Below, piece after piece: positions 1-35,484 of a stretch of DNA of 35,484 bases (the stretch's first letter is position 1; each line of letters begins with the position of its first letter). The notes under the pieces were generated by a model. That model did not search any database and had not been told where the DNA came from. It saw nothing but the letters and a program-made list of their open reading frames with translations. Source of the stretch: Bacteroidaceae bacterium (GTDB lineage Bacteria > Bacteroidota > Bacteroidia > Bacteroidales > Bacteroidaceae). The position numbers and the translations under genes were made by a program. Location of the stretch: contig JAFSKR010000007.1 of NCBI GenBank assembly GCA_017448825.1, positions 1-35,484 of the forward strand, written 5' to 3'.

Positions 1-3000
1 AAGGACTGTATGCCCGTGTGTGCGTCGTAGTGGAGTGTGTCGGCGTATGCGCTGGTGGTGATGACCACGTCGCCGCCATCAGCTTCCAGCTTGAAGGAGG
101 TGTGGATGTCGGTGCCGATGTTGTCAAGCTTGTCGCACCAGAGCACCTTGTAGCCGTGTGCCGGGATGATGGTGTTGAGCAGGGCATCGTCGGTCGGCAC
201 TTGGTACTTCTCGGGCTTCTTGACATTGTCTGAGACATACATACCGGCGATGTCGATGTCCTTGTCGGTGGTGTTGTAGAGTTCCACCCAGTCGTTCTTC
301 TTGAAGTAATCGTTCACGTACATCGAGTTGGCGGCACCGATTTCGTTCACACGTACAGGCGTGATGCCCTCGGCTATCATGTCTTCAGCAGAAATTGCCT
401 CGAACACTGCCACCAGTTTTTGTGTACCAGAAGATGGCAATGTGTATTCTGTATCTGTCGATACAAATTCCATGTCTTCGGCATTTTGTGCCATAAGGGT
501 GAGAGATGCATCCCAGAGAATGTCTGTAGAAGTGAGGTCGTTGTTGTGAACCTCTACTGCAATCACGTTGGTACCACGTTTGAAGAGTGACCCTTTCAAG
601 GTGAGGCTGCCAGTGTCTGGATTATTGGGCGCGTATGAGGATGCCAATGTGTTGTAGTTCACATCACCTGATGGCATGTTGTAGCGTCCAGCTTCAACTC
701 CGTTCACATAGAGAACCATTCCGTCATCGATGGTGAAATCAATCACGAAATCATCCGTTTCTCGTGGTTCCGTTGTCAGGGCAAAAGTCTTGCGGAAATA
801 GTAGCATGGCAAGTTCTTTGCCGTTTCTGTGGTCTGATCTTTTCCGTAGCCAATAGAAGTTTTGCCTGTGCTCCAGCCTGTTGCGGAGTATGATGACTCA
901 TACCAATTGGTTCCGTCCAGTGAACCCTTGTCGTAATATCTCCACGAAGTGCCAGTCTCGAAGACTGATTTTGCCGTTGTGCTACCCGTGCTGGTCCATC
1001 CTTTGAATTGATAACCAGCAGGTGCTTCTGCTTTCAAAGTGATAGGCGCAAAAATGTAGCCATCAAAATTGGTGTATGGCACATCAATACCGTTCATCTT
1101 AATTTTGGCACCCGCAACGTTGGCAGAGAAGGTGGCTGCCTGTTTGGTTACCTCCTTCAAATTCATCGCACTGGTGTTCTTCAGATGGGTGGTAAGTGTA
1201 TTGTTATATGATGTACTGAACTTATTGATGAGGTCGTTAGCCGTTCCAGACGAATTGACCCATCCACCTGTATTGAGATAGTCGCGCATTTCAGAAACGA
1301 TGGATTTCACTTTCTCTGGTTGGAAAATAGAACCGCCCACTATACAATAGGTGTCTATGAATTTTTTGCAGAAGGCCTCGTTCTGCAACAGATTTTTGAA
1401 GAGGGTGACGAACTTGATTTCTTTGCGATTGTGTTGTCCCTCAACGCTTTGTCCTGTCGAATAGTCAAAGCCGTGCAAGGTGTCGAATGTGTAGGTTTGC
1501 TTGCCAAAGAAAGTAGAGAATGGCGTGTTGGTGGAGAGGGCACCGTCAAGGTCAAAGAGGACGAAACGGAACTTCCCGTCATTCACGTCACGGAACCCCT
1601 TCACGTTGTTCTGTGGCCAGTCCCAGTTGCCTGTATAGAGTTCCACAGCCATGTAGTTGGCATATTCATCGATGTCGAGCAATTTGCAGATTTCCTCGTA
1701 GGTGTCCTTGTCGGCGGCATTCTCGCTGAGTTCCACCAGACGGAGGAAGCTCTCATCGGTGCCCCGCATCTGCACGTAGCCCGAGTCAGGTGAGATTTCA
1801 AACTGATCCATTTCGTCGCTGTCAATACCGTAATTAGCGTAGGCGTAGTCCTTGTTATTAGGCTCACGCATATTCAGCACAGCGTAGTGCCAACCATTTA
1901 AGAACACGTGAACGGGTTGCCACTCCTGATAATCAACGTTGAGTCCACTACGGGCTACAATCTGCTGGATGGCAGGATCCTTAATGCGGCATGAAGTGTC
2001 GTTGCCACCATTGCGGATTTGCAGAGTCTTACTCTTCAGGAAGGGCTTTTCAGAGAAGAACTGCGTCTTGAACGTGTTCTCAAAGTCGTAGGTCTTCTTT
2101 GCCTTGAGCTTGAAGGCATGGGGTGTCCATGCGCGGCTCCATCCGCCACACATGGAGAAGTCACACTCCTGAGATACCAAACACTCATTGTCTTCGGTGA
2201 TGTATTCGAACGAGACGGGACGGTCCCAATCCATGTTCCAGTTGCACTTGCTCGACTGACCATTACCAGGGCGACCATATGGACCTTGCTCGAACACACC
2301 AAAGTCTTCGTCGTAAATGTTATCATAGTCAGTAACTAATGAAATGATGGGGAAATGGTAGTTACCTTCATCATATATATATGTGCGTGTGACGACTTTC
2401 GATGGCAGATACCCATCCTTAAAGAGGCGGAAACGGAAATAGTAGTTGTTGTTCCAACTCTCGCTGTTGTATGTTACAGTGAAAAGACCTGTCTCAGATA
2501 TTTCGCCATTGGTGAGGGTGGGGGTGGTACCGTCTGTCGTATAGCGCAGGGTGGCACCTTCAGGAATGTTGACACAAACCTGCATGGAACCAGTATATAG
2601 CTGCCCGTCTTTATCCACAACAGGTGGTGGCAGTTGCTGGGTTCCCCATCCGTTTGAATTCATCTGGTTGGAGTAGCCAGGAGAGGGGAGGCTGGTGAAG
2701 CCCCATTCGTTACCGCCATCGGAGGTACGGGCGTAGGATATACGAGCAATGGCTTCAGGATAATCTTGTTGAACAATAATTTTAGTGCCGTCGGAGATGA
2801 TGATGGTGCCTCCGTCGCAATCCAGTTTGTCATCAATCTGGCGATAGGAGGCTGGTGTCCACACCTCGAAGTGGTCGAAATTAAGCAAGGCAAAACCCTG
2901 TGATGGCACAGCACCGTAAGTGTCAATCAGGCGGTGCTTCTTCAGGTTTTTGGGGTCGTCTGACACATAGAGACCTCCCAGCGAGACGCTTTTGTCCGAT

Positions 3001-4583
3001 GGATTGTATATTTCCACCCAACTGCCGTAATTCTGCGAAGGGTCAAGATACACATCCACGTTGGCTGCCATGATTTCATTGATGACAAGATTCTGTGCCG
3101 TGGCGGGGTTGTTTGCCACTATCACCTTGCACTTGGCTTCCACTCCCGAACCGTCGAGTGCCGTAGCGATGATGTTGCAGGTGCCTATGCTTATGGCTAT
3201 GACATTGCCCTTGTCATCGACGGTGGCAATGCGTTCGTCAGAGGATGACCATCTAACATTGTGGAAAGTGGCATTGGCTGGTGACACATCTGCTGAAATG
3301 TGGATAGTCTCGCCTGATACAATCTCGAAACTGTTGATGCTCAATTGAATGGAAGAAACATTCACCAACTCGCCCATAATTTCCAGTTTCCAGTTGTCGA
3401 GACAAACCCAATCTTCCCAAATTAAATCATATTTGTAGATGCCAATGGTCAACACGCCATCTTCTCCCACTTCGCATTCCAAAGAATTGTCATAATACCC
3501 TGCTTCAAACCAATAGTGAGCGGCTTCCATATTATTGGGAACGCACAGGCGGTTACTTCCCACCCGGCTCACAGCCCCTCCTAATGATTCTTCCAAGGCA
3601 GCAGAGGAGATAGGAGCGATGGCAGTTTCATAATTGCCAATGGCTGAGTTGGCATACAGTTTAGCGTACTGATAGTCTGTATAACTGCCTGAAGTGTATA
3701 GTTGGTAGTCGTTGCTGGCACTACCTATACGATAAAACGCATCAAGGCTGAGACGGTACTGGCCAGGGGTAAGTCCTGTAATCGTTTGGTAGTTGTCAAA
3801 ATAGTTTTGGTAGTGTTCAGCATTCTCCATCGGGTTGGCTGCCCCAAACTCTGGCCAACCTTCCCATCCTGTAGTGCGGTCATTGTTGTCATAGCGTGGA
3901 TTGACGATGTATGCATCGGTAATGTCAATCCAGGTTGTTTGTGTGTTCTCTTCGTCTTCAGGCACATACCGTTCAAGACTCCAGTTATCGATGCAGGTCC
4001 AGTCGCTTTCGATAGTCTCCGATTTACGGATGCCGATGGTCAGGATACCATCAGTTCCCACTTCACATTCCACGCTGTTGATGTAATATCCAGCCTTGAA
4101 CCAGTAGTCAGCAGCCTCCATGTTGTTAGGAATGTATAACCTGTTGTAGTTCACTTCGCTGACACCGCCTCCGAGTGACTTTGTGCATGCAGCGGATGAT
4201 GCTGGTACGATATCCACTTGCTGCTCATCGACGGACGACGTTGCGTAGAGCTGTGCGTGCTGGCTGCTGTTGTAGTCGCCTGATGAGTAGAGCGAGTAGT
4301 CGTTGTCGGCACTGCCCATTCGGTAGAAGGCGTTGAGATAGACACGGTACTTGCCAGCCTTCAGTCCCTTGATGGTCTGGTAGGTGTCGTAGGTTTTGTT
4401 GTAGTGCTCGGCGTTCTCCCTCGGGTTGGCAGCACCAAACGAAGTGCCTTCCCATCCCGTTTCACGATCGTCGTTGTCAAATCGAGGATTGACGACGTAC
4501 TGGTCGGTCACGTCAACCCATCTCTGGGCAAAGCCGTTGAGCGATGCACAGGTAAGTAGAAGTAGGGTAGTTAATTTCTTCAT
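1..4583 (-). CDS. Large secreted CotH-kinase / lamin-tail multidomain protein (3' end outside window)
   Basis: The frame is open without a stop from the ATG at 4583 to the left edge, about 1,527 codons, so the C-terminus is missing. A signal peptide (MKKLTTLLLLTCASLNGFA, cut before QRW) begins it. Domains by eye: two tandem copies of a beta-sandwich-like module of about 190 residues (starting near 20 and 214, both opening W-[VI]-D-[VI]-T-D, with NPR[FY]DN and GWEG); a Big_2-type Ig domain (about 407-490); a lamin-tail domain (about 498-600, INEIMAAN and WVEIYNPSD); a chitobiase-like Ig segment (about 654-735, RYTTDGTTP); a CotH-kinase region (about 741-1098, with LNMREPNN and FVLFDLDG); a galactose-binding-like segment near 1195; and a second lamin-tail domain near 1413 (WVELYNTTDKDI). 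CotH proteins of Bacillus are atypical secreted protein kinases; a kinase role here is inferred from the family only. It follows the DUF4421 gene by 5 nt, so the two are surely co-transcribed. Confidence 0.9.
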   Translation of the reverse strand, partial: MKKLTTLLLLTCASLNGFAQRWVDVTDQYVVNPRFDNDDRETGWEGTSFGAANPRENAEHYNKTYDTYQTIKGLKAGKYRVYLNAFYRMGSADNDYSLYSSGDYNSSQHAQLYATSSVDEQQVDIVPASSAACTKSLGGGVSEVNYNRLYIPNNMEAADYWFKAGYYINSVECEVGTDGILTIGIRKSETIESDWTCIDNWSLERYVPEDEENTQTTWIDITDAYIVNPRYDNNDRTTGWEGWPEFGAANPMENAEHYQNYFDNYQTITGLTPGQYRLSLDAFYRIGSASNDYQLYTSGSYTDYQYAKLYANSAIGNYETAIAPISSAALEESLGGAVSRVGSNRLCVPNNMEAAHYWFEAGYYDNSLECEVGEDGVLTIGIYKYDLIWEDWVCLDNWKLEIMGELVNVSSIQLSINSFEIVSGETIHISADVSPANATFHNVRWSSSDERIATVDDKGNVIAISIGTCNIIATALDGSGVEAKCKVIVANNPATAQNLVINEIMAANVDVYLDPSQNYGSWVEIYNPSDKSVSLGGLYVSDDPKNLKKHRLIDTYGAVPSQGFALLNFDHFEVWTPASYRQIDDKLDCDGGTIIISDGTKIIVQQDYPEAIARISYARTSDGGNEWGFTSLPSPGYSNQMNSNGWGTQQLPPPVVDKDGQLYTGSMQVCVNIPEGATLRYTTDGTTPTLTNGEISETGLFTVTYNSESWNNNYYFRFRLFKDGYLPSKVVTRTYIYDEGNYHFPIISLVTDYDNIYDEDFGVFEQGPYGRPGNGQSSKCNWNMDWDRPVSFEYITEDNECLVSQECDFSMCGGWSRAWTPHAFKLKAKKTYDFENTFKTQFFSEKPFLKSKTLQIRNGGNDTSCRIKDPAIQQIVARSGLNVDYQEWQPVHVFLNGWHYAVLNMREPNNKDYAYANYGIDSDEMDQFEISPDSGYVQMRGTDESFLRLVELSENAADKDTYEEICKLLDIDEYANYMAVELYTGNWDWPQNNVKGFRDVNDGKFRFVLFDLDGALSTNTPFSTFFGKQTYTFDTLHGFDYSTGQSVEGQHNRKEIKFVTLFKNLLQNEAFCKKFIDTYCIVGGSIFQPEKVKSIVSEMRDYLNTGGWVNSSGTANDLINKFSTSYNNTLTTHLKNTSAMNLKEVTKQAATFSANVAGAKIKMNGIDVPYTNFDGYIFAPITLKAEAPAGYQFKGWTSTGSTTAKSVFETGTSWRYYDKGSLDGTNWYESSYSATGWSTGKTSIGYGKDQTTETAKNLPCYYFRKTFALTTEPRETDDFVIDFTIDDGMVLYVNGVEAGRYNMPSGDVNYNTLASSYAPNNPDTGSLTLKGSLFKRGTNVIAVEVHNNDLTSTDILWDASLTLMAQNAEDMEFVSTDTEYTLPSSGTQKLVAVFEAISAEDMIAEGITPVRVNEIGAANSMYVNDYFKKNDWVELYNTTDKDIDIAGMYVSDNVKKPEKYQVPTDDALLNTIIPAHGYKVLWCDKLDNIGTDIHTSFKLEADGGDVVITTSAYADTLHYDAHTGIQS

Positions 4584-4588
4584 ATTGT

Positions 4589-5752
4589 TTAGGTTTTTGT
4601 TGTATTGTTTCTTTTTCTGTATTCAGGTTTCTTCCAGAAGTTAAATCCGAGCACGTATTTGATGGTGCCATACGTGTTGGTTAGACCGAATTTGTTTTTG
4701 CGGTAGGAGTAGGTGTGTGCCTCGAGAATAAGTCCACTAAAGAGTCTTGTGTTGTTCCAGAAGAACGACATACGAAGGTTCAAATCAGTGGAGACATTGT
4801 TGAGGAAAGAATGTTTCTCTTCTTGCGCCTCAGTAATGTTCGATCGCCGATAACCGATACTGGGCATAAGCGATATGGCATAGAGAATATTCCGCCCAAT
4901 CACACAGTTATAACTATAACCTATATTGATATTATAATCGTCGTAGTTCACCTGTGTAAATAACAGTGTTGTGTCTATCACCTCCTCCAGATAGTCGGGC
5001 AAAGCATCCTTGTCAAACGTTACCCTTTGGTGATTGTATTGGAAACCGACACTCCAACTTCCGCAACTTTTTCGTTGGACGGCATTCTCACCGAAGGCGG
5101 CAGGCCACGAGAAATGACGGTTGTTGAACAGATAGACTGCACTCACTCCATTACATCGCGAGTCTAATCCGTGGAAGGTCTTGTCCAGTCCCTTCAGATT
5201 TAAGCCTGAGATTCTTCTAATTTCAGCCCCTTTGCCAGAGTTGAACGTATAGTACTCAGCAAAAAATTTTGCCGTATGTATCATAAAGGTCTGTCGCAAC
5301 GATGTTCCATTGGTTTTACCTGCTTTGATACCGATGTCATTCAAGTTCCACACAGCACCATATCCCAAGATACTGTAGTAAATGTATCCACCAAGGATGA
5401 CTGACGGATCAGACTGAATGACCATCGTGTTGCCTGTCTCCGATGAGCGCAGGAAGTAATAGTCGTGCCAGTACGATAGTTCCGCTTGTGCTGTCAATTG
5501 ATACTTCTGAGGTGTCACATAGTTAGTGTCACATCCCATGAAAAACTCGTTTACTCCCATCATCATACGGGTTAGCAATGGGCGTCGGTGGCTCTCCACC
5601 ACTACACTATCCAGCATCATGCTTTTCTCATCTGGCTTTATGTTGTCGTGGATATTTTCCTCTATGGTTGCTATTGAATCCGTCTGTGCCATGCTCATCC
5701 CACACACAACGCTCCACAGGATTATCGCCCAATGCATTTTTTTCATCCTCAT
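4589..5752 (-). CDS. DUF4421 family outer-membrane beta-barrel protein
   Basis: A 387-residue exported protein with an N-terminal signal peptide (MKKMHWAIILWSVVCGMSMAQ). The body matches my recollection of the Bacteroidota DUF4421 family: a DTNYVTPQKY motif near residue 75, YLFNNRHFSWPAAF, QRKSCGSWSVGFQYN, and a run of short alternating amphipathic strands ending in KYVLGFNFW. This suggests an integral outer-membrane barrel; no enzymatic role is known to me. It starts 9 nt after the oxidoreductase stop and ends 5 nt before the CotH gene, so it is the middle gene of a three-gene unit. An in-frame ATG two codons downstream (5746) is an equally good start. A barrel next to a giant secreted protein could help its export or surface display, but that is inference from position only. 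Confidence 0.85.
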   Translation of the reverse strand: MRMKKMHWAIILWSVVCGMSMAQTDSIATIEENIHDNIKPDEKSMMLDSVVVESHRRPLLTRMMMGVNEFFMGCDTNYVTPQKYQLTAQAELSYWHDYYFLRSSETGNTMVIQSDPSVILGGYIYYSILGYGAVWNLNDIGIKAGKTNGTSLRQTFMIHTAKFFAEYYTFNSGKGAEIRRISGLNLKGLDKTFHGLDSRCNGVSAVYLFNNRHFSWPAAFGENAVQRKSCGSWSVGFQYNHQRVTFDKDALPDYLEEVIDTTLLFTQVNYDDYNINIGYSYNCVIGRNILYAISLMPSIGYRRSNITEAQEEKHSFLNNVSTDLNLRMSFFWNNTRLFSGLILEAHTYSYRKNKFGLTNTYGTIKYVLGFNFWKKPEYRKRNNTTKT

Positions 5753-5761
5753 GACTTTTTC

Positions 5762-6760
5762 TTAGAACTTCCCCAGTATTCTGTCCATCACCCAATTTGT
5801 TGCGGTTGAACTTACAGAGTCGCAATCACACAAACGTTTGCCTTGCAAGTGTTGTACCACTTGTTCAATTAGCCCCATTTGTACATGTGGAGGGTTAGGT
5901 ACAATGATTTTCTTCTGTCCGTGTTCTGTATCGAGCACTATGGGTTCATAATCGAATACAGAAAACACAATTTTGCCTTTTGTTCCCACGATGGAGATAC
6001 GGTCACGACGTGCTGACTCATGCGCCACAAAACACCATGAACCGCTTCCCGTCAGTCCACCAGCAAAGCGGAAGCATGCATTGAATGTGTCCTCGACCTT
6101 GTACAAGCCCACCATGTTCTGACAGTAACCTTCTGCTTCGATGATGGGACCAAACCAGTATTGTAGCAGGTCAATCTGATGGGAGGCAAGATCGTAGAAA
6201 TAACCACCACCTCCTGCCACTTCTGGTTGTAGTCGCCATGGTAGCTCTTTACCACTTTTATAGTCAAGTTCTCTGGGGGGGACAGCAAATCGAATCTGCA
6301 CAGTCAGTGCCTTACCAATCATCTTCTCGTCCAGCACCAGTTGCTTCACTCGTTCGAAATAGGGAAGATAGCGTCTATAGAAAGCCACGAAGCAAGGAAC
6401 GCCAGTTAAATCGCTGATGCGGTTTACACGCAAACATTCCTCATAACTTGCCGCCAACGGCTTCTCCACATAAGCAGGCTTGCCCGCCTTCATCGCCATG
6501 ATGGCGAAGGTGGCATGAGAGGATGGGGGAGTGGCAATATAGACTGCATTCACATCGGGGTCATTCACCAACGACTGGGCATCAGAGTACCATCGCTTGA
6601 TGCTATGTCGTTCGGCATACGACCGAGCTTTTTCCTCGTCACGGCTCATTACTGCCACCACTTCACTGCCCTCAATCTTTCCAAAAGCTGGTCCACTCTT
6701 CTTTTCTGTCACCTCACCGCAGCCAATGAATCCCCACTTTACTGTATCCAAATATTTCAT
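5762..6760 (-). CDS. Gfo/Idh/MocA family NAD(P)-dependent oxidoreductase
   Basis: A 332-residue cytoplasmic oxidoreductase. The N-terminal Rossmann motif is WGFIGCGEV (residues 9-17), ATPPSSHA follows near 76-83, the family Lys lies in AYVEKP (Lys100), and the C-terminal half carries GGGGYFYDLASHQIDLLQYWFG-type residues (YDLASHQIDLL), including the usual catalytic-pocket His. These enzymes oxidise or reduce sugars, inositols and related cyclic or imine substrates; the substrate cannot be told here. The frame extends upstream to 6919, but the ATG at 6760 is chosen because it directly precedes the Rossmann strand and because a consensus promoter (-7 box 6805-6812) lies inside the longer version. 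It is the first gene of the unit with DUF4421 and CotH. Confidence 0.9.
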   Translation of the reverse strand: MKYLDTVKWGFIGCGEVTEKKSGPAFGKIEGSEVVAVMSRDEEKARSYAERHSIKRWYSDAQSLVNDPDVNAVYIATPPSSHATFAIMAMKAGKPAYVEKPLAASYEECLRVNRISDLTGVPCFVAFYRRYLPYFERVKQLVLDEKMIGKALTVQIRFAVPPRELDYKSGKELPWRLQPEVAGGGGYFYDLASHQIDLLQYWFGPIIEAEGYCQNMVGLYKVEDTFNACFRFAGGLTGSGSWCFVAHESARRDRISIVGTKGKIVFSVFDYEPIVLDTEHGQKKIIVPNPPHVQMGLIEQVVQHLQGKRLCDCDSVSSTATNWVMDRILGKF

Positions 6761-6804
6761 ATTTTTGTACAAATATATGCTTTGAATGATGTACAATTCA
6801 GTTG

Positions 6805-6836
6805 CAAAGGTACGAAATATAAGTGGAAAAAGGCAA
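6805..6836 (-). promoter_or_regulatory. Bacteroidota-type promoter for the oxidoreductase-DUF4421-CotH unit
   Basis: On the minus strand TACCTTTG (6805-6812) matches the TAnnTTTG -7 consensus, with TTG (6834-6836) 21 bp upstream. Transcription would start near 6798, leaving a leader of about 38 nt to the ATG at 6760. Confidence 0.7.
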
Positions 6837-6906
6837 GTGAAGAGTAAAAAATCTAAGTTACAAGCTCCCAGAATGGTTGGGATGATAGTTTTTTTACTCT
6901 TCACTT
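6835..6906. repeat. Perfect 17-bp inverted repeat between divergent promoters
   Basis: AAGTGAAGAGTAAAAAA (6835-6851) is repeated exactly inverted at 6890-6906, with a 38-bp spacer that contains a short TCCCA/TGGGA palindrome. Each arm lies at the -33 region of one of the two divergent promoters, so it could be a symmetric operator or a by-product of a dispersed A/T-rich repeat. Confidence 0.75.
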
Positions 6907-6937
6907 TCAACTTTTTCACTTTGTTTTCCTACCTTTG
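6905..6937 (+). promoter_or_regulatory. Promoter for rlmD and the RluA-type gene
   Basis: TACCTTTG (6930-6937) is a consensus Bacteroidota -7 element. TTTC (6905-6908) lies 21 bp upstream as an imperfect -33 element. The ATG of rlmD is 30 nt downstream of the -7 box. Confidence 0.6.
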
Positions 6938-6967
6938 CAACGAAATTAGTAATTCTGTATCATTTAT

Positions 6968-8386
6968 ATGACTCGTAATAAAAAGAAGTTGTCATTGTTG
7001 GAGCGGGTGCCCATTATGGCATGTGCTGCTGAGGGCAAGGCACTGGCACGTGTGGACGATAAAGTGGTGTTTGTCCCATTTGTTGTACCTGGTGATGTAG
7101 TTGATTTGCAGGTGAAGAAGAAAAAGAATTCCTATATGGAAGCCGTGGCGGTGCATTTTCATGAATATTCTCCTCTTCGTGCTCAGCCCTTATGTCGTCA
7201 CTATGGCGTATGCGGAGGTTGCAAGTGGCAATGTCTCCTGTATGAGGAACAGTTAAAAGCAAAGCAGCAGCAGGTGTATGACAACCTTACTCGTATTGGT
7301 AAGATAAAATTGCCAACGTTTCAACCCATATTGGGCAGCAAAAAAGTTTATGGCTATCGAAACAAGTTGGAATTTGGATTTTCTAATAAACGTTGGTTAA
7401 CGGAAGAAGAAGTTAAACAGGATGTTAGGTACGAAGTAATGGATGCTGTAGGCTTCCATATTACGGGGGCATTTGACAAGATTCTTGACATCACCGAGTG
7501 CCACCTGATGGACGACATCAACAACCAAATTCGCAACGACATTCGACAGTATGCCTTGGAACACGGACTGGAGTTTTACGACCTCAGGCAGAACCGCGGG
7601 CTTCTGCGGTCGCTCATGATTCGTACCTCCAACACGGGCGAGTTGATGTTCCTCGTGCAGTTTCGTATTGATTCCCCTAAGGAACAGGAACAGGCAGATG
7701 CACTCATGCGGCATCTGAGTGAAACCTTTCCTCAAATAACATCTCTTCTATATGTTGATAATCATAAAGCTAACGACACGTTTGGCGATCAGGAGATTCA
7801 CGTTGTTAAGGGCAAAGATCATATTTATGAACAGATGGAGGAACTCCGCTTCAAGGTCAGTCCTAAATCGTTCTATCAGACTAATACGGAACAGGCGTAT
7901 GAACTGTACAAAGTAGCACGCACGTTTGCTGGACTGACAGGGCATGAATTGGTTTATGACCTCTACACAGGTACAGGTACTATAGCTAATTTCATTGCTA
8001 AAGATGTTCGTCAAGTTATTGGCATCGAATATGTACCAGAGGCTATCGAAGATGCCAAAGTGAATTCTCAAATCAATGGTATTGACAACACCCTTTTCTA
8101 TGCTGGTGATATGAAGGATATCCTCAACCGGGACTTCATCGAGCAACACGGACGACCCGATGTTATCATTACAGATCCGCCACGTGCAGGCATGCACCAA
8201 GATGTCATCGATGCCATACTTTTCGCTGCCCCCCAGCGTATCGTCTATGTTAGTTGTAACCCAGCCACCCAAGCACGTGATTTGCAACTATTGGATACCG
8301 ATTATCAAGTAATGAAAGTTCAACCTGTAGATATGTTTCCTCACACCCAACATGTGGAGAATGTCGTATTGTTAAAAAGAAGATGA
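6968..8386 (+). CDS. rlmD: 23S rRNA (uracil-5-)-methyltransferase, RlmD/TrmA family
   Basis: A 472-residue S-adenosylmethionine-dependent RNA m5U methyltransferase. An N-terminal TRAM-like RNA-binding region (about 10-65) precedes iron-sulfur cysteines Cys76, Cys82 and Cys85 (CRHYGVCGGC), with a likely fourth Cys in DITECHL. The SAM-binding motif is VYDLYTGTGT, and the catalytic core has TDPPRAGMH followed by the nucleophile Cys in YVSCNPATQARDL. The usual target is U1939 of 23S rRNA, but Bacteroidota members may also act on U747, so the exact site is uncertain. The ATG lies shortly after a consensus promoter. The stop overlaps the start of the next gene by 4 nt, indicating translational coupling. 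Confidence 0.93.
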   Translation: MTRNKKKLSLLERVPIMACAAEGKALARVDDKVVFVPFVVPGDVVDLQVKKKKNSYMEAVAVHFHEYSPLRAQPLCRHYGVCGGCKWQCLLYEEQLKAKQQQVYDNLTRIGKIKLPTFQPILGSKKVYGYRNKLEFGFSNKRWLTEEEVKQDVRYEVMDAVGFHITGAFDKILDITECHLMDDINNQIRNDIRQYALEHGLEFYDLRQNRGLLRSLMIRTSNTGELMFLVQFRIDSPKEQEQADALMRHLSETFPQITSLLYVDNHKANDTFGDQEIHVVKGKDHIYEQMEELRFKVSPKSFYQTNTEQAYELYKVARTFAGLTGHELVYDLYTGTGTIANFIAKDVRQVIGIEYVPEAIEDAKVNSQINGIDNTLFYAGDMKDILNRDFIEQHGRPDVIITDPPRAGMHQDVIDAILFAAPQRIVYVSCNPATQARDLQLLDTDYQVMKVQPVDMFPHTQHVENVVLLKRR

Positions 8387-9312
8387 ATACCTATTTCGAT
8401 TATAAAGCAGCTAATCATTATACCACCTACACGGTGAAGGAGTCTGCGGAATTGCTCCAGTTTCTCATGACCTCAATCAGTGGCATATCGCGTACCAAGG
8501 TAAAGGAATTTCTTAGCCAGCGCATGGTGTATGTCAACAATCAGATTGTTACTCAATACAACTATCCCCTTAAGCCTGGTACCATCGTTCAGGTGGCAAA
8601 AAATCGTCATAAACGCACCATCGCCAGCAAGATGGTACATGTAGTCTATGAAGACGCTTTTCTCATTGTGGTTGAAAAGAGAGAAGGTATCCTTACCAAT
8701 GCCTTGCCTGGTGACCGTCGAAACAGTGTAAAGGGAATCCTTGATGAGTATGTACGGCGGCAAAACAAAAGTTTCGCTGTTCACACCGTTCACCGCCTTG
8801 ACAAAGGAACCTCGGGACTGCTTCTTTTTGCCAAACGTCGTGATATTCAGCAGATTTTCGTTGACAACTGGCAAGACATTGTGCTCGACCGCCGTTACAT
8901 AGCCGTAGTACAAGGCAATATGGAAAAGGATGCGGGCACTGTCACCTCATGGCTGACAGACAATAAGATGTTCGTGACCTATTCTTCTCCTACTGACAAT
9001 GGTGGGAAATATGCTGTAACTCACTATCGTACCCTCCAACGTTGTAATGGTTATTCTCTTGTTGAATTCAAACTTGAGACAGGACGCAAAAATCAAATTC
9101 GTGTCCATATGCAAGATTTGAAACATCCTATTGTTGGTGACTATAAATACGGTTATCAAAATGCTCCTCAAAAAGGAAGTGAGGCCTCTAATCTACCTCA
9201 GAATCGTATTCACCTCCACGCATTCCGTCTTGTATTTCGACACCCCATCACCGGTGAAATGCTTAAGTTTGAAACCTCTTTCCCTAAAGAATTTACTGAT
9301 TTGTTGAAATAA
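8383..9312 (+). CDS. RluA family pseudouridine synthase
   Basis: A 309-residue enzyme that isomerises uridine to pseudouridine in structured RNA, probably 23S rRNA. Residues about 20-72 look like an S4 RNA-binding domain (SRTKVKEFLSQRMVYVN). The signature HRLDKGTSGLLLFAK carries the catalytic Asp (Asp140), and the C-terminal LETGRKNQIRVHMQ and HPIVGDYKYG motifs are those of the RluA/RluC/RluD branch. I cannot decide between RluC- and RluD-like specificity, so no symbol is given. It overlaps rlmD by ATGA, so the two 23S-modifying enzymes are made together. The intergenic stretch after it (9313-9355) is too short to show a clear terminator. Confidence 0.92.
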   Translation: MNTYFDYKAANHYTTYTVKESAELLQFLMTSISGISRTKVKEFLSQRMVYVNNQIVTQYNYPLKPGTIVQVAKNRHKRTIASKMVHVVYEDAFLIVVEKREGILTNALPGDRRNSVKGILDEYVRRQNKSFAVHTVHRLDKGTSGLLLFAKRRDIQQIFVDNWQDIVLDRRYIAVVQGNMEKDAGTVTSWLTDNKMFVTYSSPTDNGGKYAVTHYRTLQRCNGYSLVEFKLETGRKNQIRVHMQDLKHPIVGDYKYGYQNAPQKGSEASNLPQNRIHLHAFRLVFRHPITGEMLKFETSFPKEFTDLLK

Positions 9313-9355
9313 TTGCAAAATAATTGTTAGCATCCGTTTCCTCGCCTGTCAGAAT

Positions 9356-10318
9356 TTATTGGGGAATTGACGCTTGTTCCAATTCTCCGTGCCTACTCGC
9401 AGCCTTCCTGTAGAGATAGGCTACAATCGCGCCAGATAGATTGTGCCATACACTAAATATCGCTCCAGGAATGGGGGCCAATGGGTAAGCCGCAAAATGC
9501 AGTGTGGCAAGACTACTGGCCAATCCGGAGTTTTGCATACCGACCTCAATAGATATGGCTCGCTTTTTCGGCTCAGACAAACCTAACAATCGCCCTATCA
9601 GATATCCGAGGCCTAATCCGCAGATATTGTGAAGCATTACTACCAGCATGATAATCATTCCGCCAGCCATGAGTTTACTGGCATTGGAGGCGATGATGAT
9701 AGCCACAATGAGTGCAATGGCAATTGAAGAAAAAGCCGGAAGATAGTCTGTAGCCCTTTTTGTGAACTTGGGCCAAAACCATTTTACCAACAGACCAATG
9801 ACGATGGGCAGGATAACCACCCATAGAATGCTGAGGAACATATTTCCTACATCTACATTTACGTGCTTTTCCACTAAGCCCCAAGTCAGCAAAGGGGTAA
9901 GAAACGGAGCCAACATAGTAGAGACGCCCGTCATGCCCACAGAAAGTGCCAAGTCACCTTTTGCCAGAAAGGTTATCACGTTGGAGGCTGTGCCGCCTGG
10001 ACAACAGCCCACCAACACCAAGCCTAATGCTAATGCCTCATCAAGTGAGAAAGCTCGTGCAAGGCCCCATGCCAGTAAGGGCATGATGGTGAATTGTGCC
10101 AGACAACCGATGATGACATCCTTGGGGCGACTGAACACTATTTTGAAGTCTTGCAGATTGAGTGTTAGTCCCATGCCAAACATCACTACGCCTAACAGAT
10201 AGTTGATGACTGTTGGACGCACTATTGTCAATGCATCAGGGAAAGTCAATGCCAGCAATGCTGCTGTCAGCACTAACAAACCCATGTATTCTGATATATA
10301 ATGACAAAGCTTTTTCAT
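9356..10318 (-). CDS. Bile acid:sodium symporter (BASS) family transporter
   Basis: A 320-residue inner-membrane protein with about nine or ten hydrophobic helices. The family signature GCCPGGTASN (about 104-113) followed by FLAKGDLALSVGMT is present, as is the C-terminal EVGMQNSGLASSLA segment that lines the crossover region in this fold. BASS proteins move organic anions such as bile acids, pantoate or 2-oxo acids with Na+; the substrate is unknown here. The start is taken at the ATG at 10318 (MKKLCHYISEY) rather than the longer in-frame start at 10369, because hydrophobic helices begin just after it. It lies 70 nt downstream of the flavodoxin-like gene on the same strand. Confidence 0.9.
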   Translation of the reverse strand: MKKLCHYISEYMGLLVLTAALLALTFPDALTIVRPTVINYLLGVVMFGMGLTLNLQDFKIVFSRPKDVIIGCLAQFTIMPLLAWGLARAFSLDEALALGLVLVGCCPGGTASNVITFLAKGDLALSVGMTGVSTMLAPFLTPLLTWGLVEKHVNVDVGNMFLSILWVVILPIVIGLLVKWFWPKFTKRATDYLPAFSSIAIALIVAIIIASNASKLMAGGMIIMLVVMLHNICGLGLGYLIGRLLGLSEPKKRAISIEVGMQNSGLASSLATLHFAAYPLAPIPGAIFSVWHNLSGAIVAYLYRKAASRHGELEQASIPQ

Positions 10319-10388
10319 GTAATATATTCCATGTGGAAGGACATCACCCTTCAGACCATTTGTTGTCAATCAAAACTGTTGTTGGCAC

Positions 10389-11012
10389 TTATCGTATAAA
10401 GTGCATAGGTTCCCACGGTTCACGCTCAGGATAGTTGAGATTTCCGTCTGCGTGGATTTTCTTCAAAAGCCAGGCCATGTTGTTGGCCATCGTCCTCATC
10501 GTTTGCATGCCCTCTGCATCAAGAGCAGCCTGTCCTTCCTCACGGCCATAGACGATATTCCAGTATTGTGAAGTGACTACAGGCATATTCATCATCTGGA
10601 AAGGCATATTCATCGTTTGGAAGGCTGCAGTAGCCCCCCCACGACGACATACGCACACAGCAGCAGCGGGCTTGTTTTGTACCTTGGCACCTGCTGAGAA
10701 GAACAAACGCTGGATAAGTGAAAGAACAGAGCCATTGGGTTGACCGTAATAGACGGGTGAGCCAACGATGAGTGCATCAACATTATCCAGCTTTTCAGAA
10801 ATATGATTGCAAATATCATCGTCGAATATACAACGTTCCAGTTGTTTGGCCTTGCATTGTCCGCAAGCGATACAACCACGCACAGGCTTCACACCAATCT
10901 GTACAATTTCTGTCTCAATACCCTGTTGCTTCAGCGTCTTTGCAGCCTCGCTCAGTGCAAGAAATGTATTGCCCTTTTTACGAGGACTACCATTAATCAA
11001 TAGAACTTTCAT
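10389..11012 (-). CDS. Flavodoxin-like NAD(P)H-dependent FMN reductase family protein
   Basis: A 207-residue cytoplasmic flavoprotein. It opens with the flavodoxin-fold phosphate-binding loop MKVLLINGSPRKKGNT and continues with a Cys cluster GCIACGQCK (Cys47, Cys50, Cys53) and LIVGSPVYYGQPNG, typical of the iron-sulfur flavoprotein/NADPH-dependent FMN reductase superfamily. The three visible cysteines plus Cys61 could hold an iron-sulfur cluster or serve in redox chemistry. The electron acceptor is unknown. It lies 76 nt downstream of the nhaC-like gene and may belong to its transcript; no consensus promoter was seen directly upstream. Confidence 0.88.
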   Translation of the reverse strand: MKVLLINGSPRKKGNTFLALSEAAKTLKQQGIETEIVQIGVKPVRGCIACGQCKAKQLERCIFDDDICNHISEKLDNVDALIVGSPVYYGQPNGSVLSLIQRLFFSAGAKVQNKPAAAVCVCRRGGATAAFQTMNMPFQMMNMPVVTSQYWNIVYGREEGQAALDAEGMQTMRTMANNMAWLLKKIHADGNLNYPEREPWEPMHFIR

Positions 11013-11088
11013 ATCTGTATTTTTTATAGTTTGAGTTTTTCTAATACACTCATTTCTGAGTCAATGAATGAAACAAGCGTTCAATTCC

Positions 11089-12348
11089 TCACACGAACTT
11101 GCGTGGGTATCGGAACAAAATCGCCAGCAAAAGTGCCCCACCAATTAGCACGGGATAGAACAGAGTGGGGAGGATGGCAATGGGATTTACACCCGATAAG
11201 CTGGCAGCGATAAGTACCTGTGCACCATAGGGAAGTAGTCCCTGTGTGAAACAGGAAGCCGTGTCAAGAATCGATGCAGAACGGCGTGGGTCAATTCGAT
11301 AGCGTTTTGCAATGTCGTGAGCAATCGGACCTGTGGTGATGATAGCCACAGTGTTGTTGGCGGTGCAGACATTGACGAGGCAGGTGAGGGCAGCTATACT
11401 TAATTCGCCACCACGTTTGCCATTGATTTTTCGGGTTAATGCCTTGATGATGAGTTCAATCCCTCCATTATGACGGATGATTTCAAGCATACCTCCTGCA
11501 AGGATGGTGACAATGATGAGTTCAGCCATACCTATCATGCCTTCATTCATGGCAGCAAACCAACCGAACACATCATAGGTGTCATTGGTCATGCCGACCA
11601 CCCCCGTAAGGACTATACCAATAGCGAGAACGAGCAACACATTGACCCCACAGATGGCAAGGATGACCACTGAAATGTAAGGGAGAACCAACCAGAAGTT
11701 GACCGCACCAATGTCTGTTGGGGTGGTGATATTCTTGCCCAAAAAGAAATAGATGATGAGCATGAACAAAGCGACTGGCGCAACAATGCGGATGTTTACG
11801 CGGAATTTGTCTTTCATACTGCATCCTTGTGTCTGGGTGGCAACGATGGTCGTATCACTGATAAAAGAAAGATTGTCCCCAAAGTAGGTACCACCCACTA
11901 CCAGCCCCACCATTAAAGGAATACTTATATCTGCTTGTTGAGCAATGCCCACTGCCAATGGTATAAGGGCGGCGATGGTTCCACAACTGGTGCCGATGCT
12001 GAGTGAAATAAAGCATGAGGCAAGGAAGATGCCTGGTAAGATGGCTTGCTCGGGTAGGTACTTTAAAGCCAGATTTACGGTTGCATCCACGGCTCCCATC
12101 ATCTTGGCAGAAGCCGCAAATGCCCCCGCCAAGATGAAGATGGCAAGCATAAGCACCATCGTCGGATTTCCCGCTCCTTGAGCAAACACCTTAATGCGGT
12201 CACCCATCGCGCCACTCATCGTCAACAAGGCATATACAGAACTGACAAGGAATGCCACAGCAATAGGTACCTTGTAGAAGTCTTGCGCCACAATACTGGT
12301 GGCAAGGTAGAGAATGAGGAAAACGAAGAGGGGGCTGAGAGCTTTCAT
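11089..12348 (-). CDS. NhaC-family Na+/H+ (or organic acid) antiporter
   Basis: A 419-residue polytopic inner-membrane protein with around ten hydrophobic segments. GTSCGTIAALIPLAVG, GTYFGDNLSFISDTTIVAT and CTANNTVAIITTGPIA match the NhaC-type antiporter family. Members include Na+/H+ antiporters and the malate/lactate antiporter MleN of Bacillus subtilis, so a sugar-acid or organic-acid exchange is possible. The start codon lies 1 nt after the stop of uxaA, which implies tight co-expression and hints that the protein serves altronate or a related acid rather than general sodium homeostasis. That substrate link is inference. Confidence 0.88.
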   Translation of the reverse strand: MKALSPLFVFLILYLATSIVAQDFYKVPIAVAFLVSSVYALLTMSGAMGDRIKVFAQGAGNPTMVLMLAIFILAGAFAASAKMMGAVDATVNLALKYLPEQAILPGIFLASCFISLSIGTSCGTIAALIPLAVGIAQQADISIPLMVGLVVGGTYFGDNLSFISDTTIVATQTQGCSMKDKFRVNIRIVAPVALFMLIIYFFLGKNITTPTDIGAVNFWLVLPYISVVILAICGVNVLLVLAIGIVLTGVVGMTNDTYDVFGWFAAMNEGMIGMAELIIVTILAGGMLEIIRHNGGIELIIKALTRKINGKRGGELSIAALTCLVNVCTANNTVAIITTGPIAHDIAKRYRIDPRRSASILDTASCFTQGLLPYGAQVLIAASLSGVNPIAILPTLFYPVLIGGALLLAILFRYPRKFV

Positions 12349-12349
12349 G

Positions 12350-13897
12350 TTATAGGGTTACGCCGTTCTTAAAGATAGCAATTTCTTGATAGTTCTTCCT
12401 CTCATTCCAAGTAAGTTCTCCGCTGGCTATCTGTATGACTTTCTGTACAAAAGAACGGAACACCTCAATCATCAGTTCACCTTCTACAATAGTGCCGGCA
12501 TTGAAATCTATCCATGTGGGTTTATGAGCGAAAAGAGTGGAGTTTGTACTTACTTTCAAGGTAGGAACAAACGTGCCGAATGGTGTGCCTCGTCCAGTTG
12601 TGAAGAGTACGATGTGGCAGCCCGAAGCAGCAAGCGCAGTAGATGCCACAAGGTCATTACCTGGGGCAGAAAGGAGGTTGAGACCCTTCACAGAGAGGCG
12701 TTCGCCGTAGGGTAACACCCCCCTCACGGCACTTTTTCCGCACTTTTGTGTACAGCCAAGAGCCTTTTCTTCAAGGGTAGATATGCCACCAGCCTTATTG
12801 CCCGGCGAAGGGTTCTCACCCACAGGCTCGCCATGAGAGAGGAAGTATTGCTTGAAATCGTTGACGAGATGAACAGTTTTTTGGAAGAGTTCGGGTGTCT
12901 CACAACGGTTCATGAGAATAGTTTCGGCACCAAACATTTCGGGCACTTCGGTGAGTACGGTAGTGCCGCCTTGACTGACGATGAAGTCGCTGAACACGCC
13001 CAACAGGGGGTTAGCGGTGATGCCAGAGAAACCGTCGGAGCCGCCACATTTTAGTCCTACGCGAAGTTCAGAAAGCGGGATGGTCTCGCGTTTGTCTTTA
13101 GCAGCGATAGCATAAAGTTCACGCAATATCTTCATGCCTTCCTCCATTTCGTCACCCTCCACTTTTTGGCTAATCATGAAGCGGATGCGCTCTTTGTCGT
13201 AGTCACCCAGCAACTCTTCAAATTTGTCAGGCTGATTGTTTTCACATCCCAGTCCTACCACCAACACTGCACCAGCATTAGGGTGCAACACTAAATCACG
13301 CAGGATTTTGCGTGTGTTCTCGTGGTCATCCGACAGTTGGGAACAGCCATAATTGTGAGGAAAGGCAATAATGCGTAATCGTTCCACATCAGCTGGCAAT
13401 TTCTGGTTGAGTTCCGACTGAGGATTCAATAGTTCATGAGTAAGTAACCCTGCCAATTGATTGACAATGCCATTCACACAACCGACTGTTGGCACAATCC
13501 ATACCTCGTTGCGGATACCGACTTCTCCGTTTTTGCGGCGGTAGCCATGGAAGGTGAGTTGTTCTTTCGGAAACCATTCCGTATAGGCTGGATTGGTCAA
13601 TTCATTCTTGCTAACAGGATGATATTCGTAGTCAAGCAGACCCGAAAGGTTGGTCTTGATGTGATCATGGCAGATAAAGTCACCTTTCTTGTGGCTTTCT
13701 TTCAAGTGCCCGATAGGATAACCATATTTGATGACATCTTTCCCTTCGGCAAGGTCGGTGAGCAGAATCTTATGACCTGCTGGCACATCGTTGTTGAGCG
13801 TGATGGTCTTCCCTTCTATTTGGATGGTCTCGCCAGCCTTGAGAGGAATGATGGCAACGGCAACGTTGTCGGAAGGATTAATTTTAATTGTATTCAT
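12350..13897 (-). CDS. uxaA: Altronate dehydratase (UxaA, full-length)
   Basis: A 515-residue cytoplasmic enzyme converting D-altronate to 2-keto-3-deoxygluconate in galacturonate catabolism. The N-terminal SAF-type domain (about 1-95, VPAGHKILLTDLAEG, YGYPIGH) and the long C-terminal UxaA domain (FHGYRRKNGEVGIRNEVWIVP, RIIAFPHNYGCSQL, GLKCGGSDGFSGITANP) are fused in the normal order, and the length fits the family (about 495 in E. coli). The related galactarate dehydratase has the same architecture, so the exact sugar acid is not certain. The AraC-type regulator lies 55 nt upstream and nhaC 1 nt downstream. No uxaB or uxaC partner is in the window. Confidence 0.9.
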   Translation of the reverse strand: MNTIKINPSDNVAVAIIPLKAGETIQIEGKTITLNNDVPAGHKILLTDLAEGKDVIKYGYPIGHLKESHKKGDFICHDHIKTNLSGLLDYEYHPVSKNELTNPAYTEWFPKEQLTFHGYRRKNGEVGIRNEVWIVPTVGCVNGIVNQLAGLLTHELLNPQSELNQKLPADVERLRIIAFPHNYGCSQLSDDHENTRKILRDLVLHPNAGAVLVVGLGCENNQPDKFEELLGDYDKERIRFMISQKVEGDEMEEGMKILRELYAIAAKDKRETIPLSELRVGLKCGGSDGFSGITANPLLGVFSDFIVSQGGTTVLTEVPEMFGAETILMNRCETPELFQKTVHLVNDFKQYFLSHGEPVGENPSPGNKAGGISTLEEKALGCTQKCGKSAVRGVLPYGERLSVKGLNLLSAPGNDLVASTALAASGCHIVLFTTGRGTPFGTFVPTLKVSTNSTLFAHKPTWIDFNAGTIVEGELMIEVFRSFVQKVIQIASGELTWNERKNYQEIAIFKNGVTL

Positions 13898-13952
13898 AGA
13901 GTGATGGTATTTTCAAACAAGGTGAGAGTGTGAGATTTAATGGACTTTTATT

Positions 13953-14855
13953 TTAGAGTGCTTTGTATTCCTTGGGAGTGTAGCCCGTGTGTTGCTTGAA
14001 ATACTTGGCAAAAAAACTTTGGTTGGCAAAGTTGAGTTTGTTGCTTACATCCTTGATGACCACTCCCTTTTCTCTGAGCATGGTTTTGGCTTCGAGGATG
14101 ACATGTTGGTTAATCCAGTCAGTAGCATAAGTGCCACTCACCTCATGTACTACACTCGATAGATATTTGGGGGAAACAAACATTTTGTCAGCATAGAACG
14201 AGATACAACGGTTCTCCATATAATGCTCTTTCACCATTGCGATGAACTTCATGAAGAGTTCCTCCTTTCGATTAGCTGGTTTGATGTCGCTTTCCACCCC
14301 CTTTTCCTTCATGAATTTCTGAAAGACATTGCATTGCATGACTCTCAAATAGCTTCTTGCCACCTCTTCCTTGAAGCAATATTCCTTATCAAGCAGTTTA
14401 CGTTTCAGTTCATGATAGATGGTCAGATGTTCCTCCAGTTCCTCAGGAGTTGGTTTATGGATAGGATTCTCTTTCAATTTTCTTCCGAACTCAATGCCCA
14501 ACTTCACGTCACCGATGTAAGTGATAAAGTCTGGGGATATAGCCATGAACAAACATTTTGTACCTTCTTGGATATGTCCCATTTGAAAGAAACAGCCAGG
14601 AAACACCATCGCTGTGTCACCATCTGTAAGTGTATAGTGATGGAGGTCAATGTTCATGTCCATTTTCCCCTTTATACAGATAAAACTGACAGCCATTGTC
14701 ACTTGCACAGGGAAGTCTGGATGATTATGCCCCTCGTTCGAGAACTTCTCACCGTCCAGATTGTCCGCCAGTACCAGTTTCCCTGGAATTTGGGCAAACC
14801 GTTCGTCGGTCGGGAAGTGGGAGAGGTCCACTTTGATAATTTTAGGTATGCTCAT
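13953..14855 (-). CDS. AraC family transcriptional regulator
   Basis: A 300-residue regulator with a cupin-like N-terminal sensing half (about 1-180) and a C-terminal AraC double helix-turn-helix (about 200-300: ISFYADKMFVSPKYLSSVV, then KDVSNKLNFANQSFFAKYF and the family ending TGYTPKEYKAL). The ATG at 14855 is chosen: a longer version would start at a TTG (14885) that lies inside the -7 box at 14883-14890. It is directly upstream of uxaA on the same strand, so it probably controls the uxaA-nhaC unit, with altronate or a related sugar acid as a candidate ligand (inference). Confidence 0.9.
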   Translation of the reverse strand: MSIPKIIKVDLSHFPTDERFAQIPGKLVLADNLDGEKFSNEGHNHPDFPVQVTMAVSFICIKGKMDMNIDLHHYTLTDGDTAMVFPGCFFQMGHIQEGTKCLFMAISPDFITYIGDVKLGIEFGRKLKENPIHKPTPEELEEHLTIYHELKRKLLDKEYCFKEEVARSYLRVMQCNVFQKFMKEKGVESDIKPANRKEELFMKFIAMVKEHYMENRCISFYADKMFVSPKYLSSVVHEVSGTYATDWINQHVILEAKTMLREKGVVIKDVSNKLNFANQSFFAKYFKQHTGYTPKEYKAL

Positions 14856-14882
14856 GGGTGAGTAAATTGTTCTTTCGTTCGC

Positions 14883-14890
14883 CAAAGGTA
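14883..14890 (-). promoter_or_regulatory. -7 promoter element upstream of the AraC gene
   Basis: TACCTTTG on the minus strand matches TAnnTTTG. The upstream -33 position is T-rich but has no clean TTTG. It is followed by a short leader of roughly 20 nt to the ATG at 14855. Confidence 0.5.
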
Positions 14891-14903
14891 CGTAAAAAAT
14901 ATC

Positions 14904-14934
14904 AAAAAAAAGGAGAAACTATTAAATTTCTCCT
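14904..14934 (-). terminator. Rho-independent terminator of the 14982-15473 gene
   Basis: On the minus strand AGGAGAAA and TTTCTCCT (14927-14934 and 14911-14918) form an 8-bp stem with an 8-nt loop, followed by a run of eight T. It separates the upstream exported-protein gene from the AraC promoter. Confidence 0.8.
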
Positions 14935-14981
14935 ATCTGTACATATATTTTTTTTATTTTGTCTGCTATTCGTCCCTTTGT

Positions 14982-15473
14982 TTACTTCAAAGCAGCCTTG
15001 GCAAGAGTCGTTGCTTGGTCGTATGCTTTCTCCCAGTCGGTGTCAAGACAGAAAGGAGTTTGCGTGGCCTTGTCGTTGACATAACAATTTACTTTATCCT
15101 TGTCGGTGTCCTTAAACATCGGGTTAAATTTGCTGGCATCTGTATAGATTTTGAGAATTTCGGTGCGCTTGGCTGGAGACATGGAACGTGCCTTCTCCAG
15201 ATTTGCCAAAAAGTCTGTCACAAAGGACGTAAGGTTGACCGCTTGGCTGTCATAGAAATACGTGTCTTTCTGAAGGCCGCGCTTCTTGACCATCATGGTC
15301 ATATAATTAAGGGCAGTGACCTTGAATTGGTTAATTTGAATTTCTTCATCAGAAGAGGCTGGGTTGTTGACAACGGCGGTTGCCTTGTCATAGACAGTTT
15401 TGTAGAGGCTTTGGGCCTGAATGCCAGTCACTGATGCTGTCAGCACAAGCAGGGTAAAAATCAATTTTTTCAT
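14982..15473 (-). CDS. Exported protein of unknown function (163 aa)
   Basis: I do not recognise a named family. A clear signal peptide (MKKLIFTLLVLTASVTGIQA, cut before QSLYK) leaves a mature chain of about 143 residues, predicted mostly helical and charged, with QINQFKVTALNYMTMMVKK and SPAKRTEILKIYTDAS segments and two Cys (VNCYV, FCLDTDW) that could form a disulfide after export. It is likely periplasmic. It stands alone, with its own -7 box (15519-15526) and terminator (14904-14934), and lies downstream of the DUF4886 gene. Confidence 0.85.
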   Translation of the reverse strand: MKKLIFTLLVLTASVTGIQAQSLYKTVYDKATAVVNNPASSDEEIQINQFKVTALNYMTMMVKKRGLQKDTYFYDSQAVNLTSFVTDFLANLEKARSMSPAKRTEILKIYTDASKFNPMFKDTDKDKVNCYVNDKATQTPFCLDTDWEKAYDQATTLAKAALK

Positions 15474-15518
15474 TGTGTTCTGTTTTCTTTTCTATGATAC
15501 CTTATCAAATAGATGTTG

Positions 15519-15526
15519 CAAAGTTA
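15519..15526 (-). promoter_or_regulatory. -7 promoter element for the 14982-15473 gene
   Basis: TAACTTTG on the minus strand matches TAnnTTTG; it lies 46 bp upstream of the ATG. No good TTTG was found at the -33 position. Confidence 0.45.
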
Positions 15527-15592
15527 CACTTTCTCTCTAAATAAGTGAGCGTTCTGCGAATAAAATCCCTGTTTATTAATGATGTTTAACAC

Positions 15593-16726
15593 TTATTGCC
15601 CTGCAAACTCACTGATTTCGTAGTTGTTGGCAACAGCCAGACGGGCGCAATTCTGCAAGAGCGTTCGATTGGCATTGGTTACAGCTCCGATGTCTGTGCT
15701 TTGACCGTAGTTACTCATGTCGTCACGCAGGTTGCGTGTGAGGCAAGGAGCGATAATACTTTCAAAAAAGGTGCAAGCAAGCAAATAGCGTCCAGCATAA
15801 AGATTGATGTGCAATCCGTCCCGCGTCAGCTCGTTGTCCACATTGAGACTTTCCACGTTGCGTGCGTTCTGTAGTGCCGTACCACAAGGGATGACAATAT
15901 CGATACCGGTAGTTGATTTCATTTTCTTGACACTCATGCATATACTTTTCCACATATCAATTTGTGTCTTGTATTTGCCCAGACTTTTATTATTGGACGC
16001 GTATGCCCACGTTTCGTTGAAGGCAAAGGTGGTACGTGACGAGAGTTTGACAATGTTATATGCCTGAATGAGTTTGGCAAGATAAGGCTCGTAACTGCTA
16101 AAGTCACCAGAGTCAAGCGAATACTGCTGAAAGATAACCACATCGTAGGAGAAGCGTTTCATCACATCGTTGATGCTGGTCGCCTTTTCGAGTTGTTGCT
16201 CGCCTTGGATATTGTATCGGTAAAGCTCATACACCGCTTCACCACTCTTGTAGTATTCATAGTGCTGTTTCATGGAGCAACCGCCTTTGTAGAGCACATA
16301 GACGTTCACATTACGGATGCCGAGTGAGTTGAATATCAAAGGTAAGGCAGCACTTGTGTCAATAGAGAAAGAATTGCCGATGAAAAGGATGTCGAGTTTA
16401 GCGGGCATATAGGGCAACGGAGGATTGCAGAGATAGCCACATGAGGTCTGTACCGCTGCTGCCGTTTTTGCCACCGCTGCATTAGCCGCCGCCTTTGCTT
16501 GATTCGTGATGGTGCCAGAAGTGGGCTTGCTCGGTGTCGTTTTGGGGGTCTTGCTGGTCTTATTATTGGTCGTTTTCGTTGTGGCTGTCTTTGTGGCAGT
16601 CGTGGTTTTTGCTGCCGTTGTTTTCGTCACTGCCACAATCTTGCCCGTTGCTGTTGTCTTGCTTGTTTGAGCCATCCCCTGTATGTAGAGAGCTGTCAAT
16701 ACCCATATCCAAAGAAATCGTTTCAT
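15593..16726 (-). CDS. DUF4886 / SGNH-hydrolase-like exported protein
   Basis: A 377-residue exported protein. After a signal peptide (MKRFLWIWVLTALYIQGMAQ) comes a Lys/Thr-rich low-complexity linker of about 60 residues, then a second Ala-rich stretch, then a globular domain from about residue 105. That domain has SGNH-type blocks: FIGNSFSID with the nucleophile Ser, VIFQQYSLDSG, and the terminal catalytic pair in TRDGLHINLYAGRYL (Asp and His). This pattern fits DUF4886, a Bacteroidota family related to GDSL/SGNH esterases. The substrate is unknown; carbohydrate or peptidoglycan deacetylation is typical of relatives. A -7 box lies at 16753-16760. Confidence 0.85.
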   Translation of the reverse strand: MKRFLWIWVLTALYIQGMAQTSKTTATGKIVAVTKTTAAKTTTATKTATTKTTNNKTSKTPKTTPSKPTSGTITNQAKAAANAAVAKTAAAVQTSCGYLCNPPLPYMPAKLDILFIGNSFSIDTSAALPLIFNSLGIRNVNVYVLYKGGCSMKQHYEYYKSGEAVYELYRYNIQGEQQLEKATSINDVMKRFSYDVVIFQQYSLDSGDFSSYEPYLAKLIQAYNIVKLSSRTTFAFNETWAYASNNKSLGKYKTQIDMWKSICMSVKKMKSTTGIDIVIPCGTALQNARNVESLNVDNELTRDGLHINLYAGRYLLACTFFESIIAPCLTRNLRDDMSNYGQSTDIGAVTNANRTLLQNCARLAVANNYEISEFAGQ

Positions 16727-16752
16727 GTCTTTCTATTTTGTTTTTGTGGGTG

Positions 16753-16760
16753 CAAAGTTA
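16753..16760 (-). promoter_or_regulatory. -7 promoter element for the DUF4886 gene
   Basis: TAACTTTG on the minus strand matches TAnnTTTG, 27 bp upstream of the ATG at 16726. Confidence 0.5.
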
Positions 16761-16864
16761 CGACAAAAATTCGATTTAGCGAAGAGAGTACAAAACGTTT
16801 TGTATTCTTGAACGAAAGAAATTTATCTAACATTCCGAATAAGTAGCGAAAACACAAAAACAAC

Positions 16865-17077
16865 TCATGGAGTCTTGAGCAGGATGGTGAGGTTGGGGAA
16901 CGCATGACGCATGGCATAGAGGAATGGGGCAGGGTGGAGTGCTTCGGTTCGGAGCAAGAGTTCTGGGGGTGTAAGGCGTTCCAAACGGAGCAGATTACCC
17001 CGATAATGAGGCGAACCGACCATCAAATGTATCAGCACTTGGAATGGCACAAACAAAGGATTTTGAAGAAAACTCAT
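16865..17077 (-). CDS. Possible small orphan gene or gene remnant (70 aa)
   Basis: This lies in the only long non-coding gap (16727-17195) between the DUF4886 gene and trpA. A minus-strand frame starts at an ATG at 17077, on the trp terminator hairpin, and runs 70 codons to a stop at 16865. It is Leu/Pro-rich (NLLRLERLTPPELLLRTEAL, then HPAPFLYAMRHAFPNLTILL). The third codon positions look C-enriched, which is why I do not dismiss it, and the stretch is clearly more G/C-rich than the AT-rich DNA beside it. I recognise no family. The frame stays open upstream through the terminator to 17152, which argues for chance or for a decayed C-terminal fragment of a lost gene. No promoter or ribosome site is evident. 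Confidence 0.22.
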   Translation of the reverse strand: MSFLQNPLFVPFQVLIHLMVGSPHYRGNLLRLERLTPPELLLRTEALHPAPFLYAMRHAFPNLTILLKTP

Positions 17078-17125
17078 CAAAAAGCACACCTGGCGGACTT
17101 TGTCAGGTGTGCTTTTATGATGAGA
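17072..17125. terminator. Terminator of the trp operon
   Basis: AAAAGCACACCTG (17080-17092) pairs with CAGGTGTGCTTTT (17104-17116), a 13-bp perfect stem with an 11-nt loop; with one bulged base the pairing continues outward to 17072 and 17125. On the minus strand the stem is followed by T-rich sequence, about 70 nt after the trpA stop. Confidence 0.85.
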
Positions 17126-17140
17126 GGTAAGAAGAAGATT

Positions 17141-17201
17141 CTTCACTTTCACCTTTCATGCAGTAGCAGATTTTTCACTTTTCATTTTTACTTTTTCACT
17201 T
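17141..17201. repeat. Low-complexity TTTTTCACTT-type repeat at the end of trpA
   Basis: Degenerate copies of CTTCACTTTC and TTTTTCACTT occur three to four times here and run into the last codons of trpA. Closely similar words (CTTCACTTTCA, CTTTTTCACTT) occur at 6899-6921 in the rlmD promoter region, suggesting a dispersed simple-sequence family. Confidence 0.45.
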
Positions 17202-17969
17202 CTTTAACGCTTCGAGCAGTTTATCCATCGCTTTGGCTGGGTCTCCTGTCTCTTCGTAGAGGTTGACGAACTTGCTGCCAATGATGGCTCCTGAGGCATT
17301 TCGTTGGGCGGCTTCGAGGGTTTGTTTGTTGCTGATGCCGAAGCCGATCATGCGGGGGTGCTTGAGGTTCATGCTGTTGATGCGTGAGAAGTAGGCTTGT
17401 TTGGCATCGTTGAACTCCTTTTGGGCACCCGTGATGGCAGCCGATGAGACCATGTAGATGAAACCGTCGGTATTGTCGTCGATGAAGCGGATGCGTTCGT
17501 CGCTGGTTTCAGGAGTGATGAGCATGATGATGCGGATGTCGTACTTGTCAGCAATAGGCTTGTAGTCTTCCAAGTAGTCCTTGAAGGGGAGGTCGGGGAT
17601 AATGACGCCATCGATACCCACCTCGACGCATCGTTGGCAGAAGGCATCGAAGCCGAACTGCATGATGGGGTTCAGGTACCCCATGAGGATAAGGGGCATT
17701 TTCACGTCGGAGCGAATGCCTTCCAACTGCGAGAACAAGGTCTTGAGTGTCATGCCGTTGCGCAAAGCTTTGGTGGCTGCATCTTGAATGACGGGTCCAT
17801 CTGCCATTGGGTCGGAGAAGGGGATGCCCACTTCTATCATGTCCACGCCTTTCTGTTCCAGCGTGCGGATGGTGTGTGCCGTTCCTTCCAATGTGGGGTG
17901 TCCTGCACAGAAGTATATGGAAAGGATGTTTTCGCTCTTGGTGGCGAATAGTTGATTGATTCTGTTCAT
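17196..17969 (-). CDS. trpA: Tryptophan synthase alpha chain
   Basis: A 257-residue TIM-barrel subunit that cleaves indole-3-glycerol phosphate to indole, which is channelled to TrpB. The catalytic pair is visible in MIEVGIPFSDPMADGP (Glu46 and Asp57). The phosphate-binding C-terminal part has IGFGISNKQT and GAIIGSKFV. Length is normal. It is the last gene of the operon, 6 nt after trpF, and is followed by the terminator at 17072-17125. Its final codons overlap the low-complexity repeat at 17141-17201. Confidence 0.97.
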   Translation of the reverse strand: MNRINQLFATKSENILSIYFCAGHPTLEGTAHTIRTLEQKGVDMIEVGIPFSDPMADGPVIQDAATKALRNGMTLKTLFSQLEGIRSDVKMPLILMGYLNPIMQFGFDAFCQRCVEVGIDGVIIPDLPFKDYLEDYKPIADKYDIRIIMLITPETSDERIRFIDDNTDGFIYMVSSAAITGAQKEFNDAKQAYFSRINSMNLKHPRMIGFGISNKQTLEAAQRNASGAIIGSKFVNLYEETGDPAKAMDKLLEALKK

Positions 17970-17975
17970 GTTGCT

Positions 17976-18614
17976 TTAATGGATTGAATGGGATGAATGG
18001 TTTATTTGAGAGAGAAAGGTGCGGAGGAGCATTGGGTCTTTTATCGCAGGGGCGGTCTCGAACTTACTGTTGAGGTCGATACCCACGAATTGAGGATGAT
18101 GGAACGATAGCACTTTTTCTGCATCGGTGGGTTTGATACCTCCTGTGAGGAGGAAGGGAATGTGCCCTTTGTAACCTTCCAAGATGTTCCAATCAAACTG
18201 TTTGCCACAACCTCCGTAGATGGAGCATCGGGTTTCGAAGAGGAAATAATCGACGATACCTTCGTAGCGTTTGGTTTCGTCCAAGTCGGAGGGTATGGTA
18301 ATGGGAATCATCTTGATTATTTTGACCTCCTTGTTGATGCATGAACGAAGTTGCTTGCAGTAGTCAGGTGTTTCATTTCCATGCAGCTGGATGATATTGA
18401 AACCGAATGTCTTAACACGTTCGAGTATGTCTTGTATGGGTTCGTTCACAAAAGCACCGACTCTCTTGCAATGTTGAGGTAGATAAGTGGGTATTTCGCT
18501 GACGAAGCGTGGTGAATGAGGATAGAAGATGAAGCCCATCCAATCGACACATCCCAGTTCGTCTATCTGACGGATGTTATCCGTGTCGCGCATGCCACAT
18601 ACTTTTACTATCAT
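17976..18614 (-). CDS. trpF: Phosphoribosylanthranilate isomerase
   Basis: A 212-residue TIM-barrel enzyme that isomerises N-(5-phosphoribosyl)anthranilate in the third step of tryptophan synthesis. The N-terminal KVCGMRD motif holds the catalytic Cys (Cys6), and the C-terminal barrel carries LLTGGIKPTDAEKV and FVGIDLNSKFET with the catalytic Asp. It stands as a separate gene rather than the TrpCF fusion of enterobacteria, as usual in Bacteroidota. It follows trpC by 21 nt and precedes trpA by 6 nt. Confidence 0.96.
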   Translation of the reverse strand: MIVKVCGMRDTDNIRQIDELGCVDWMGFIFYPHSPRFVSEIPTYLPQHCKRVGAFVNEPIQDILERVKTFGFNIIQLHGNETPDYCKQLRSCINKEVKIIKMIPITIPSDLDETKRYEGIVDYFLFETRCSIYGGCGKQFDWNILEGYKGHIPFLLTGGIKPTDAEKVLSFHHPQFVGIDLNSKFETAPAIKDPMLLRTFLSQINHSSHSIH

Positions 18615-18635
18615 GGAGTATCGAATTTTATGAAT

Positions 18636-19433
18636 TTATTGGGTGATTTGAGTGATGAAGGTTTTAAGGGCGGCACCTGGGTCTTCCGTCTTCATGAAGG
18701 TCTCGCCGATGAGGAAGCCTCGGAAACCCGCTTCACGCAGTTCTTTCACTGTTTGAGGATTGCTGATTCCGCTTTCAGAGACGAGCACATAGTCCTTGGG
18801 CAAGAGGGCGGCAAGGCGATAGGAGTTCTGTACATCGGTGTGGAACGTGCCGAGGTTGCGGTTGTTTACGCCCACCATGTCGATGCACTCGCCCACATAC
18901 TCCAGTTCTGGCTCTGTGTGCACTTCGAGCAGGGTTTCAAGCCTCAGTTCGTGCGCCTTTTGCGCCAGTTGCTTGCACTCGTCCTTCGTCAGGTCGGCGG
19001 CGATGAGCAACACAGCGTCGGCACCAATCGCTTTGGCTTGATAGAGCTGGTATTCATCGACGATGAAGTCTTTGCGCAGGATGGGGCAGGTGACCATCGG
19101 TCGGGCGATGCGCACAAACCGCAGGTTGCCGCCAAAGTACTTCTCGTCGGTCAGGATGGAGAGGGCACTCGCACCATTCTCACAGTAGGAAGCAGGAATC
19201 ACCTCAGGTTTTCCCTCCTCCTTAATCCAACCTTTCGAGGGGCTTTTGCGCTTGAATTCGGCAATGATGCCCGATGCACTGTTGGCAAGGCTTTCACGCA
19301 TGGAGCGTCGGGGTGTCGTCTCATCAGCCAGCAGCTGCTCCACATTATTATATAATAAGGAGGGAGCCACCTGTGTTTTCTGCTTCTCCACTTCGATGCG
19401 CTTCCAAGCGACGATTTCTTCTAAGATGTCCAT
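18636..19433 (-). CDS. trpC: Indole-3-glycerol phosphate synthase
   Basis: A 265-residue TIM-barrel enzyme closing the indole ring from CdRP. Visible motifs are IIAEFKRKSPSKG (about 56-68, active-site Lys), ASALSILTDEKYFGG, PILRKDFIVDEYQ with the second catalytic Lys, VGVNNRNLGTF, and SESGISNPQTV with GFLIGETFM near the C-terminus. All catalytic blocks are intact and the length is normal. It lies 21 nt after trpD and 21 nt before trpF. Confidence 0.97.
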   Translation of the reverse strand: MDILEEIVAWKRIEVEKQKTQVAPSLLYNNVEQLLADETTPRRSMRESLANSASGIIAEFKRKSPSKGWIKEEGKPEVIPASYCENGASALSILTDEKYFGGNLRFVRIARPMVTCPILRKDFIVDEYQLYQAKAIGADAVLLIAADLTKDECKQLAQKAHELRLETLLEVHTEPELEYVGECIDMVGVNNRNLGTFHTDVQNSYRLAALLPKDYVLVSESGISNPQTVKELREAGFRGFLIGETFMKTEDPGAALKTFITQITQ

Positions 19434-19454
19434 GAGGAGATGAGGTTGATGGGG

Positions 19455-20450
19455 TTAGGAGTTGAGTTCGAGGAATTTCTTGAAGGTTGCCAGTGCCTTG
19501 CCGCTTTCGAGCGATTCACGAGCCACAGCCACAGAGTCGGACATGGAGAGGTTCTTGTCCATCACGCTGATGCCGCAAGCAGCATTGGCGATGACCACAT
19601 TCTTTTGTGCCTCGGCGGAAGTGCCTTCCAGCACGGCATCGAAAATCTTCATGGCATCCTCTGGCGTCTCGCCGCCGTAGATGTCACTCTGTTCGATATA
19701 CTTCAAGCCCAAATCGACAGGTGTGAGCACTTTCTCGAAATTGTTGGTGCAGATTTTGAAACCACTCGTCAGCGAGATTTCGTCGTAGCCATCGTAGGAG
19801 GTGATGACACCGAAGTTGTCGCCAATCTTCTGATGCACGTTGGTGTAGAGCCGCAGTTGTGCCTGGTTGGCGGTGCCGTGCAGGGAGTTCTTGGGATGGC
19901 ACGGATTGACGAGAGGACCCAGCAGGTTGAAGCAGGTGGGCACGCCGAGTGCTTTGCGGGTGGGACCTACAAACTTCATGCCGTAGGCGAAGAGGGGAGC
20001 GTGGAAGTAGCAGATGCCAGCCTCGTCGAGCGAACGTTTCAGTGTGTCGATGTCGTCGGTGAACTTCACGCCGTGTCCCTGCAGCACGTTGCTGGCACCG
20101 CTCACCGACGAGGAACCTCCGTTGCCGTGCTTGGTCACCTTATAGCCAGCACCTGCAATGACGAAGGCTGAGCACGTGGAGATGTTGAACGTGTTTTTGC
20201 CGTCGCCGCCTGTTCCCACGATGTCCAGCGTGTTGTACTCGCTGAAATCCATATACTTGCCCGTTTCGAGCAGTCCTTGACGGAACCCTAAGAGTTCATC
20301 TACCGTCACACCGCGTGTCTGCATCGCCATCAGTAGGGCGGCAATCTGCTGAACGTTGTACTTCTCCTCCACGATGCCAAGCATAATTTCGTGGGTCTCT
20401 TCCTGTGTGAGGGTGTTGCCCTCGATGAGTTTCAAAAGATACTGTTTCAT
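19455..20450 (-). CDS. trpD: Anthranilate phosphoribosyltransferase
   Basis: A 331-residue enzyme that transfers phosphoribose from PRPP to anthranilate. The PRPP-binding motif DIVGTGGDGKNTFNIST (about 77-93) and VTKHGNGGSSSVSGASNVL are intact, and FFN-type conserved blocks (RKALGVPTCFNLLGPLVNP) follow. The start overlaps the trpG stop by 4 nt, so the free-standing TrpG and TrpD are translationally coupled. In some enterobacteria these two are fused. Confidence 0.97.
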   Translation of the reverse strand: MKQYLLKLIEGNTLTQEETHEIMLGIVEEKYNVQQIAALLMAMQTRGVTVDELLGFRQGLLETGKYMDFSEYNTLDIVGTGGDGKNTFNISTCSAFVIAGAGYKVTKHGNGGSSSVSGASNVLQGHGVKFTDDIDTLKRSLDEAGICYFHAPLFAYGMKFVGPTRKALGVPTCFNLLGPLVNPCHPKNSLHGTANQAQLRLYTNVHQKIGDNFGVITSYDGYDEISLTSGFKICTNNFEKVLTPVDLGLKYIEQSDIYGGETPEDAMKIFDAVLEGTSAEAQKNVVIANAACGISVMDKNLSMSDSVAVARESLESGKALATFKKFLELNS

Positions 20451-21019
20451 ATTGAGTTGTGTTTTAACCAGTTGTTGATGATTGTTTTTCCTTCTTTTGT
20501 GAGCACGCTTTCGGGGTGGTACTGAATGCCACGGATGTCGAACTGCTTATGTCGCAGAGACATGATGAAGCCTTCGTCGCTGACGCTGGTCACTTCGAGG
20601 CAATCGGGCAGTCCTTCAGTATCGACCACCCATGAGTGGTAACGTCCCACCTCGATTTTGTCAGGCAATCCCTCGAAGAGATAGTCGCGCATGGTGATGG
20701 TGGCAGGAGTGGCCACGCCGTGATACACTTCGCTCAGGTTGGTCAGGTGTCCGCCAAAGCTTTCGCCGATGGCTTGATGACCGAGGCACACCCCGAGAAT
20801 GGGCTTCTTGCCGGCGTATGTCTTGATGACATCGAGCAGGAGACCCGCCTCACACGGGATGCCAGGACCTGGAGAGAGGATGATTTTGTCAAATGACTCC
20901 AGTTGCTCCATCTGGAACTGGTCGTTGCGATACACCGTCACTTCTGCTCCCAGTTCCTTGACGAGATGACTCAGATTGTAAGTGAATGAGTCATAGTTAT
21001 CGATAATTGCTATTTTCAT
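20447..21019 (-). CDS. trpG: Anthranilate synthase component II (glutamine amidotransferase)
   Basis: A 190-residue class I glutamine amidotransferase that supplies ammonia to TrpE. The nucleophile is Cys78 in ILGVCLGHQAIGE, and the His-Glu pair is in IQYHPESVLT near residues 167-170. The oxyanion motif SPGPGIP is present. Some relatives (PabA) also serve folate synthesis; the position between trpE and trpD supports TrpG. It is 17 nt after trpE and overlaps trpD by 4 nt. Confidence 0.97.
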   Translation of the reverse strand: MKIAIIDNYDSFTYNLSHLVKELGAEVTVYRNDQFQMEQLESFDKIILSPGPGIPCEAGLLLDVIKTYAGKKPILGVCLGHQAIGESFGGHLTNLSEVYHGVATPATITMRDYLFEGLPDKIEVGRYHSWVVDTEGLPDCLEVTSVSDEGFIMSLRHKQFDIRGIQYHPESVLTKEGKTIINNWLKHNSI

Positions 21020-21036
21020 ATCTACATTAGTCTTCT

Positions 21037-22452
21037 TTATAGTTTCTCTGCGATTTCGATGGCTTTCCGTAAAGCCCCGAGTTTGTTGTTCACTTCCTGC
21101 AATTCATATTCCACATTGCTTTTCGCCACGATGCCGCCACCAGCTTGGAACCACAGTTCGTTATTACGGCTGACAAAGGTGCGGATGGTGATGGCTTGGT
21201 TGAGGTTGCCGTCAAATCCGATGCTACCCACACAGCCTCCGTAGGCACCACGGTTGTGTGGCTCGTATTCGCTGATGAGTTGCATGGCTCGCACTTTGGG
21301 TGCGCCCGACAGCGTGCCAGCTGGGAAGGTGTCGATGAAGGCCTGCACGGGGTCAGCCCCATCGTTCAGTTCGCCACTCACACGCGACACCAAATGGATG
21401 ACGTGGCTGTAGAATTGCATATCCTTGTAGAAATCGACTTTCACATCGTGGCAGTTTCGGCTGAGGTCGTTGCGAGCCAAATCCACCAGCATCACGTGTT
21501 CGGCATTCTCTTTGGGGTCATTCTTCAGATAGAGTGCGTTCTGGCGATCCTGTTCGGTGTCGCCTGTGCGTTTGGTGGTGCCGGCGATGGGGTCGATGTA
21601 GGCTCGACCCTCCTCGATGCGGCAATGGGTCTCGGGACTTGAACCGAAGATGCGGAAACCACCGAAATCCATGTAGAACAGGTAAGGCGACGGGTTGATG
21701 CTTCGCAAGGCGCGGTAGAGCTTGAAGTCATCGCCCTCGTACTTCTGCTTGAACCGGCGCGAGAGCACTATCTGGAACACGTCGCCGCGCAGACAGTGGC
21801 GGATGCCTCGACGGATGTTCTCACGGTGCTCGTCGTCCGTCAGCGTTGACCAATAGTTGCCCACGGGGTGGAATCCGTACTGCTGGTAGGGGCGGTTGTT
21901 CACGTCGTGCTCCAGTTGGTCGAGGTCGTCCTGCTCGCCGTCAGCCAGCAGTTCGATGAGTTTCAGTTCGTTCTTGAAGTGGTCGAACACGATGTAATCT
22001 TTGTAGAGGATGTACTGGAGGTCGGGTGCGTCGTTCTGCTCTTGTGTCTCGTCCTTCACGTCGATGTGCTCGAAGTAGCGCACGGCATTGAAGGTTGTGT
22101 AGCCAAAGAGTGTGCAGTTGCCCTTGCCCTCGCCCGTGATGTTGAAGTGTGCCAAGAAGTCGTTGATAAACTGTGCTGTGTTGTAGCTGTCCGTGATAGG
22201 GGTGCGTGTCTCCTCTCCGTTGGGGAACTTCATCACGCCCACGCCATGTTCCACCGAAACGCTGGCGATGGGGTGGACACAGATGAACGAGCGGCTATTC
22301 TTCCCGCTGTGATAGTCAGAACTTTCCATCAGTGCGCTCTGAGGGTAGGCATCGCGCACTCGCATATACACACTGACCGGTGTGTTCAGGTCGCCAAGAA
22401 TCTTTTTGGAGGCGGTATGATAGTGATACATAGTGCTTATGGTTTGATACAT
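21037..22452 (-). CDS. trpE: Anthranilate synthase component I
   Basis: A 471-residue chorismate-using enzyme. Near the N-terminus PQSALMESSD (about 37-46) corresponds to the LLES-type tryptophan-binding motif, so feedback inhibition by Trp is expected. The C-terminal catalytic domain has FQIVLSRRF, DPIAGTTKRTGD, HVMLVDLARNDLSR, GTLSGAPKVRAM and QAGGGIVAKSN. The ATG at 22452 is chosen because it follows an A-rich stretch (ATCAAACA); the frame extends farther up only through a GTG lying inside the 23-bp hairpin repeats. An ATG at 22431 is an alternative. It is separated from trpB by 159 nt. Confidence 0.96.
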   Translation of the reverse strand: MYQTISTMYHYHTASKKILGDLNTPVSVYMRVRDAYPQSALMESSDYHSGKNSRSFICVHPIASVSVEHGVGVMKFPNGEETRTPITDSYNTAQFINDFLAHFNITGEGKGNCTLFGYTTFNAVRYFEHIDVKDETQEQNDAPDLQYILYKDYIVFDHFKNELKLIELLADGEQDDLDQLEHDVNNRPYQQYGFHPVGNYWSTLTDDEHRENIRRGIRHCLRGDVFQIVLSRRFKQKYEGDDFKLYRALRSINPSPYLFYMDFGGFRIFGSSPETHCRIEEGRAYIDPIAGTTKRTGDTEQDRQNALYLKNDPKENAEHVMLVDLARNDLSRNCHDVKVDFYKDMQFYSHVIHLVSRVSGELNDGADPVQAFIDTFPAGTLSGAPKVRAMQLISEYEPHNRGAYGGCVGSIGFDGNLNQAITIRTFVSRNNELWFQAGGGIVAKSNVEYELQEVNNKLGALRKAIEIAEKL

Positions 22453-22510
22453 TGTTTGATGTTGCTGGTTTGTAGAGGTACTGTAAAGGAGTGCTTCCAC
22501 ATCCTCTAAA

Positions 22511-22575
22511 CCGACGTGCCCCACGTCGGTAAGGCGGCGTGCCTCACGTCGGTCGACCGATGTGCCCCACGTCGG
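22511..22575. repeat. Three tandem 23-bp hairpin units between trpB and trpE
   Basis: Three units repeat at exactly 23-bp spacing: 22511-22529, about 22534-22552 and 22557-22575. The first reads CCGACGTG-CCC-CACGTCGG, a perfect 8-bp stem; units two and three keep the stem with one or two changes that mostly preserve pairing through G-T. In the trp transcript they would form three adjacent GC-rich hairpins about 60 nt before the trpE start. Confidence 0.85.
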
Positions 22576-22611
22576 TTGAGGGGTGTTTGGGGATGGGTGA
22601 CTCCTTTCTTT

Positions 22612-23796
22612 TTATTGTTGATGTTTCAGGTAAGTGTCCAAGTCCTTGTCGCCTCTTCCGCTCACGGTGAGCACAACGACGGTGTCCTTCGTGAACAGGT
22701 CTTTCACCTTGGGCAGCAACGCCAAGGCATGAGCACTTTCGAGAGCAGGGATGATGCCTTCCATGCGCGTCAGTTCAAAGGCAGCTTGTAGGGCTTCGTC
22801 GTCGTTGGCTGGGAGCACTTGGGCACGTCCCGTCTCGTAGAGGTTGCAGTGGATGGGGCCCGTTCCCGGATAGTCGAGGCCAGCCGAAATGGAGTAAGGC
22901 TCGATGATTTGGCCATCCTCCGTCTGCATGAGCTTGATGCGGCTGCCGTGCAAGATGCCTACGGTGCCCACCTGCATGCTGGCAGCGGTTTGACCGCTCT
23001 CGATGCCGAGACCTCCGGCTTCACCGAGGATTATCTTCACACGCTCGTCGTCGATGTAATGGTAGATGGTGCCAGCGGCGTTCGAGCCTCCACCCACGCA
23101 GGCCATCAGATAGTCAGGGTAATCTCTGCCAATCTTTTCCTCAAGCTGCCACTTGATTTCCTCCGAGATGACCGACTGCAAGCGTGCCACCATGTCGGGA
23201 TAGGGATGCGGCCCCACGGTGCTGCCTATTATATAGAATGTGTCGGCTGGGTGGCAGCACCAGTCGCGAATGGCTTCGTTGGTGGCATCCTTGAGCGTCT
23301 TGTTTCCGCTCTCCACAGGCACCACCGTTGCGCCCAACATCTTCATGCGCTCCACGTTGACGTGTTGACGCTGCACGTCCAACGCACCTTGATACACCGT
23401 ACACGGCATATCCATGAGTGCGCAGGCGGTGGCGGTGGCCACACCATGCTGACCAGCTCCCGTCTCTGCGATGATGCGCTTCTTGCCCATCTGCTTGGCA
23501 AGGAGAATCTGCCCCAACGCATTGTTGATTTTGTGGGCACCCGTGTGGTTGAGGTCTTCGCGCTTGAGGTAGAGCTGACAGCCGTACTTCTCGCTCATGC
23601 GCTTGGCGTAATAGAGTGGGGATGGGCGACCCACGTAGTCCTTCAGCAAGGCATGGAACTCCTGCTTGAATGCTTCACTCTCCAAGATGGGCAGGTATGC
23701 CTTTTTCAAGTCCTCCACCGTCTTGTACAGAATCTCTGGAATGTAGGCCCCTCCGAACTGTCCGTAGAAGCCATTTTCATCTACTTGGTATGTCAT
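22612..23796 (-). CDS. trpB: Tryptophan synthase beta chain
   Basis: A 394-residue PLP enzyme that condenses indole with serine. [14 protein letters not shown] contains the PLP Lys (Lys89); [14 protein letters not shown] and the glycine-rich phosphate loop GGGSNAAG are intact, and the C-terminus has [13 protein letters not shown]. The ATG at 23796 ([16 protein letters not shown]) matches the usual start; the frame runs on to 24015 only through the inverted-repeat element. It is the first structural gene of the operon, preceded by a Trp-rich leader peptide and an attenuator hairpin, and is separated from trpA, its partner, by the whole operon. Confidence 0.97.
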
Positions 23797-23802
23797 AATT
23801 GA

Positions 23803-23982
23803 AGACCCCCTCTGCCCTTTGGGCTTTCCGTCCTCTATGGGGAGAACCGTCCGGCTTGTTTGCTGCTGGGGGATTTTGTTAAGTGATTGTTTGATTTGTT
23901 TATCTTTTGCCTTTTTCTTCCCCCAACATCCCGCATGGTCTCTCCCCATAGAGGGGAAGATGCCAAAGGGCAGAGGGGGTCT
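23803..23982. repeat. 180-bp inverted-repeat (foldback) element abutting the trpB start
   Basis: The left arm from 23803 and the right arm ending at 23982 begin with the same 20 bp inverted (AGACCCCCTCTGCCCTTTGG), then diverge for about 9 bp, then share CCTCTATGGGGAGA, and show weaker similarity farther in to a TGGGGGA block. The arms total roughly 65 bp each around an AT-rich core (about 23873-23915). It looks like a non-coding foldback or MITE-like intergenic repeat. The left arm ends 6 bp from the trpB ATG, so the transcript would carry a long hairpin against the ribosome binding region. Confidence 0.8.
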
Positions 23983-23997
23983 GTGGTTTATCTTACG

Positions 23998-24033
23998 AAA
24001 AAGAGCCTGTCGCAAGTACGACAGGCTCTTTTT
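23998..24033 (-). terminator. trp attenuator: 15-bp hairpin followed by T run
   Basis: AAAAAGAGCCTGTCG (minus strand, 24019-24033) pairs perfectly with CGACAGGCTCTTTTT (23998-24012) around a 6-nt loop. It lies 49 nt after the stop of the Trp-rich leader peptide and upstream of trpB. No complete gene ends ahead of it on the minus strand, so its sensible role is conditional termination of the trp transcript. The A-run on the other side makes it formally bidirectional, but no plus-strand gene ends here either. Confidence 0.85.
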
Positions 24034-24082
24034 GTGCTATGCTTTTTAGGGTTGGCTTTGCATAGGGAAATCACCATTGGAC

Positions 24083-24142
24083 TTACGACTCTTTGAATCC
24101 TAAGCTACGCCACCACCAATATGTCTTGTTGTTCTGTGTCAT
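24083..24142 (-). CDS. trpL: trp operon leader peptide with three consecutive Trp codons
   Basis: A 19-residue peptide, MTQNNKTYWWWRSLGFKES, read from the ATG at 24142 to a TAA at 24083-24085. Codons 9-11 (24110-24118) are TGG TGG TGG. The start lies about 13 nt after the predicted transcription start of a consensus promoter (24162-24193), and the stop lies 49 nt before a perfect terminator hairpin. Three Trp codons in a row in so short a frame directly ahead of trpB are very unlikely by chance. By analogy with enterobacterial trpL, ribosome stalling at these codons when charged tRNA-Trp is scarce should prevent termination. A longer in-frame ORF (from 24322) exists but begins upstream of the promoter. 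Confidence 0.88.
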   Translation of the reverse strand: MTQNNKTYWWWRSLGFKES

Positions 24143-24161
24143 GTTTTTGTCATTTCGTTTG

Positions 24162-24193
24162 CAAAGTAACGACATTTCTTTCAAATGGACAAA
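24162..24193 (-). promoter_or_regulatory. Promoter of the trp operon
   Basis: On the minus strand TTTG (24190-24193), a 20-bp spacer and TTACTTTG (24162-24169; one mismatch to TAnnTTTG) form a near-consensus Bacteroidota promoter. Initiation near 24155 would place the leader-peptide ATG about 13 nt into the transcript. Confidence 0.7.
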
Positions 24194-24237
24194 TAAAAAC
24201 GAGAAAAAATGACATTTCGATGAAAAGTGATGCCTTT

Positions 24238-24270
24238 TTTGTGTGTATTGCGAGATGTTTTGTAATTTTG
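24238..24270 (+). promoter_or_regulatory. Promoter for the 24339-24923 gene
   Basis: TTTG (24238-24241), a 21-bp spacer and TAATTTTG (24263-24270) match the Bacteroidota consensus exactly. It is divergent from the trp promoter, 45 bp away. Confidence 0.75.
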
Positions 24271-24338
24271 TGCCGTCTAAAACAAAGATGTTTACGAAAA
24301 TGGCAATGCCGATTACTTTCAAAAGGAACTCATAGAAT

Positions 24339-24923
24339 ATGAAGTCGAAAAAGTTGTTTTTACTGGTAGGGTTATTGGTCTCTCCTCTGTTGGTGAGGTC
24401 TCAAAGTGTGAAAGACTATCTGAACATAGGCGATACCATACGCTTCAATAATGAAACCTATCATCTTGGTTGGAGTGCCCAACCGATGGATGGTTATTAT
24501 GTCCAAGAGTTTTTTCCTAAAGACGAAAAACCAGAATCTTATAAACAGATGTTCACAGTTTCTGTGCATTGTTCAGAAACTCTTACACCTCGGCTTGCGG
24601 TGGAGGCTAAAATGATAGAACTAAATGCCCGAAAGAAAACGGATGCCTGCTGCAACTACAAGGTCATGAATCAAGGCGATGATTATCTGATAGATTTCTT
24701 GGTTAGTCAGAAGGATGCCAACAATCCCGAACTTTTGTCTGTTGTAGAGTTCGATGTGCATGTGTATCGGCAAATTACAATCAATGGGAAAAAGGCCTTG
24801 AAACTTGATTTTTACAGTCGACGTGCATCCGGCGATGAGATTATGCCTTTTCTGCAAAACCTTACAGATATAAGAGGGAAAACATTAGTGGAGATGCTAC
24901 AGACGGATATACAGTGTAAATAA
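24339..24923 (+). CDS. Exported protein of unknown function (194 aa)
   Basis: No family recognised. A signal peptide (MKSKKLFLLVGLLVSPLLVRS, cut before QSVKDY) leads to a mature domain of about 173 residues with alternating short strands: IRFNNETYHLGWSAQP, YYVQEFFPKDEK, FTVSVHC, DYLIDFLVSQ, SVVEFDVHVYRQI and ALKLDFYSRRASG. The mix suggests an alpha/beta fold acting in the periplasm or on the surface. Cys residues (HCSE, DACCNYK, IQCK) may form disulfides. It has its own consensus promoter, divergent from trpL, and a strong terminator (25024-25063), so it is monocistronic. No functional link to tryptophan is evident. Confidence 0.85.
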   Translation: MKSKKLFLLVGLLVSPLLVRSQSVKDYLNIGDTIRFNNETYHLGWSAQPMDGYYVQEFFPKDEKPESYKQMFTVSVHCSETLTPRLAVEAKMIELNARKKTDACCNYKVMNQGDDYLIDFLVSQKDANNPELLSVVEFDVHVYRQITINGKKALKLDFYSRRASGDEIMPFLQNLTDIRGKTLVEMLQTDIQCK

Positions 24924-25023
24924 GCGATGCGTTGTCGATGACCAAATTGAAATAGTGGATTCTGGGGATACTCGCAAAGAACCTCAAGCATGGGTTGATA
25001 ATATGAAATGAGGGAACAAACTC

Positions 25024-25063
25024 AAAAGGCGTCAAGCAGGAACGATTCTGCTTGACGCCTTTT
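25024..25063. terminator. Bidirectional terminator between convergent genes
   Basis: AAAAGGCGTCAAGCAG (25024-25039) pairs perfectly with CTGCTTGACGCCTTTT (25048-25063) around an 8-nt loop. The flanking A and T runs let it serve both the plus-strand gene ending at 24923 and the minus-strand gene ending at 25084. Confidence 0.92.
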
Positions 25064-25083
25064 GTTTAGCGGGTGTGTGTATC

Positions 25084-25848
25084 TTACTTCACCATCACCT
25101 TCTTGCCCTTCACGATGTAGATGCCTTTCTGGAGACCATTTACGTTGTCTGCCACTTTGACACCAGAGAGGTTATATACCTCCACCTTTTCGTTGGCCTT
25201 GGCAACGGCATTGATGGCAGTCACGTCACTGCCGATGTGGTTGGTGGTCAACAGTGTAGAGTTACCGTTGGACAGCTGGATGTAGCAGCGAGTGGCAAGG
25301 AAACCGCTGGTAATGTCATCCACATTCACGAAAGTAGCTTCCGCATTGTCCTTCGCCAGAATACCATACAGACCTTGTGCCTTAGTCTTCATTCTGGCAC
25401 AAGCCATAGTGACTGTCTCACCTGTGCCTTCTGCCGTGAAGGTCAGTTCCGCTGTAGCATCAACCACAGCTTTGCTGTCGCTCTTGAACTTCTTCGTACC
25501 AGTCTCGCCTGTGTAGTAGAGGATGTAAGGTGTATTGGCCTTGATGCCTTCTGCCTTGCAGTTTTGGAAATTCAAGCGGATGTTGCTCCCGTCGTTCTCG
25601 ACACCCACCAACTTCTCCAGACGGCAATCATTGCCAAATGTCTCATTCACCTGCTCTTCAGTCATCGAGAAAGGCAGGGCAATGGTGTTCCAACCGTTAA
25701 AGACATAACGGCTCACCGATACGGGCAGAGTCTTACCATTGTACTTTGCAATGTTAGTTCCCTGATACGTGCTCAGTGTCAGCGACTCCTGAGCCGATGC
25801 GCTGATGCAACCAAGTGCAAAAGCTGCCATGAGTAATACTTTCTTCAT
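25084..25848 (-). CDS. Exported protein with type IX-like C-terminal sorting tail
   Basis: A 254-residue protein with a signal peptide (MKKVLLMAAFALGCISASAQ). The middle (SRYVFNGWNTIALPFSMTEE, then NTPYILYYTGE) resembles the beta-rich domains found in many Prevotella surface proteins. The last about 35 residues (VEVYNLSGVKVADNVNGL, then KGIYIVKGKKVMVK) have the look of a type A Por/T9SS C-terminal signal: a short beta-sandwich with YNLSG, GIYIV and a basic end. I infer transport by type IX secretion and surface anchoring or release. Function beyond that is unknown. It lies 32 nt downstream of fbp on the same strand, and an AT-rich leader precedes it. Confidence 0.82.
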   Translation of the reverse strand: MKKVLLMAAFALGCISASAQESLTLSTYQGTNIAKYNGKTLPVSVSRYVFNGWNTIALPFSMTEEQVNETFGNDCRLEKLVGVENDGSNIRLNFQNCKAEGIKANTPYILYYTGETGTKKFKSDSKAVVDATAELTFTAEGTGETVTMACARMKTKAQGLYGILAKDNAEATFVNVDDITSGFLATRCYIQLSNGNSTLLTTNHIGSDVTAINAVAKANEKVEVYNLSGVKVADNVNGLQKGIYIVKGKKVMVK

Positions 25849-25880
25849 ACGTTTAATAATTAATTATGTATAACAAAACT

Positions 25881-27887
25881 TTATTTTACTTCTTTGATGA
25901 ATCCGTTCCTATAGGCGAAGAGTAGGCGTTTCAGGTTCTCCACCTTAGTTTTCAGCACTTTTCCCTTGTCGGTATCCTTCACATACATACGCTGCGAATT
26001 CAGTTCCACAATCTGGGTCGAACTCTTGATGTCATCTCCGTTCTGGATGGCATCTTCGGCAGAGCGGAAGGGTTGATGTTGCACGAGGTCAAGCCCACGG
26101 CTGTGGAACGTCAGTGTGTAACCAGCGATGCCCGTTTCAGGTTGATAGGCACGTGAGAAACCGCCGTCGATGACCAGCAATTTACCATTTGCCTTGATGG
26201 GAGTTTCACCCTTCAGCACCTTCACGGGTGTGTGTCCGTTGATGATATGACGGTGCTTTCCCTCCACGCCGAAATCGTCGAGAATCATATCGACAGTCTT
26301 CTCGTCGTTGTTGTACTGATAGTAGTAACCCTTTGTCTCCGTGTGGGTTGACTTTTCCTTGATGAAGTACCGCTCGAATGTAGTCATCTTGTCCTTATCG
26401 AACAGCGGTGAGTCTTTGCCGCACCAAAGGTACCAAATATAGTCCTTGGCAAAGTGCTTCCGCTCACGGGGCGTGTCGCTGTTGAAGGCTTCTCTCACCA
26501 AATGCCCCGTTTTCTTCATCAGGGCCATGCCCTTATACTTCTTGCCGCCAATTTCCACCTCTTTCAGGGTACCGTCAGCGTTGAGTGGCACGGTGGCATG
26601 ATACATGAGGTTGCTGTTTGCGATGGAGTACATCCCACCATGTGCCAACAGGCATTGGATGTGGCGTTGCAGTTTATCGCTCGTTCTGAACGAGTGTTCC
26701 AGTTTTGCCATGAGCGATTCCTCCTCCTCTGTCAAGGCATTGGGGTTATCCTTATCCACTGTGGGCAGGAAGGTGTCAAGCATCTCATACTCCTTGCCGT
26801 CGATGAAGCAAGTTCCGTTCTGGAAGTAGATGTGTTCCAACATCTTGCGTCCCGCCATGTCAAACTCGGGACGGCGGTCTATAATCTTTGCCTCCTCTTT
26901 GAACTGGATGATGGTAATCGCCTTGTGCATCTGTGCAATGAGGCGATTGGTTTTCTTGTCGTGCTGGCTCTCCTTAGTCAACTCGTTGGCCGTGAATTGT
27001 TTGCACGGATCATCTTTATAGGTTTCCATGGCAAAGGTCGCCAAGGGCAGGAGGTTGATGCCGTAGCCATCCTCCAGCGTGGCAAGATTGCCATAACGAA
27101 GCGAAAGCCTCAGTACATTAGCGATACAAGCCCTGTTGCCTGCCGCTGCCCCAAACCATTCAATGTCGTGGTTGCCCCACACGATGTCGAAGTGATGGTA
27201 GTGCATCAGTGTCTCCATGATGAGATGGGCACCAGGACCACGGTCGAAGATGTCGCCTAACAGATGCAACCTGTCAATGGCAAGACGCTGAATCAAGTTG
27301 CAGATGGACACGATGAAGTGGTCTGCACGTTGTGTATCGATGATGGTCTGCACAATCACGTTATAGTACTGATGACGCTTCTCGCCCACACCGCTGTGGC
27401 TCTCATGCAACAGTTCCTCGATGATGTAACCGAACTCTTCGGGCAACTCCTTTCTGATTTTACTCCGCGTGTATTTCGAACTTACCTCTCTCAGCACTTT
27501 TATCAACTGATTCAACGTAATCACGTAGAAATCCTCCATATTGGTCTCTGCCGCCTTGATGCGTTGAAGTTTTGCCTCGGGATAATAAATCAACGTGCAC
27601 AGTTCCTGTTTCTCTGCCAGTCTCAAGGTGGGACCGAAGATTTCCTCCACCTTCCGTTTCACATACCCCGACGCATTCCGCAGCACATGGTTGAAAGCAT
27701 CGCTTTCGCCATGTGGGTCGCTGATGAAGTGCTCCGTCGGCTTCGGCAAGTTCAGGATTGCCTCCAGATTGATAATCTCGCAGCTTGCCTCTGCCACGTT
27801 AGGGTAGCTTTGCGCCAGCAGTTGCAGGTATCTGAGGTCTTCCTTGATTTCCTCTTCCGTCAATATGTTTTCCTTCAGGGTCTCCAT
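25881..27887 (-). CDS. fbp: Fructose-1,6-bisphosphatase class III
   Basis: A 668-residue cytoplasmic gluconeogenic enzyme removing the 1-phosphate of fructose 1,6-bisphosphate. It carries the calcineurin-like metallophosphatase motifs in order: FISDPHGESDAF (Asp57, His59), LLGDIFDRGPGAH, VWGNHDIEWFG and IINGHTPVKV, with VIDGGFSRAY near the C-terminus. The size and motif set are those of the Bacillus-type class III enzyme, also common in Bacteroidota, and unlike class I or II FBPases. The ATG at 27887 (METLKENILTEEE) is chosen over 27935 because a promoter (27906-27936) overlaps the longer version. Confidence 0.95.
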   Translation of the reverse strand: METLKENILTEEEIKEDLRYLQLLAQSYPNVAEASCEIINLEAILNLPKPTEHFISDPHGESDAFNHVLRNASGYVKRKVEEIFGPTLRLAEKQELCTLIYYPEAKLQRIKAAETNMEDFYVITLNQLIKVLREVSSKYTRSKIRKELPEEFGYIIEELLHESHSGVGEKRHQYYNVIVQTIIDTQRADHFIVSICNLIQRLAIDRLHLLGDIFDRGPGAHLIMETLMHYHHFDIVWGNHDIEWFGAAAGNRACIANVLRLSLRYGNLATLEDGYGINLLPLATFAMETYKDDPCKQFTANELTKESQHDKKTNRLIAQMHKAITIIQFKEEAKIIDRRPEFDMAGRKMLEHIYFQNGTCFIDGKEYEMLDTFLPTVDKDNPNALTEEEESLMAKLEHSFRTSDKLQRHIQCLLAHGGMYSIANSNLMYHATVPLNADGTLKEVEIGGKKYKGMALMKKTGHLVREAFNSDTPRERKHFAKDYIWYLWCGKDSPLFDKDKMTTFERYFIKEKSTHTETKGYYYQYNNDEKTVDMILDDFGVEGKHRHIINGHTPVKVLKGETPIKANGKLLVIDGGFSRAYQPETGIAGYTLTFHSRGLDLVQHQPFRSAEDAIQNGDDIKSSTQIVELNSQRMYVKDTDKGKVLKTKVENLKRLLFAYRNGFIKEVK

Positions 27888-27905
27888 GGAATAGTGTTTA
27901 CGGCA

Positions 27906-27936
27906 CAAAAATATGAAAAAAAGATGAAAGGACAAA
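27906..27936 (-). promoter_or_regulatory. Promoter of fbp
   Basis: On the minus strand TTTG (27933-27936), a 19-bp spacer and TATTTTTG (27906-27913) match the Bacteroidota consensus. The fbp ATG is 18 bp downstream of the -7 box. Confidence 0.65.
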
Positions 27937-27984
27937 TAGTTTTGGAAAAAATATCAAACAAAGTGGTGATTTCTTCATGCTTTT

Positions 27985-29652
27985 TCACCGTTTGCATTGA
28001 AATTGGAAATCCTCCAAAGTACATATCGACTTCTCCTTGACCTCTGATGAGAATTTCAGGAAGATGGCGTGCTTGCCTTCTAACTGGCTGATGGCTGACA
28101 GCTCAACCTTCAGTTCTGTCAGTGTTTTAGGCATATCGGCCTTTAAGTCAATGGTGCCCAGCAATTGACCTCCACGAGATTCCCATGGACTGTCAACCAT
28201 AATGTCAATCGTTCCGTCAACACCTTCGGGGGTAAGGTTCAGCAAAAGGGCTATATCTTGTTTCCCTTTCGTGATGTCAAAATTGAAGTACTTGTAACCC
28301 ACGATGGAGCCGTCTGTATTGTTGACTACAGGGTTGGAGTTGTCGGGGAGGCTGTAAGGCGCGTCAAATTTTTTCTCTGTGCCGTAAGAAGCAGCCACAT
28401 ACGAACCGTAAAACGTATTATTAGGCCATTCATGGACAGCCACTTTCGGACCTGTGTACCAACAGGCGATTCCTGCCGAATGACGCTCCAGTGGGTTCAG
28501 TCCTTCCAGCGAGAAGCCTTCAGAAGTGTATTCGCCTTCGCTGATTTCCACCTTGCCGCCTTCGCCTTCTTCCACCAGCACTTCGATAGGTGCCACCATC
28601 GCTTGGCGGGCATACTCGTCAGTGCCTGTCTGGCGATGGTAGAACACGTACCACTGACCATTGATTTCGCAAATACTGCCGTGGGTGTTGCCATCAACAG
28701 TGGCTGTGGCGATGACATTGCCTTGCTCATCCGTTCCACGGGCACGACCATCTATGATAGTGCCGCCGTATGTGAAGGGACCCATCGGGTGGTCGCTGTA
28801 TGCGTATGCCAGTGTGTAGTTTGATCTGGGAAGGCCGAACTCACCCTCTTTCGTGAAACGGCTGTAGATGAAGACATACTTGTCCTTGATTTTGCGGATG
28901 GACGATGCTTCATAGAAACTGAAATCGCCTTCTTGCTCCATGCCTGAAACCATGTCCTCCACAATTTCCGTGTCAGGTTTCACCGTTGCCATCGTGTTGG
29001 GGTCGAGTTCGGCTGCGTATGAGCGTCCAAAGCCCCAGTAGCCATAGATACGTCCATCGTCATCAACAAACACGGCAGGGTCAAAGCGTAGCACACCGTC
29101 CGTCTGATTAGGGTCTTCTTTGCTCCAGTTGCACACCTCGAAAGGACCATCAGGCCTTGAACTCTTGCACACCATGCCATTGCGACCTCCGCACTGATTG
29201 TTGGGATACAGGTAGTAAGTCTTGGTTCCGTCGGGAGCCGTCACCAGGGTCACGTCGGGAGCATAGAGCACGTCTGCCAGACTATCGGGTGTAAACAGCT
29301 CACCATTGGCGTTCCTGTTGACACTAAAGATGACACCATCGTAGCGCCATTGTGTCAGACTATCGACAGATGCCGACCACACTACTTGGTCACGTCCACA
29401 GTAGGCTGTTACCAGATTATCGTGAGAGCCATAGATATAAACCCGCAATTTCCCTGGCTGGTCGGGGTCTTCAAACACGTATGGCTCACCGTCGGGGATG
29501 TGTTCCCACAGAGGCAGATAGGGATTGCCTGGCGTAGTGAGTGCGTTCTGTGCAACATCTGAAGTTTCGGCACATGAGGAAAAGAGGGTAGGGGCACTGA
29601 GAGCAGCTGCCACAAGGCCGATGAGACCACAAGATAGATTTCCTTTTTTCAT
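27985..29652 (-). CDS. GH43 family glycosidase, lipoprotein, with CBM6-like C-terminus
   Basis: A 555-residue predicted lipoprotein (signal ending TLFSSC, lipidated Cys27). The GH43 five-bladed propeller holds the expected acidic residues: Asp62 in YVFEDPD (candidate base), Asp191 in RFDPAVFVDDDG (pKa modulator) and Glu248 in FYEASSI (acid), with VLYAPDVTLV between. Residues from about 385 to the end form a beta-sandwich resembling CBM6 (YKYFNFDI, TIDIMVDSPWESRGG, AIFLKFSS). GH43 enzymes act on arabinan, xylan or related side chains; the specificity is not readable here. No SusC/SusD pair is present. It starts 66 nt after the phosphoesterase gene without a clear promoter, so the two may share a transcript. 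Confidence 0.9.
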   Translation of the reverse strand: MKKGNLSCGLIGLVAAALSAPTLFSSCAETSDVAQNALTTPGNPYLPLWEHIPDGEPYVFEDPDQPGKLRVYIYGSHDNLVTAYCGRDQVVWSASVDSLTQWRYDGVIFSVNRNANGELFTPDSLADVLYAPDVTLVTAPDGTKTYYLYPNNQCGGRNGMVCKSSRPDGPFEVCNWSKEDPNQTDGVLRFDPAVFVDDDGRIYGYWGFGRSYAAELDPNTMATVKPDTEIVEDMVSGMEQEGDFSFYEASSIRKIKDKYVFIYSRFTKEGEFGLPRSNYTLAYAYSDHPMGPFTYGGTIIDGRARGTDEQGNVIATATVDGNTHGSICEINGQWYVFYHRQTGTDEYARQAMVAPIEVLVEEGEGGKVEISEGEYTSEGFSLEGLNPLERHSAGIACWYTGPKVAVHEWPNNTFYGSYVAASYGTEKKFDAPYSLPDNSNPVVNNTDGSIVGYKYFNFDITKGKQDIALLLNLTPEGVDGTIDIMVDSPWESRGGQLLGTIDLKADMPKTLTELKVELSAISQLEGKHAIFLKFSSEVKEKSICTLEDFQFQCKR

Positions 29653-29718
29653 GACAAAGAATGCGATGATAGGTTACTGGTTTATACGATTATTGGTCGA
29701 TTTTGTACGATTGTCGAA

Positions 29719-31401
29719 TCATTCTCCAAACAAAATTTTTCTTTCCCTTTCGATGGCTTTTCCCACCCAATCTTCGGGGATAAACCGCCAATGGCAATGA
29801 GGTTGCGGATTGATGGTTCCGAGTTCCTTGATGTACTCCATCAAATAGTATCGGATGTCGTGTTCGCTGATGTTGATGATGCGTGAATCAATATCCTCTT
29901 TTGACAAACCAGCGCCTTTGGTCAGCAGTTCTCCGCCTCCATTGGCACGGTAGGCTGTCATGGCAACGGTGTACGTCTTATCCATGAGGAAAGGGGTGCC
30001 GTCTTCCATCGAGTGTATGTGCACCTTCTCTCCTTCGGGTTTCGTCACATCCACCTCATACCGTATGCCAGCAGCCGAATCGAAGTTGAAGATGAAGTTC
30101 TTGAATCCCATTCGTTCGGGGTTACTCTTCATGGGGCTGATGATCATCATGGGGTCATTGGGCGAGTGCATCTGTTGGGTCCAACTGGCATAACTCATTT
30201 CCAAATAACGTTTGATTTCCATTCCGGTCAGTTGGAGTGTGTACAGATGATCCTCAAAACGATAGAGGTCGAAGAGGTTGCTCACGTATATGTCACCAGC
30301 TTCGATGGCAGCGTTGAAGAAGAGAGGGGCAGTGAACGACAGGTCGGCTTGGCTGACTTTCAACTGAAGTGCTTGAATCAAGTCAATGTAGGCAGATGAG
30401 CCGAAGTAGGCTTCTGACACGTCCACGCGACTCTGAAATGTGCCTATTTTCTGGGATGCAAATCGTTTCACCTCATGGAAAGGGTATGAGAAATGCCGTC
30501 TGAAAGAGTTGGCATGCTGGTTATGCAGCGTCCCGATATAGTTGAGGGCACATTGTGTCTCATGGCTGGTCACCTTGCCCGTCTTGTCTATTCTGAAATC
30601 GACATCCACGACTGCCACGCTGTAGGCATAACATCCAGGGTTGATACATGGTACATTTCTTCCCCCACGTGTGGTCACCTCTTCCATATTGTTCACATGG
30701 TCATGTGCATAGAGAATCAAGTCAAAACCTTCCACATTCTCTGCCGTTTCCCGTGTGGAATTTTCCTTATACTCAGGAGTCACAATGCCTTCGTCCATTC
30801 CCGAGTGCATCAGTCCGATGATAAAGTCTGGCGTCTCTTCCTCCTTCACAATTTTCATCCATCGTTCCGCACTTTCTCGGATGTCATCGAAACGTAGTCC
30901 CTTCCAGATTTCCTTGGGAATCCAGTGAGGGATAGCTGGCGTGATAAAGCCCATCACAGCAATTTTCAATCCCTGCCGATAGAAGACTTCGTAGGGCTGG
31001 AAATAGGGTTCACCTGTGGTGGTATCGATAACGTTTGCACCCAAAATAGGGAAGTTACACTCTTTCACATACTTGTCAAAGATGTGTCTTCCCATCTCAA
31101 TGTCATGGTTGCCTATCACCGCCACATCATAACCGATGTAATTACAGATGTCTGCCACGCGGTGACGTGAGGTTTCGCAATGATTGTTGAAGTAGTATGC
31201 CGTCGGCTCGCCTTGCAACATATCTCCACCATCAATCAGCAGGGTGCTGCCAGGACTGTCCTGTACGGCTTTTGCCACGAACGCATGTACGCGCTGGAGG
31301 CTTCCTTTGCCCCAGTGCAAATGGCGGAAGTCATACGGGAAATAGTTTCCGTGCACATCCGCCGTGAAGATAATTTTCAGATGTTTGGTCTCAGCGCTCA
31401 T
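29719..31401 (-). CDS. 5'-nucleotidase / 2',3'-cyclic phosphodiesterase family metallophosphoesterase
   Basis: A 560-residue two-domain enzyme. The N-terminal metallophosphatase domain has FTADVHGNYFP (Asp15, His17), LIDGGDMLQGEP, AVIGNHDIEMG, GLMHSGMDEG and YAHDHVNN; the C-terminal 5'-nucleotidase domain (from about 340) ends with the substrate-stacking region and MTAYRANGGGELL. Relatives hydrolyse nucleotides and are usually exported. The ATG at 31401 is chosen because a consensus promoter lies at 31439-31470; this version has no signal peptide. The frame is open upstream through a hydrophobic stretch (IFFGFVSAYAYLCWL) without an ATG, discussed as a finding. Confidence 0.88.
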   Translation of the reverse strand: MSAETKHLKIIFTADVHGNYFPYDFRHLHWGKGSLQRVHAFVAKAVQDSPGSTLLIDGGDMLQGEPTAYYFNNHCETSRHRVADICNYIGYDVAVIGNHDIEMGRHIFDKYVKECNFPILGANVIDTTTGEPYFQPYEVFYRQGLKIAVMGFITPAIPHWIPKEIWKGLRFDDIRESAERWMKIVKEEETPDFIIGLMHSGMDEGIVTPEYKENSTRETAENVEGFDLILYAHDHVNNMEEVTTRGGRNVPCINPGCYAYSVAVVDVDFRIDKTGKVTSHETQCALNYIGTLHNQHANSFRRHFSYPFHEVKRFASQKIGTFQSRVDVSEAYFGSSAYIDLIQALQLKVSQADLSFTAPLFFNAAIEAGDIYVSNLFDLYRFEDHLYTLQLTGMEIKRYLEMSYASWTQQMHSPNDPMMIISPMKSNPERMGFKNFIFNFDSAAGIRYEVDVTKPEGEKVHIHSMEDGTPFLMDKTYTVAMTAYRANGGGELLTKGAGLSKEDIDSRIINISEHDIRYYLMEYIKELGTINPQPHCHWRFIPEDWVGKAIERERKILFGE

Positions 31402-31438
31402 GGTCGGTTTTGGTGTTGAATCTGTCACATTCAGCCAA

Positions 31439-31470
31439 CAAAGGTACGCATAAGCGGACACAAAACCAAA
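31439..31470 (-). promoter_or_regulatory. Promoter of the phosphoesterase (and possibly GH43) gene
   Basis: On the minus strand TTTG (31467-31470), a 20-bp spacer and TACCTTTG (31439-31446) match the Bacteroidota consensus exactly, 37 bp upstream of the ATG at 31401. Confidence 0.72.
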
Positions 31471-31561
31471 GAAAATGCCACTTTTCTTCGATTTTGCCTC
31501 GTGCGAACCTCTTTGGCAAGGCCTGATGCTCCCCAATGGAGACAAGATAGAAACAGAAAAA

Positions 31562-31591
31562 GCGAAGGACTTCGGGGTTGAAGTCCTTCGC
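31562..31591. terminator. Terminator of rng
   Basis: GCGAAGGACTTC (31562-31573) pairs perfectly with GAAGTCCTTCGC (31580-31591) around a 6-nt loop. On the minus strand it is followed by TTTTTCTG and lies about 50 nt after the rng stop; a shorter T run also follows on the plus strand. Confidence 0.88.
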
Positions 31592-31638
31592 CTTTTGTGG
31601 TCTTGCAAGTCTGTGAATCGCGAAGTAAGCTGAAAAAA

Positions 31639-33213
31639 TCAAAGGTCTTCCACTTCCTCGGTCATGTCGATGTCGTTACCCTTGGGGTCAACGAACTTAT
31701 ACTGAAGGAAACCGAGTTGTTGGCTGGGATAAACCTTTACGCCGAATCCATATGTCATTTGCCATCTGAGATAGAGACTGAAGAGTCCTTTGGTAATGAA
31801 GGCTTCAACGTATGGGTTCACATAGAGCTTAAACTTCTTCTGACCAAGATTGTTGACAATGTAGTCGATTTTGCGTTCGAGCGTGTCGGTGAAGAGGATG
31901 GACGACTTGATGCTGCCTTTGCCGAGACACGTGGGACAAACCTCTTCCACGTGCATATCCATAGCGGGGCGCACTCGTTGTCGGGTAATCTGCATCAGTC
32001 CGAACTTGCTCAGGGGCAGGATGTTGTGCTTGGCGCGGTCACCTTTCATCAGTAAAGTCATCTGCTCATAGAGTTTCTGACGATGCTCGGCACTATCCAT
32101 GTCTATGAAATCGACAACGATGATGCCGCCCATGTCGCGCAGACGCAGCTGGCGTGCCAGTTCTTCGGCCGCTTCCATGTTCACCACGAAAGCGTTTTCC
32201 TCCTGGCTGTCCAGGCCTCGGTTGCGGTTGCCCGAGTTCACGTCCACCACGTGCAGTGCCTCTGTGTGCTCAATGATGAGGTAGGCTCCGTGCTTGAAGC
32301 TGACTGTGCGTCCCAGTCCCGACTTCATCTGCTTCGTCACTCCGAAGTTGTCGAAGATGGGTGCATTGCCCTTGTAGAGTTTGACAATCGACTCACACTC
32401 TGGCGCTATCAGGCCGACATACTTCTTCACCTCCTTATAGACATCCTCGTTGTTCACTTGGATGCTTTCGTAAGATGGGTTAAAAAGGTCGCGCAGCATG
32501 GAGACAGTTCGTCCAGTTTCTTCGTGTGCAAGTACTGGCAGACTTGTTGCTTTCTGAACCTTTACCAAGCAATCGTTCCATGACTCGACGAGCATGCTCA
32601 TCTCGTTGTTCAGTTCGGCGGCTCTCTTGCCCTCCGCAACGGTTCTGACGATTACTCCAAAGTTTCTTGGTCTGATGCTCTGAATGAGCTGCTTCAGGCG
32701 TGCACGTTCTTCCTTCGACTTGATTTTTGAACTGACGTTCACCTTCTCGTCAAACGGTATCAGCACGAGATACCGTCCTGCAAAAGAGATTTCGCCAGTC
32801 AGCCGGGGGCCTTTCGTGTTGATGGGCTCTTTGGTGATTTGCACCATCACCTCCTGCCCCAGTTCCAGCACGTCCTGAATGCTTCCTGTCTTCTCCAGCT
32901 TCGACTGCACGACAGCCTTAGCCATAGGTGCAAGCTTTCGTCGGTCGCTTACCACCTGCTTCACATATTTCTCCAAAGAGAGAAAATGTGTGCCTAAATC
33001 TTGGTAGTGCAGAAATGCTTCGCGTTCATGACCTACATCGACAAAACATGCATTGAGTGCCGGCATGATTTTCTTCACTTTACCGGCGTAGATGTTGCCT
33101 ACGGAGTACTTGCTGTCCTGACCTTCCTTCTGGAACTCAACGAGTTTCTGATCTTCGAGCAGGGCGATAGTCACTTCTTTCGGCTGAGCATCGATGATGA
33201 GTTCGCTGGTCAT
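31639..33213 (-). CDS. rng: Ribonuclease E/G family endoribonuclease
   Basis: A 524-residue RNA-processing and decay enzyme. The S1-like RNA-binding domain spans about 36-110 (SVGNIYAGKVKKIMPALNAC, FVDVGHEREAFLHYQDL). The 5' sensor/RNase H-like region includes GPRLTGEISFAGRYLVLIPF, and the DNase I-like catalytic block GGIIVVDFIDMD carries the Mg2+ Asp residues. CPTCLGKG is the Zn-link that supports oligomerisation. There is no long C-terminal degradosome scaffold, so it is RNase G-like in length. The ATG at 33213 (MTSELIIDAQ) is chosen; the longer frame from 33333 reads through structured leader RNA. It follows the small ribosomal-protein gene by a 175-nt structured leader. Confidence 0.94.
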   Translation of the reverse strand: MTSELIIDAQPKEVTIALLEDQKLVEFQKEGQDSKYSVGNIYAGKVKKIMPALNACFVDVGHEREAFLHYQDLGTHFLSLEKYVKQVVSDRRKLAPMAKAVVQSKLEKTGSIQDVLELGQEVMVQITKEPINTKGPRLTGEISFAGRYLVLIPFDEKVNVSSKIKSKEERARLKQLIQSIRPRNFGVIVRTVAEGKRAAELNNEMSMLVESWNDCLVKVQKATSLPVLAHEETGRTVSMLRDLFNPSYESIQVNNEDVYKEVKKYVGLIAPECESIVKLYKGNAPIFDNFGVTKQMKSGLGRTVSFKHGAYLIIEHTEALHVVDVNSGNRNRGLDSQEENAFVVNMEAAEELARQLRLRDMGGIIVVDFIDMDSAEHRQKLYEQMTLLMKGDRAKHNILPLSKFGLMQITRQRVRPAMDMHVEEVCPTCLGKGSIKSSILFTDTLERKIDYIVNNLGQKKFKLYVNPYVEAFITKGLFSLYLRWQMTYGFGVKVYPSQQLGFLQYKFVDPKGNDIDMTEEVEDL

Positions 33214-33249
33214 TTTTGCTTTACCTATTATGTTTTTAGTGGGTTGGGG

Positions 33250-33350
33250 TCGGCACATTCTGTCCGATGACAGAATAGCCGATACAGAAAAGAGCAGCCC
33301 ATCACATGATGCCCCTAAGTAGGGGTGGTTCATAGTTAGGGTCTGCTCTT
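33250..33350 (-). promoter_or_regulatory. Structured 5' leader of rng (candidate autoregulatory RNA)
   Basis: Two strong elements precede rng on the minus strand. One (33290-33350) has an 8-bp closing stem AAGAGCAG/CTGCTCTT enclosing a CCCCT/AGGGG hairpin (33312-33325) and a CATC/GATG hairpin, giving a possible three-way junction. The other (33250-33282) has TCGGC/GCCGA around an 8-bp ATTCTGTC/GACAGAAT stem with an ATCG tetraloop. Neither has a terminator-like T run. E. coli rne is known to autoregulate through hairpins in its 5' UTR; a similar role here is inference. Confidence 0.6.
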
Positions 33351-33388
33351 GGTTCTGCCGTCTGTAAGAAATGCAGAGTTTCTCAACT

Positions 33389-33478
33389 CTACTTGCTCTT
33401 ATGACGATTCTTTCTCAGTCTCTTCTTACGTTTGTGAGTAGAGATCTTGTGTCTTTTCTTCTTCTTACCGTTTGGCAT
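33389..33478 (-). CDS. 29-residue AURKAIP1/COX24-type (bS22/mS38-like) ribosomal protein
   Basis: A very short gene (29 codons plus TAG) encoding MPNGKKKKRHKISTHKRKK followed by RLRKNRHKSK. Over half of the residues are Lys, Arg or His. The pattern, with THKRKKRLRKNRHK, is that of the AURKAIP1/COX24 C-terminal domain, the family of mitochondrial mS38 and mycobacterial bS22, tiny proteins that bind 16S-type rRNA in the small subunit; Bacteroidota have a conserved copy of about this size. A consensus -7 box and a strong leader hairpin lie upstream. rng follows after 175 nt on the same strand, and a small AGAGTT/AACTCT hairpin lies at the stop codon. Confidence 0.85.
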   Translation of the reverse strand: MPNGKKKKRHKISTHKRKKRLRKNRHKSK

Positions 33479-33528
33479 AGTTGTTGAAAATTTAGTTGTT
33501 TATAATTTGGTTTATTGTTGCATTTCAG

Positions 33529-33554
33529 TGGGGGAAAGTCCACCTTCCTCCCCA
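33529..33554 (-). promoter_or_regulatory. 5'-terminal leader hairpin of the small ribosomal-protein gene
   Basis: On the minus strand TGGGG-A-GGAAG and CTTTC-CCCCA form a 10-bp stem with one bulged A and a 5-nt GTGGA loop. It begins only a few nucleotides after the predicted transcription start (near 33558) and about 50 nt before the ATG, so it may stabilise the mRNA or act as a ribosomal-protein type feedback site (inference). Confidence 0.55.
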
Positions 33555-33563
33555 TTTGAGGTG

Positions 33564-33571
33564 CAAATTTA
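33564..33571 (-). promoter_or_regulatory. -7 promoter element for the small ribosomal protein (and rng)
   Basis: TAAATTTG on the minus strand matches TAnnTTTG. A T-rich stretch lies about 21 bp upstream as a weak -33 element. Confidence 0.55.
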
Positions 33572-33619
33572 GTGCTTTTTCTTGAAAGAAGAAAATTTTT
33601 CTTGCTGAAAATACTGAAG

Positions 33620-33654
33620 TTGCTATGAATAATCGGTAAAAACCCCTAAATTTG
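33620..33654 (+). promoter_or_regulatory. Promoter for the DUF3078 gene
   Basis: TAAATTTG (33647-33654) matches TAnnTTTG; TTG (33620-33622) is 24 bp upstream, slightly longer than usual. The ATG is 23 bp downstream of the -7 box. Confidence 0.55.
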
Positions 33655-33677
33655 CACAAAAATTAGAAATATACCTG

Positions 33678-35030
33678 ATGAAATTGATTTCATTATTGAT
33701 AGGATTCGGCCTGTTCTTCCTCGCTGGGTGTCCAGCAAACGCACAAAACTCGAAGAGCTATGCTAAAGAGGCTGCATCCGTTGTGGCAAAGTATAAAAAG
33801 GGCCTCGTTCAAGCTGCAAGGAAGGCCGTGCAAACCTCGTCGGACGAGGAAGAGGTGCCATTTTCTCCATACCTGTATAAATTGATGGGACCTGGTGTTT
33901 ACTACAGTTCAGCCTTGACAGACAAGTTCACCTTGGGGTATGACCTTCCCGAACAACAACAGGATGCCTCCCCCCTGTCGGAAGGCATGGATTATCGCCA
34001 GCGTCTCAATGCCAGCATCGACGATGTGTTGTTCACCACCTATGTCGCTCAGCCCTCACATTTCCAGTATTACGACAAGCAGATTGAGGCAGAGGAACTC
34101 GTTTCGTCAGTAGCGGAAGTGGGTGCCACGACAGAGGACCTGACCGAAATATATAATAAAGTGGACGAAATCAAGGATGTGACGGATGTCGTGAGCGATG
34201 TCGATGTGGACATCCAAATTAAGAAGCCCAATTTCTGGGCCACCAACGGAAAGTTCTCCCTCCAGTTCACACAGAACTACTTTTCCGAAAATTGGTATAA
34301 GGGCGGTAACAATAATGTGACCCTGCTCTCCAATTTGGTGCTCGAAGCCAACTACAATGACCAAAAACGATGGACGTGGGACAACAAACTGGACCTCCGC
34401 TTGGGGTTCGTCACGGCGACCTCCGACTCCTGCCACCGTTATCTGACCAACAACGATAAGATATATCTCTTTTCCAAAGTGGGTCTGAAAGCCGCCAAAA
34501 ACTGGTTCTACACCACATCCTTCGAAGCCAACTCACAGTTCTTGCCTGGCTACAAGAGCAACGACCGCCGTGCCTACTCCAAATTCATGGCACCACTCGA
34601 TGTCTATGTTTCACTCGGTATGGACTGGAAGCCCACATTCAAGAACGGCAACACTTTTTCCCTCGCACTGCTCCCGCTCTCCTACAAGATGCGCTACATC
34701 AATGCTGCCGACGAGACCATCCACTCGTCCTATAACATGGTGGGCAAAAAATTCCAACAAGACTTCGGTTCCAAAATCGAACTCAAATCAAAAATCACCA
34801 TCGTAAAAGACCTGACATGGCAGTGTCGTTTTTACTACTTCACAGCCTACGAATATACAGAATCCGAGCTGGAAAACCTCCTTTCTTTCCAGTTCAACAA
34901 ATACATCTCCACTGAGGTCTATACGCTCTGGCGCTTCGACGACAACCGCAGCCAGCAGTACTACGACTCCACCCTCGGCTACTTCCAGTTCAAGGAGTAC
35001 TTCACACTTGGTCTTGCCTATAATTTCTAA
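33678..35030 (+). CDS. DUF3078 family outer-membrane-associated protein
   Basis: A 450-residue exported protein with a signal peptide (MKLISLLIGFGLFFLAGCPANA, cut before QNSK). An acidic N-terminal region of about 150 residues precedes the DUF3078 core, recognisable by FWATNGKFSLQFTQNYFSEN, WYKGGNNNVTLLSN and KRWTWDNKLDLRLGF. The rest is a succession of amphipathic strands with aromatic ends, finishing in YFTLGLAYNF with a C-terminal Phe, as expected for an outer-membrane beta-barrel. A Cys at residue 18 in LAGC also fits a lipobox, so lipidation cannot be excluded. Function is unknown. It is divergent from the small ribosomal-protein gene and seems to be monocistronic. Confidence 0.88.
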   Translation: MKLISLLIGFGLFFLAGCPANAQNSKSYAKEAASVVAKYKKGLVQAARKAVQTSSDEEEVPFSPYLYKLMGPGVYYSSALTDKFTLGYDLPEQQQDASPLSEGMDYRQRLNASIDDVLFTTYVAQPSHFQYYDKQIEAEELVSSVAEVGATTEDLTEIYNKVDEIKDVTDVVSDVDVDIQIKKPNFWATNGKFSLQFTQNYFSENWYKGGNNNVTLLSNLVLEANYNDQKRWTWDNKLDLRLGFVTATSDSCHRYLTNNDKIYLFSKVGLKAAKNWFYTTSFEANSQFLPGYKSNDRRAYSKFMAPLDVYVSLGMDWKPTFKNGNTFSLALLPLSYKMRYINAADETIHSSYNMVGKKFQQDFGSKIELKSKITIVKDLTWQCRFYYFTAYEYTESELENLLSFQFNKYISTEVYTLWRFDDNRSQQYYDSTLGYFQFKEYFTLGLAYNF

Positions 35031-35158
35031 GCACCCTTCATGCGCGCACGTACATTATTTTAATGGTTGTCCGCAATCGTTCCACCAAGGCGCAGAAAGC
35101 GTCATCACTCCATAACCAAGGGTACGGCAGAGAATCCGTCACCCTTCCTTTTCACGTT

Positions 35159-35188
35159 AGCCGCTAAGGAAAAGAATCCGTAGCGGCT
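35159..35188 (+). terminator. Weak terminator-like hairpin after the DUF3078 gene
   Basis: AGCCGCTA (35159-35166) pairs with TAGCGGCT (35181-35188) around a 14-nt loop and is followed by TCTTGTTGTATT. The stem is short and the T run imperfect. It lies about 130 nt after the stop. Confidence 0.45.
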
Positions 35189-35297
35189 TCTTGTTGTATT
35201 GCCTTCCCGCTATTGTATGTAATGACTTCGGGGAATCTTCAAAAAGCGGTGTGAGACCTCTTCTCCCTTCCCTTGGGAAACACCTCCCCAGAAGACA

Positions 35298-35484
35298 CGA
35301 GCGTGAGAGCGGAGTGATGACGAGCGTGAGGGCAAAGTGATGACAAGCATCAGAGCCGAGTGATGACGGGCAAGAGGACTCGGAAGACACGGGCAAGAGG
35401 CGGAGCAAGATACGGGCAAGAGAACTCGGAAGACACGGGGCACAGTCGCCCGAGACGACGGGCATGAGGACGAGGAAGACCTTG
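35298..35484. repeat. Eight-copy 23-bp minisatellite, continuing past the window edge
   Basis: Eight consecutive 23-bp units fill 35298-35481: starts at 35298, 35321, 35344, 35367, 35390, 35413, 35436 and 35459. The first three end GTGATGA and begin CGAGCGTGAG or a variant; units four to six begin CGGGCAAGAG and end GAAGACA or CAAGATA; units seven and eight are more diverged. A partial unit (GAAGACA, 35291-35297) precedes them. The period is not a multiple of three and the two minus-strand frames crossing it look like shadows, so it is probably non-coding. The rest of 35031-35290 shows no gene. Confidence 0.85.

Follow-up and report, generated by a model that had tools for sequence, protein, structure and literature searches.

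A candidate Trp-codon attenuator before the trp operon of Bacteroidales, with an antiterminator predicted to target the terminator loop and 3′ arm

The window, meaning the whole 35,484-nt stretch of DNA that was analyzed, comes from a genome assembly of 2.95 Mb that is 86% complete. Its minus strand carries, in order, a promoter, a short leader ORF, a 49-nt gap, an intrinsic terminator, a repeat insertion of ~180 nt and the genes trpB-E-G-D-C-F-A, the gene order having been assigned with NCBIfam. The promoter, the 19-codon leader with three consecutive Trp codons (WWW), the gap and the hairpin before trpB had all been described in an earlier, sequence-only reading of this DNA, and all are present; the hairpin, then called perfect, consists of 15 Watson-Crick pairs and one G-U pair. 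The features are as follows, numbered in window coordinates.

24162–24193, minus strand: promoter, with TTTG at 24193–24190 and TACTTTG at 24168–24162
24083–24142, minus strand: leader ORF MTQNNKTYWWWRSLGFKES, 19 codons, with TGG TGG TGG at 24118–24110
24095–24104, minus strand: segment 1, CUUAGGAUUC, 5′ arm of the protector hairpin, within the leader ORF directly after WWW
24081–24090, minus strand: segment 2, AGUCGUAAGU, which holds the leader stop codon and has segment 1 or segment 4 as partner
24037–24065, minus strand: small hairpin CUAUGC...GCAUAG between leader and terminator, arms at 24065–24060 and 24042–24037
23998–24033, minus strand: intrinsic terminator formed by segments 3 and 4, with 15 Watson-Crick pairs, one G-U pair and a loop of 4 nt
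24008–24017, minus strand: segment 4, ACUUGCGACA, the terminator loop and top of the 3′ arm, partner of segment 2
22612–23796, minus strand: trpB, the first structural gene, ATG at 23796; TIGR00263, 571.9 bits, over the cut-off
21037–22524, minus strand: trpE; best family TIGR00564, 412.5 bits, under the curated cut-off of 517.7
17196–21019, minus strand: trpG, trpD, trpC, trpF and trpA; NCBIfam matches, trpF under the curated cut-off of its best family

The TTTG and TACTTTG elements have the −33/−7 promoter form of Bacteroidota. The corresponding pattern, TTTG-N16..24-TAN1-2TTTG, lies 5′ of 98 of 139 Bacteroidales leaders, as against 8 of 695 dinucleotide shuffles. A consensus promoter and terminator scan of the window listed neither the leader promoter nor the leader terminator. 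As its rules read, it looks for sigma-70 hexamers and free T residues after the stem; here the T run sits in the stem, paired with an A run. The leader region folds with a z of −3.7 relative to shuffles. By eye, the window and its close relatives share the CTATGC/GCATAG hairpin. The nearest loci in the collection belong to metagenome-assembled genomes assigned to Bacteroidaceae, Prevotellaceae or Bacteroidales, and rumens are the source of many. A four-codon ORF (ATG ACA AAA ACA TGA, 24153–24139) overlaps the leader start codon by ATGA.

Between the attenuator region and trpB lies an imperfect inverted repeat of ~180 nt (23803–23982) that ends 6 nt before the trpB ATG and folds at −99 kcal/mol (z −9.8). 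A query spanning this repeat gave 53 matches within its own genome, counting itself and its own arms, and for this reason it resembles an insertion of the MITE or REP type. The leader end is 286 nt from trpB in the window versus 113 nt in two relatives (L007 and L035), and the insertion could affect trpB translation.

No Rfam family reached its gathering threshold over the window, T-box and riboswitch families included, and among 14 lax Rfam hits over 23950–24220 Trp_leader, T-box and riboswitch were all absent. The Trp repressor (PF01371) was found in none of 21 genomes, the window's own being 86% complete, in a search whose control was positive in E. coli and B. subtilis.

Searches with TrpB in 121 family genomes, 198 order genomes and 80 loci of a public collection, with further stretches fetched, yielded 219 loci with 207 distinct upstream regions. 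Counting as a leader any ATG ORF that holds two Trp codons within four codons (W..W) and lies no more than 420 nt from trpB, we found one in 148 of the 207 upstreams. Among Bacteroidales trpB upstreams without a long plus-strand frame ending within 250 nt of trpB, a Trp-rich leader was present in 116 of 123 cases, versus 21 of 615 dinucleotide-shuffled upstreams. Where such a frame does end within 250 nt the figure was 32 of 84, as would be expected if these trpB genes are often operon-internal (operon position was checked for part of the loci). Some relatives have YWRW in place of YWWW. Outside the order, a leader ORF lay within 500 nt upstream in all 29 trpE loci fetched from other orders of the class, namely those of the 29 highest-scoring among 34 same-class genomes that had a TrpE match. 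Of 20 trpE upstreams sampled from the phylum's other classes, 12 had, by eye, a clear WW leader and terminator. A terminator was found by a defined rule for 142 of the 148 leaders; the six others were L057, L058, L075, L089, L189 and L209, of which L058 and L075 visibly have one. Removal of these six and of L139 and L191, dropped by eye, left 140 leaders for the comparisons below; L025 and L110 were left out of one leader set. No His leader was seen by eye before hisG of the same genome, and a His-codon pattern scan gave many scattered matches.

Placed side by side, the leaders point to three coupled segments: 1, 2 and 4. Segment 1, right after the Trp codons, reads CUUA, CUCA or UUCG in relatives; segment 2 reads UCGUAAGU, UCGUGAG, UCGCGAA or something very different such as ACGUUGUGGG; and segment 4 reads ACUUACGA, ACUCACGA, AGCGAC or CACAACGU. 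In the window the leader end UCGUAAGU, with its internal stop codon, can pair either with the codons just 3′ of WWW or with the terminator loop and the top of its 3′ arm. To the sequence-only reading a strong classical antiterminator was not obvious; the comparison with relatives yields a covarying candidate directed at the terminator loop and 3′ arm. An AAAGAG-TCG element, proposed there as a terminator mimic that could pair with the 3′ arm, is real and close to the true pairing, the core of which is actually UCGUAAGU (24088–24081). Pairing of TTAGG with CCTAA gained no support; TTAGG belongs to a segment whose covarying partner is the leader end.

The RNA covariation check was run as a helix scan without preset pairing, for which one alignment was made of the 140 leaders and another of their terminators (137 distinct rows). 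Among 1794 seven-column antiparallel leader-by-terminator helices, 2:4 scored best (0.336, with a mean of 0.072 and sd of 0.046; 90% paired), and the runner-up, on another diagonal, reached 0.302 with 67% paired. When terminators were re-dealt among leaders the mean was 0.245, as high as this because the sequences are related, and the observed 2:4 score was reached in 0 of 200 permutations. Helix 1:2 was the best of 820 four-column leader-by-leader helices and was 97% paired. Single-column mutual information was noisy: its top two pairs were non-complementary, and the 2:4 diagonal appeared several times in the best 30.

A separate MAFFT alignment comprised 38 diverse rows taken by hand from 45 computed references (L106, L112, L123, L125, L131, L133 and L175 were left out), and groups whose segment 2 reads differently, e.g. 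L054 and L068, lie outside it; its covariation figures therefore rest on a hand-picked set. In these rows 89.9% of 2:4 cells were paired versus 27.4–45.1% in slid registers, and 26 cells were changed on both sides versus 7.6 in shuffles. For 1:2 the corresponding values were 84.4% versus 30.5–38.1%, and 31 cells versus 11.7, with a covariation score that none of 500 shuffles attained. Stricter measures were weaker: five pairs changed on both sides in each helix, a count reached by 20 of 500 shuffles for 2:4 and 43 of 500 for 1:2, and the numbers of further pair types were reached by 23 and 66 of 500, respectively. The terminator itself had 95.6% of cells paired and changes on both sides in 10 of 12 pairs. 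One segment 2 column is informative for both helices in 96 rows: when it holds A, C stands opposite it in segment 1 in 1 of 45 rows and in segment 4 in 0 of 45; when it holds G, C stands opposite in 36 of 51 and 28 of 51. An independent-pairs test on the TrpB tree counted two to three events in the same direction and none opposite, a small number of events. Deep conservation, together with covariation of two mutually exclusive helices, supports the earlier proposal that a Trp-codon leader attenuates this operon, as far as comparison of sequences can.

Of the 140 Bacteroidales leaders, 87 have their stop codon (59 UAA and 28 UGA) at the same segment 2 columns; it comes later in 37 and earlier in 16, and in other orders it falls within CGUGA in 13 of 29. 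The column that separates UAA from UGA covaries with segments 1 and 4. In several relatives (e.g. L011 and L013) the frame reads through segment 2 without a stop and the RNA letters are still kept, which argues for selection on the RNA.

Covariation alone does not give the sign of an effect, and segment 2 might join the terminator loop in a pseudoknot that strengthens termination rather than blocking it, an arrangement with which a coexisting lower stem would be compatible. We regard this as very unlikely: segment 4 takes in ~4 nt of the 3′ strand of the stem, so 2:4 and the terminator compete, and under a pseudoknot of this kind starvation would shut the operon.

Which part of the terminator segment 2 complements was assessed on 116 clusters, into which 167 leaders of the class had been sorted (L110 and L247 left out). 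Against the loop and top of the 3′ arm, segment 2 gave −11.0 kcal/mol and its shuffled versions −6.9 (mean z −2.1, p 2e-19), and 62 of the 116 clusters were individually at p ≤0.05. Against the terminator 5′ arm the same segment was without signal (z 0.05), and the next leader segment gave z 0.29 against the 5′ arm and −0.10 against the loop and 3′ arm. A second helix to the 5′ arm, considered as a general feature, was rejected since its signal was absent over these clusters. Duplexes calculated with the whole hairpin did not locate the target on the terminator.

A mirror-image-window test used the whole leader (L110, L247, L285 and L238 left out). In 96 Bacteroidales clusters the loop and 3′ arm gave z −1.01 (p 8e-13) and the 5′ arm z −0.16 (p 0.15); the 3′ side came out ahead in 65 of the clusters. 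Other orders of the class (19 clusters) showed both signals, −1.03 for the 5′ arm and −1.12 for the loop and 3′ arm, and in some of their leaders (e.g. L229 and L233) 2:4 can be lengthened by another short helix, formed with the 5′ arm. Among 11 clusters from the phylum's other classes, the 5′ arm had a mean z of −2.22 (p 0.005) and the loop and 3′ arm −0.28. An antiterminator of the classical E. coli type, in which a leader segment pairs with the terminator 5′ arm (II:III), thus seems to have its counterpart in the outlying classes and, in part, in other orders; we consider it improbable for the Bacteroidales leader, given the null result in the 96 Bacteroidales clusters and the flat 5′-arm values for segment 2 and the next segment over the 116 clusters of the class. 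If this small outlying sample, with its apparent E. coli arrangement, is a guide, the target shifted within Bacteroidia, in a direction that we infer. Five leaders from other orders (L221, L232, L235, L240 and L249) look 5′-arm type or mixed, and through them the shift may be traceable within the class.

The order in which the structures could form was calculated by stepwise folding of the window, on the assumption that everything upstream and the 15 nt from the first base of the A-site codon are held unpaired. With a ribosome on W1, W2 or W3, the probability of 2:4 was 0.96–1.00 over the steps from −2 to +2 nt relative to the point at which ACUUGCGA is fully exposed. If the ribosome was absent or stood at the stop codon, dominance passed to the terminator 0 to +2 nt after that point. 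With 6 nt more exposed, or at full length, the terminator won at equilibrium under every condition, and therefore antitermination, if any, must be kinetic; the local terminator is calculated to be far more stable than 2:4, and its lower stem remains free to pair later despite 2:4. Among 115 cluster representatives, 2:4 exceeded 0.5 in 111 on stalling, in 54 without a ribosome and in 5 with the ribosome at the stop codon. Swapped chimeras under stalling also exceeded 0.5 in 249 of 345 cases, so the folding measure is weakly specific (L110, L247 and L238 were left out of the representatives and chimeras).

The stability of the local terminator would also suit a scheme in which no alternative RNA helix matters and the stalled ribosome acts on RNA polymerase by being coupled or close to it. 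The two covarying helices, with segment 2 in common, would then lack a reason to persist, and we hold this scheme to be extremely unlikely. The sequence-only reading had anticipated a departure from the E. coli mechanism; the departure itself stands, in that the antiterminator targets the loop and 3′ arm, and the suggestion of ribosome proximity without an antiterminator falls away.

These observations provide the basis for a model that we hold with high confidence, in which the locus attenuates transcription of the trp operon by way of the ribosome and a stalled ribosome frees segment 2 to capture the terminator loop and 3′ arm. When charged tRNA-Trp is low, the ribosome would stall on WWW and mask segment 1, leaving segment 2 unpaired. 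As the terminator loop and then the top of the 3′ arm leave RNA polymerase, segment 2 would zip onto them before the hairpin nucleates, and with 2:4 formed the polymerase would get past the U tract into trpBEGDCFA. When Trp is ample, the ribosome would reach the stop codon inside segment 2 and mask that segment, allowing the terminator to form; after ribosome release, or without translation, segment 2 would fold onto segment 1 and the terminator would again form. We infer that in cells the leader is translated, ribosomes stall on it and 2:4 antiterminates by acting kinetically, the antiterminator probably working through a head start. As a broader proposition, which we favor somewhat over its negation, Bacteroidota would share a phylum-wide Trp-codon attenuator whose target moved within Bacteroidia from the 5′ arm to the loop and 3′ arm, with kinetic capture of the loop blocking a hairpin that is more stable at equilibrium and with a stop codon inside the switch segment tying the choice of UAA or UGA to RNA pairing.

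Similar modules occur before other genes. A pattern scan of the 121 family genomes gave matches in 79, consisting of trpB leaders plus many chance matches, and a reversed control pattern matched too; seven places were picked from it by hand for a closer look. A leader and terminator module precedes trpD at two of them (L331 and L332) and a TrpB2-type gene (TIGR01415/NF009057) at five (L333–L337). The trpD modules of L331 (Trp codons near 222) and L332 (near 229) lie directly 5′ of the gene and are the second of their kind on the contig, where a trpB leader stands upstream of them. Of the five genomes with a TrpB2 module, four (G019, G030, G046 and G116) gave no TrpB match at 1e-60.

In the E. 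coli trp attenuator, II:III is the antiterminator and III:IV the terminator (PMC1183508). The Bacteroidales leaders resemble this system and the proteobacterial Trp_leader in having tandem Trp codons in a short leader ORF, an intrinsic terminator before the trp genes and a 1:2 leader helix that protects the terminator. They differ in that the antiterminator targets the terminator loop and 3′ arm rather than the 5′ arm, the stop codon lies within segment 2 in 87 of 140 leaders, and an Rfam match is absent. We would therefore set the Bacteroidales leader apart from the E. coli type, because a 5′-arm antiterminator was looked for in Bacteroidales and not found, and describe it as a putative case of ribosome-mediated attenuation with a new antiterminator target.

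In the same phylum, a study on Flavobacterium psychrophilum reports strong clues that leader-peptide attenuators lie upstream of amino-acid operons, and it also describes conserved 5′ elements (pheA, hisG) without Rfam hits; trp is not named and no antiterminator is given in the available part of that text (PMC9723704). In the same order, sORFs in long 5′ UTRs of Bacteroides thetaiotaomicron were called reminiscent of attenuation leader peptides, with no trp example or mechanism in the passages concerned; "tryptophan" occurs 0 times in the main text (PMC7366714). Actinobacterial trp attenuators, from another phylum, are likewise Trp-dependent (PMC4833913). A search over titles and abstract starts, with most subscription journals outside its coverage, returned no paper that deals with trp attenuation in Bacteroidota or with an antiterminator directed at a terminator loop and 3′ arm. 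A 2010 comparative survey of attenuation by Lopatovskaya et al. may cover Bacteroidetes, and we therefore make no priority claim for the bare idea of attenuation there.

If the model is true, a dominant gut and environmental phylum has its own version of the textbook trp switch, and the target of an antiterminator can shift along the terminator in evolution. Initiation in Bacteroidota is largely non-Shine-Dalgarno; kinetic control would be predicted in bacteria in which this initiation and transcription-translation coupling have been little studied. The leader and its switch segments would also serve as a signature in searches for candidate Trp-responsive genes, of which trpD and TrpB2-type genes are examples here.
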